A stretch of DNA of 64,000 nucleotides, taken from contig NC_134366.1 in the NCBI RefSeq assembly GCF_035582795.1, forward strand, positions 168,466,401 through 168,530,400, in the 5' to 3' direction. Positions 1-64,000 of this stretch are shown piece by piece. The notes below the pieces were generated by a model. It made no database searches, was not told the DNA's origin, and was given only the letters and a program-made list of their open reading frames with translations. Origin of the DNA: Mycteria americana. Its lineage: Eukaryota; Chordata; Aves; Ciconiiformes; Ciconiidae. Both the position numbers and the translations under genes were made by a program. The first letter of the stretch is position 1. The number at the start of each line of letters is the position of its first letter.

Positions 1-230
1 AGGAACCGCATGAAGCTCAACAAAGGTAAGTGCAAATTCCTGCCCCTGGGGAGGAATAACCCCATGCACCAGTACAAGTTGAGGACCAACCAGCTTGAAA
101 GTAGCTTTGCAGAAAAGGACCTAGGGGTCCTGGCGGACACCAAGTTGTATGGAATTCAGCAGTGTGCCCTTGCAGCAATGAAGGTCAGCTACCTCCTGGG
201 CTGCATTAGGAAGAGCATTGCCAGTAAGTC
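1..230 (+). mobile_element. CR1 LINE fragment, ORF2 reverse-transcriptase C-terminal part (left of nested insertion)
   Basis: An open frame from position 10 encodes a CR1 ORF2 segment downstream of the reverse-transcriptase core. Recognisable pieces are [28 protein letters not shown] and GCIRKSIASKS, which line up with the same region of the intact CR1 at 34521-39734. The element enters from outside the window. It stops at about 230, where a second CR1 in the opposite orientation is inserted, and resumes near 829. It is only a fragment and cannot be functional. Confidence 0.85.
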
Positions 231-828
231 ATAGAATCATAGAATGGTTTGGGTTGGAAGGGAACTTTAAAGATCATCTAGTCCAACTCCCCTCCCATGG
301 ACAGGGACTTCTTTCACCAGATGAAGTTGCTCAAAGCCTCATCCAACCTGACCTTGAACACTTCCGATGATGGGGCATCCACAGCTTCTCTAGGCAATGT
401 ATTCCAGTGTCTCACCACCCTCATTGTAAAAAATGTCTTCCTTACACCTAAGCTAAATCTACCTTCTTTCAGTTTACAACTGCACTCAATCCCACTATGT
501 CGTGGATGAAGATATTTAACAGTTTCGGTCCCAGGATGGACCCTTGGGAGACACAACTGGTTACTGATTTCCACTTGGACACTGAGCCATTGACTGCAAC
601 CCTTTGGATGCACGCATCCAGCCAATTCATTATCCATCTAAAAGTCCATCCGTCAAACCCTTATGTCTCCAATTGAGTGGCAAGAATGTTGTGTGGGACC
701 GTACCAAAGGCCTTACAGGAGTCCAGGTAGATGACATCAGTACCTCTTCCCTTGTCCACTGATGCAGTCACTCCATTGTAGAAGGCCACTAGATTAGTCA
801 GGCACAGTTTGCCTTTGGTGAAGGTTGA
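231..828 (-). mobile_element. CR1 LINE fragment nested inside another CR1
   Basis: Read on the minus strand this is a CR1 copy. Its 3' end is at 231-260 (the reverse of the octamer tail, followed by the conserved GTTGGAAGGGA block). The C-terminal ORF2 coding follows (GRFSLGVRKTFFTMRVVRHW). The copy then jumps at about 500 to the reverse-transcriptase core, with pieces equivalent to the [10 protein letters not shown] and [11 protein letters not shown] region, so it carries an internal deletion. Several stops and frameshifts make it dead. Its insertion splits the + strand CR1 between the SIASKS region and the [11 protein letters not shown] region. Confidence 0.85.
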
Positions 829-957
829 GGAAGATGACATTGTTCCCCTGCTTTAGTGAGACAGATCTAGTGTGCTGTGTCCAGTGTTGGTGGCTGGACC
901 AGACGATCTCTAAAGGCCCCTTCCAACTTCAACTATTCTGTAAATCCATGATTCTTT
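829..957 (+). mobile_element. CR1 LINE fragment (right of nested insertion), 3' end
   Basis: This resumes the + strand CR1 interrupted at 230. The sequence at 829-890 corresponds to the ORF2 stretch that directly follows SIASKS in the intact copy. It then jumps to the 3' UTR, with the conserved CCCCTTCCAACTTCAAC block and degenerate ATTCTGTA/ATGATTCT octamers at the end. It shows that the minus-strand CR1 landed in an older CR1. Confidence 0.75.
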
Positions 958-3900
958 AAGGGGAACTTTTATTGAAAATCAGCTCATATAAACATAATTT
1001 CATGTGGAAAACTACCCAAAGGAGCCATGAAAACTGCATAATGATCAATTTCAACATAACAAGAACATGATTAGAAGACTGCTGATATACTAGAGTTCTT
1101 TTGTAGAAACTCTAGTGATTATGCAAAGATGATGTTACATCTGATGAAAAATGCAGCACAAAGAGATCTTGGAAACATCCGTAAGGAAAAAAAAAAAAAC
1201 AAAAACCTCACCAAGAAGAAGCAAGAAGGCAAAGGAAATAACGTTGTATTTACCTTGGGAAAATGCAAGTTAATAAACTTAAGGAAAATAGTATTTAAAG
1301 AAGGAGAGAAAACACAGCAAATAATAATGCTTAAAAATCTGGAGGTGATAAGAGATAAAAAATTAAATAATTATCATTGGTGTGGGAAGTAATGCTGCAA
1401 CTAAATAGCAGAGAATAATGTGGTTTTCTGCTCTTTACTCTGAGACCTTGCATCACAAAAGCAAGACACCTGGTGAGATAACACCTCGTATGCTCATAGT
1501 TACATGGATTTTGAGGTCATTTTTATCATTTAGTCTGATCTCACTCAGCAAGAAACTTTTGAGTTCTGATATCCAATATCTTGTGGTTCAGGTTTCCTCT
1601 TGAAAATTTCTGGGAAGTTCAAGTTTCAATATTATCCTGAACTTGTTTGGACATGAGAAAGAACCACCAGTTAGGAGGTTGACCACATGTTGTGTTTCTG
1701 CTCTTAGAATCTTTAGACTCAGAAAACAAGGGGCTTAGTATCTGGAAAGAAGAGGTGCTGCCAAAAAGATATGTTCCTGAAAAGAAGTAGGGGGAAAGAA
1801 AGACAGGGTCCAGAAAGAAGAAGGTGAAGGTCCTGGTAGGAGGAAACATCCTGGAAGTGGGAGGAGGTCTGGGAGATCGAGGAGATGTGTGGAGATAAGT
1901 CCCTGAGGACGCCCAGGGACCTCAGCCAGTAGCATTCGTGATTGGTGACTGTGAGCAGAGGTGCAGCTTGGACCAACACGACTTTCTGCCTGAGCATCAT
2001 GGACCAGCAGTGACCTCCTTGCAGGGGAGGGGAGTTAAGACCTGGTGAGCATAATGCTGCAGGGGAGAGCGAGTGAGTTAGATAATCAAGCAGGGAAAGA
2101 CTCTTACATCCTTGCTTCTTAAATAAACCCCAGTATCCAGATACACTACAGGTTGTCATTTACTCTTCTTTGTCCATGACATGATACAGACAGAGAAAAG
2201 GAGAAACTGGTTCCTCATATATGCTGAAGGGTTTGCAGGACACATATAAAAAAACATGTAGCTCTTTGCTTAAGGCAAGAAAATCTCAGAGTCCCAGTTA
2301 GTTAGTTTAACATGTGGAAAATACCTCCCCAATTTCAAATATTTCTTAATAATAACAATAATAATTATTTATTATTATTATTATTATTATATTTATCTAC
2401 AGATAAATGAACAAGTCAAGCATTTGAAGGAAATTTTCTGACTTATTATAGGATACATGGCCACTCTGATGTTAGAGAAAAACAAAATCAACAAAAAAAA
2501 CCCCAAACAAAACCACCAACAAATTTAATATAATTTATTTTGCATAAAATAGATTTCTCCTTGATTTCCATCAGTTACCAATGGAAACCCAAAACATGCT
2601 TATCGCCATTGTCTTAAACCAATATTGTAAGAGATATGAGCATATTAACAAAATTTAAAACCTCTATAAGGATCAATAAAGGAAAGAGAAGATGCAGAGA
2701 CTCCAAGTACCCGCCAGGGCCATTGACTTTGATTCTTGAGTACAAAAGTAATAGGTCTTTCAGAAATGAGATTACATCATCAAATGTATAGGAAGATATC
2801 TAACCTTCTTCAAGACTATAAAGTTCAAATATTAAGAACTAGTTTCAAGCTTTTCCCCACTGACAACATACACTGTAATGCCCCACTTAGCTCCCAACAG
2901 CAATTCAGCCTAATTTTGGAAGCTGCTTTTAACTGCTGGGTGTGAGTTTGACCTCACATATTCCAAATTCCTGCAGAACTCTTGGAATTTATTTTTGCAT
3001 GCCTTACATCCACGAAGTTCTCCAATTGCAATCCCACAACAGTTGTGTTTTTGTCCTCTGTGCATAGATGTAGACCTAGAAAAAAAGATTAATTCCCTGG
3101 ACTAGGATTCATCTTAATCATCTTTAGACATAGACAGTGCAGATACCCACATTTGAGTTAATGGTCTGGGCTCCCAGAGAAGAAAACCAAAAACCATAGG
3201 CTTGCAGTTAATTTGATTTATGTTAGAGGTTTCCTTTAGTAATGAATCACAAACTATTTATTTATAGCCATTAAAATAAAGGAAACCTAGAAAAGCAGGT
3301 TTATATGAAATATTTGCCTCGGGAACATATCAATATTAGCTTTATATTGTAGTGGGATAAGATTCACCAGCAAATGATACAATACAGATAGTTTTGGTGC
3401 AGAGTACAAGGAGTGACTTCAGTGTGCAGCAGGGGCTCACAGAGCTCCAGTTAACTGAGGACAACCTGGAGGTAAAACCTTGTAACAATGTACACGACTG
3501 TGCACTGTACATCACTGTACTCAAATCTCTCCTAAAACCAGTCCCTCTGACTTCACTGTCCTTCTTTGTAAACTATTACAGTGTTTGATTACTCTAATTG
3601 CTTGGAAACTGAGCTTTAGAATTTTTGGGTTTTTTCAGCTTGGGGATGTACAAACTTAAACTGGTGTCACTGTTCACTGAATCCTGTTATGAATTTTTCT
3701 CTGCACTCACCTCATTATCAGATGCAATGCCAAACCCAATTTCTTTAATAAGCTGAATAGACTGAGCTCCTAAAGCTTTTCAACACAAAATATGATCCAC
3801 AGAGCATTTTTGCTGTCTTCCCACCATCTTCCTTCTTGCACAAGTATTTTTCTGCATCCTTTGCAGGTAAGAAGCACAGAACTGTTTGGGATCTTGACAG

Positions 3901-4180
3901 TGCTGTGTACAGACACAAGGCAATTTCCTTATTTTTGTTTGACAGTGCTGCTTTTTATGCTTCTGAAGATTATTTTAGTCCTTTCTGTTACCGCACTTCA
4001 CTGCTAGCATGTTGAGATGATATTCTATTGTTGAACAAAAGTGGTTTTATTCTCTGACTTACTACTTTCCACTGTAAGGACCCTTATCAAGTAAGTTCAG
4101 CATGAATTTCCTGCTCTTGCAAATGTTACTGAGCAGCTGATTATAAGGAAACAATTTTAAGGTACTTTAGAATATCCTGT
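958..4180. other. AT-rich stretch without recognised genes
   Basis: I see no gene here. The interval holds A-rich runs (around 1188), an ATT/AAT microsatellite at about 2343-2392, and a stretch at about 1690-2160 that is purine-rich and ends with AATAAA (2122-2127), vaguely LTR-like but without a confirmed boundary. Open frames on the minus strand at 1719-2159 show no recognisable domain and are probably chance. Confidence 0.5.
2343..2392. repeat. ATT/AAT trinucleotide microsatellite
   Basis: A run of AAT- and ATT-type triplets with few interruptions. This is simple sequence, typical of length-variable loci. Confidence 0.85.
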
Positions 4181-4184
4181 TGAA

Positions 4185-4244
4185 GAAGCACGTCTTCTTC
4201 ATTATTTATCTCACGAAGCACGTCTTCTTCATTATTTATCTCAC
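4185..4244. repeat. Perfect 30-bp tandem duplication
   Basis: The unit GAAGCACGTCTTCTTCATTA followed by TTTATCTCAC occurs twice, back to back (4185-4214 and 4215-4244), with no mismatch. It lies in unique AT-rich sequence and looks like a recent replication-slippage event. Confidence 0.95.
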
Positions 4245-5091
4245 TTTATTTTTCTTATTTTAAGATTTATCTCTAAATATTTGATATAATTATTGAGATC
4301 TTTACTATAAGAATTGTAAATTGGTGAGTTCATGGATGACTCCCCTTTAACAGCTGCTACAATAAGTGACTGTAATCCATTTGATGGTTAATTTTTTCCA
4401 TAGAAAGTAAAATATCATGTAGTACTTTCTCAAATGCCCTGCAGAAGTTCAAGTGTGTTACATCAATATGTTTAACTTGATCAGATGGATAAATAGCAGC
4501 ATAGAATGGGAAAAGACATTCCATGTCATTGCATGCAGTTTTATTTTATCACAAATGACGATGTTACGTAATATATTTTGTAGACTGCTCTGTAGAAAAA
4601 CATGTTTGCCTGACTACTACAATTAGCCTGGCATATCACAACTTAATTAGTGTTATGATTAAAAGCCTTCTTCTAAATTCTAGCATGAGTGTATTAATTA
4701 TAAAAATGCTTTCTTGTCCCACAATTATCCCTTTATCTTAAATAGTTCTTCTGTCGTCTTGATATTCAGACACATATATCGATATTCAGTTACAGACATA
4801 TTTCTAAACAGTATACTCTTTTTTTTTTTTCTTTTGCCAGGTTAAACAAACTCAATTCTCTTACTCTTGGCTAGTAAAACAGTCTCATTGTTCTTGGATT
4901 TTCAGAGAAATTATTTTCAGCAGTTATATTATCATCAGGAAAATGACAGGTTTATTTGATAAGCCACATGGACAGCCATTAATCATTGGTTTTGTTCCTT
5001 TGCCTATTGGATAACCATTTTATCATTACACTGTTTTCTAAGGGTTTGAAGTTAGGCTAAGCAGTGCTCAGTTTTTGAAAGATCTGTCTGT

Positions 5092-5371
5092 CCTACTTAA
5101 AAATATAAACTAGACTGGTGGTCTTTTCAGTCAAGAAGTCTCATGACTCCAACTTATTTATTTATGTATTTATTAAATATTGTTTCTTGTTTAGGAAGCT
5201 CCTCAAAATAGTTGTTATAAGAAATAAGTTTCCTACTTAAAAATATAAACTAGACTGGTGGTCTTTTCAGTCAAGAAGTCTCATGACTCCAACTTATTTA
5301 TTTATGTATTTATTAAATATTGTTTCTTGTTTAGGAAGCTCCTCAAAATAGTTGTTATAAGAAATAAGTTT
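5092..5371. repeat. Perfect 140-bp tandem duplication
   Basis: Two adjacent copies of a 140-base unit (5092-5231 and 5232-5371) are identical by eye. The unit starts with CCTACTTAAAAATATAAAC and ends with GAAATAAGTTT. The unit is not a recognised interspersed repeat. Complete identity implies either a very recent duplication or an assembly artefact. Confidence 0.95.
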
Positions 5372-6719
5372 CCCGATTTGAAAAGGCTGAATTTTAGCAA
5401 ACCCTACTTATAATCACCTTTATTAGAAATGCTGTGCTTTCTGTTTTATTCACAGCATCATGCAAAGCAAAAATAGATACTGAACATTTTTCCTTGTTGT
5501 GCATCCTTATCTCTTACATTTCCATTCAAACGTAACAGTGAATGCACGCCTTCATTGTAATATGCCTACTTACTGGGCCATGACCCATGATTTTTACTGG
5601 GCCATTTAAACTTCAGTGATTATTATGCTTTTTTTATCAGCTGTCTGCATTAAATTTTCTATTTGAATTCATTATGTTCAAGTGGTTCTTTTTCCATGTC
5701 ATTTTGTATATTAAACTAGAATAGTCATTTTCACCTCTTCTTTTAATCAAGACTTTTTTTGTGTAATGAAAGATTCTCTGTGTTTATGAAATCATGGTTT
5801 CTTTTGAATCCAATAAAATGTCCTTGAAGAATTTATAATGTCCATTTACACTTCCTTCTTTAAATTTATCACTTTGTATAAAACATCATTAAGTATTGGG
5901 AATAAAGTTATCACTTAATATAAAACATCGTTAGTATTAGGATGTTAATACTAATATAATCTCTTGAATTCCGAGAAAGACTTGCCAGTGCCTGTTGTGA
6001 TTATAATTGATGAGCAAATCCTTAAAGTTCCGTAAACTTAATGATTCCAAAAACCCACATGATTTTTGTAGATGTAGACACCTTTTCTTCTTCCCCAATG
6101 TAGCCATAGCTGATATAGGTGATATAGGTGACTAATCCCACTAGTCTCCTCCAGCAACTGGAACCTGTCTGGTTCCTCTTGCTATTTCAGAGTCAGCTCT
6201 CTAATTTGTCTGTGTTCCCAGTGGTTATCATTGCTTCTTAAAAATGGACTCATGGATTTGCTGCTAAGACCTGTAACTACTTTAAACCTGCTGCTTTCTT
6301 GAACATGCAATGTTATCTGTATTGGAAAACCTCGTGTGACAAGATACTCCCTTTTGAAAAGGGCCATATCTCTGCAAGAGAAGAAGGCCTTTCTAATGGT
6401 AAGGTAGGATGTTGCTGCAGAATGTAGTAAGTGCACAATCAGGGTTGGGCAAAGTCTAAGAGATTGTCAACACAGTAAGAGGGAACAGAAAGGAAACTGC
6501 TTTTTCTGCAGGAACAGCCAGGTTCATACTTTTCAGGAAAAAACATGGGGTGCTAAAACATTTCTATGAGAATCAAAATATGAGCTGAATGTACATAATG
6601 ATGCCCAGAAGGTATACTGTTTCCTTACCAACCTGTTCCAAGAAAAAGACTTTCTTGTTATATGAAAATGCTTAAGAAAATGAATGGGGAAAAAAAATCC
6701 CTGTTCTTTACAGTGATGA
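5372..6719. other. AT-rich stretch without recognised genes
   Basis: I see no gene. At about 5868-5945 there is an imperfect tandem duplication of a roughly 44-base unit (ATCACTTNRTATAAAACATC twice). Short open frames such as 6182-6436 on the minus strand have no recognisable content. Confidence 0.5.
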
Positions 6720-7490
6720 AATTGCATAGTATCACTAGTGTTAGAAGGGACCTCTGGAGGTCAAGCAGGGTCACCTACAGCCAGTTGCCCAGGACTGTGT
6801 TCAGACAGTTTTTTAATATCTCCAAGCATGGAGATGCCACAACCTCCCTGGACAACCTTTGCCAGTGCTCAGTCACCCTCACAGTAAAAAAGTGCTTCCT
6901 GATGTTCAGAGGGACCCTCCTGTGTTTGTGTTTGTGCCCATTGCCTATGGTCCTGTTACTGGGCACCACTGAAAAGAGCCTGGCTCTGTCCTCTTTGCAC
7001 CCCCCCTTCAAGTATTTATAGACATTAATAAGATCCCCCCTGAGCCTTCTCTTCTTTAGGCTGAACAGTCCCATCTCTTTCAGCCTTTCCTCATAGGAGA
7101 AATCTCCAGTCCCTTCATCACCTTCATGCCTTCGTTGGATTCTCTCCAGTATGTCCATGTCTGTCTTGTACCGTGGAGTCCACAATTGGACTCAGTGCTC
7201 CGGATGGGTCTTACCAGTTCCTTGACTTGCTGGCAATGCTCTTCCTAATGCAGCACAGGAGACTGTTGGGTGCTTTTATTGCAAGGGTACATTGTGGGAT
7301 CATGTGAACCTTGTTGTCCAGCAGGACCTCCAGGACCTTTTCTGCAAAGCTGCTTTCCAGCTGCTCAACCCTCAGCAGGTATTGTTGCACAGGGTTATTC
7401 CTCCCGAGGAGCAGGACTTGGCTTTTCCCTTTGTTGAACTTTATGATGTTCCTATTATCCCATCCTGTTGAGGTACCCCTGAATGCCAGC
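6720..7490 (-). mobile_element. CR1 LINE, 5'-truncated, ORF2 3' part
   Basis: Minus-strand open frames at 6775-7185 and 7211-7513 encode the C-terminal third of CR1 ORF2: IIKFNKGKSQVLLLGRNN, LESSFAEKVLEVL, CIRKSIASKS, then MDILERIQRRHEG and [20 protein letters not shown], then VRVTEHWQRLSREVV. The two frames are offset, so at least one frameshift separates them. The 3' UTR GTTAGAAGGGACCTCTGGAG block lies at about 6736-6765. This is a typical short, dead, 5'-truncated insertion. Confidence 0.88.
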
Positions 7491-8345
7491 ACAACCATTG
7501 TGTGTGAATTCATTGGTCTGAATCAGGAGGGGAGAGATTTCAGTCCATATCCAGTAAGACCATGTGACCCCCATACATATTTCACCTCTGGCATTTTCCT
7601 TCATCCAGTAATTTCATATTGAGACACTGAAACTGAAATGTTCTCATGAAAGGCTTCCATTTGACAAGCTGTGTTTTCTGATATTTTACAGCTCATTTTG
7701 CGGCTTCCAGACATTCTGCATTCTTTTCTTTTCAGTTAATGGGTACATCCCTACTTACTTGCCTAGGTGCAGAATGAAAGACATCTATGCTCCTAGTTAT
7801 TATAAGCCAACTAATGGCAAGAATATATAACACTGCTTTGGTCTCTAGAGAAATTTCTAGATTCAAGGTCATAAGTCAAGAAAAGCATTAGCTCCTCAAA
7901 GGAGGCATTGAGGCAGTGTGGGGACAACTTGAAGGAATATCATGGTAATTCCTCCATCTGGCGACGAACACTCTGTCATTTGCTGTCCTAATAAGGAACA
8001 TGGTGATTAAATATGGCTAAGCACTCGGGCTAGTTGTGATTTTTTAATTAAAAGAAATGCAAGTTGCTTCGATTTTTTATCACAGGAAAAAGATGTATTG
8101 TCAACCCTTGTGCACAGACGCAATTAAATTCAAATTCTGACTAAGCCTCTTAAGCGGAGAACAAAACCCAGCATGGCCTTGTTTAGGCTTTTCTTCAGAA
8201 ATACAGAAACACCTGCAATCAACTGCATTTGCTACTGGATGGTATTTTATGCAGCATACTTTGGGCTTATTTTTGCTGGTTTTGAAAGTACCCATACACT
8301 GTCATATTGGTAGGTCCTTTCAGTATAATACAGTTTGTATAATAC
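7491..8345. other. Stretch without recognised genes
   Basis: I see no gene. No domain is recognisable in the short open frames, including 8101-8295 on the minus strand. The last five bases (8341-8345, AATAC) are the left flank of the ERV insertion. Confidence 0.5.
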
Positions 8346-8927
8346 TGTCCTGGTTTCAGCTGGAATAGAGTTAATTTTCTTCCTAGTAGCTGGTATAGTG
8401 CTGTGTTTTGGATTTTAGTATGAGAATAATATTGATAACACACTGATGTTTTGGCTGTTGCCAAGTGATGTTTACACTGGTCAAGGACTTTTTCAGCTCC
8501 CCATGCTCTGCCAGGTGCACAAGAAGCTGGGAGGGGGCACAGCCAGGACAGCTGACCCAAACTGGCCAAAGGGCTATTCCATACCATATGGTGTCATGCC
8601 CAGTATACAAACTAGGGGCAGCGATTGCTGTTCGGGGACTGGCTGGGCATCAGTTGGCGGGTGGTGAGCGGTTGTATCAGTTTTTTGGTGTTTTTTTTCT
8701 TTTTCCCCTCTCTTGGGTTTTGTTTCTCTCTCTCTCTCGTTATTTTCCTTCTCATTACAACTCATTATTATTATTACTATTATTTTGTTCCAATTATTAG
8801 ACTGTTCTTATCTCAACCCATGAGTTTTCTTACTTTTGCTCTTCTGATTCTCTCCCCCATCCCACCGAGGGGGAGTGAGCGAGCGGCTGCGTGGTGCTTA
8901 GCTGCCAGCTGGGGCTAAACCACGACA
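8346..8927 (+). repeat. ERV LTR, family A (left copy)
   Basis: The LTR begins TGTCCTGGTTTCAGCTGG and ends AAACCACGACA, so it has TG...CA termini. A weakened TATA-like site AGTATACAAACT lies at 8602-8613, followed by a T/C-rich and ATT-rich segment. The block CTTATCTCAACCCATGAG (8807-8824) is shared with the other LTR families in this window. It is about 95% identical by eye to the inverted copy at 9389-9962 and also matches 49730-50271. Confidence 0.9.
8602..8613 (+). promoter_or_regulatory. Degenerate TATA box of family A LTR
   Basis: AGTATACAAACT sits in the expected U3 position, downstream of the CATATGGTGTCATGCC block. The C in place of T inside the motif suggests decay. The role is inferred from position. 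Confidence 0.45.
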
Positions 8928-8938
8928 GTCCTTTTTGG

Positions 8939-9011
8939 TGCCCAACGTGGGGCTCGAACCCACGACCCTGGGATTAAGAGTCCCATGCTCTACCGACTGA
9001 GCTAGCTGGGC
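8939..9011 (-). tRNA. tRNA-Lys(CTT)-like sequence, full length, inside ERV primer-binding site (retroviral copy, not a normal gene)
   Basis: The minus strand reads as a complete 73-base tRNA-Lys. The acceptor stem is GCCCAGC paired with GTTGGGC (one G-U). The anticodon loop is CTCTTAA with anticodon CTT at 8978-8976, and the T arm is GTGGG TTCGAGC CCCAC. It is followed directly by the CCA complement (TGG, 8936-8938), which eukaryotic nuclear tRNA genes do not encode. The position is 8 bases after the LTR end, exactly where a primer-binding site belongs. A normal site would match only about 18 bases; here the whole tRNA is present, so it is best read as a reverse-transcribed primer. A tRNA finder would probably call it a real gene. 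Confidence 0.85.
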
Positions 9012-9311
9012 CTTGAAAAGCAAGTGCTATGGCGACATTACACCCCAGAAAGAATTGAGTCAGACAATGGGACTCATTTTCGGAAAAAAATCATAGACAC
9101 ATGCGCCAAAGAACACGGCATTGAGTGGGTGTATCACATCCCCTATCATGCACCAGCCTGTGGGAAAATTGAACGATACAATGGACTGTTAAAGACTACA
9201 CTGAGAGCAATGGGTGCTGGGATGTTCAAACATTGGGATACACATTTAGCAAAGGCCACCTGGTTAGTTAACACTAGAGGATCTGTCAATCGAGCTGGTC
9301 CTGCCATCTTA
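9012..9311 (+). pseudogene. pol: ERV integrase fragment (catalytic core)
   Basis: An open frame from about 9012 encodes the C-terminal half of a retroviral integrase core. ESDNGTHF provides the second catalytic Asp and GKIERYNG the catalytic Glu, with 35 residues between them (the D,35,E spacing). KHWDTHLAKATWLVNTRG follows. The fragment starts abruptly at CTTGAAAAGCAAGTG, where the tRNA copy ends, and stops after the RAGPA segment, so the first catalytic Asp and the zinc-binding and DNA-binding domains are absent. The pattern is ERVL-like. It cannot be functional alone. Confidence 0.85.
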
Positions 9312-9378
9312 AAAATCGGTGTTGGTTTTTGCAGTTTGCTGTGCTCTGCTTTAATTGGTGATTAATCCCGGGCTCGGC
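9312..9378. other. Unassigned filler between integrase fragment and inverted leader
   Basis: About 67 bases (CTTAAAAATCGGTG ... CCCGGGCTCGG) do not match the integrase continuation seen in the ERV at 49730-51952, nor the LTR. Reading toward the right it ends in CCA, which is the start of the inverted leader. Its origin is unknown to me. Confidence 0.5.
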
Positions 9379-9388
9379 CAAAAAGGAC

Positions 9389-9962
9389 CGTAGTGGTTTA
9401 GCCCCAGCCGGCAGCTAAGCACCACGCAGCCGCTCGCTCACTCCCCCCCAGTGGGGGGTGATAACTTGTGGGTTGAGATAAAAACAATTTAATAATTGGA
9501 ACAAAATAATAGTAATAATAATAATGAATTGTAATGAGAAGGAAAACAACAGGAGAGAGAGAGAGAAACAAAACCCAAGGGAGGGAAAAAGAAAAAAAAA
9601 AACCCAAAACTGATACAACTGCTCACCACCCGCCAGCTGTCCCCGAGCCCAGCCAGTCCCCGAGCAATGATCGCTATCCCCCGGCCAACTCCCCCAGTTT
9701 GTATACTGGGCATGACATCATATGGTATGGAATAGCTCTTTGGCCAGTTTGGATCAACTATCCTGGCTGTGCCCCCTCCTATTTCTTGTGCACCTGGCAG
9801 AGCATGGGGAGCTGAAAAAATCCTTGACTAGTGTAAACATCGCTTGGCAACAGCCAAAACATTAGTGTGTTATCAATATTATTCTCATACTAAAATCCAA
9901 AACACAGCACTATACCAGCTACTAGGAAGAAAATTAACTCTATCCCAGCTGAAACCAGGACA
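9389..9962 (-). repeat. ERV LTR, family A (inverted right copy)
   Basis: The reverse complement begins TGTCCTGGTTTCAGCTGG and runs to GGCTAAACCACTAC, close to the left LTR throughout. The match continues past the LTR end into the leader GTCCTTTTTGG (9378-9388 reversed), so this copy carries a 5' LTR plus leader pointing inward. In a normal provirus the two LTRs have the same orientation. Confidence 0.9.
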
Positions 9963-10106
9963 AGTACATACCTGACTGAGTCAAGTCCTGGGAAGAAGGA
10001 AAAGTGTCAGCTGTTGAGGAGTGCTTGAGGTCTCTGTTAGTCTGTATATTTGCAACATATCTCTTTCACTGCAAGAACTAACTCCTTATTTTCTATTTTT
10101 CGTAGC

Positions 10107-11912
10107 ATCATGGAATCATAGAATGCTTTGGATTAGAAGGGATTGTTACAGGTCATCTAGTCCAACCCCCCTGCAAGAGCAGGGACATCTTTAACTAGAC
10201 CAGGTTGCTCAGAGCCCCATCCAACCTGACCTTGAATGTTTCCAGGGATGGGGCCTCCACTACCTCTCTGGGCAACCTGTTCCAGTGCCTCACCACCCTC
10301 ATTGCAAAAAATGTCTTTCTTAAATCCAGTCTACATCTGCCCTCCCTTAGTTTAAAACCATTGCTCCTTGTCCTGTCACAACAGGCCTTGCTATAAAGTC
10401 TGTCCCCGTCTTTCCTATAGGCCCCCTTTAAGTACTGGAAGGCTGCTATAAGGTCTCCCCACAGCCTTCTCTTCTCCAGGCTGAACAACCCCAACTCTCT
10501 CAGCCTGTCCTTGTAGGAGGGGTGTTCCAGCCCTTAGATCATTTTCGTGGCCCTTCTCTGGACTTGCTTCAACAGCTCCATGTCCTTCTTGTGCTGATGA
10601 CTCCGGAGCTGGACGCAGTACTCCAGGTGAGGTCTCACCAGAGTGGAGTAGAGGGGCAGAATCACCTCCCCCGATCTGCTGGCCACGCTTCTTTTGATGC
10701 AGCCCAGGATACAGTTGGCCTTCTGGGCTGCGAGTGCACATTGTTGGCTCATGTCCGCTTTTCATCCATCAGTACCCCCAAGTCCTTTTCCGCAGGGCTG
10801 CTCTCGATCACATCATCCCCCAGCCTGTATTGAAACCGAGGATTGCCCCAACCCAGGTGTAGGACCCTGCACTTGGCCTTGTTGAACCTCACGAGGTTCA
10901 CACAGGCCCACTTCTCCAGCCTGTCCAGGTCCCTCTGGATGACACCCTGTCCTTCTGGCATGTCAGCTGCACCACTCAGCTTCGTGTCATCTGCAGACTT
11001 GCTGAGGGTGCAACTCGATCTCACTATCAATATAATTGATGACAATATTGAACCGCACTGGTCCCAGTACAGACCCCTGAGGGACACCACTCATCACTGA
11101 TCTCCATCTGGACATTGAGCTGTTGACTGCTACCCTCTGGATGTGACCATCCAACCAATTCCTCATCCACTGAACAGTCCACCCATCAAATCCGTATCTC
11201 TCCAATTCAGAGAGAAAGATGTTGTGGGGGCCTGTGTCAAAGGCTTTACAGAAGTCCAGATAGATGATATCCATTGCTTTTCCCTTGTCCACTGATGTGT
11301 TAACTCCCTTGTAGAAAGCCACTAGGTTGGTCAGGCAGGACTTGCCCTTGGTGAAGCCATGTTGGCTGTCTCTAAATACCTCCCTGTCATCCATATGCCT
11401 TAACATAGCTTCTAGGAGGATCTGTTCCATGGTCTTCCCAGGCACAGAGGTGAGGCTGACTGATAGGTAGTTCCCAGGCTCCTCCTTTTGACTCCTTTTA
11501 AAAATGGGCATGATGCTTCCCTTTTTCCAGTCACGGGGACTTCACCTGACTGTCATGACTTTTGAAATACGATGGAGAGTGGCTTGGCAAGTACATCAGC
11601 CAATTCCCTCAGGACTCTGGGATGCACCTCATCAGGTCCCATAGACTTATATATGTTCAGGTTCCTCAGGTGGTCACGAACCTGATCTTCCCTTACAGTG
11701 GGAGGGGCTTTACCCCCCTGGTCCCCAACATGTTGTCCATTGACTCGGGAAGGGTGAGAAGAGCGGTTGCCAGAGAAGACTGAAGCAAAACATTTGTTTT
11801 GCTCAGCCTTCTCCTCATCTGTTGATGTTAGGTCACCATTCTTGTTCATCAGTGGAGGTACACTTTCTTTAACTTTCCTTTTCTGGTTGATATACGTGTA
11901 GAAGCCCTTTCT
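10107..11912 (-). mobile_element. CR1 LINE, 5'-truncated, about 1.8 kb, with broken ORF2
   Basis: The minus strand carries the CR1 3' end (octamer-like TAGAATCATGGAATC block near 10107-10125 and the conserved GTCCAACCCCC block) and then most of the reverse transcriptase in pieces. The open frames are 10195-10494, 10534-10752, 10749-11090, 10987-11511 and 11553-11849. Visible motifs are [34 protein letters not shown] and the active-site segment SADDTKLSG. The endonuclease is missing. Several frameshifts separate the frames, so the copy is dead. The upstream boundary near 11912 follows the YINQKRK-like region. Confidence 0.9.
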
Positions 11913-13278
11913 TCCTTAAAAAGCTGCTACAAGCCATTTTCAGAGAGAAGGATACTATGCTAAAATGGACTTTTATGGTGAACCCCACACTCCTCCTTAC
12001 AAACATGTCTGAAGCAAAAAAAGTAACAGCAGTGCACAAAGTCAGACAACTGAGCAGATCACTGAATAGTAGTATTTGTTGACAACTATGTCAGAGCATC
12101 ATGGCTGATAAGAATGGTCTGTTTTGGTTGCAAATCCCAGTAAAATCATATAACATCCTCTGTTGATTTCAACCAGATACTTTGGTTGAAGTAAAAATGC
12201 ATCCTCTAAAATGTAATATGTATTTATTACCTTACATAATACTTTGTTACTAACAACAAGAGTACAAATAACTGATTTTAACTCCAGTAATTCCTTTTTC
12301 CCCAGTGATTATATGCCAAACCTACCACAGATGAGTAGTACTCAGAAGTTCTTATCATCTCAGGAGTGTCTGATGGTCTATATGAAATAAGTTTGTAGAT
12401 CAGCTCCACTACAGATATTTCATTCAGTCATGATGTTTTTCCAAACATAAAGTCTGAGCATAGTGTAGTTAGGATGCAATCTTCCCTTACCTATACCAAA
12501 ATCTTTCACCATACTGTTATCGAAACATGTAAGCAACAACATACTCTGTGCCTAGCCTGAGACAGTTCTTAAGAAGCACTATATTAATTCATTAAACAGC
12601 AAAAATAATATACATGTTTAAAGAAAGAGAGTGAGGGGAGGAGAAAGAAGGTTGTCAATACTAAAATATGTCCATTCATCCTGTGGCAGTACTCTGAGAT
12701 GTTTTTCACTTTGGTTGCTGTACCCAGTTAATCCTGTTAACTGTAAATGATGAGTCAAGTTGACAGCTTGGTCCTTATTTATGCTTGTATTTTCTTTATG
12801 CTCAAAGTTTAAATAAATGTAATTTGATGGGGATGAATAAACCCCCCCAGGCTTTTTACTGAAACAGCTCAGGAAGAGGTTATTTTTAATGGAAATAAAA
12901 GAATGTATAACCAGAATTACCTGAGCAAAATATCAGAGCAGTTCTAAAATCCTGCATACCTTACCTACCAAGTAAAGAGTGAAAATGGAAAAGAACCTTT
13001 ATAGTTAATAAATCCACCGTCTCATAACTACAGCTTGGTCAGCACCACAAACTACATGGGCAGGAAAATATGAATATTTCTTTATTAAAGTGTAATGTTT
13101 GTTACAGAAGATGAAACAACAACGTAAAATATCCTTAACAGACAGCCTAAACATGAGATATTAGCAAATTTACGTTCCACTACTGAATGATCTAAACAAC
13201 TACTCTTATCATTAGTGTAATATGTCTTAACTCATCAGTTTATGCTCAAGATATGATTAAAACATTGATGAAAGCTTT
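11913..13278. other. AT-rich stretch without recognised genes
   Basis: I see no gene or identifiable repeat. The sequence is AT-rich with short open frames only. Confidence 0.5.
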
Positions 13279-13353
13279 CCTCCTCTCCTCTCCTCTCCTC
13301 TCCTCTCCTCTCCTCTCCTCTCCTCTCCTCTCCTCTCCTCTCCTCTCCTCTCC
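13279..13353. repeat. TCCTC pentanucleotide microsatellite
   Basis: At least 14 uninterrupted TCCTC units (13281-13350) with partial units at each side. One strand is all pyrimidine and the other all purine, a composition that can form triplex DNA. Confidence 0.95.
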
Positions 13354-16300
13354 TTCAGTAACTTCTTTATAAGATGGAGTAAACGCACACAGAGATATAA
13401 ATATGTGTCTCCATTGACAGCCCAGCTTTGCCAAATTCTTTGAATAATCAGTCAAGAGACAATACAGAAAACCAGCAAGTCTGTAGAAAACTAATTTATA
13501 TAATTACTACTGAAGTAAATCTTAGGAATTAAAGCTGGAATCAGGAAACCCACAGGAGAGGTACTGTGCAAATCATATTTTATTCAGAAAGCCGGTGAGA
13601 CAAGGCATATTGCCAGATGAAATCGTATCAAGAAACAATGAAATTATATGATAACCAGTTATCTCAGTGTACCAGTGATCCAGCTCTTCTTGTGCATTTT
13701 GTAACTTTTAGAGAAAAAGGAAGAAAAGGATTGGCTTTGCACACAACTCCTCCCAGACATGAAACGCCACTCGGGTAAAAGCACAGACAGCATAGGTCAT
13801 CCAGCAGTTGGTAGGAGGTTGGCGCCATGGGGTATGGCAACCAGAATATGAACTGTGAATGTAGACCTAGGTATAGAGTTCAGCTCCTCTAAGTCTTCTT
13901 TGCTATTTACATTATTGGCTGAAGTGCCAACTGAGTTGCAGGTCCTGAGTGACCTGTGTTTGGAGGATTTCAAAAGTTGCATTTGGGACAAGACCCAAGT
14001 CTCTGCCCTGCCTACGCCTGAACCTCCCAGAAGTCTGTAAGAGGAGTCTGGGTTTGCATTGAGCCACTGGGCTGGGCTTCGAGCTTCTTCCCCAGCACTG
14101 ATTTGAAACAGGATCTGTGAGCATGTCTGTGTATGAGCAAAGTGGCTGGAGGAAAGTCAGGGTAGGCCCTTGCATTAACTAACAGCATAGACACAACTGC
14201 CTTGGGCTGACTTCTTGAAAGTGGGATTTGGGAATGCATTGGGGAGGAGAGAGAGAAGACGGCTGAGGGGCACTGAAAATCGAGGAGATAATCTTTCATG
14301 CTATCAGAAAGGTTACAGAGGTCTCCATGACTCCAGGAGGATTCAGTTCTTTTTAGATGTATAGTATCTGATATATTGCGCAACACTGCAGAGACACCAG
14401 TGCAGACCAGGGAGGTTTCTGTTAGCACAGTGATATAATTCTTGTCAGACTGACATGCATTCTCACTTGCTTCCCCGTTCTCTCAGCCGAGAACCAAATT
14501 TCAGCAGCAAGCAGAAAACTTAAAGGAAAAAGAAATAAGGAAAGAAATATAAAGCTTTCACAGAATTGTTCTGTGCAGATGTTAGCATCTTAGGGGTATT
14601 CACAGAGGTTCACATCCTCACAAAACTTCCAGCTGAAAGATAGATGACACCTAGTCTAATAAGCAGTGGTCTCTAAACAAGCATTCATTGATTTTAATCT
14701 TGTTAAATCATGTTCTAGTTATTCAAAGACAGAAAGAAGGAAAGAAATCCAAAACACAACTCAGCAATAACCAAATTCCCTGGGAGATGAAATCAACAAT
14801 TTTACTGACTTCTCAGGCTAGAGAACAGGAGTTTTAAAGAATTTAAAGGATAAGTAATGAAAGCTGTTGTGTTTTACAACATGGTAACATAACAGAAATA
14901 AGTAGCTGCAGAGAAAGTAGATTTTTAAAGGCAAAACGTGGAGAAGACCTTGAAACAAGAGTAAAAAAAGATATCCCAGTGAGATCCAAGCTCTCATGAA
15001 ATCCATTTGCTCATAAAAAAAATATGATGCTGTATTTATTTTTGGAGCATGCTTATGAGTTGCTCTGTAAGGCTTAAATTGCTATCTATACTCCAACCAC
15101 TAAGTCTCCAGTCAAAAAGTGGTTTTGAGGATTTTCAGAGAGAACACTATGGACCAGGAAAACTCGGCAGTCCAAAAGCACAAATCAGTCTTAGCTCTGA
15201 GTCCCAGCTCCTGAGATGTGCCAAAGAGCAGATCTAAACCAGGTGCCTAAGTATTGGTGGGTTGGGGTTTTTTTCCTTTCTTTTACTAAATGGCAAAAGT
15301 CTTCTCAGATTGCACAGAAAGCGTACTTGCTCTGTGGCAAATGGTCACTTACAGAAAGAGGGAGGGCCTGGGCTGGAGTTGGGAGCTTGGCAGAGCATGT
15401 CAGGTTGCATCCTGCTCCCAGTCTTTCCAGTGACTTAAGGAGTAGTTCAGGGCAAAGGTATCTTTCTGTTTCCCCCATTTGTAGAATCACAGCATCATAA
15501 ATGTGCTTAGGGCTTTAAGCCATCTAAGGTGACATCATTCCTATCATGGAGAGATAGCAACCAAATCTCACTGCAATTAATACCACTTACTATCCTTGCT
15601 TTGGGTGGAATGCAACTTAATCCACTAACGCTTTTAAAATGCTTCAAGATTCCCCGATGAAAGCCAGCATGAGAATGCAAAGCATTAACCTTGTAAGTGA
15701 CAGCAGAGTGCACTCTGGAAGGAAGAATAACAATAAGATCATTGGGTTAAACTCTCCAAACTCGGAGGAATGTTCACTTGTTCCTCACAGCATTTCTTTC
15801 TCAAGAACATGTCTTGATAGCAGCTCTAATCCTGACGATAAGCAGTACTGACTTCAGATGAACACCAGTGCATCATAAGGTCTCCTCCTTTTGATCCTGA
15901 GCTGGAGGGACAGTATTGTACTGAACTTATTTGCTGAGAAATTACCCTGTTACTTATATGTCTCTCCATTTCTGTGGCAGTGTCCACTGACGTTTCAGAA
16001 CAGGCGGTGGTTAATGCTGCTGTCTTCTCCTGGAGCCAGTTAGTCAGCTCTTGAGTATTACAAAGGGAATGTCTCCTGCTGCACATGGCTTTGGCCTTAA
16101 AAATACCAAGGAATTCACTGAAGATTCCTCAATGTGTCTCTGAATAGTTCGACTGCCAATATTTTTAAGACAGGCCTGATATCCTTTTACTGCTTTTACC
16201 CATTTAGCATATGCCATGTTGGAAATAATCTTCTGGAAAAATCCCCTCCAGACAACTGGCCAAGACTTTGCTCAACTGATCTGTATGTCCCAGTCTCATC

Positions 16301-17667
16301 TAGTACGACTGTGTCAGGTGCATACAGTATGACTACACCCTGGATTAAACACTGTGTAATTTAACGCTAGGGTCTGGCCCAAAGAATGCACCTTCTAGCA
16401 TAAGGCTTGGAGTCTTGATTCAGCCAGGGCAAACATAAACAGAAAACCCCTTGTTGAGAGAAGTTATTGCTTGTGCTGACTGGGGATTACTGTGGAATGC
16501 ATATGTGCCTTTAAAAAGATACTGCGTATGGCTGTAAGGTTATAGAATATCAAGTTTCTCTAGTCCAGTGATTGATGCTGAGCACTGAGCATTTTCCTCC
16601 GCAGCCCACCAAATAACCAGTTGTTTACAGGGTTACCTTGTACAGTTTATAAAAGTCTTGTTATGGTCATAAAGAAGTTCACCAAGAGTAAAAAAAAAAC
16701 AAAACAAACAGAAAACATTATTAACACACAAGCATGGCTATTCTATAGAGTCCTTTTGGAATATTTAACCTAGCAAACCCAGCAAGTAAAAAGCCACAGT
16801 ACATACCCATGAAGTCAAAATTTAGCTGTTCTAGGTGAGTGTCACTCTAGTGAGTCCTGTGTTTCAAATAAGAGACCTTGTCTTGTTAGGGTGAGCAAAG
16901 AAATGTCTTTCTGTTTGGCTCTCTCACATGAGAGTCGTCTGCTTGTGTACCTTCAGAGATCTACTGTGTCTCATCTGAGAAGCGTAGTAAGTTGTTTTGA
17001 TAGTTTGCAGCTCCCATATTATTCTCAGATCCTTGTTCTCTGCATTTCTTTTTGTTTGTGCTTGCTCAGAGAATAGGGATTGTCTGAGAGTACACACTTC
17101 AGTGACCTAAGCAGAAATCATCTGTCAGTGAAGGGTGATAATCATCCACCAATAGAATAAACATCCAATCCTTTTTTTCCCCCTCCTTCCTTCCATTTTT
17201 CCTCTCAAGTGAGCAGCTCAGTCACTCCCAGAGCACAGTAATAGAAGGAATGAAAGACACAGGAATTACATGTGCATTTATGGGGGGCGGATTTTCACCT
17301 GGCTAAGCTGTGGCATGAGCATTTGCAACTCGTGTAATGGGCATTCAGTTTGATTTGTAAATGCACAAATAGCTGCCATTTTACTGCAGAATTGTCAGGC
17401 AAAAGCCCTACCGCAATCCTGGCTGTTTCTCTTGTCATTGTTGAAAGTGAAATTACCGCTTTCCTTCACCTCAAGAGTTGTCAGGAGGCAGGTAGAATTG
17501 TCTAACATCTTCAGACAGGAAAAATAATGCTATCTGCTGCACACATCCAACTGCCTTTATATATGGAAATTATATGTTAAAATTGCTCTGTCAGATGTTG
17601 TCACTTGGTCAAATGGTCATTTCACTAATGCAGATTTTTATTAAACAAAGGTAGTCAGACTGCATTT
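13354..17667. other. Stretch without recognised genes
   Basis: I see no gene. The longest open frame (14012-14428, minus) has no recognisable domain, no convincing splice sites and is probably chance. A pyrimidine-rich tract lies at about 17170-17200. Confidence 0.45.
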
Positions 17668-17720
17668 TAGAATAGAATAGAATAGTTCAGTTGGAAGACA
17701 CCTACATTTTCAGTGGCCAA
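17668..17720 (-). mobile_element. Short CR1 3'-end remnant
   Basis: TAGAATAGAATAGAATAG followed by TTCAGTTGGAAGACACCTAC matches the reverse of a CR1 3' end: degenerate tail repeats, then the GTTGGAAGGGACCTAC-type block. Only about 50 bases remain recognisable. Confidence 0.6.
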
Positions 17721-20700
17721 GGTCTGCCATTCTCCTTTCTAAGCTTCACCATGTCTCTTTTCATGACCACTGTCAGGCACTGGCAGTGGCTTACCTTTTT
17801 CTTCAGGATTAGGTTTTGACTTTGTGATATTTCCTTCCCTCCTGTGAGTCTGTGCAGAGGAATGGCAAAGCACAAAGTGTCACCAAAAGTCACAAGTTCA
17901 GTTTCAGAAAAACTATCACAAGATCACTGCTTGATATTTTAACACTGTTTAATTTGAATCCTACTGGCATGTTTTTTCTTGCCACATAGCAACAGGAAAA
18001 TGAGGAAGAGTGCACAGACATGGCAAGGATCCCAAATAATTGTGTGTTCTTACTATATATAAGCACTTTCATGACTCTGTTCTGCAAATACATTGCTGTA
18101 ATCTGCAGCAGGAGGCAGTGACACACATTAGATGCTTTCCAGAGCCTAAATGGACAAGCCATTTACCATTAGCATCGGAGAGCAATGAAAATGGGCTGCT
18201 CTGCAGGGGAAGGGGAGCCATAAGCTGGAGGTGACAGCTAGGCAGGCAGGGCAGTGTCCTCGCAGACAAGGGGTACAGTCCCACTGTACCCAAAACAGCA
18301 GAGCAGAGCAGGTCTGGTGACAGTAATCAGGGGCAGCGCAGAGCAATGATCACCACATTAGTCCTAATGATGAGTCAGGTCTGAGTTCAAGCCAGCAAGT
18401 CAGGATCTGCAAGGTGCAAGGCCAGGCATGGACATACCTGCAATGTAACTCAGGCAAAGACCAAGGACAAGGGCCGGAGCTCAAACGCATCTTCTGAGCA
18501 GGGCAGAGGGTGCAAGGATGCGTGAAGGCCCTGGATAAAGCTTCCCATAGGACTTTCTCACCGCTTAGCTGTTTTCACCAAAGTTTGCTCCAGGGCTATG
18601 CAGCTGCATCATATGAAGGCTGACCCTGAACACATGCAGCTAAATCCCCAGGCAGAAAGGGAGGAGAAAGGTTTTGCAGAGGAGGTTTATAGAAGATGTT
18701 TTCAGGCTGGCCAGAGCAATCAGAGCCTGCTGGTTCACTCAGGGCCCTGACACTCAGTGTTCCACCTCTGACCTCTGAAAAGCAATGTTAACACTATCCT
18801 CAATTTATTAGACCATGAATCTTCCCCACAGCATTAAAAAACAGGCTATAAGGCAAGACACATTAAGCTATATCTTAACATAGCCATTAGGAATTGAGAC
18901 AGCTGCTGCACTGAATACCTGAGACATCTGCAGGAACTGGCAGATGTGACAGAGGGCTTGCAGAAAACCTGCAGCAGGAGGCCAAGCATGGTGCAATAAG
19001 ACATTTTAAATTACACTAGAGACTTAAGTTTAGGCAGCTGAATCAAGCAGTTTATCAGGATCATCAGGACTATTTTACCTTTGTTTAATTAGATGATAAC
19101 TTTTGCTTGCATGGGAAGTGCCTGCAGATTGGCATGCATAAGGCTCCCTGTGAAGTGGAAAGGCACGTCTTTTGAAAATGTGCTGTGTTAAGCAAGCTGT
19201 TAGGGATAATTGTAAATGGTAATGTCTCTGACACTTATATGACCCATTAGCTTGTCTGGCAGAACAAAACCCTAATGTCAAATTGTGCATGTGCTATTAA
19301 GAAAGCATTTTTTCCATGGTCCCTGGACTCAATGCCCCCTAGTGAAAAAGAATAATAAATTGGTATGCTACAACTGGGGCTGTGCACAGGGGTTGTGAAT
19401 TCTGATATAAAGAACTATCTATGCATCAATGGTACTGTTCCCCTTAATTATTACTACAGCCCTGCTGATTTGGATACCTAGAACCCCTGTGATAAAATCT
19501 ATTACCTTATTTAATAACTGAGACTGACAGATGATCAGAAGAAACAAATAGTAATGAAGAGCTCTAAAGGAAATTCATCTGGCTGCGCATGAAACTAGTT
19601 TCCACTGAATGCTAGAATGACGAATGTAAAGTTGTTTTGTTTGAAGGAGAGTCTGAGATGCCAATTTGCAGAGGAAAAAACATGTCCTATTCCTCAACGC
19701 TGCAACAGATCTGGATCAAATAACTCTGTAAACATCCTCCTCCACCATCTTTTTTCTGCACACATTTATACATGAGCAATGAGCAAGGAAACCTGAACAT
19801 TTTCACGGAGGAAATTTAAACACAGTCCCCATTTCCTTTAACTTGCACATCAGTGTTTGGCAGGTGTATGTCTTATTAAGTCTCTCTGAAACCAGCATCT
19901 GTGCATCAGGGAACAACTCTTCCTTCTCATTATATACTTATAGCAAGCTTATAGTCTATACCTCTACTGGTAGGGATTTGTGTGTTTGTCACATCTTGTA
20001 AACACTAATGTAAATAGCTATAAAGTTTTTGCTTACACTTGAACCACTGTACAGACAGAAATTAAGGTGATATTTGAATCAGTAAGGGACAACGTATTTT
20101 ATCTTAGTGGACCAGCTTGTGAAGCTGACTGTAGGCATAAGAAAAAGAAATTGAAAAATGTTTAAAAGATTGGGTAAAAATTTGCTGCTTCTTCCTCCCT
20201 TTCCTGTCACTGTCCCTGCTTTCCCTCTCATACATACAATCATTATCACAGTCCATAAAACAAGATGGATTTTTGGGGAAATGAGAGCATATAAAAAAGA
20301 CAACTGAATTAATGCCTCAGAAATCAAAATGTTTTACAATGGCAGAAATTTGGAATACCTAAATATGTCAAACAAATAATACAAGCCAGAAAAAGGTCTA
20401 CAGAGCTATCAACTATCCTCTGACATTTGCTAATGTTAGAGGTTGTCAAGTCTAATATTGTAGATAGAGTTATATACTTTTTTTTTTAATGGCATGCATT
20501 ATTATGAACCTAAAAATACAATTAGAGGATCATTTGTTTTAGCAGCTCAAATCACTTCTGTTTACCTCTACCCTCTCCATTTGATCTACTTATTGGCATC
20601 TCAATCTCCTTTCAGTACATGCATGCGGATGTGTACATCCCAATGCAGGAAGTGTGAACCTAGTTAGAAGACTCATTCAAGTTAAAAATCAACTTACTTG

Positions 20701-21194
20701 TCTGCAAATTTATTTGGCTAGGTGTGTTTTAGATCCTGATCAAAATGTAGATAAGAACAAAGAGAGAGTAGAGCAGAGAGAAGGAGTGTTAGAGTAGAAC
20801 TAGTGATCTTGCATCATGATTGCCAAAAATAATGCTTCTTGAATGACTCCTTAATAGAAAAGTAGTCAAAAACTTCACTCCAATTGCTTAAATTATTCTT
20901 CTTCATTTATTTAAGGACACTGGCTTTCACACAAGCAACATTGGTTGTAAGCTCAGTGCATCTCTCTTTCTTTTCTGGAGTTAATGAACACAGAAACAAA
21001 CCTTCTACTTCAATGTTTTTAAGCTGATACTCAAGAGGGCTCGTGAGTTAAATACTATTTACCTACCTACAATCTCACATTGTCTGATCAGGCAGTGGAG
21101 GTGCCTTAAGAAGTTACTACCCCTTAAGCTGCTTTTTATTGCCTCCCTGCTATGCATTATTACAGGAATAGCAAAGCTGGCACATTATGACATG
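17721..21194. other. Stretch without recognised genes
   Basis: I see no gene. The part at about 18230-18720 is more GC-rich and repetitive in feel (many CAGG/CAAGG words), possibly an old unclassified repeat. The rest is ordinary AT-rich sequence. Confidence 0.4.
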
Positions 21195-21199
21195 GACTT
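21195..21199. repeat. Target-site duplication, left copy (GACTT)
   Basis: GACTT at 21195-21199 is repeated exactly at 22357-22361, immediately outside the LTR ends. A 5-bp duplication is typical of ERVL-type integration. Confidence 0.85.
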
Positions 21200-21389
21200 T
21201 GTATTGGGTTTGCATGGCAAGGTTTTGGTAGCAGGGGGGCTATAGAGGTGCCTTCTGTGAGAAGCTGCTAGAAGCTTCCCCTGTGTCTGACAGGGCCACT
21301 GCCAGCTGGCTCCAAGGTGGACCCACAGCTGGCCAAGGTCAAGTCCATCAGCAACAGTGGTAGCACCTCTGGGATAACATATTTAAGAA

Positions 21390-21412
21390 GGGGGGGCGGG
21401 GGGGGGGGGGGG
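21390..21412. repeat. G-rich tract just downstream of LTR TATA-like site
   Basis: Twenty-three bases with a single C (21397), all others G. It can form a G-quadruplex and is a likely site of sequencing length error. Confidence 0.9.
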
Positions 21413-22166
21413 AACTTCTGTGCAACAGCAGCCAGAAGAGAGGAGTGAGAATATATGAGAGAAACAGCCCTGCAGACACCAAGGTCAGTGAAGAAGGAGG
21501 GGGAGGAGGTCCTGCTCCAGGTGCTGGAGCAGAGATTCCCCTGCAGCCAGCGGTAAAGACCATGGTGAGGCAGGCTGTTCCCCTGCAGCTCATGGAAGTC
21601 CATGGTGGAGCAGATATCCACCTGCAGCCCTTGGAGGACCCCATGCTGGAGCAGGCAGATGCCTGAAGGAGGCTGTGACCCCATGGAAGCCTGTACTGGA
21701 GCAGGCTCTTGGCTGGAACTGTGAACCCATGAAAAGAGGAGCCCATGGTGGAGCAGGTTTGCTGGCAGGACTTGTGACCCCATGGGTGACCCACGCTGGA
21801 GCAGTCTGTTCCTGAAGGATTGCACCCCATGGAAAGGACCCATGCTGGAGCAGTTCGTGAAGAACTGTAGCCCCTGGGAAGCACTCACGTTGGAGAAGAT
21901 TGTGGAGAACTGTCTGACATGGGACGGAACCCACGCTGGAACAGGGGAAGAGTGTGAGGAGTCCTCTCTCTGAGGAGGAAGGAGCAGCAGAGACAACGTG
22001 TGATGGACTGACCCCAACCCCCATTCCCCATCCCCCTGTGCCGTTGAGGGGGAGGAGGCAGAGGAAATCAGGAGTAAAGTTAAGCCTGGGAAGAAAGGAG
22101 GGGTGGGGGGAAGGTGTTTTTAAGATTTCATTTTACTTCTCATTACCCTGCTCTGATTTGATTGGT

Positions 22167-22172
22167 AATAAA
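22167..22172 (+). terminator. LTR polyadenylation signal
   Basis: AATAAA within GATTGGTAATAAATG. The same context (GATTGGNAATAAATG) occurs in the family C LTRs at 34136 and 48641. Confidence 0.7.
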
Positions 22173-22356
22173 TGAAACTAATTTCCCCAAGTTGAGTCTG
22201 TTTTGCCTGTAATGGTAATTGCTGAGTGATCTCCCTGTCCTTATCTCGACCCATGAGCCTTTTGTTATATTTTCTCTCCCCTGCCCACTTGAGGAGGGGA
22301 AGTGATAGATTGACTTTGGTGGGCACCTGACATCCAGCCAGGATCAACCCACCACA

Positions 22357-22361
22357 GACTT
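22357..22361. repeat. Target-site duplication, right copy (GACTT)
   Basis: It is identical to 21195-21199. Confidence 0.85.
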
Positions 22362-25300
22362 ATACCTTAGCTACTTAATTTCATGGAATGGTTTCTGTAT
22401 TCTCAGTAAAAGTATCCTAAGCATCTCTGAAAACCTCGTTACTAAATTCCATTCCTCCATTTGACCACCTAATTCCTGCCTTCACAGCTGGAGAAAAAAA
22501 GATCACTATGTATCTATTGGACACCCAAAACTTTAAAATTCTATAATGTTATTTTGTGTTCTTTCTGGCAAAGTTCAAAATAGCTGCTCTCGTTAAAAAA
22601 ATATCTCTGCCTTCCTCTTGCTTTTACGTGAACGTTCTTGCAGTGTTAGGTACTCCTTAAATACAAAAAGTGACACGTTTGGGAGAGAAGAACCCCTCTG
22701 GTCCCTGTACTCTTGGAAGTGTATGTGCTGTTTATTAGACCTCCAGGGGACGGCAGTACAAGAGACACTGTCTCCCAAATTATCTGCTCCGGAAAGAAAA
22801 AAAGAGGAGTAAATGAGGCAGGGAAGTGGCCCTTGCACAAACTCTCACAGGACGCTTGCGTTGCAGCCCAAGCATCTTTAGCCTCATCTCCACTGAGGAT
22901 ACCAGCCAATGATGCTTCAAACTGCTTGCAGCCCACCACTCTGTCACCTTTTTCATTAAGATGAGGACAATGATGGGATAATGCAGGTGCCAGCGCTGGG
23001 GCAGAAACTGCTGAGAAGGGATCTGGCTGGTGCTTTTTTAGCTCATCCAGATCTCTTAATCCTCTCTGGCATTCTCACTCACCAGAGGTGTGACGGTGGC
23101 CAGTAGGATATAATTCTTGATGATTTTCTCTGAATAACCTTTCCATGGGTCAGCCTTAGCAGAGATAAGACTGTGTCTCTAGAGAGACACAACCACTGAT
23201 ATATTTCGATACTTAGCAAACGTGCTGTCTGAAGCACCTGTCACTGATAGCAGTGGAACAACACTGGTGCAGAGCTGCTCAAATTATCTCAGGTTCAGAA
23301 TGATTTTCCTGTGCTATCCACTTTGCTGTTTTTTTCTCAAGAGGCTTTTCAAATGTCATCTCATCCCTACTCTTTAGCACAACAGTCTTTATGTTAAAAC
23401 TAGCTATAAAAATCAGTAAGCTCTACCGGGGAATGCAGGCTGTGCATATTTCACAGGGGGCAATACAAAATGAGAAGCAGTTAGTTACACCCTTGTTGTT
23501 GCGGCAGTGAGAGACTATTATTTACTTTTAAGAATGGAGGCAAACTAAATGACAAAAATGTCTTCAAGGGGAAAAAAAAAAAGGTTTGCATCTCTGCTGG
23601 CTATTTTAATAAAGACAATCTGTGGTATAAAATTCTACTTTCACTCCTTATCCATACAGAGGTTTGTACTACATCAGATGTCTCAGATGATTGACTAGAT
23701 CAGCACATCCTAATGGACTAAATCTTAAGGCTAGATGCAGTAAAGAAATAAAGATCATAGAAGATAGAACCTGCATAGCCTAGGTGGCTCTTGGCCTATG
23801 GTTCTAAACTGATATTCCTCTCCCAAAGGCATATAACTCATGCCGTCCAAAACTGATATCTCCAACTGAAGCAAAGCTAGCAGAGGATTGTCCTCCTGAG
23901 GGCCAATGTCTCCTTCTGCTTTTCCAGAATAAAAACAGAATTCATCCTCCTGCAGAAGAGCTTCATGGTTTGAACAGTCATTTGGGATGTGTGGGAGGAT
24001 GAAATTCGATGCCATTTTTAGGCTGAAAGGGTCTCAAATCCTACACTCACATGTCCCCAGAGAATGCCTTAACCATTGAGCAATTTGTACCTGTCACTAA
24101 CGTTGAACTGAGGGAACTTGGGAGTGCCACATTATTTGAACCAGCAAGAAATAACATGGGGCATAAGATGGTCAGCCTTTGTATTAGGGCCCTCTGGGAG
24201 CAAGGTACTAATTAACAAGTAAAGTTTAAAGAAAAAAATCATGTGCAAGTTCCAGCCTGTTCACATCAGCGTTTACTGCCCTGTGAAGTTGCCCTATAAT
24301 TACACAGTCCCTGCCTTTTGATGATCAACCTGAGCTACCTCACTGCTACATCCCAATGAAAAGCCTCCTCAGGAAGACAGGTCCAATCTTCGCAGGCAGA
24401 GCCAAAACAATTCAGTGACCTGATCTCTGTGCTATTGGGGATAAATAGGTCAGCTTCTGTAAGGCCACTGATCCTGGGGAAAGCTAGAAGACCCATTCCT
24501 GAAGTGTTCTCTGCTGAACATCTTTTAAAACCATAGGAGAATGAGATATTTATTTTTGCCTGTGGACTGTAGCATAGTGTTGTGTACCAAAGCAGTGGGT
24601 AGTTCATAGTGCGAGTGTCCTCTGGAAAAAGAAGGAAACAAAGAATTACCATCTGAGTCCTTGGTTTGCATCATTGATGCAATGATGCATTGATGCAATG
24701 ATGCATTGATGCAATGATGTTTGAATGTGAAACTGTGGCATTTCTTATTTCAATACCCAAGTTCCAATCACTGTTAGTGAGGACAGTGCTTCATCCATAG
24801 GGAATTATGCCATTGTTTTACATGAGAGTTTTCTTAAGCTTTATGCTGAGCTGTATATTTTTTAGTCCATAAATACATTTATATCTTTTTCTTCAAAGCT
24901 CGAATATAATCCAAAGGGAAAACAAAACCTTTTGCCATGATAATTTCTTTTAAGAAAAGTTGTCTTCCTGGGCCTATTTAAATGATCACAGAATAAGAGA
25001 TTGTCTAGCAGAATATAAAATCACATAAATTGTTACGCCTGGGTAGGGACTCTTCTATTTACTACAGGATGAAAAAGTAAGAACCAAGGCCTCAGCATGA
25101 ACTGGGGAAAAGTAACTTTTCTTCCTTTCAATATAAACATCCTCAATTGTTTTTCCTCTTTATTGATAAGCATATGTCCCAATAGTATCATGGGAAGATT
25201 TGGTAGGATATGCTTGGATACATCTGGGGTATAAAATATATCCATGAAAAGATAGGTCTGTCTGTATTAGTAAGCATGATTCCACCTGGCTGAATCTTTT

Positions 25301-26904
25301 GTGTGATGTGTGAATCTATTGTAAATAGATATAACATTGACATGCCTAGAGGGGTTCCAGTTCCTCTAAGTTAGGCAAATGCACCTTCCCTTCTGCATTT
25401 GTTTACATTCATGAAGATACCTCAGTGAAGTGTTTTAATACTGAATATTGAAATTCTGCAATTCCTCACAGCTAACAAGGTAGACTGCAAGGATATATGT
25501 GAATCAGCTGGTGGTAAAATAATCCCTCTCCTGTTCATTTAAAAAATATATTTTCCCCTAATGTGGTTCCGTCAGCTTCTACTGTGAATAAATTATCATA
25601 TGCCAAAATACAATCTTCTTTTTGTTCCTGTTCTTTTTATTCCTAATTGGTCATTAATAAGGAAACAATTTCTGTATGGAACAGTTTTTGGTATTTTAAT
25701 TGTAAGAGCAGAAGACATTTTAAAAATTATCAGGTGCTGCTGATTTCCTACCAAGGGTTCTGAAACTCTCACAATGCCCTCCCTGAAACCCCTGGTCTTT
25801 AGCGGCGATAAAGTGATATGTGACATCATCTCCTTCAAAGGTCAACAGAAGTTTAAGGCACTCAAGATTTCACATGGTTGGGGTCTTACACTCCAAACAA
25901 ATAAACAAAAAAGCAAAAGAAAAGGTCCCTGCATGTGTACCTTGTCTTCTGTTCATACCTAGGTCATGAGCAACAAAAGATTCCTGGGCATTTTTCAGAA
26001 AGGGAGATGCATTGCAGTTATCTTTCAGAGGAACATAAGAATGCAGTGGTTGAATAAAATAAATAAATAGTGGTGACACCAGCATTTTGTCTCAAAGACT
26101 ATTAATATCAAATACTGAATGAATGTTTTGAATATATTTGAATATAATTGAGTAATGAATGTTTCCATATATTCCATATACTTTCCAGCTCTGGAAAAAT
26201 CAGCTCTGCAGTGGTAGGAGTGCACTTCAGCTCTTTTTCCTTTAGAGAATCACCACAATAGTATGGATTATGAAATGATTATGGGCAGCAGGGAAAACTG
26301 GGACCTAATTTTTCTTTGCTCATTGACCTCAACACCACCATTGCAGCATACCCATAGAAAAATTAAAATGACAGTTTAATAGCTAGGCTGATATTTCTCC
26401 ACAAAGAGGGAGGTTGGAAAATCTAAGACAAGCAAAATCTCATCTGTTTCATTAAAATAGTGCAATACTGACCGCCCCCCACCAAAAAAGGACAAGAGAA
26501 GTCAGTATCAGTTTAGTCATTTTTCTGTAAGAACTGATATTTCTACACTCTAGCATGCAGCCCCTTCAGAAAGATTTTTTTCTTAACATTTTCTCCATAA
26601 GAAAACTAAAAAAACCCCTATTTAGAGAAGTGTGAATAAGTATTAATGGGCATTTTCTCTCTCTCGTTTTTATCACAGGAGACATGATTCAGGGTGTTCT
26701 GTGCCAGGAGATGAGTCGCCAGGGTTTTGGTTTGGCAGTTATTGTCAGAAACCTGTGATTTCTTTACACACATTTAGAACTTTAATCTGTGTTTTTTCTT
26801 CTGGTTTCGTTTTCTCTGCATACTGAACAAAACTTCTTTGCTTCAGATATTAGAGAATTGCAGGGTGTATCTAAAAAAAATGACTTCCCATTTAAAAGAA
26901 TCTC
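22362..26904. other. Stretch without firmly recognised genes
   Basis: No gene is certain. At about 23755-24330 a minus-strand open frame and a GGTCTCAAATCC word on the + strand (resembling a tRNA B box) suggest an old, decayed interspersed repeat. The minus-strand frame at 24335-24652 follows a good splice-acceptor-like tract but contains no known domain. An array of TGATGCAA/TGATGCAT words lies at 24670-24719. Confidence 0.4.
24670..24719. repeat. 16-bp tandem array of TGATGCAAT/TGATGCATT
   Basis: The unit ATGCATTGATGCAATG recurs about three times, preceded by a partial copy. The words are nearly self-complementary and match the C/EBP-ATF composite element pattern TGATGNAAN. Confidence 0.85.
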
Positions 26905-27180
26905 ACAATAATATAGGCTACAAGAGGTCAGATAATCCAACTTCCTGCTCAGAACAGGCTTTGTGGCCTCCTGTTGCCTCCTGTCTTATCACTGCACTTC
27001 TCAGAAGAATTCCATTCTGTTTTCTTTACACCTTACCATTAGGTAGATGAAGACAAAACACAAGATCTTCACTTAGCTTTCTCTTTCCAAGGAGAAAGCA
27101 ACAATTCCCACTCTTTTCAGCCTCCCCTCAAGTCACTTATATTTCTTTTCTAGTCTGATCTTCATCCACAGTGCTTGATT
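26905..27180 (-). mobile_element. Ancient degraded CR1 fragment (tentative)
   Basis: On the + strand, ACAAGAGGTCAGATAATCCAAC resembles the reversed CR1 3' block (GGTCATCTAGTCCAAC). Further right, CACTCTTTTCAGCCTCCCCTCAAG resembles the CAGCTCTCTCAGCCTTTCCTC segment of other copies. The match is patchy, consistent with an old insertion. Confidence 0.45.
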
Positions 27181-28142
27181 GTTACTTTACATCCAAACCT
27201 TGATATGGAGTAAAATAAGTTTTTATTTTCGATTATAGCTCCAGGCATGAGGTATAAATTTCACCAGGCCTCTTTGACAGGACAGTTTCTAACATAAGCA
27301 TCGACTATTTTTTTTTCCCAAAGAACAGGGGGAGTGGACTATTTCAAAACTTCCTAAAAAAATGTTATTTTGGCTTGACTAAATTAATTTAAAAAGCAAA
27401 ATGACTGCATAAACTATTACACGACATCTTATTATAATTTAAAACTCTCTTGGTGAAAGACAAAGGGCTAACAGTTGAAACAATGTGGTCATTATTTGTG
27501 ACATAAATATTAGCAACATTTTAGAAAATTTAATTTCAAAAATCTATGTCACAAAAAACCACAGTCATCCAATTAGGGTCATGATGATTTCTTCCTTTGG
27601 ACTATTCTCTGTTGTATTTATCACCAGACCAATTACAAGGAAGTATTATTTAGACAAAGCTGCCAAAGAAAATATTCAGTAGTCCACTATTGGACTGTAT
27701 TGCTGAGAGAAAAGTTGGGGGGGGGGAGGAATCCATGGTTTAGAGTTGGTTTCTAACGATTAAATCAACAAAACAGTTCCCAAAGTCTCATAATTTGAGG
27801 ATGTGACTATGAATAAGCAGTTTAAGATATATATTTTCACCTAAAATTTGCTGCTTTGTGATGTCTGCAAACACTATTTAAACTGTGCTAAACTCATATT
27901 TCTATACATGAGTTTCAAGCAACTCACTAAGCAATTTAATCTTCTTAGTATTAAAATTCACAGCTGCTACAAGCTAAGTCCTGCACCCCCTTTAATAGTC
28001 TCTCTTGCTGCAACTTTGTGTTGGGAACTAGGAAAATTATTTAATTTCCTTATGACCTCAGTTCCCAGTCTGTACACTGGAGATGAGAGCACCCTGTAAC
28101 CCCTTTCTGCCACACACCTGCTCTGTTTTCTGCGCATTACAG

Positions 28143-28190
28143 GAAAAACTGAGCTACAAATTGCTGGAAGCTGAGAAGTTCTCCCACAAA
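28143..28190 (+). other. Candidate 48-nt host microexon (unidentified)
   Basis: A pyrimidine-rich tract ending TGCGCATTACAG precedes a 48-base segment that is open in phase 0 and followed directly by a consensus donor GTGAGT (28191-28196). The 16 codons read EKLSYKLLEAEKFSHK, a charged, helix-like peptide. The combination of good acceptor, clean frame and perfect donor is unusual for this AT-rich region. I do not recognise the peptide. It could also be chance. Confidence 0.3.
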
Positions 28191-30740
28191 GTGAGTCACT
28201 TTATTCTTTTTGTGATATCACCTTCATTCTCTAAGCTTTTTGGGCCATTGTCAGCAACGGGATATAGTATTAAATGGTCTGACACAATACAGCTACTCTC
28301 ATCTTCTTATAACCCCAAATCACTGCCAACAGCAATGCAGTTTGGATTAGACTCCTGGTTTAAAAGCTGTTGAGGAAAGAAATGTGAAGAGAATAATAGG
28401 AGTCTTCTGTTTGTACTGCCAATGACAACCATTATATAACTACATAAAATTATAATTCATTATCAGTTTCTTGGCAGAAGTACACAAAGAACAGAATTAT
28501 CCTAGACTTACTTTGGATTTACTGAGACCGAAATTATATCTTCATTTCACTAATTTGGTTTGTAGGCATCTTTAAGTTTTCATACTGCTTAAACAGATAA
28601 AAAAAGGCTAGCTGTATATTTATTAATTCATTTATTTATTTAAAATAGAGCCTGTTTTCATCTTTTGGTTTCTTGTACATGGAGAATACTGCTACATCAA
28701 AAAATACTTTAGGCCATATTTAATACTTGGAACAGTTAATCACATGAAGTAATATTATCCTAAGAGAGTCAAGTGACTTTGTTCAAAAGGTTTTTGCCGT
28801 TCAGCCTGTATTAGAGAGAATGCACAGAGCATTACTGATAATGACAGGTCTGCTGCAAAAGCCATAGATTATCAAGATGAGAGTGTCCCCCCAGACAAGT
28901 GGTGAGTGATTAGTGTTTTATTGGCTCTTTGTCAACATCAATTATGTTTTTTGAAAATTCTGTTTAGAAAGCAATGTTCAAAATGCTGGATTTAGGGAGC
29001 TAAGTGTTAATCAGGTATTTAAGTCTAACATAAACAGGTATCTGTACATCAAATAGCCTTAGTGTCACAATTACGAGTTTCAGAAATATTCAGATATTGC
29101 TAGTCTTCTACAACAGAAATTAATTCCTCTAATAAAGTAAGTCCCCAGTAAAAGATGTTGTTATGAGGTATGTGCTGAGATTAGCTAGAAACTCCCTAGC
29201 AATAAGCCATTATTATTTACCAGTATAGATTTTGAGGACAAGCTTTTCAAAGCCACTTAGGGGCTGAGTATGCCCAATTCTCATTAATTTTATAGGTGAC
29301 TGGGTATCCAAATCCCTTTGGAAAGCCGAATAGCTCATTTTCTGAAAGTCCAACAGGCATCTATGTCTGGATATTTCCTCTTGGGGCCACAATTTGTACA
29401 TGCCCTAGACACTTGAAGAATGATTTTTCCCATTAACTTTTGATGCAAAAAGTCAGGACTTGACACTCATGCAATATGTATATGAAGCTAAAATGGAAAC
29501 TTTGATCTAACAAGTCATGTGATATGAACAAAGATAGAAAGTGAACAAGGAAAAGACAGGAAAGGATTTTCCTTTCTGGAATATATTTTACTTCAGGGCA
29601 GAGAATCCCCTAATACAAGGTAAAAAGACCCCTGGTCATTAATACAAATCCATAAAATTACTAGTAAAGCCTAACTTTGTTCGTTTGTCTGTTTTTCCCT
29701 CAAAACGCCACACTAAATCCATGAATTCTTACAAATTTCTTACAAAGATGTTCTTAAGACAAGTTCTTCTACCTCAGAAGGGGGAGTTTTCTCACTTGTC
29801 TTTATCAGGAGATATCCTGGTATGAGTGAAAACTAAGAGTTGTAATGCTAAGAAAAATTTCTAGCAGATCTGCTATACTTGACTACTGTTAGCAGTGACA
29901 GCAGTAGGCTAGACTGCAGACAGAGTACTATATATAAAAAATAGTGATTTCTCAGTATTAGCATTTTTTTCTGGAATTTCTGTGTTTGTAATTGCTGTGG
30001 TTTGGGAATAAAGCAATGTTCATTTCAGTGGAGCAGGTGATTAATGAGAAATGAGTGAATAGTATATTACCAGAAGCAGAGGTTCAATAATCGACTATTA
30101 TATGCTTGAAAATAATAAGATTATTTTATAAAATCATAACATTAAAAATAATAAAAGCAGGGCTTTTAATCATTTATGGGTATTCTGTGAAACCTGTAAG
30201 TTTTTTCTCAATTATCTGGAATGTTGTTTCTTTTTTTTATATATCTCATACAGTTATTTGCTCATAGGAGTTGGTGCTTTCAGTAAATCCTTGTGTGGTG
30301 ACATGCTAGGAGCTGTCAGTGCCCTGGCTATAGCCTAAGTCCTACCCACAAGCTGTCACTTGGCCAGAAAAGAATTGGCCACAGTAGATGACTTAATGAA
30401 GGAACATTTTCCTTGATCAATTAAGTATCAACCAACTTGTCTTTCTCCCTGACCAATCTTGTTTCCCTGCAGGTATCCATTCTCTAAGACCACTGTCATG
30501 AGATTTCCAGTTTGACACCCTGCCTAAACCCCAATGACATGTCTCTGTTTTTCCCATCATGTTCAGCTCTGCATCCACACCATATACCATAAAAACCCGC
30601 AGAAAAACCAGATTAATTTCTGAATGAATCTTGTCTTTTGACTCCAGTTTGTTCTGCCTGAACAGTGGTTATTGGAACTTGGAACCACAAAAATAATGAA
30701 TACGAAAACCAAGAAAGGTTTATCTTTTTCTTTTTCTCTT

Positions 30741-30763
30741 TTTCTCCTCCCCCCCCCCCCCCA
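30741..30763. repeat. Poly-C tract
   Basis: A pyrimidine tract running into about 15 consecutive C at roughly 30748-30762. It is prone to length error. Confidence 0.85.
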
Positions 30764-30765
30764 TC

Positions 30766-30880
30766 TGACTGTAAGCACTTTGGGACAAAGATTCTTTCTT
30801 TGTTCTGTATTTACAGGAAGATGTACATCTCTACTGAGCATTAAGCTTCTGCACAATTCTTTGCTCAGGGCAGGGTATAA
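30766..30880 (+). mobile_element. Ancient CR1/L3-like LINE 3' UTR remnant (tentative)
   Basis: TGACTGTAAGCACTTTGGGA, then AAGATTCTTTCTTTGTTCTG, resembles the 3' UTR shared by old amniote CR1/L3-like LINEs (TTGTAAGCTCTTTGGGGCAGGGAC...TTTGTTCTGTGTTTGTAC). This is recalled from general knowledge of such repeats and was not searched. The TATA-like GGTATAAAGCGC near 30874 lies within or beside it. Confidence 0.45.
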
Positions 30881-32649
30881 AGCGCTACTCTAACCCACGG
30901 CGCGCAGTGGCTTCGTATCTCCCACACAGCACATCAGTTTGCACACATTTCTAATTAACATCTAATTTTGGATTAATTTCTGATTCCCTCCTCTGGGCTT
31001 TTATAATGAGATTGTGAGTTACATCGGCAGAAGGTTTATACTTAAAATGTATCTATATGGTAGAACCTCCTAGGTAGTTAACTGACAATAGGATTAAAAA
31101 ATATCCAAAACAAACAAGCAAAAAACCCCCAAACCTCCCTATTTCTTAGACATCTGGAGTCTTATTTTTTAATTTCATCAGCTATAATCAAGGAAAGAAT
31201 CTAAATACTTTCAGCTCCCAGCAGTTTTTTCCTTGCCTCTCTTTCAATGCATTAAGAAGCTGGGTGTTATTATTATGTTGTTCTTATTTTCTTTCAGTAT
31301 GCTGATGTGGGAAAGTGGACAATTTTACTAAATAAAATGCCTGCAGTTCAAAATCTACATTCTTAATTAATTGCTTCTAAATTATTTGGTAAACCCCAGA
31401 GCTGTTGAGGAAAATACTTACTTTAAATATAGAATGAATGCAGAAGTTAAAGATTAGATGAGCTGTTCTTATTTACCCACCCATATTCAGGAATGCACCA
31501 TTGGAAGTGTGGCAGTAAAATTGGTATTATTCACACATCTTGGTATAGATTTCTTCAAAAAGCCCAAATTCTGAAAGATACCCAGTTACCTTTTCCACAT
31601 GCGCACAGTTTGTTTAAAAAGAGAGATAGGGCTAAAGTACCCTGATGGGATCTTGATAAAACAAATTAATAAATACCTAAGGGTTTCATTAGTAAAAGAA
31701 TTTTTATGGATGAAGGAACCTAAACTTTAAACTCAGACACTCAAATCTAAACCTGACTTCTTATCAGCCAAAGTTCATATCAGCAGTTAAACTTCAAGGT
31801 CCGTCCTTAAGACCATCCTTTCGTCCCATTCACCTTGAACCTATACTTACCAGAAACACATGAAGGTAGATATCCTAAGCTTTTTCCCAGTTACTGGGGA
31901 GAGATTCCTTCACAAAGCATTGCAGACCTTTTGTTGGCTGAATCACCCTATAGAGACACTTACCAATTGCAGTGTAAGCCTGAAGTGTGAATAGTTTTCT
32001 GTCTTACTTGCCAGAAGGAATTGTTCAATATTGCCTAGGTGCAATCCACATATAGAATCTCGGTTTTCTACAGTAAAGCCCTAGGACTGCTTGTTCAGTG
32101 CCTAAAGTATGGTCTTGTATCTCAGACAGATGTCTGGTATCTCAGACAGATACATCTGAGATACCAGAGACTTGCAGATCTGTGGTTTGCTGGAGCAACC
32201 AGTGGAGGCCAGCTGGAATATCCAAAGGCATACAATGACACTTGACATTGAAACTTGCTATTGTCACATGCCCCTTGCACTTTTCAGGCACCTCAATGTT
32301 GCCTAGATTTTTTTCTGCTGGAACTGAATATATATAGTATTCTGATTCCTCAACACAGATGAAAGAGCCATTTCAGACAATGAAGGTTTATAGATATGGG
32401 GGACACAACCCAAGTTGTGTGGGAGACACATATTGAGCTGGAACAGGACCTGGAGACCAGGCAAAATACCCCTCTGTTTCTGAAAAACACTGAGCAAAGG
32501 AATCCTGCCCTCCATCTCCTTTGTCCTGACATGAGTTCTTCAATATTCACCTCACATGAAGACATTCATGCTTTGGGACTTTATCATCAAATTGGATATC
32601 ACTCTGCACATTTATATATCTGCTTCTTTCCCAGTTTGCTAGAAGTTGC
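30881..32649. other. AT-rich stretch without recognised genes
   Basis: I see no gene. A perfect 13-bp hairpin is at 32133-32168, next to a 15-base direct repeat (GTATCTCAGACAGAT at 32118-32132 and 32138-32152). Confidence 0.5.
32133..32168. repeat. Perfect inverted repeat (13-bp arms, 10-nt loop)
   Basis: The left arm TCTGGTATCTCAG (32133-32145) and right arm CTGAGATACCAGA (32156-32168) are exact reverse complements around ACAGATACAT. Confidence 0.9.
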
Positions 32650-33457
32650 TAAATCCAGTAGCCCAACAGAAGCAAGACTGCCACAGCTCCATGTCCTGAG
32701 GTCCAAACAACAGCAGGACTGAATATGTGTTCCGAGTAGGAACTCACACACAGAACACATATATACAACACATATATACATATATACATGGCCAGCCAAA
32801 GAGAAAACACAGACAGACACACTCAGCACTCACACAAACAGAAACAGCACACATGGCCTCATCTTGTTCTTCTCACTGTCTGACCAGGAGGAAGGTAGAT
32901 TAGTGAGAGTGTAGATATACACATGTACAGTGCAGGTCCCTACACCAGCTGCTCTCAGACACTCAGTCTGCCCAGTAGCTGTCCCTGGGTCCCAGTCTTC
33001 CCAGTCGCTGGCACCTGGGCATTCAAGCTGCTATAGATCCCCTGTGTGCACAGCAAAACAGAGAGACACACACAGACACAGACACACACACACATGCACA
33101 CACACAGGGTCCCTCCAGTAACTGGGCTTACACAAACAGTCCATCCAGCAGCTGGTTCTGGATCTTTATTTGTCCTCGGTTCCTCCTGCACAAACACAAA
33201 AACACACAAATGGGTCTCAGTTCACCCCCTTAAAAGGTACAGTCTCTCCAGGTGCTCTCCTGGACTGCTTGGTCTGTCAGGTAACCAGGTCCTCCAGGTG
33301 CCTGACCCTGAGATGTGCACACACCCCTGGCTCCCAGGTCTGCCTCGGTACTCACCAGAGCTCACACACTCACATACCTGAACTTGCTCCAGGTGCTGCA
33401 CCATGGACATGCAGGTGCCATGAAAGCAAAATGGATACAGAAACCGACAGACACCAG
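32650..33457 (-). repeat. LTR-like CA-rich repeat of unknown family (tentative)
   Basis: The segment holds several CA/TA microsatellites (about 32747-32790 and 33062-33106) and a degenerate minisatellite with words such as CCAGTAGCTG, CCAGTCGCTGG, CCAGTAACTGG and CCAGCAGCTGG, spaced 40-110 bases apart. On the minus strand there is an AATAAA (33165-33170 reversed) followed by AGATCCAGAACC. The composition differs strongly from the neighbouring AT-rich DNA. It abuts the family C LTR but has no counterpart beside the other family C copy, so it is a separate repeat. Confidence 0.4.
33062..33106. repeat. CA-dinucleotide microsatellite (interrupted)
   Basis: GACACACACAGACACAGACA and further CA repeats with G and T interruptions. 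Confidence 0.9.
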
Positions 33458-34322
33458 TGTATGGGGTGTCTGTGCCCAGGTGCTGGCAGTGGGGCTGCAG
33501 GGCAGCCTCTGTGAGGAGAGGCCAGGGCTGCCCCATGCCAGACACAGACGGTTCCAGCCGGTCCCAGCCGGCTCCAAGGGCCCCACTGCAGGACACAGCT
33601 GAGCCCCTCAGCCAAGCTGGGGGTGCCTGGGGGAAAAGAGGTTTCCGAAAGGGCACAAGGCGGCAGAGGCAGAGGAGGAGGAAGCCAAGGAGGGAGCAGC
33701 GGCAGAGGGACCCCGAGGCCGGAGGAGGAGGAGGGCAGGAGGTGCTGCAGGCCCGCAGCAGGGATCCCCTGCAGCCCTGGAGAGACCCCGCTGGAGCAGA
33801 GACCCACCCTGCAGCCCGGGGAGGGCCCCAGGCCGCAGCAGGGGGATATTTCCTGCAGGAGCTGCGGCCGTGGAGAGCCCGGGCGGGAGCAGGTTGTCCC
33901 TGAAGGACTGCAGCCCGGGGCAGGGCCCGCGCTGGAGCAGGAGACGGGTGAGGAGGGAGGAGCGGCCGAGAGGGGCTGGGATGGACGGACCGAACCCCCA
34001 TCCCCACCCCCTGTGTCCCTCAGGGGGAGAGGCGTCAGGAGTGAAGGGGTGAAGGTGGGCATGGGAAAGGGAGAGGGGGAGAGGTGCTTTAATTTGGGTT
34101 TTTTTTCCTCACTAGCCAAATGTATTTTGATTGGCAATAAATGCAATTAATTTCCCCACTCCTAGTCTGTTTTGCCCATGACAGTAACTGTTAAGTGATC
34201 TCCCTGTCTTTATCTTGACCCATGAGCTTTTTCATCCTGTTTTCTCTTTGTGTCCTGTAAGGAGGGGGAGTGAGGGTGCAGCTGGGGCCAAGGTGCAGCT
34301 GCTAGCCAAGGTCAACCTGTCA
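33458..34322 (+). repeat. ERV LTR, family C (longer copy)
   Basis: It starts near TGTATGGGGTGTCTG and ends near GGTCAACCTGTCA. The middle (33640-33960) is GC-rich with repeated CTGGAGCAG and CTGCAGCCC words. AATAAA is at 34136-34141, and the U5 block TTATCTTGACCCATGAG at 34210-34226 is shared with families A and B. It is nearly identical to 47977-48580 over the first 600 bases. I found no convincing target duplication, so the ends are approximate. Open frames of up to 261 codons in several phases are due to high GC and are not genes. Confidence 0.82.
34136..34141 (+). terminator. LTR polyadenylation signal
   Basis: AATAAA in the GATTGGCAATAAATG context shared with the other LTRs. Confidence 0.65.
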
Positions 34323-34549
34323 TCCCCATAAACAGACATGCACAGGGAGAGAGAGTCCCTCATCCAGAAAAATCATTAAAAAGAAATTTAATAAGATGAT
34401 AAAACTTCCAGGCATGGCTAGAAACATACTGACAAGCAACTTGTTTACATGTGACACTTTTATCCCCTTATTCCTTGGTTTACCATGCTCCTCAGAACAC
34501 CTAGGCTTACCCATTTCCATACAGAATCACAGAATCACAGAATCATATA

Positions 34550-34585
34550 GGTTGGAAAAGACCTTTAAGATCATCGAGTCCAACC
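34550..34585 (-). ncRNA. CR1 3' UTR hairpin and octamer tail (reverse-transcriptase recognition)
   Basis: On the minus strand GGTTGGA (34585-34579) and TCCAACC (34556-34550) form a perfect 7-bp stem. The octamer repeats at 34544-34521 follow. This structure is conserved in the CR1 family and is thought to be bound by the element's own reverse transcriptase. Confidence 0.75.
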
Positions 34586-34613
34586 ATAAACCTAACACTG
34601 CCAAAAACCATCA

Positions 34614-37589
34614 CTACACCAAGTCTCTAAGTACCTCATCCAAACGTCCTTTAAATACCTCCAGGGATGGCGACTCAACCACTTCCCTGGGCAGTCTGTT
34701 CCAATGCTTGATAACCCTCTCGGTGAAGAAAAATTTCCTAATATCCAGTCTAAACCTCCCCTGGCGCAACTTGAGGCCATTTCCTCTTGTCCTATCACTT
34801 GTTACCTGGGAGAAGAGACCGACCCCCACCTCTCTACAACCTCCTTTCAGGTAGTTGTAGAGAGCGATGAGGTCTCCCCTCAGCCTCCTTTTCTCCAGGC
34901 TAAACAGTCCCAGCTCCCTCAGCCGCTCCTCATAAGACTTCTGCTCCAGACCCTTCACCAGCTTCGTTGCCCTTCTCTGTACGCGCTCCAGTACCTCAAT
35001 ATCCCTCTTGTAGTGGGGGGCCCAAAACTGAACACAGTATTCGAGGTGCGGCCTCACCAGTGCCGAGTACAGGGGCACAATCACTTCCCTAGTCCTGCTG
35101 GCCACGCTATTTTTGATACAGGCCAGGATGCCATTGGCCTTCTTGGCCGCCTGGGCACACTGCTGGCTCATATTCAGGCGGCTGTCAACCAACACCCCCA
35201 GGTCCTTCTCTGCCAGGCAGCTTTCCAGCCACTCTTCCCCAAGCCTGTAGCGTTGCATGGGGTTGCTGTGGCCCAAGTGCAGGACCTTGCACTTGGCCTT
35301 GTTAAACCTCATACAATTCACCCCAGCCCATCGATCCAGCCTGTCCAGGTCCCTCTGCAGAGCCTGCCTACCCTCCAGCAGATCAACACTCCCGCACAAC
35401 TTGGTGTCGTCTGCAAACTTACTGAGAGTGCACTCGATCCCTTCGTCCAGATCATTGATAAAGATGTTAAACAGAACTGGCCCCAACACCGAGCCCTGGG
35501 GAACACCGCTTGTGACCGGCCGCCAACCGGAGTAAACTCCATTCACCACCACTCTCTGGGCCCGGCCGTCCAGCCAGTTCTTTACCCAGCGAAGAGTACA
35601 CCCGTCCAAGCCATGAGCAGCCAGTTTCTCCAGGAGAATGCCGTGGGAAACCGTGTCAAAGGCTTTACTGAAGTCTAGATAGACAACATCCACAGACTTC
35701 CCCTCATCCACTAGGCGGGTCACCTTATCATAGAAGGAGATCAGGTTGGTCAAGCAGGACCTGCCTTTCCTGAACCCATGCTGGCTGGGCCTGATCCCCT
35801 GGTTATTCTCTACATGCCGTGTGATAGCACTCAGGATGATCTGCTCCATCAGCTTCCCCGGCACCGAGGTCAGGCTGACAGGCCTGTAGTTCCCCGGGTC
35901 CTCCTTCCGGCCCTTCTTGAAGATGGGTGTCACATTCGCTAATCTCCAGTCAGCAGGGACTTCCCCAGTTAGCCAGGACTGCTGGTAAATGATGGAAAGG
36001 GGCTTGGTGAGCACATCTGCCAGCTCCTTCAACACTCTCGGGTGGATCTCATCAGGCCCCATAGACTTGTGAGTGTCTAAGTGGTGCAGCAGGTCACTCA
36101 CCATTTCCCCCTGGATAATGGGGGCTCCAGTCTGGTCCCCATCCCTATCTTCCAACTCCAGGGGCTGGGTACCCATAGAACATTCGGCCCTGCTAATAAA
36201 GACTGAGGCAAAGAAGGCATTAAGTACCTCAGCCTTTTCCTCATCCTTGGTCACTGTGTTTCCTCCCACATCTACTAGGGGCTGGAGATTCTCCTTAGCT
36301 CTCCTTTTGCTGCTAATGTATTTGAAGAAGTGTTTTTTGTTGTCTTTTATAGCAGCAGCCAGACTGAGCTCTAGCTCAGCTTTGGCCCTTCTAGTTTTCT
36401 CCCTGCACAGCCTCGCTACACCCCTGTAGTCCTCCTGACTTGCCCGCCCCTTCTTCCAGAGGTCATAGACTCTCCTCTTTCTCCTCAGTTCGAGCCAGAG
36501 CTCTCTAGTCAGCCAGGCCGGTCTTCTTCCCCGCCGGCTCGTCTTTCGGCACCTGGGGACAGCCCGCTCTTGTGCCTTTAGGACTTCCTCCTTAAAGAAT
36601 GTCCAGCCTTCCTGGACCCCTTTGCCCATAAGAGCTGCCTCCCAGGGGACTCTGTCGACCAGTCTCCTAAACAGGCTGAAGTCCGCCCTCCGGAAGTCTA
36701 AGGTGGCAGTTTTGCCGACCCCCCTCGCCGCTTCTCCACGTAACAAAAACTCTATCATTTCATGATCGCTCTGCCCAAGACAGCCTCCAACCATCACATC
36801 ACTCACCAGTCCTTCTCTGTTGGTGAACAAGAGGTCCAGCGGGGCACCTTCCCTCGTTGGCTCACTCACCAGCTGCGTCAGGAAGTTATCTGCCACACGC
36901 TCCAGGAACCTCCTGGACTGTTTCCTCTCTGCTGTATTGTATTTCCAGCAGACATCTGGCAGGTTGAAGTCCCCCACAAGAACAAGGGCTAGCGATCGTG
37001 AGGCTTCTCCCAGCTGCTTATAGAATAGTTCATCTGTCTCCTCATCCTGGCTGGGGGGTCTGTAACAGACTCCCACCACAATATCTGCCTTGTTGGCCTT
37101 CCCCCTGATTCTGACCCACAGACACTCCACCCTATCATCACCATCATTGAGCTCTAAACTATCCAGACTCTCCCTGACGTATAGGGCTACCCCACCACCT
37201 CTCCTGCCTCGCCTATCCCTCCTGAAGAGTTTATAGCCATCCATCGCCGCACTCCAGTTGTGCGAGTCATCCCACCATGTTTCTGTGATGGCCACCATAT
37301 CATAGTTTTCCTGACGTACAATGGCTTCCAACTCCTCCTGCTTGTTGCCCATGCTGCGTGCATTGGTGTAGAGGCACTTCAGCTGGGGTGTCGTCCGTGC
37401 CTCCTTCATAGAAGAACACCCCTTGCGTGCTTTGAGGCATTTCACTGGTGTTTCCCTCTTGGCTCCCGTTGCCTCAGTATCCCCTGGCTCAACTCCGCTC
37501 GACTTCGGCTGTGCCCAAGCGTACCCCGTGCATCTCGAGGACTCAGGCCGACTGTCCTCGCTGTCAGCCGCTCCCTCCAACCATGGCAC
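34614..37589 (-). CDS. CR1 ORF2: endonuclease-reverse transcriptase, intact
   Basis: The 991-residue protein nicks chromosomal DNA and reverse-transcribes CR1 RNA at the nick. Residues about 70-285 form an APE-type endonuclease: TNARSM (Asn76), TETWW (Glu103), VGDFNLPD (Asp207, Asn209), LDLLFTN and the SDH triad (274-276). Residues about 545-770 form the reverse transcriptase: [15 protein letters not shown] (Asp638), [11 protein letters not shown] (693-703) and the FADD box (724-727). The C-terminal region (about 780-991) is the conserved CR1 tail ending [10 protein letters not shown]. There is no internal stop or frameshift. The start ([10 protein letters not shown]) lies 56 bases after the ORF1 stop in a different frame, so translation probably needs reinitiation; an upstream start cannot be excluded. 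The residues are intact, but activity is inferred. Confidence 0.93.
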
Positions 37590-37645
37590 GTCGCCCCTCA
37601 GCTTCTCTCGGGCAAGCCTGATATTATCCCCCTCCCCCTTCGAGT

Positions 37646-38806
37646 CTAGTTTAAAGCTCTGTCAATGAGCCCTGCAAGTTCCTGTGCAAAGATTCTCTTT
37701 CCCCTCTGAGAAAGATGAATCCCATCGGATGCCAGCAAACCCGGTGCGGCGTAGGCCATTCCGTTGTCAGAAAAACCAAATCCGTGGCGATGACACCAGC
37801 CACGGAGCCATGCATTAATAGATTGGGCATCTCTGTTCCTTCTGGTGTCACTGCCCACCACTGGAAGGAGAGAAGAGAAAATAACCTGCGCTCCTGAGTT
37901 TCTTACTAGCCGTCCCAAGGCCCTCAAGTCTCTTTTGATCACCCTAGGACTTCGCGTTGCAGTCTCATCGCCCCCCACATGGAAGAGCAGTAGGGGGTAA
38001 TAGTCCGAGGGCCGTACCAGACTAGGGAGTACCCTCGTGACATCCTTCACGCGGGCTCCAGGGAGGCAGCAGACTTCCCTAAGAGGAGGGTCTGGCCGGC
38101 ATATCGGACCCTCGGTTCCCTTCAGAAAGGAGTCACCCACAACTATAACCCTTCTTTTCTTCCTCGTGGAGGTGGTGGTAAGACGAGAGGTACGTTCTTC
38201 TGACCTGGGCGACACCTCTGGTGTAGATAGACTGTCGTCCCCATCCTCCACTGACTGTCCTTCCACCTCCAGGGCCTCATACCTGTTGTGTAGAGGCACC
38301 TGGGGGGGCGAGGCAGGCAAGGAGGGCCTTCGCCTGCCGCCACGAGCGCGGACTCGCCTCCATTCACTCTCCTCCTCTGAGCTGCTGCCTTCAGCCCGGC
38401 GGGGGGGGGACAGAGGATCCCCTTGATCGTGGGTTCTTACTGGCGGCTGCTGCTGCTCTTGTTCCCGTCTCAGGGGGGGCAGAGCCTGGCACCACCAGTC
38501 GATCTCCTTTTCAGCCTCCCTGATGCTCCTTAATCTTTCCACCTCCTCCCGTAGCTCTGCCACCATGCAAAGCAAGTCATCCACCTGGTTGCACCTCACG
38601 CAGCTGTCCACACGGCTGCCATGCGTGACCAGCGAGAGGCCCAGGCACTCCCTGCAGCCCGAGACCTGGGTGGCGGCATGTTTTCCCGGCAGCTCCGTCT
38701 GGGTAGCCACATCCACTCTGGCGAGCACAGAGGGCATCGCTTTCTGACGAGTGAGGACCATAGTTGAGTTCCTTCTGGAAGGATGGGGACTACCGAATGA
38801 ACTCAC
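37646..38806 (-). CDS. CR1 ORF1: RNA-binding/esterase-like protein, intact
   Basis: The 386-residue protein is the first ORF of the CR1 element. From the N-terminus it shows a Cys pattern C51-x2-C54 ... C69-x2-C72 with His62 between (zinc-finger-like), a predicted coiled coil at about 76-103 ([18 protein letters not shown]), a basic/acidic low-complexity linker (about 110-219), and an SGNH-hydrolase-like domain (220-386). The last has GDS at 224-226, a block III-like HVGGDE at 276-281 and a SDGIH motif at 360-364. ORF1 proteins with an esterase domain are known in the CR1 group. A second Met at residue 16 (MVLTRQKAM) could be the true start. Presumed roles are binding CR1 RNA and forming the ribonucleoprotein. 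No stop interrupts it. Confidence 0.88.
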
Positions 38807-38993
38807 TTCTCACAGATCCTCTTGAGCTGCTAGGCTGCCTTCACCTTCCCCACACGCCCTGCCTGCGCGAACTGCCGCGCAAACTGCCGCGCCACGCCCT
38901 TCTGACGCGCCACGCCCTGTTTGCCCGTCCTGGTCGCCGCGCTCCTGGTCGCTCGCGCTCCCTGGGAGATGCTCTTGTACAGGAAGGGGATTT
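38807..38993 (-). promoter_or_regulatory. CR1 5' UTR spacer between tandem units and ORF1
   Basis: GC-rich sequence with many CpG, containing CCACGCCC/ACGCGCC-type words. It separates the repeated units from the ORF1 start and is presumably transcribed leader. Confidence 0.6.
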
Positions 38994-39734
38994 CCGCCGT
39001 CACTCTCGTCCCCGCCCACGCTGAGTCAGAGCCGGGTCCTCGTCAGGAGCTCCCGCCTTCCTGCTCAGGGGCCGGGGGGGTGGCTGCGCCCTCCCTTTTC
39101 TTTTTCCTCCCTTCCCTGCGCGGTTTTGCCGCGGTTTCGCCGATCCAGCAGCGGTCCCCCGACGCGGTCCTCTGTCTCAGAGCTGCTCGCCTCGGAGGCT
39201 TCGCTGAAATGGCGGTTCCAGTGTGTTCTCCTCGTTCTAAAGTGCCGCCGTCACTCTCGTCCCCGCCCACGCTGAGTCAGAGCCGGGTCCTCGTCAGGAG
39301 CTCCCGCTTCCTGCTCAGGGGCCGGGGGGGTGGCTGCGCCCTCCCTTTTCTTTTTCCTCCCTTCCCTGCGCGGTTTTGCCGCGGTTTCGCCGATCCAGCA
39401 GCGGTCCCCCGACGCGGTCCTCTGTCTCAGAGCTGCTCGCCTCGGAGGCTTCGCTGAAATGGCGGTTCCAGTGTGTTCTCCTCGTTCTAAAGTGCCGCCG
39501 TCACTCTCGTCCCCGCCCACGCTGAGTCAGAGCCGGGTCCTCGTCAGGAGCTCCCGCCTTCCTGCTCAGGGGCCGGGGGGGTGGCTGCGCCCTCCCTTTT
39601 CTTTTTCCTCCCTTCCCTGCGCGGTTTTGCCGCGGTTTCGCCGATCCAGCAGCGGTCCCCCGACGCGGTCCTCTGTCTCAGAGCTGCTCGCCTCGGAGGC
39701 TTCGCTGAAATGGCGGTTCCAGTGTGTTCTCCTC
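38994..39734 (-). promoter_or_regulatory. Three tandem 250-bp 5' units of the CR1 (candidate monomer promoter)
   Basis: The units are 38994-39244, 39245-39494 and 39495-39734 (periods 251 and 250; the outermost lacks the last 10 bases or so). They are almost identical by eye: the middle unit lacks one C near 39306. Each unit on the minus strand has a CCGCCATTT word matching the YY1 consensus, a GGGCGGGGAC GC box, and TGACTCAGC, an AP-1/NF-E2-like site. The outermost YY1-like site (39716-39708) lies about 18 bases from the element's 5' end. The layout recalls the monomer promoters of mouse L1. Promoter function is inferred. Confidence 0.75.
39708..39716 (-). promoter_or_regulatory. YY1-like site near CR1 5' end
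   Basis: CCGCCATTT on the minus strand, about 18-26 bases from the element's 5' boundary. Human L1 carries a YY1 site in the equivalent position, where it helps set the transcription start. The similarity of placement is the only evidence of function. Confidence 0.45.
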
Positions 39735-42700
39735 CCCTTTGTTTCCTCCCCTAAACATGCATAATAAGTCATGAACAATCCCAAGATGCTCTTCCCCTGC
39801 ATCCCATAATGTGTTCCATAACCCTGGGCAGTGAACCCACTTAGTCAGTGAGGTTACCCAAAGCGCTGCTCTTATTGCCCCATAGTATGGTTGCCACCCC
39901 TGGCCCATGGGACTGAGGCTTTCCTGGGACAGCACTGGCAGGGGCCAGGGCACGGACTCATGTCTCGTTGGAGTAATGGGGCTCTTCTGCCTTCCTTGTG
40001 CCTCTGAGCTCCTTTGTGTGTACAGAGACAAGCTTTATATCACATAACCTAACAGTGTTACGCAGCTTAACTTCTTTCTCACTCCAAACCTCTGAGGCAT
40101 TTACAGCTCAGACATCCCTCTGTCTTGCCCACAGAACTCAATCTCATAGTCATTTTCAGAGTATTCCTAGGAGTTCAGACTCTGTGAAAGGCACAGGGAT
40201 GGTAAGCACCTTAAGTATCTCTGAGAACACTGTCTCCTTGCTGTGGGGAGAGGAAAGGAGCAGAAGAGATAACTTTGAAGCATGAAGAAATTTGCACCCA
40301 AACATCCCAGAAGAGTATTCAAACAGCCTGAGTATAGAATATCATAAGAGACTGGAAGGTGGGAATCCCATTCCCTTCTCTTAGAGCTCTCCTATTTTAA
40401 ATAAGTCTTGATGGAAAATAAAATAAAAACTGTGAGAAGCAATCTATGGAACTGAACATATATATCCCATGACAGAGTTAAAGGGCATTTGACTGCTGAA
40501 GCCACTATCTTCTGCCATGTTCTGAACAAATGAACCAAATACTACGATTTTTGAAAGAGATGGATCAGATACTTGACCCCATTAATCAGTTTAGGATAGA
40601 GACCAAAAGCAGAAAGAGGCATCTGAACTCCAGATACAGAATATATAAGAAAATGTATATTTGTTCTTTGCAATTCCTATGATAGATGACTGGCTTAAAC
40701 ACATTTTTCTTTTTCCTTAGGAACTGAAGACAGTGCCCAAAAAGAAGGGGTTTTGTCTCTATGTATTTTATGAAGGACTATGCAATTAACAGAGATACTT
40801 CTTCTAAGCTTTTAAGTATCTGCAATCCTCTGTGTAGATCTTCTGTAGTTTCCAAACTAGAGAACAGTATTGAATTCCACAGTGTAACTCCAGAATGTAG
40901 GTGTATTTCCATAGCTATTGTATATTCTTTGAATCTAAAAGAAATTTTATCTTCCCGGTAGATCCAGTGACACAGAGTCACAAAGGGCTGAAAGGAAATG
41001 CGGCACAGATCAGGACCATAACTGAGACTAGAACTGAGGTCTTTGATGTCACTGGTAAAGGTCTAGTTACAAGTTCATTATACCCTTAAGATAAGCTTTT
41101 AAACTGCACCCCTGATACAGTTTCAACTACTGCCTCCCTTTGCTTTTTGGTGGTTTTTTTTTTCCCTGCATGCCTCAAATTCTTTGTTTTCTCTTCCCAC
41201 TGTCAAGCAATTAATTGTGAACTCTGAGCAAACACATATTGTAGGGCTGGATTACAGCGGAGATAGAGGAACTGTCTGCCATAGCTTGCTTTTCAGAAAA
41301 GCAGATTTATTATAGACATAAAACTGCCTTGCAACTTTAACAGAAGGACATTTAGAAGGAAAGCTGAAGTGATTAATTATTACACAGTGGACAGTTAAAT
41401 ATTTATTAAATGCAGGGGATGCATACTGTAGTGAACCAACTAATGTGTGCATGAATTGGGCTTATTATCATGGCAATAGTGGCGTGCTCAAATTGAGCTA
41501 GGCAACTTGCAAGTATTTAAGATGCCTGTTCCCAAGAGAGTTTGAAGCTTTATATAAGATATTAAAGTGCAGGTAAATCCATTTAAATAGTAGGCTAAAG
41601 AGTCCTTGCAAAAAGGACCACTTCTTCCTGCACCGAGCACATTTGAGCTCCTCAAGCGGATATCAGAACATACAATCAGAGCATTTATTTGCAAATATGA
41701 GTAAGACCAAACAATAACATTTTCTGGAATGGCCTCAGACATACAGCTAATGAAGGGCATGAAAATCTTTTTTTCAGTGGCAGAAAAACTTTCACCAAAA
41801 ATACATCTTTGCCATCTACTTCTTCATGCCAAAAACTTGGAAACACTTTTTAGCTCTTTATAGTCCAAAGAAGCAAAACTCACAAATTACTGAATTCTAA
41901 AAGTCCCTGGTGTGAAAGAAGGACTGGTTTAATAGCACTGAACAATTTTCTACCACTTCTTTAACTCCTGTTAAGCCTTTCCCAGAGATACTAGCTACTG
42001 TCTCCAACTTTTCCAGAGGGACTAAGGAATAGTCTAGCTACAGCTCCATATGTTGTACAAGTAATGAATACGCTCTTCCCTCAAGTTGTCTATCAGTTGA
42101 CATAATTATCTCAGCCTGGTTTTTAACCTGAATTTATTCTTGGACTTGAGAATTGCTGTTCCTTCTTGTGACCTGAAGAAGATTTTGTGAAACCTCTGTG
42201 CTCTTCAAAGTCTGCTCACCCTTACTGTGTGGATAGATGTAATTAAAAATAACACTTCTTCTTACAAACTTTGCCTCTGTTATATCTTGTGTACCACCAA
42301 TACCACTACTGTAAATTATAAAACTAATGAATTCAATAGGGAGAAAAGACATGATGTAATGGTAATAAAATCAGCTACATTTGTCTTCTAAAGAGCTGCC
42401 AGCGGATTTGCAATGGCAGCTAGGAAACCTCGAAGGAATGATGCATCTCAGGCAGATACAAATCTCAGCAAAAATATGTTTCCTAGCTTGAGTGTGAAGG
42501 AGTCAGTTCACAATAATAGGGATATCAGAGAAAATGAGGGTTAGGAAAAAACATAGGCATCTTTCAGGTTGCCTGAAATTATCTAAGTTTTCCACACATG
42601 ACACAGAGCTTATGGGAGATTAATATCTGTCTGAAGAGTCATCTTCAGGGTATGGTGAGACCTGAGACAGCCCTGATTTTCAATTTTTAGCTAACTGAAA

Positions 42701-43157
42701 TGTTGTCTCATGACTGAATGGTGTTGCACCATTCCATAGATGTTGCTTGCATACTATGGAGGTTGCCCATTTTGGAGGGATAAAAGGTTTGATATGCATT
42801 CTTCTCATTTTGAATTATAAGACTCCAGTGAAGGATTGTTTATGAGGTGTAGAGAGGTGTATGAGACTGGGAAAGACATGAGAATGACTGTGGGTAAAGG
42901 GAAGAAAGAGCAATAACAGTCCAGCACTAGGAAGAACAAAGATAGAAGGACATTATTTGCAAAGGGAAACCAGTGAGGTAGAGCTCAAATGGGGGGAGTA
43001 GAAAATCAGTTGATGCTGTTGACAGTTGGAATTGTTCAGTGATTTATTTGGAATCCTAAACCTTTAACCTTTTCCAGCTACCGAAAAGTATGTGCTTTGG
43101 TAAGTAAGAATAACCACACACTTACTGTTATGGGGTAGTTTAAGTAGTCTTTCTGTT
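39735..43157. other. Stretch without recognised genes
   Basis: I see no gene or clear repeat. The segment just outside the CR1 5' end (39735-40030) is less AT-rich than the rest but unclassified. Confidence 0.45.
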
Positions 43158-46100
43158 AAAAAAAAAAAAAAGAAAAAGAAAAAGTGTAGCTTTTAAAAGA
43201 TAAAGTCATCTTAATTTTGATTCAAAGACTTTTTCAGAAAAAAAAAGGTTTAAAATGTATTACATGTATTAAGAGTGTTTCTATGCTCCAAGAGGCTTTC
43301 CTTTGGGTACTGTAAGATGGTTTATTATCCATTATCTCTAACACAAAGATAATGAAAGTGGTTCTATTGTACTGTATGTGAAACCCACAGGAATACCAGG
43401 ATTTGACAGTCATGATATATCTCAGTTAGTTTCTAATGTGTAAAGCCATCACAAATCATAGAGAAGACAGTCTGTTGGTTAAATAAGTCTACAAAGTAAG
43501 ATGATAGAGTTCTTCATTTATCTTCATTGAAACAGCTTTGACTGCTGTGTAGTTGATAAAATAAATCTAGTCCTATTCAGAATCTCTCCTCTCTGCCCAT
43601 TGTAAGCAAGCAGTTTCTATTCTACTGTATTAATTCTTATACAGCCCTCATCACCCACAATATTGGAGTATCTTCCATTAGCACATTAAGTAAAGTGACT
43701 AACGTGTCAGCTGTAGCTCATTTTCTTGCTCATCCTCTCCCAGGGGAGAGAATTGTGTATGCAGTGAAGTGTTTTGATTGGAAGGTTTTTTCTTTTTTCT
43801 TTTTCTTTCTATGTGTTCATGAAAGAGATGATAGGTCAAAGAAATGCAATAGGAGATGGAGAGGTTCATTATGACTGTCAGCTTTTAGGGGAGCTCATTG
43901 TACTATTGAAGAATAATCCCATGAAATTCCATGAACTTCACAATTATATAGAAAGTTTAGTGGTGCCAATGGACCAGAGCTGTTGATCACAGTCTCACAG
44001 CCTCTGTTTTCTAAAAGTGCCTGTTCCTCTCCAATGGCTATAAAGACACTTGAAGAATATGCACGCATATACGATGCAAATTTTAAGGTTAGACAAGATA
44101 AATATATCCTTCCTCCCTTGGGGACCATAAATAAGACTCAAGATTCTGAACTTGACTTGGTGTTTAATGACAAGCAGTGTTAAAAACAGACAGTTATGTT
44201 TATTATGTCTCCTGGACACACCAGATCCAATGCGGACAGTATCTGCAATTAATGATTTAATTCTAAGCTGTATTTCATTACTTTAACCCAGCCAAGAAGT
44301 GAGAAAATAATGAATATCACAGTCATTGCTAGAGTAGTGTTAAATCTCTTTGGGCAGCTGGTGACAAAGAGAAGACATCACTCAGAAGTGTGGATTGGTA
44401 AGAGTCTAAAATCAGTGAGGAATGCAGAGAGAGTAATAAACTATAGACCATGTTGCCCAAAGACAGATATGAGTTCTTCAGCCAACAGCTGTTTCTTAGT
44501 AGCAACCTTTTAAAGTGCTTTTCTTTGCTCATCAGCATCATCACTGACCTTTTTGGCCTTAATTTAAACAAACTGCTTTTCATCTCAGACCTGGACTTGC
44601 TTTCCAAGTGTTGTGCCATGTGTACTGAAGTGGTGTAGAAATATATATAGTGAAAGGTTGCTGATATGAGTCCATATCATTTTACGACTGCTTTTAAATG
44701 CCATACAGAACCAGAGAGATAGTTGATCTTTGGTACCATTTTCCATCACATTCTTTGGATGTACCTCAATATTAACACATTACCTTGGAAATATGACAGG
44801 TGTCAAATGACTCAGGGAGGTTAGGATAAGAACGTCTCTCTGTTAATCGTCCCTGATGGCAGCAAACCATCTATCATTCCACCAAGACTTTTCATGTGCT
44901 GGTCTGGATTATAACAAGTATAGGACATTAGATGTAATTTTGCAACCTTGAGATTGACCTTGGACTTGCTTTTATGTGAAATTCCAGTGAAAAAACAGAT
45001 TTGATTTTGGCAGAGAAAATAAGTCTTATTTTCTTTCCCAAATAGAGGGGGTTTTATTGAATACAATTATTTGTGCCTTAGTCACTTGTTTTCAGGGAGA
45101 CTTTGAATGGCATTTTATAAAGAGGATATAGTATTTAACAAAACACACAAGAAAAAAAACAAACAACAAAATCAATATTAAATTCTTTGGGAAGAGAGAA
45201 GGGAAACAAAAAAAGAGTGTTATCAGTGTGAGATTGTGAGTTGTGAGGAACCAGCTGCTTAAAGTCAAGGTACTTTATTGATCTCCCCTCCTAACTTTAG
45301 TATCATTGTGATTTCTTTAGCGTGTCAGTGCAGAAGATACATTAACTATTCAGGTTTCAATAACAAGGATGAAAAATCCATTTATTCCTGAAATGGAAAT
45401 TACAGATTACAGTAAATAGTCAGTCTTCCATTTAGGTTGGTGTAGCAGCAATGTAAAACACTTTTTTTTTTTTCTTTTTTTCCTGGCCAGTCTAGCAGAG
45501 TCCTGCTACAAAACAGCAACCTACTGGCTGTCTGGCAAGAAAATAGGAAGGATTTACCGAGCTAACAGACATGACTAGTTGCTTAGTGGGCAAAAAAGAG
45601 GTAACTGGGCAGCAAACTCCTTAGGAATTTTTTTCCAGGCTATGCTTTTTCCCCTCATAAATTAATGTGACCCCCTTGCTGTTATTGTTTTGTATCAGAG
45701 ATAAGAGGTATGGTCATGAAAGGTGGCATATTCATTTAAAAACTAGCAAGGGAACACTTGTCAGCTCTGGGACGTCCCCAGTGCTTCCATTTTGCTGAGA
45801 GGAATGTAATGATGCTGGGGATGGCACAAGGAAAAAAAATATGAAATGCCTTAAATTTTCTTTGTCTTTCACAAATCTTCTGAGGAAAGAAGTAATTGCA
45901 GTTCCTAAAACCTCCTGTCAGGCTTGATTGGTTCAGGCCTTACCCTTGAGTTCTCCTTAAGCTAACAGAGGACAGAGTGCTGTCCCCACTGTGGTCATGT
46001 GTAAGACCAAGAGCTAAATGGTACCATGAACAACAGAAAGAGGTCATGAAACTCTGAAGATAAATTAGTCTCTAGCAGGTAGCTATTGCACAGTTGCATC

Positions 46101-47976
46101 ATAGTTTGAAAAGAAGTAACATAGAAAACCTAAGCATAGGTTGCATTTACAGCTGGACAAAGGGGTAAAGACATTTAAATTTCTCTTTCTTTCTTTTTGC
46201 AACTCTGATGCCTGTGGTGCAACTCTGTCAGACTTCAATAGCCAGCTAAAGCTGGACTGAATTCAGGAGTGTCTGCTAGAAGGGGAGGGAGGACCAGCAC
46301 AGGGCTGCTAATGTCCCTGGTTAAACTGGTGTCACTTTTCTTCTTGAATGAACATTGAAGAAAATGTCCTGTAGCAGAGAATAAGCATCGCATGTAATTC
46401 TTAAAGCTCTTTTATCAAAATACAATCCCAAGGACTGTGGTTTACCTAGTTGAGTTGTATTGCCAGTGCTCCTTCTGCTGGAGACTGATTGCTTAGTCAC
46501 AGAAATAATATTCTACTTCAAAATGGAGCTAAGAAATAAGAAAATTACAATACAGCACAGCACTTTCATCAAGGAGCAATGAGTGCCAGTTGCATACATC
46601 TGAGTCAAGGGTACACTGTGCCTTTAAATTAATCTTTGGCAAAACTGTGAGGAAAGTAGGATCAACCTACTTTCCTCAATAAAATTTGAGGACTCTGACT
46701 AATCCTTCATGGTGCTTTGTAGCACCTACTCCTATGAGGTCTGGATTATCCAGGCCTGAGTTCTTCAATTTATACTGGTAAAATATATTATTACTAAGAA
46801 ACAAGAAATACTCTTAAATTAGCCTTTTACACTGCATGTGAGCTGTAGTGGAATTTGCCACATTAAATTACTGAAATGATACTTCTACAAGTAAATGTAA
46901 AGTGTAAAATATTTGCAGACAGCTGTTTACTGCACTTATTCATCAATTCATTGCTTCTAAAACCAGAATGGCCTATAAGGACAAAAGGGCTACTGATGTA
47001 ATTTACAGTGGGAAAAAGAAAAGCCTGAAACTTATTTGCCTGATCAGCTCCACCTGGGATACCCAACACCATTGGGTGAAGCAGGAAGTTTACTGTAGTG
47101 TTTTTAGTAGTTTAACTGTAGTTTACTGTAGTTTAACTGTAGTTACGAGAGTGCATCTCGGCCTCTAGGGGATTGGTTTCCATGTTTCCACCATTATTCT
47201 GTGAGAAAGAAGAGACAAAAAGGACCTCAAATCTGATTTTTCATAATTTGTGCTGACACAAAATATCTTTCCTTTGTGAGTCTTGGCAGTGGTGGAAAGA
47301 CTAATAGATTTAGGAGAAGTTTATAGTGTTTCTGGATAGAGGCAACCCCCCAAAATAAACAAACAAAAAAACAAAAAAAAAACCCCAACCCTCCTATGCT
47401 TTACTAAGGTTTGGGGGAATAAGATGTAAAATGGAAGTGATGGAAAGATTTTTTTTCTCAGGGAATGCTTTGTGCATCTTCAGCTGACATGGAACATTTT
47501 GAAATTTCTTGACAAAAATCTGGCAGCAAATTTGGTCTGATGAACCTCAGCATGTACGATGTAGTAGGCCACTCAGACTACACCGACCTACCAGCCCTGA
47601 TGCTTTTCTTCATGGTTTCCATCACTGTAGATATTTAGGAGGCATCGGTCAGGACTAGTTTGGATAGAGCTAACCCTGCCTGGGTGGATGATATTTTGAG
47701 ATCCAACCAAGCATATGGGAGCAGCAAGAGATGGTTGCTCCATGAAGTAGGATGGTCTGGAAGACGGAGTGACCTGGAGATGGAGAAGAAATGTTATAAT
47801 TTCTATAAGGCCTAATCCAGGGAAGAACTAACAAGTGATGTGCTTTCTAACATGAGAGTGGGTGCCTTATAAATTACTCCCATTGTGGATTTTGATAGGA
47901 ATGGATCTTTGTGATAAAATGTTAAAAGAAAAGAAAAGGAATAATATTACTAAATTAGCAACCTGAAGAATAGGTG
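43158..47976. other. AT-rich stretch without recognised genes
   Basis: I see no gene. It contains A-rich runs (43160-43182), a T run (45463-45480) and a small tandem TTTAACTGTAG/TTTACTGTAG cluster at about 47088-47143. The open frames at 43774-43986 and 44329-44619 show no known domain. Confidence 0.45.
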
Positions 47977-48665
47977 TGTCAGGTCTCTGTGTGCAGGTGT
48001 TGGGGGGGCACATTGCAGGTGGCCTCTGTGAGGAGAGGCCGGGGCTGCCCCATGCCAGACACAGCCGGTTCCAGCTGGTCCCAGCCGGCTCCAAGGGCCC
48101 CACCGCAGGACACAGCTGAGCCCCTCAGCCAAGCCGGGGGTGCCTGGGGGAAAAGAGGTTTCCGAAAGGGCACAAGGCGGCAGAGGCAGAGGAGGAGGAA
48201 GCCAAGGAGGGAGCAGCGGCAGAGGGACCCCGAGGCCGGAGGAGGAGGAGGGCAGGAGGTGCTGCAGGCCCGCAGCAGGGATCCCCTGCAGCCCTGGAGA
48301 GACCCCGCTGGAGCAGAGACCCACCCTGCAGCCCGGGGAGGGCCCCAGGCCGCAGCAGGGGGATATTTCCTGCAGGAGCTGCGGCCGTGGAGAGCCCGGG
48401 CGGGAGCAGGTTGTCCCTGAAGGACTGCAGCCCGGGGCAGGGCCCGCGCTGGAGCAGGAGACGGGTGAGGAGGGAGGAGTGGCCGAGAGGGGCTGTGATG
48501 GACTGACCGAACCCCCATCCCCACCCCCTGTGTCCCTCGGGGGGAGAGGAGTCGGGAGTGAAGGGGTGAAGCTGGGCCTGGGAAGGGGGTGCGGGGCAGA
48601 TGGTTTTTTTTTAATGTTTTTCTGGGATTATTTAATTGGCAATAAATGAAAATAATTTAATTTCA
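47977..48665 (+). repeat. ERV LTR, family C (copy truncated after the polyadenylation signal)
   Basis: It starts near TGTCAGGTCTCTGTG and matches 33458-34100 closely (about 95% or better by eye) through the GC-rich CTGGAGCAG region. AATAAA is at 48641-48646. Similarity to the longer copy stops roughly 15-20 bases after this signal, so the whole U5 is missing. High GC again creates long meaningless open frames. Confidence 0.82.
48641..48646 (+). terminator. LTR polyadenylation signal
   Basis: AATAAA in ATTGGCAATAAATGAAAA. The LTR similarity ends shortly downstream. Confidence 0.6.
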
Positions 48666-49729
48666 AAAGGATAGAATTATTGCTTTTTGCCAAGGAAGAC
48701 ACAACCAATGGAAATCTTTCTCATGACAGTTATACTTACTCCTAGCTTTTTCCTATAGTAGTTCATACTTTATAATCTTTCTTTTAAAAGGAATCTGAGT
48801 GGCTATTGATCTGTTTAGAAGAGTTTATCACAAGATACTTTACCCATAATTTTTATATCTAAGCATGCTTTCAGCTTTTTCACGGCATTTATCTTCAGAA
48901 GAAGGTAACTAGATCTGGCTATTCCTTCCAGTCTCCCTGTGTTTCACTATTAAGGGGATCAAGAAGCTTTGGCTCTCCAGGTGTGCAGCAACCAGGATAA
49001 ACTTCTGGAGATTCAGTGACCATCTTCTAACTCACTAGCCATAGCTAGTTCCACCTGGATCAGTTTCTTATCCCTTCTCATCTGGTTCCAGACTCAGAGA
49101 GACTCATGAACGCACACATGGTTTATTTTTTCATTGTAATATCAAGCAAGTATGATGCCTTGTAAAGGGGGCCAGAAAGTGTTTTCTAAGCTCCAGCTGT
49201 CTTGCAGATTAAATTCAAAAGTTCTGGTTTACGATTCACCTTTGCAAACATTTAATCCCTTTCTAATACTTCATTTCATATATCCTCCTATTGGTTATCA
49301 TCTTCTGTCATACATCAGTCATGTCCCTTTCAACTGTCAATTTTTACCTACACAATCAGCTTGTACACAACTTTAAGTAATTTGCAGCACTTTGTTCATT
49401 TCATGTTGTGTATTTTGAAACGCTATATTTAGCTATTTCCTGGTTCTCATATTCTCTTCCAGAAAGTGCCAGAGGTGTCTTATGTAGTTCTTCATTAGTC
49501 CTTTGATGAATTGCAATCATCCTGCTCATCAGTCTAGTACCAGCTGCTCATCAGTTAAACTGCTGAGTTTTGCTGATGTTGACATTAGCATCCGCAATTC
49601 TTTTAAAATCAACAATTGCCCTGGAAGTCAGTCCCAAGGAAATGTATTTTAGAGTTAGGCATACAGTGTAAGCTTGACTCGTTCTATAACTGATTGAAAT
49701 GGGTACTCCAAGGGAGCCATTTAATGCAA
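48666..49729. other. Stretch without recognised genes
   Basis: I see no gene. It is AT-rich, with no clear repeat. The last bases (49725-49729, TGCAA) are the left flank of the next ERV. Confidence 0.5.
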
Positions 49730-50271
49730 TGTCATGGTTTAACACTAGTCAGCAACTAAGCACCACACACCTGCTTGCTCACCCTCCCCCCTGGTGGCAT
49801 GGGGCAGAGAATCGGGGAAGAAAAAGTAAAACCTGTGGGTTGAGATAAAGACAGTTTAATAGGACAGCAGAGGAAGAGAAAATAATAATAATAATGATAG
49901 AAGAATGTACAAAACAAGTGATGCACAATGCAATTGCTCACCACCTGCTGACTGATGCCCAGCCAGTCCCTGAGCAGCAATCGCTGCCCCCCAGCCAACT
50001 GCCCCCAGTTTCTATACTGAGCATGACACCATATGGTATGGAATAGCCCTTTGGCCAGTTTGGGTCAACTATCCTGGCTGTGCCCCCTCCCATTTCTTGG
50101 GCACCTGGCAGAGCATGGGAAGCTGAAAAGTCCTTGACCAGTGTAAGCACTGTTCAGCAACAACTGAAACATCAGTGTGTTATCAACCTTATTCTCATCC
50201 TAAATCCAAAACACAGCACTATACCAGCTACTAGGAAGAAAATTAACTCCATCCCAGCCAAAACCAGGATA
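49730..50271 (-). repeat. ERV LTR, family A (3' LTR)
   Basis: The reverse complement starts TATCCTGGTTTTGGCTGG and ends TTAAACCATGACA. It matches the LTRs at 8346 and 9389, including the TATA-region block with CCATATGGTGTCATGCTCAG. Confidence 0.9.
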
Positions 50272-50683
50272 GTATCCACCCCTTATTCTATACCATCTAT
50301 GCCATGCTGAGGTCCCACACTTTCCAATACATTCCAATTAATCACCACCACTTTCCTTGTCTTTTGATATATACACACAGATATCATTCTCTCAATCTAT
50401 GGGCCATCCTTCAAAAATGCCCATTGAGTCCATTTAGTCCATGACTTTGGGCTCCATCTGTCATAACAGTCCTTCAGAGCAGGAGAGATGGTGTGTGGTG
50501 TTGGATTGTTGCATGCTGAAGCCAGTTCTGGTTCCATCACTGCTGCACTTTCCTTGGTTTCATCAAAGTTCATTCTTCATTAATGTGGGTGATTCTTGCT
50601 GTAATACCGTAGATATGGCATATAGCAACCATAAAAGTGATGACATACAGTATTATATAGCAATTAACTTCATACCGTTCAGT

Positions 50684-51345
50684 TCATTGGCTACTCTCAC
50701 CCAAAATCAAATCCCCTTGAGGTACACATTGGACTTCCCCATCCTTCCTCATCACCCACCAAGTGCACCCAGGTCCTTGAGCAAAAGCAATCCCATGAAT
50801 GGGTTTACATTTGCCCCAGGCAGGAATAACCCAAATGGTCTTCCCCAGCATATTTTTTATGTGCACTACAGGGACTTTATCCCCTTCTACAGTACGTAAA
50901 ATTTTTTACTGGGCAGGGCCAGCTCGATTGGCAGATCCCCTAGTGTTGACTAACTAGGTGGCTTTTGCTAAATGTGTATCCCAATGTTTGAATGTCCCAG
51001 CACCCATTGCTCTCAGTGTAGTCTTTAACAGTCCATTGTATCGTCCGATTTTCCCAGAGGCTGGTGCATGAGATGCAGTGTCGTGCTCTTTGGTCCAGGT
51101 ATCTATGAGGTTGTTCTGGAAATGAGTCCTGTCGTCTGACTCAATTCTTTCTGGGGTGCCATGTCTCCATAGCACTTGCTTTTCAAGGCCCAGGATAGTG
51201 TTCCGGGCGGTGTCATGGGGCCATCCAGTGGCTGCTTCCACCATTGTAAGCACATGGCACTTGCCTTGGTGGTTTGTGGGAGTCTGATATAATCAATGTG
51301 CCAGGCCTCCACATATTTATATTTCACCCATCATCCTCCATACCA
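50684..51345 (-). pseudogene. pol: ERV integrase, broken
   Basis: Pieces of integrase occur in two frames. The first (51327-51103) has EAWHIDYIRLPQTTKASA, including the first catalytic Asp. The second (51253-50954) has ESDDRTHFQ and KHWDTHLAKAT. The C-terminal DNA-binding part (50866-50684) has IKNMLGKTIWVIPAWGKC. Defects compared with the fragment at 9012-9311 are a frameshift, loss of about nine residues before HAPASGK, the catalytic Glu replaced by Gly (GKIGRYNG), and stops after LAKAT and after RAGPAQ. Confidence 0.85.
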
Positions 51346-51553
51346 GAGAGGCTTTAACTGCTTGGCTGTCTTTGACTCCAGTTTGTATTGAAGTTCTAGC
51401 ATGTCTGGCACAGCAGCAGTCAGTGGCAGCATGACTTCATTCAGGCCATGATAAGTCTACTGTTAGTCTCCACTCTCCTTTACACTTTTGCACTGGCCGT
51501 ATGGGACTGTTAAAAGGTGAGTGAGTCTTGCTGATCACTCCTTGGCTCTCCAG
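51346..51553 (-). pseudogene. pol: ERV reverse transcriptase, N-terminal fragment
   Basis: The minus strand encodes VISKTHSPFNSPI and then CKGEWRLTVDLS, the fingers region of a retroviral reverse transcriptase. A frameshift and stop follow, and the sequence jumps directly into the segment before integrase. The catalytic YxDD region and RNase H are deleted. Confidence 0.75.
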
Positions 51554-51874
51554 TCAACGAATCAGTCTATGGATGGGAATCAGGGAGTCTCGGTTGGTGC
51601 AATATTGCTGCCGGTGCAGTGCTGTGGTGGTGATCGGTAGCTGTTGTTCTTTGACCCTCAGCAACCCCACAACAGAAGGGTCCTCCGAGAGTCCAGGCAA
51701 TGTGGACAGCTGTTTAATTTCCTCCATCTCCAAGGCAGCTATACCAAAAGCCCACCAGTACCCCTTTCGGTCCTTGAAATACCCTCTCCTGAGGTAGTCT
51801 GTGCCAAGGATGCACAGAGCCTCTGGGCCAGTCACAATGGGGTGCTTTTGCCACTCATTCCCAGTTAGGCTCAC
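51554..51874 (-). pseudogene. pro: ERV protease C-terminal region and pro-pol linker
   Basis: The open frame includes GPEALCILGTDYLRRGYF, resembling the C-terminal part of retroviral proteases with the LGxDxL motif, followed by a linker leading to the reverse transcriptase (LPITTTALHRQQY). The catalytic Asp region lies upstream and is missing because of the deletion that joins this part to the LTR stub. Confidence 0.7.
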
Positions 51875-51938
51875 TTCAGCCTCCGATCCCCCTGTTGTAG
51901 CTGTTGGGATCCCCCTGTCACTCCAGAAATACAGATAT

Positions 51939-51952
51939 CTGAAACCAGGACA
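51939..51952 (-). repeat. 14-bp stub of the 5' LTR
   Basis: TGTCCTGGTTTCAG matches the first 14 bases of the family A LTR. The sequence then diverges into the protease region. Confidence 0.7.
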
Positions 51953-51957
51953 TGTAA

Positions 51958-54196
51958 GATGAATGCTAATTTTAGAAGGGAACCACCCTTCAGACTCTGT
52001 GGACTATAGAGAGAGCCTAGGTGATTAACTTAGATTCAACATTTAGATGGCTTAAATTAGGCAATATAAATCCCAATCTGCACGCCTGGAGTTTATCGGT
52101 ATTTAATCAACACATCTTATTTGTATGCAGCTTTCTATTTTTAAACAAACATAATCTAGTTAATGAAAATAAGCTGAGACAACAAAAGGAAATATTACAG
52201 TTGTAGTGCTAGCTCTAATGAAATCGATGGAAATTTGCACTAACTTCTCTACCTACAAGTAAGACTTTGCCTTTGGTTCCAACTCCTGATACAGAGGTAT
52301 TGATTGCACATATGAGGACTGGACCTTTCTTATAGGCATCTCTAAATACTGTGTTATCAAGATATCTGAATACTTTTAAGGATTGGGAATTCACCTCTTA
52401 TCCTAATTCAACAGTTCAATAATGAGGAAAAAGGATTTTCTTACCTTGAGACTTGTGGTAAGATACAACTGCTAGATATTTTAATAAGAGAAGGGGGTAT
52501 GCATAGCTAAAAAAACCCAAACCAAACCACTAATAACAAAAAAAAAAAAGCAACAAAAGCAATCTTTCATATATATTCATTTGAGCCATTAACATCTCTT
52601 AGCAAATTGCTACCTACCATAAGCTTTTGTTTGGTCATTTTCTTCACCACATTACATGAGGTTTACAGCCCATTAAGATAATCTGTGTCCATTGACCACT
52701 TTTATCTCTGTAAATAAGTCATTGAAAGTTATTTTAGTTGGAAAACTGAATTGTTAGAAGTTAAGATTATTGAAGAATATGCAACAATAATTAAGCAGAA
52801 TAATCAAATCTGTGGAAAGGCCATCTTGTCTACTTGGAATGTTAATCAGCACATTTAAGCACAAAAATTGGTCTAGGCACAGCCTGAGTTCCCTGGGGGA
52901 GTCTGGGATTTTCTGAAATTCCCACATAGGGAGCTCCTGAAACAAGTACGTTGTTGTGAAGAGGGTTAGGAGGACAGTCAACCACCTTGTCTCAGGTCAG
53001 TTTATTGTCTTAAACCAGTCCATTGTCTCATCCATGCTGACAAGACAATAAGGAGCTGATAAGGAAGGCAAGCTGAGGAGTTCCTGGGACACCCTAGGGA
53101 TTAATGATATAAGTGCATGGACTAGGTGTGCACACAAGATACCCCATAATTATAACTATATGGAAACTTAAGATTCATACTTAAAACTAAAATTCCATAG
53201 CTCTTACCACAGTGGTATTTTTGCAGTTTTTGAAGACCAGAAGAATGGAACTGCAAATGGCTTTTTGCTTTACTGGTAGTCCATAGTCTCAAATATAATT
53301 ACTTGCTCAAAGTTAGAAGAAAGATTATTTTTTAGTTAGTATCTTTTCAAGCTTATATGAAAGACTTGCTGAAATGAGTTAAAAACTTTATTTGCAAACT
53401 GATTAGTTGGGAAGGTGACCCCCAGTTTTAATTCATTAATTAAAAAAAAAAAAAAAGAAAAAAAAGTAAAATATGGACTGTCGTTTCTCTCCCTTTTAAT
53501 TAAATTTCTGGAAACCTTTTAACAAAAGATTATTTTTTTTTTCTGCCTTGGCCTCTTACCAGCAGTGCTAAGTTCTGTACAGTATGCTTTTAGTGCCCAA
53601 TTGAATACTAATAAAGAGAGTTCATACTCATTGTCTACAGCTGGAACTAGCTTAGTATATTATCAGTCATTAAAAAATTCTAAGGTGCAGTGTCAGCTTT
53701 CAAGTATAGTGGACTCTGCTTAAGACCAGACTAAACAAGCTATTTTCATTAGTTAAGTATGGTATGTATTAAACAGATATAATAATCAATAAACAGAATT
53801 TGGCAGTTATATGCGATGTAAAACAGGACTTTTTTGTTGATGTCAGTAGAGCTAAACGAGTAGCAAATTAAAACTGTAGCCAAAAGAAGGGGGAAGATCT
53901 TCCAAACAGTGAAAACAAGAATCTATATTTTTGTCTGAAAATTAAGAATAAGAACAAGAGTTCAAACTTAATGAGAAACATGGAAATACCCAAGACCAAG
54001 AGTTCTCTGTTTCCATTGCAATAGATATTTGGTTCCAGCTTGCTCTTCTTGAAATCAGTGGAAGTACATTCAACACTTGTTGCTTAGAAGATAGTTTGAG
54101 TTCTTGGTAATTTATATAGACAAACTTTCTGACTATACCTCAAAAGAGCACTGAATGGAATGACTAAGTTGAGATCTACTCATAAAATATGTAAAT
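51958..54196. other. AT-rich stretch without recognised genes
   Basis: I see no gene. A-rich tracts lie at 52540-52550 and 53441-53467, and a T run at about 53531-53541. Confidence 0.5.
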
Positions 54197-54201
54197 GCAT
54201 G
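54197..54201. repeat. Target-site duplication, left copy (GCATG)
   Basis: GCATG is repeated exactly at 55247-55251. Confidence 0.85.
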
Positions 54202-55246
54202 TGTGGTCGGTTGACCATAGCTGGATGCCAAGTGCCCACTGAAGTTGCTCTATCACTCCACCTCCTCAGCTGGACAGGGGGAGAAAATTATGACAAAAGG
54301 CTCATGGGTCGAGATAAGGACAGGGCAATTACTGTCACAGGCACAACAGACTCGACTTGGGGAAAATAATTTAATTTATTACCAATCAAATCATAGTAGG
54401 ATAATGAGAAATAAAAACAAATCTTAAAAACACCTTCCCCCCACCTCTCCCTTCTTCCCGGGCTCAACTTCGCTCAGTACATCACATGTAGTCTCTGCTG
54501 CTTGTTCCTCCTCGCTCACTTCCCCTGCTCCACCATGAGGTCCCTCCCATGGGAGACAGTTCTCCATGAATTTTTCCAACACAGATCCTTCCCACGGGCT
54601 GCAGTTCTTCACAAACTGCTCCAGCGTGGGTCCCCCACGGGGTCACAAGTCCTGCCAGCAAACCTGCTCCAGCGTGGGCCCCTCTCTCCATGGGTCCATA
54701 GCAATACATATCACCATGGGCTACTCTCCACAGGAACACAGGTCCTTCCAGAAGCCTGCTCCAATGCGGGCTATCCACGGGGTCTCAGTCTCCTTCAGAT
54801 GCATCCACTTGCTCCAGCATGGGGTCCGCACGGGCTGCAGGTGGATATCTGCTCCACCATGGACCTCCATGGGCTACACGGGGGCAGCCTGCCTCACTAT
54901 GGTCTTCTCCACGGGCTGCAGGGGAAACTCTGCTCCAGTTCCTGGAGCACCTCCTCTCTATCCTTCTTAACTGACCTTGGTGTCTGCAGAGTTGTTTCTC
55001 TCACATATTCTCACTCCGCTCTTCCAGCTGCTGTTGCACAGCAGTTTTTTCCCCCCCTTCTTGAATATGTTATCCCAGAGGTGCTACCAGTGTCACTGAT
55101 TGGCTCAGCCTTGGCCAGTGGCAGGTCCATCTTGGAGCCGGCTGGCATTGGCTCTGTCAGACATAGGGCCAGCTTCTGGCATCTTGTCACAGAAGCCACC
55201 CCTGTAGCCCCTCTGCTACCAAAACCTTGCCACACAAACCCACACA
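54202..55246 (-). repeat. Solo ERV LTR, family B (1045 bp)
   Basis: The reverse complement begins TGTGTGGGTTTGTGTGGCAA and ends GGTCAACCGACCACA. It is flanked by perfect GCATG duplications. It contains a polyadenylation signal (TTTATT at 54375-54380, reversed), the U5 block CTCATGGGTCGAGATAAG, and the degenerate CTGCTCCA/CTGGAGCAG minisatellite. It is clearly the same family as 21200-22356. The 258-codon frame at 54502-55278 is not a gene. Confidence 0.92.
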
Positions 55247-55251
55247 GCATG
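55247..55251. repeat. Target-site duplication, right copy (GCATG)
   Basis: It is identical to 54197-54201. Confidence 0.85.
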
Positions 55252-55924
55252 TTTCTTTTGAAATGCTTATTTGGGTGAGTTGAATTTTCTTCTTTAAATA
55301 AATATATTCTTAAACACATTGCCAAATAAGGGTGATCTGCTAACTAGAAGACTATGCTAGATCATGCAAGCCATACCTGAATGAGTAAATAAATGTATTT
55401 TATTACTTATAACTTGTTTGAATACTCACAGGATATATGCTCAAATACACTTCAGCTTTTGCATTGGAAATGCTACAACCTCAGATTCAAGAAGAATAAA
55501 GAAACAATTTGCTCAGAATAAGAGAAGACTTTTAGTGCTGTGGTTATTTTTTGTATCCCTCTTACATTTATAGATGAAAGAGTAAAAAAAGATTAATGCA
55601 GTTGCTGTTTTTTTCCAGGCGATAGGCCTTTTCCACAAACAACTGACTGCTATGATCAACGTGTTTTGCGCAAAATATCTCTGACTTATTTGGTGAAATG
55701 TCAGAACAATAAAGTATTTGTCCTCTGGAAGCTGGCCTGAAATTATCAAAAACTACTGAAAACTCCAGGCTTTTCAGCTGTAGCCAAACTACCCCACCTT
55801 GAAGATGTCGTGTCAAGAATCTAACACTTACTGGCTTTTGGCTGGAAACCTGATATTTTCTAGAATCACTAATTTCAATTGATGCTGCCAAAGCTACAAG
55901 GCTCCTTAACACAAGGCAAGACTG
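55252..55924. other. Stretch without recognised genes
   Basis: I see no gene. The minus-strand frame at 55568-55984 has no recognisable domain and runs into CR1 sequence. Confidence 0.45.
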
Positions 55925-56250
55925 GATTGCAGACAACACAAAACTGGGAGGAGTGGTTTGCTCACCAGATAGTTGTGCTACCATTCAGAAGGACCCTGTC
56001 AGGCTGGAGGAATGGGCTGACAGAACCCTTGTGAAGTTCAACAAAGGGAAAAGCCAAGTCTTGCACCAAAGGAGGAATAACCCCATGCACCAGTACAGGC
56101 TGGGGACCAGGTCTGCAGAGAAGGAGCTGGTGGTCCTGGTGGACACCAAGTTGCACATGGCGCAATGATGTGCCCTTGCAGCAAAGAAGGTCAACAGCCT
56201 CGCAGTGTGCATTAGGCAGAGTGTTGACAGAAGGTCAAACCACCTAAGAT
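55925..56250 (+). mobile_element. CR1 LINE fragment, reverse-transcriptase part
   Basis: The + strand encodes a decayed version of the region just after the CR1 active site: IADNTKLGG (the active-site Asp pair reads Asp-Asn), EEWADRTLVKFNKGKSQVL, RNNPMHQYRLG, then EKELVVLVDTKLHMAQ before a stop. Frames shift after 56165. Both ends are missing. Confidence 0.8.
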
Positions 56251-56830
56251 GGTTCTGTAGCACCATGAATGGACTTCAGCACATGCTTTTAAATATATAC
56301 CATGTAGATATTTATCTCTGCACCCTGCACTCAATACAAAGCAACCGTCAACAGAAAGAAGTGCTTTTAGTAAACAATTTATCTAAGCAGTTTTAGATGC
56401 ACATCTTTGAGTAATTTCACTGAGAAGTACCTATTTATCTCCATGACTATATCAGGTGAAGACACACACACTTGTTCAAATGAGTCCTATCTCTAGAGAA
56501 TTTATTCAACAAGAAAGTCGGTTAGCTTGGACACAGAACTGCACAACTGCAATTAATATGCTGCCACAAGCTAATCTCCACACAGTGCTGCACTGAGTTT
56601 TATAGGCATACTAGTTTGAGCTGCCCTAACGCATGGTCTCTGAAATCTATGCATCATTACACAAATATTCATTTTCCCAGTGATAAATCCCCAAATTAGT
56701 TGCAAATTGATATTTTGGGATTTCTTTATTTCCTGTGGATATTTCCATTTTAAATAAACATGCCAGGATTCATTGAGAAGTCATTTTGAAGGAAAAAAGA
56801 CAGCAGTCTAAAGGCACAGTGTGTTCTGGT

Positions 56831-57240
56831 TCACCTTGTATCAGTGGCTGTGTTTGTACAAGATCCGAGTTCCCAGGTCCTTGGCATTGTTGATGCCTTG
56901 GTTTCTGATGGACATAAACTCAGCACAAGCCAGGGGAGGGCCATTGCCTTCTTTGGATAAGCAATCCACACATACATCAGAGAGGTGACAAAAAATTTAG
57001 CACCTCGGAATGCCAGGTCACTTTGCCAACTGCCTTCTGTGGATTTGGGGATTTCACTGATTTTTGAAAAGATCAATTTAAGTTTATCCAAAATCACATG
57101 GATCTCAAGGACTGTGTCTTCCAGATCCTCACTAGGATTTGGAAGACACATCTTCATTTCAGTTACCCTAGTTTTCCTTTTAAAATGGCTGGCATTCTGC
57201 TTTTGCCATCTCTATTCTCTCATGTTTGTATCTCCTGAAC
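56831..57240 (-). pseudogene. Possible degraded coding remnant (unidentified, weak)
   Basis: A CTTCCCTTTCCTTACAG acceptor-like tract precedes a minus-strand stretch that is mostly open. After one stop it reads MKMCLPNPSEDLEDTVLEI onward and, after a frame change near 56980, continues open for about 45 codons in another frame (DVCVDCLSKEGNG...). I do not recognise the protein. It could be an old processed pseudogene or coincidence. Confidence 0.2.
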
Positions 57241-59758
57241 TCTGTAAGGAAAGGGAAGTGAGATGAGTCCAGAATATCTAAAAGGTTAAAGTCTCTGTTT
57301 GTAAGTCCATTAAGAGTTTATAGTTTTTAAACAGACTTTACTGGCCATTAAAATTCTGATGCCTTTGCCTGACAAAGATTGTAATGAGAATAGAAAATGG
57401 CATTAAATGGAATCCATTCTGAAGATGATTGCAAAAGATACAAGCCTAACTCATTCTCATTATAGCTTTGTGTTGATATAATTGTGAGTGTTACTCGGAT
57501 ACCTGAAATACTTGGAGAGAATTTTATTGTGATTGTAAAAAGGAGCTACTTAATTTGATTTAAAATTGGAACTGTAGTTGCTTACTTTTGCTGTACTGCA
57601 AATGGCATAGGAGCAGCTGACACTGACTTTGTGTAGGCCTGCAGGAATATTTTCCTCTTGCTTAAGCCCAGCTACTGACATTCAAGACATCTATATATGT
57701 TTTTTTAAGACTCAGTTTGCTGATCATCCACAAGGCTGACATGTGAGCTGCTCCCAACTTGTAGTTTAGGGTGAAACCAGGCTGGAGGAAATACTACAAT
57801 TGCAGATTGTATTGAAACATGTCCTTGTCTTTGTGTGGATGATCTTGAGGACACTGCCTTGGTGTTTGCTTCCAGGTAGTGTTGTGTTTTTTTTTTTTTT
57901 CTTTCTGGTGATGAGAAGTGATAGATATCAGCTTCAGAGTCTTCTTAGAAGGAATTCAGTGTGGCCTGCCTAGGAATCTAGAAAGCCTCAATTCAAGCTA
58001 GTGGATCAGGCTAATGTGAAAGCATGGAGTTGTCTTTCAGGAGTGCTCAGGCAGCTCCTAGAGCCAATGGGTTTAAGCAAAACAGTAGAGATGGTCTGCG
58101 AGTGTATGGAAGAGACAAGTCCATTCATTCCTGAGAACTTTAAAAGCAAGGAACAATGCCAACATTGCCAAACAATGCCAGGCTACCATTTGCTAAAACA
58201 TCAGTGGAAGTCCATGGGAATTTGGTTTGCAAGTGCTGAAGCACAGTACATTTACATCTGTATGGCTTTCATGGAGAAAAGTCCTCAGTTACTCTGCCTA
58301 CAAAATTAATGTATATCTATCTTTTGCAGTGATCTTAGAGATTATCTGGTACCAAAAAACCTGACAAATTATTGAAGTGGACTGTTTAGAGTTCAGAGTT
58401 TTAGTTAAGGAATAATCATTTGCACTTTTGTCTGTTATTAGATAACACACAGGTAATATTTTCAAGGATGCCTAAATGTTTTAAGAGCCTGGCTTCCAGA
58501 TTTAAAAATCAAAGGCTTTTGAAAAGAAAGCTTATCTTTAACTATGTACCAGATCCAGATTTCATTACCTCTAAGAGGAGTATAATCAACAGCCAATAAT
58601 TTGCAATATAAATTAACTCCTTTAATTTAATTACTACTAGCAGGAACAGTAGAATAAGGAAACTGAAAGCAGAGATCAGGGGATGGCATAGTATTTTGGT
58701 GAAGAAGAGGTTTGGAACCCTGGTCTCACCTCTTGCCCTTATGTGGTCTAACAGAAAGAGGAGTTGAACCAGAAATTCAATGTGATAGCTGTATTATTCT
58801 GCTTCAAATATCATTTACCCTTTAAGAAGTGAGATGCAAAACAGAGTACTAGGGAAGGAACCAGTGGGTTTCTCAGACACCTAGCAAAAACTCTGAGGAG
58901 TTTGGCAGAAAAATACATTATTTTATAAAATTTCTAAGAATGAAGGAAAATACACTTCAAATTTAGTAACACTTAAAGAATTGTTTCTTTTTCAGTTTTG
59001 TCTGGTTTGGTTTGTTTTTTTAAAGGAAATAATGTAATTGCTTCTAGATGAGGGCCTGTTTTGAGAGTACATTTGAGTACGTAAAATATTAGCAAGTCCC
59101 ATCATCACTTTTTCCCAGGTTTCATGCATAGCTACTTACCTGAGGAATAATCCACGAAGAAAGAAAATCTGAACAACATTTAAATAACCTTAGACTTTTA
59201 ATTTCATTTGAGGCACATCTCAGATCAACAGAAGGTCATAACATAGAGAAATTTTAAGTGAACTGTCATGCAGAGTGAATAATTTGCTAAAATCCTCCAG
59301 CTTCACACATTCCAAATGCTTTGTCTTCCACATTTTTAATCTCAAAGTAGGTGGGTTGTTTTTTGTGGGTTGGGTTTTGGTTTTTTTTTCAGAAAGGCAG
59401 GGAAGAAGAGAGAGAGAAGATACATAAAAATTACTCAAATTCTCTAAAACAAAAACTTGTGCACAGTGCACTCCAAAATTGACCACAGTGGACAGTCTCT
59501 TGAAAACTAATAAAGTTTTTTTTCTATTTGCAAAAATAAAATATGAGTTCTCCTCCTCAAATCAACTGTTTCTTGGTGTTGATCACACAGCTGAAGGCTG
59601 AACACTTAAGGTGCTAAAAAGACCTCTGTCTTAGTACAGGTCCAAAATGCTGTTAATATTGCGTAAGAATAAGAGCCAGTCCTTTCAAATCATGTATCTT
59701 GATTCCTTTTACCCCAGTGTGTTATTGATGAATGACAGTATCAACTTTTTCTGAGCAG

Positions 59759-59927
59759 CTATATATTGCACTTGCTGCCAGAACAAATGAATCCCATGAA
59801 TATTCTTGTAAGACAGTTAGAGAGACCAGTTAGCAACTGGCAATGTAGCATCCTCCGAAGGAAAGAAAATGTCATGAAAATATTACAAGCAGCAGAAAAC
59901 TGTGGAAGAATCAAAGCTGACAATCAA
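59759..59927 (+). other. Candidate 169-nt host exon (unidentified, weak)
   Basis: The acceptor-like TATCAACTTTTTCTGAGCAG is followed by an open segment (one base then 56 codons, including NILVRQLERPVSNWQ and KILQAAENCGRIKADNQ) and a good donor GTAAGG (59928-59933). The peptide is unfamiliar. It ends in phase 0, so it cannot join in frame to the candidate at 63914. Confidence 0.22.
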
Positions 59928-60373
59928 GTAAGGAGAAAAAAAAAGTTTTAGCTTACAGCATTACATTTGTCACATGTCCTTACCTAAGTACAAAACTTAA
60001 TCAACCAAAGTCATACAAGGTAGAATACCTACACATTTCAATAGTGGCACTCCCTTGTCACAGTCTTGATAATTTCCATAATACTGAACCAGATGGTTGG
60101 GGGAAAAAAAGAAAAAAAGAAAAAAGACATTGTTGTCAAAGGCAGAATCTTTGCTTCTGTAACAAAGAAAACCACTTCTCATGGAGAACAGTTACAATTA
60201 AGTCTAATAATAGACACAGAATCTTCCTATTGGGTCCCAGAAGCCAAAGGAGACATGGATGTTATTTATACGTCACAGCACACATATGTCTAAGTGGATG
60301 CCACTGGCTAAAATTGATTAGGGAAACCTGTTTATCCCTTCTCAAGAAAATACTCTGCCACTGTATAATGGTG

Positions 60374-60391
60374 TATATGTACGTACATATA
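60374..60391. repeat. 18-bp perfect palindrome
   Basis: TATATGTACGTACATATA is its own reverse complement. It is probably chance in an alternating TA/GT region. Confidence 0.8.
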
Positions 60392-62339
60392 ATTTATATA
60401 CAGTGGTGAATGTAGATAGAAAGCCTGCCTTACCATACAGTCTGAGTAGAAAAAAAAGATAGCTGTGGACTATAACAGTAATCTGAGGACCATATTCTTT
60501 TTGAATTGATTAAGAATCAATATTACATACAGATAGAATTGGTACCAAATCTAAGAGAAAGATAGCTCAGCCAAGAAATCATTGATCTGTTTTGTGCAAT
60601 ACATACTGTTTATGCAATTCTGTATGTGTTTGCATGTGCACATGTATCTTTGTGTGTAAACACACATTTGTGTATATTACTTCCCAAGAAATCAATATAA
60701 CGCCATGTTTTTGCTTAAACTTCTGTTTTGTAATATGGATTCTTAGAAAGGGAGATTCATGGCCTGCTAATGTAGTGCAAATTGTCTTACAAGATTCTTA
60801 GCAGTGGTCAATATGTCTACTGTTTTAGAGAATAAAGCATTACCCTTGAGAGATATGGCTCATATCCTAAAGCACAAAGAAATGTTTAGTGAACAGAAAG
60901 CAGGGAATACAAATAGAGCATACAATGAACATAATAATTTTCAATGATGTGGCCACATTTTTCAGCACTTGCTCACAGTAGTTTTTCCTTGACGTAGTAG
61001 AACTGCTTCTGATTTATGTCATGTAAATAAGAGAATCTATGCTGCCATTTAAATATGCTTCATTGGAAAACAATGAAAACAATTCTAAAGGCATGCATTT
61101 TTGAACAGCATAAGCAGTTCGACTGCACAAGCAAGATATCTATATTGATCCAAACAAAGTCACTTCAGACTTACTGGGGAGAAAACAGAAACAGAGAAAA
61201 CCAACTTGTTCTTTTCTTGTCTAAGTTCACTGACCTTTTACTACATCTGTCACCTTTTTATTCTCTTTAATATCTAGGCAAAGTGAGTTCAATTAGGTGT
61301 AAAAAGCCTTTTTTTTTTTTTTTTAAGACTACTATATACTGTTTTATCGTTACTTGCAAAGGCTTTGATTGACCTGATCTTGCAAGATTAAGTGGCTTGT
61401 CTGGACTTGTCTTAGCCTGTGCTGATTTTAGCTTCATTCAGTTGTGACAACAATTGTCTAGCCATCAAGTTAAGTGTCATCTAAATTTGTTTAAGCTTTA
61501 GTTTAGCTTTGTGGAATTGTATGGCATACTGCCTATTGTTCACGGATAAGTAGTAAAGCAAGTACTCTGCACAGGGTGAACTATCTTATGACCCTGGAAT
61601 AAAAATGTAGGGTTTAGGTGAGGGCAAGCACAAGATGACTCAAGAAGTACTGGGACTCTACACACAAATCACGGTGGCCAGATACTGGTGACTAGAGGTA
61701 TAAACAAAAAAATAAATAAACAAATGTGAGTCAGGTGAAAGAGGTTTCAGGGACAGTAATAGAAAAACAAGTATACTGTGGCACTGGAAACCAATGAAGT
61801 ACTGGGTGAGTCACTGCAAGAATGAAAGAGAATATCCTTCTGAAGGAGGACTGAAGCTGATGACCTTCAGAGACAAGTGAACATTGGACAAGTGAGCATA
61901 ACACCACAAAAGAATGTATAGATCCTAGAAAGTTTTTGTTTATCAGTCTTAACTGTGTTATTAACTAAAAGTGTTAGTGTCATCATAACTGGACTGTTGT
62001 GCTTTGATTATATTGCCTCAATTTTAATTGCAGTAACTATGAATTCTTGGATCTGTATGTATGTGAGGTGTGTTTCCTTTGATCCACAAGAAGAATTTAA
62101 GTGTAATATTTTATACATGTAAATAACTCAGACACTTGCGACTGAAGCCTAGTTATTCCAAACATAAGATCTCTTATGCTGGGCCATTCCAGAAATGTGA
62201 CCAAGGCCCTCCCTCTCTAGAAGAGGCTGGTAGTGGCTGGTTAAGGAAAGAGTAGAGGACATGGGGAAATAGGGAACAACTCGTGTCTCTGACTGTCCTC
62301 CTACTCATTATCAGCCTGAAATTTAGGAAATTCCTGTGC

Positions 62340-62650
62340 CAAATATGTTTAATAGCTTCTAATGAACTTGTCTTCCACGAATTTGTCTAAGCCCTTTCTG
62401 AAGTAATATAGTGTCTTTTGGAAATAGTTACCACAATTCAATTATGCATTTGGTTAAAAAGATAAACAAAACAAAACAACCCACTACTTCCTTCTTTTGA
62501 ATGCATCGAGTTCTTCCTGCTTTCTGTCAGCGTAACTGACAGTGTATCTTAACGCTGTATTTTTTTTAAATAGTCGTCTTCTGAGCTATGCTTTATGCTT
62601 TTAAACATGATTTCAGTTATTATTTTGCACTTCACTAAGAGTCATTGAAT
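62340..62650 (-). mobile_element. Ancient CR1/L3-like LINE fragment (tentative)
   Basis: On the + strand the order TCTAAGCCCTTTCTGAAG, CACAATTCAATTATGCATTT, GGTTAAAAAG, ACTTCCTTCTTTTGAATGCA follows the layout of an old amniote CR1-like repeat as I recall it (TCTAATCCCTTTTTGAA..., CACAGGTTAATTATGCATTGGGTAAAAAAGTACTTCCTTT...). An A/C-rich insertion interrupts it. Similarity is partial and not searched. Confidence 0.4.
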
Positions 62651-63913
62651 GATACAGGAGTGATATTAATTCGGACTGCTTAGGAATAAATTTAAAAAAA
62701 CCACAGAAGTAGTTATGTTGCAAAGCCATTGTTCTGTTTTGTTACTGCCAGCTGAACCCATCTGCTTCTTTCTTGGGACTTCAGGGAGCGTACGCTGTAC
62801 TCCAACTTAAATGCAAAAACAGGACAACATGGCCTATACATAACGTGCTACTACTTTGTGACTTGTTAAACCTAATTCAATGTGAGATGGTTTCTAGATT
62901 GAAACTTAATCTCCTTACAGTTTACACTCAAACTTCTATGCAAATTCATATCTTTTAATTATTAAGACATAAAATGCAAACTACAAATTCATTCCTTAAA
63001 TTCACGGAACAGTTTTCCAAACAGGTCCCTCTATCAAAACATTGAATATTAACAAAGAAATCATTTTTGATTATGAGCGTGGTTTTGAGTCTGAACAACT
63101 TTACCTTGGTAGTATGACAAAGACGTCCCTAATAGCTTTGATTTTATGACTGACATTCATCCCGGTGAACTCAATGGATACCAAGGGATTTATAACAGGT
63201 ATAATAAACAGGTCTTGGCATTTCCAAATTCATTTCTTTGACCTAATATAGAGACATAATAATAATCTTGGGTCTTATTGCAAGAAACTTTCCCCATTCC
63301 CATTAGTGCTGAAGCAAATATTAGCAAAGTTTAGGCTGTTATTCACACTGGAAAAAAATGTGCATTAATTCGTTTGGCAGCCCTTCTCTATTCTCAATGA
63401 GGGCAGACTTCATCCCTGAGTACTTGCTTATGTCTATGACAAAAGGGTGTAACAACTACAGCAGTGTCAGTACTTTTAGAATAGTTCAGGTTTCTTCCTT
63501 TTTGGGATTTCTTACTTTTCAAATCAGTATGTGAGTGACTGCCTTCTACTGCAGTGGACCTGAGTATATATAAAGGACTTTCCTGCTAGCAGGGATTTGC
63601 TAGCTAGTTTGGCTCTGGCAAGCAGAAGCTTGTTGTTAAAGAGCATCAGATGCCACATTTAGAAATGCTTTCTGCAGCTGTGTACAGCTGACTGGCATCC
63701 CCAGTACCTGTGTATACATGGCCACAGATCATCATAATTGACTCTCTCTGCTCTATTGGTTTAATTACCAGGAAGAGTTTGCTTATAAAACGAGTAGTCA
63801 GGTTTTATACCTTATTAACTTTGTTACGTTACAATGTCAGTGTTGCGCAACTCCAGTTAATGTGTTGTCTGTCTTTTGTGACCTCTCTGACTTTTTTCCA
63901 CTCCTCCTTCCAG
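62651..63913. other. Stretch without recognised genes; one strong TATA-like motif
   Basis: I see no complete gene. A TATA-box-like motif is at 63565-63576. The final part ends in a pyrimidine-rich splice-acceptor-like tract leading to 63914. Confidence 0.45.
63565..63576 (+). promoter_or_regulatory. TATA-box-like motif
   Basis: TATATATAAAGG, close to the ideal TATA box, in otherwise unremarkable sequence. No initiator or gene can be confirmed downstream. It may be chance. Confidence 0.25.
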
Positions 63914-64000
63914 AATTTATTAATTTTATCAACAATGTGGACAGAAGATTGAACGGGATATACCATGGGTGGCCGAAGATGACAGCAAAGAGCTCTGGAC
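63914..64000 (+). other. Candidate host exon running off the window (unidentified)
   Basis: The tract GACTTTTTTCCACTCCTCCTTCCAG at about 63889-63913 is a very good splice acceptor. The sequence after it is open to the window end in one phase (two bases, then codons reading FINFINNVDRRLNGIYHGWP onward); the other two phases hit stops within 40 bases. CpG words (AACGGG, GGCCGAAG) stand out from the AT-rich surroundings. I cannot name the gene, and the donor lies outside the window. Confidence 0.4.

Follow-up and report, generated by a model that had tools for sequence, protein, structure and literature searches.

Within the window, that is, the whole stretch of 64,000 nucleotides of Mycteria americana DNA analyzed here, the LTR of an endogenous retrovirus (ERV) is followed by the complement of a complete tRNA-Lys(CTT). 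Is this tRNA a host sequence that came to lie beside the LTR, or is it a copy of the primer of reverse transcription and, if so, how did the remainder of the element come to be arranged around it?

A complete tRNA-Lys behind the LTR

The preliminary description of this DNA had reported an LTR, an 8-base linker, TGG and the complement of a whole tRNA-Lys(CTT), and all of these are present, TGG at 8936–8938 and the tRNA complement at 8939–9011, the CCA included. The Rfam tRNA model aligns over model positions 1–71 of 71 (69.4 bits, E = 4.6e-13), and a 67-base piece of the copy, searched with up to three mismatches, has no match in the window other than its own position, and none in 100 shuffles. 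Position 8954 lies opposite A58 of the tRNA, and the copy in this arm (arm A) runs past it. The suggestion that the feature might be miscalled as a tRNA gene is borne out, ARAGORN reporting a tRNA on the minus strand at 8936–9011; annotators of genes may thus take copies of this kind for tRNA-Lys genes.

These same ARAGORN and Rfam results, together with a tRNA-like piece found within an LTR at another locus (L006), speak for a host tRNA-Lys gene or tRNA-derived repeat that by chance lies beside or inside the LTR. Against such an accident, the encoded CCA sits exactly at the primer-binding site (PBS) after the linker, and the same position recurs at other loci. Moreover, a host tRNA gene is recognized by the absence of an encoded CCA and by a Pol III terminator near its 3′ end, whereas the window copy encodes CCA and, between 8167 and 8935, the plus strand holds no run of at least four A, which on the tRNA strand would be a terminator. 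A chance neighbor of this kind is hardly credible. The copy carries CCA where a host tRNA-Lys gene located in a tRNA cluster (L002) reads CCT, tRNA copies recur at 13 other loci with different joins, and ordinary members of the family hold 23 nt of the tRNA complement and not a long tRNA; the earlier proposal that the tRNA was acquired by reverse transcription through A58 of the primer is supported.

When the junction frame was compared with proteins, 30 hits were obtained, all on the tRNA part and none with the LTR linker, and a third protein look-up found nothing. Exact patterns had no match in viral_contigs or genome_contigs, and in a search for relatives two stretches matched a pattern, neither encoding a relative.

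Architecture of the element and its joins

The features of the element are collected in Table 1. An ordinary provirus has two direct LTRs, with U3 and U5 termini; here, the second LTR is inverted and comes with its own linker and TGG (9378–9962), and its end is the inverse of the U3 start of the first, so that both outer ends of the element are U3 termini. The flanks agree at four of five bases, an agreement of at least 4/5 being found at that spacing in 2.0% of window positions (1243/62300), and represent a probable target-site duplication at U3/U3 ends. The alignment of the two arms covers 582 bases, a little flank included, and their K2P distance is 0.077. As the arms differ to this extent and also have private indels, they may come from different parents, or the element may be old.

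Table 1. Features of the element and its immediate flanks (window coordinates; PBS, primer-binding site).
Feature	Position	Strand	Evidence
Probable left target-site duplication, AATAC	8341–8345		4/5 match to 9963–9967
Arm A, complete LTR, from U3 start TGTCCTGG to U5 end ACA	8346–8927	+	LTR ends matched elsewhere in genome
8-nt linker GTCCTTTT, LTR-PBS spacer	8928–8935	+	CTTTT part lies within ordinary-copy pattern
18-nt PBS, complement of tRNA nt 59–76, CCA included	8936–8953	+	Rfam; sequence reading
Complete tRNA-Lys(CTT), copied from primer	8939–9011	-	ARAGORN; Rfam 69.4 bits
Plus-sense fragment of integrase core with open frame; its first bases also belong to the tRNA copy	9006–9305	+	Pfam; protein relatives
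58 nt of 5′ leader of the same ERV family, plus sense	9305–9362	+	97–98% to L010–L016
Probable sense tRNA-Lys remnant, nt 35–48, without T-arm and 3′ acceptor strand	9363–9377	+	By eye; weak, short
Arm B, TGG and linker, inverted	9378–9388	-	Sequence comparison
Arm B, second LTR, inverted, ending CCAGGACA	9389–9962	-	534/582 aligned bases identical to arm A
Probable right target-site duplication, AGTAC	9963–9967		4/5 match to 8341–8345

The integrase-like piece that follows the tRNA copy (300 nt) scores 25.2 bits with the Pfam rve model, under the cut-off of 32.6 and on a fragment. It has 239 protein relatives, of which 120 were listed, those named being from birds, and none among these 120 was seen to continue into the leader patch; the tail score of one relative, P0037 (43), stood out and was judged to be due to chance. 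The patch itself was first thought to be foreign, having no clear match to ERV2, the LTR or the flanks, until the genome search identified it as leader of the family. It matches at least 39 other places in the genome at 97–98% (40 of 670 candidates scored), and in the seven copies that were read it is the 5′ leader after the PBS, beginning 137 nt past the 23-nt PBS in 5/5 copies measured. Integrase piece and leader patch alike are viral and belong to the same family as the LTRs; no tRNA is called by ARAGORN within the leader patch. The 15 bases before the inverted TGG, which resemble part of a sense tRNA-Lys, are probably what is left of the tRNA of arm B, in which case the middle of the element would be entirely viral or primer sequence.

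This arrangement bears directly on the history first proposed for the locus, in which the plus strand of a single provirus was extended through the tRNA and transferred to the integrase region via CTGGGC, with the loss of gag, pro and RT and an otherwise ordinary outcome. The tRNA copy and its join to integrase are real, random breakpoints share at least four bases in only 2.0% of draws and at least six in 0.2%, and one locus (L004) comes near such a form, its plan being close to LTR-tRNA-gag-like-integrase. Nevertheless, there is no direct 3′ LTR: the leader patch and the inverted LTR stand there instead, the element closes at 9962 rather than continuing as a provirus, and a simple deletion through CTGGGC is therefore not supported. 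The six-base homology is also doubtful, since it needs an A at tRNA position 5. That position is G in the host gene L002 and in 24 of the 30 tRNA-derived protein hits (AR), two of the 30 carrying AQ like the window. Because the host tRNA probably has G5, the exact homology may be limited to GGGC (4 bases), preceded by a single mismatch and a C; the T at 9006 may then be either integrase sequence or the product of CpG decay. The last bases of the tRNA copy double as integrase bases, and on the G5 reckoning the tRNA has to account for at least 71 of the 76 bases. Altogether, a single provirus with an internal loss is an unlikely origin for the element. By eye, the join of L001 shares AGCC and that of L003 shares no bases; some joins may be aided by homology, but not every join requires it.

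The possibility had also been raised that the window form has multiplied in the genome. No second copy of the tRNA-integrase join was seen among the 41 matches listed (40 of 1497 candidates scored), and none of the integrase-leader-inverted linker join among 40 matches (40 of 670 candidates scored), so there is no sign of multiplication among the matches listed.

Ordinary relatives and other tRNA-bearing loci

Ordinary members of the family were sought with a pattern made of the linker, the 18-nt PBS, one free base, CGAA and the leader GGGTTTG, which matches 1029 places in the genome (546 and 483) with up to three mismatches, and none when reversed as a control. As CGAA is the complement of tRNA nt 57–54, these 1029 places hold 23 nt of tRNA complement, up to nt 54, and thus extend beyond the 18-nt PBS; the preliminary description had asked whether normal members carry an equally long tRNA, which is not the case. 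An extended pattern (linker, PBS, tRNA nt 53 and beyond) matches four places in addition to the window's own copy (control 0). The 5-bp duplications described below would suit an ERV-L-like LTR retrovirus; however, the primer is tRNA-Lys(CTT) and not the tRNA-Leu of MuERV-L, and for this reason the class name ERV-L is not claimed here.

Other repeats lie in the same window. A second ERV with the same type of LTR (49730–51952, minus strand) has only 14 nt of U3 (TGTCCTGGTTTCAG) at its start, then, by eye, protease/RT-like sequence, and closes with a 3′ LTR; flanked by TTACA/TTGCA (4/5; background 1143/61767), it looks like a premature plus-strand jump. The solo LTR of a second ERV family occupies 54202–55246 between CATGC and CATGC, its relatives in L008, L025 and L026 precede a similar linker and tRNA complement, and a stretch similar to it is found at 21205–22356. 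Three 250-bp tandem copies with 99% matches make up 38994–39734, in GC-rich DNA, and two 300-bp stretches 14.5 kb apart (33505–33804 and 48022–48321) are 98% alike.

DNA search, pattern and reading together revealed that, outside the window, the tRNA complement extends beyond nt 54 at 13 loci (L001, L003, L004, L005, which is also place L087, L008, L021, L022, L025, L026, L074, L088, L089, and L090). Two isodecoders are found among the copies, GGG..CCC (window, L001) and GAG..CTC (L004, L008), as well as two LTR families, the second one comprising L008, L025 and L026. The sequence joined to the tRNA is integrase in the window and gag-side sequence of the family in L004; the patch in L022, like that in L004, has its match within the family. 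In L001, L003, L074 (fetched as a suspected aberrant copy) and L090, inverted U3 is joined over 57, 92, about 40 and 52 nt, respectively, and these differing lengths point to separate events. L025 and L026 are joined to an inverted LTR from its U5 end, the full junction of L026 matching only itself, with L025 as the next match (40 of 134 candidates scored), and in L005, L008 and L089 the tRNA is joined to other sequence. In L021 an extra tRNA piece lies about 190 nt beyond a normal PBS, and in L022 the piece comes after 38 nt of U3 and a 37-nt patch.

Three further arrangements were observed. L088 consists of the linker, 47 nt of tRNA complement, a further patch, and an inverted linker and LTR, with no left LTR. 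The additional locus L006 has, at 1501–1571 and beside AGCTT repeats, a tRNA-Lys-like piece without CCA inside its LTR. In L028, one of 59 copies, a normal 23-nt PBS without a long tRNA runs into an inverted LTR (458 to 274).

The plan of the window element recurs, inverted U3 ends surrounding the tRNA copy in six elements (window, L001, L003, L026, L074, and L090). All six are flanked by 5-bp duplications, which are perfect in four of them (L001 CAGCC, L003 CAAGG, L074 GAACT, L090 CTGCC) and agree at four of five bases in the window and in L026 (CAGTC/CAGTA); the duplication of L026 hinges on a right U3 start at TGTATTGG, there being none two bases outward (GTATC). At five such spacings in the window, chance yields at least 4/5 in 1.9–2.2% and 5/5 in about 0.15% of positions. 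No flanking duplication is present at L005 (TCTCT/CTAAA) or L088 (CAAGA/CCATC), both tRNA-bearing, and L004, L006, L008, L021, L022, L025 and L089 stand outside these counts.

A further explanation holds that two ordinary cDNA ends or insertions were brought together by host end-joining or by a later inversion, the tRNA being a primer left on the U5 end as in MuERV-L. Primer sequence left at U5 ends is known in ERV-L (PMC5930517), and L005 is composed of an LTR and 34 nt of tRNA followed by other sequence. In contrast, the outer limit of both arms coincides exactly with U3, beyond which no internal viral sequence lies, and the 5-bp duplications abut the U3 ends in 6/6 elements, as is not expected after a later inversion. 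Such a joining of ordinary ends appears quite improbable.

The base opposite A58 provides a second line of evidence on how the primer was copied. Among 100 listed zero-mismatch ordinary copies read by eye, it is A in 51, T in 41, C in 8 and G in none, A being the commonest letter, and exact counts over the whole genome give 30 for C and 0 for G. A scripted count of the first 40 copies (L027–L066, in listing order and unpicked) gives A 23, T 16 and C 1, and, opposite the discriminator, C 37 and T 3. On a tree of these 40 built from LTR and leader, with the PBS excluded, the base opposite A58 changes 11 times; the other 791 columns change at most nine times (mean 1.49), and shuffled labels change 13.6 times on average, 86 of 1000 shuffles falling at or under 11. 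Half of the 12 pairs less than 2% divergent differ opposite A58 (6/12), and none opposite the discriminator. A set of 58 copies, deliberately enriched in C copies and without L077, dropped as a long branch, has 19 changes (20 in 59 rows with L077 included), as against at most 13 in the other 774 columns (mean 2.03) and 23.9 on average in shuffles, 14 of 1000 being as low; 10 of its 21 close pairs differ. Only two free PBS bases can be compared as controls, since the copies were chosen to be perfect at the remaining PBS bases. As the distribution on both trees is not wholly random, the base is partly inherited, and its renewal from copy to copy is nearly but not fully complete. Among the aberrant copies and arms (n = 14, by eye, including arm B of the window and leaving out L021, the piece of which starts past this base), T is found in 7, A in 3 and C in 1, and the base is deleted in 3, the faithful T thus being the commonest state.

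m1A is reported to give A-to-T changes in reverse transcription, i.e., A in the cDNA (PMC11019740). The variable base opposite A58 fits a reverse transcriptase misreading m1A58 over many cycles, and the best account of the template is a modified tRNA in which synthesis regularly passed m1A58 as far as nt 54 but seldom reached the end, the presence of m1A58 in the tRNA-Lys of Mycteria americana being assumed.

Proposed origin and comparison with known systems

It is quite probable that the element at 8346–9962 arose when two plus-strand strong-stop DNAs, one or both of them extended over the whole tRNA, were joined tail to tail and the resulting dimer was integrated. Plus-strand strong-stop DNA is the LTR-length first product of plus-strand synthesis. 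Starting from the polypurine tract, the plus strand would copy U3, R, U5 and the linker, and then the still-attached tRNA-Lys primer; usually, m1A58 would be misread and synthesis would stop at about nt 54, whereas in the window it would have reached the 5′ end of the tRNA or come within 5 nt of it. The over-long 3′ end would fail to accomplish the normal second transfer and would switch to core templates, namely integrase and then leader. A second strong-stop DNA would subsequently be copied to run-off at its 5′ end, which would create the second U3 terminus; in L001, L003, L074, L090 and L026, this step would take place directly after the tRNA. Finally, integrase would insert the U3/U3 molecule with a 5-bp duplication. 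In L026, the canonical tRNA end GGGC could pair with GTCC of the linker (one G.T), which would account for the exact start of the inverted arm at the LTR end. The structure of the ends, the duplications, the source of the patches and the recurrence of the plan are observed; we infer that strong-stop DNAs, rather than broken cDNA, served as templates, and that integrase paired two U3 ends. The switches would have occurred in the order given, and cellular end-joining may have made some of the joins.

Most probably, replication left the element behind as a dead by-product. It seems rather likely that integrated, tRNA-bearing U3/U3 strong-stop dimers constitute a regular class of by-product in this ERV lineage, and that misreading of m1A58, repeated over many cycles, has left its record in the germ line as the base opposite A58. 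The loci suggest that a pair of U3 ends is acceptable to integrase in nature, and that strong-stop DNA, after becoming double-ended, can be integrated. Counting the base opposite A58 is a simple way to assess how a viral enzyme reads its modified primer, and could be tried in any genome with a tRNA-primed ERV; if this is true, genomes can be used to measure tRNA modification and the failure of second transfer in extinct viruses. Earlier work on read-through of m1A58 and on the second strand transfer was done in vitro and in cells infected with HIV-1 (PMC13191261); here, the outcomes of read-through are preserved in the germ line with readable end points, joins and duplications.

Several ingredients of the proposed origin are already known: primer-site remnants at integrated ERV-L ends (PMC5930517), over-extension past A58 (PMC13191261), and PBS insertions in circles (PMC5618025). 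Among the titles and abstract openings searched, with subscription journals mostly outside the scope and hence without proof of novelty, no report was found of an ERV with a whole tRNA copy or with inverted or integrated U3-U3 ends.

The closest parallels are found in three systems. In ERV-L, 10 of 26 3′ junctions carry parts of the linker and PBS (PMC5930517). The junctions of MuERV-L and ancML resemble those described here in their LTR-PBS linker, their 5-bp duplication and the retention of primer-site sequence in integrated DNA; there, however, it is on the side of U5 that LTR-PBS sequence meets host DNA, and tRNA-Leu serves as primer (PMC5930517), whereas the copy described here extends over a whole tRNA-Lys, adjoins viral or inverted U3 sequence, and belongs to an element with U3 at either end. 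In lentiviruses and spumaviruses, synthesis likewise proceeds past A58 towards nt 54–55, with a few bases kept beyond the 18-nt PBS; mutation of the methyltransferase acting on A58 lets plus strands continue beyond this base, and a tRNA without modifications is copied to completion (PMC13191261). That over-extension is described mainly for HIV-1 (PMC13191261), whereas the copies examined here are germ-line fossils in which the base opposite A58 varies between close copies. Finally, HIV-1 2-LTR circle junctions share aberrant cDNA ends with primer-site or internal insertions (PBS, PPT, gag), and differ in being unintegrated U5-U3 joins (PMC5618025), unlike the integrated, linear U3-U3 elements described here.
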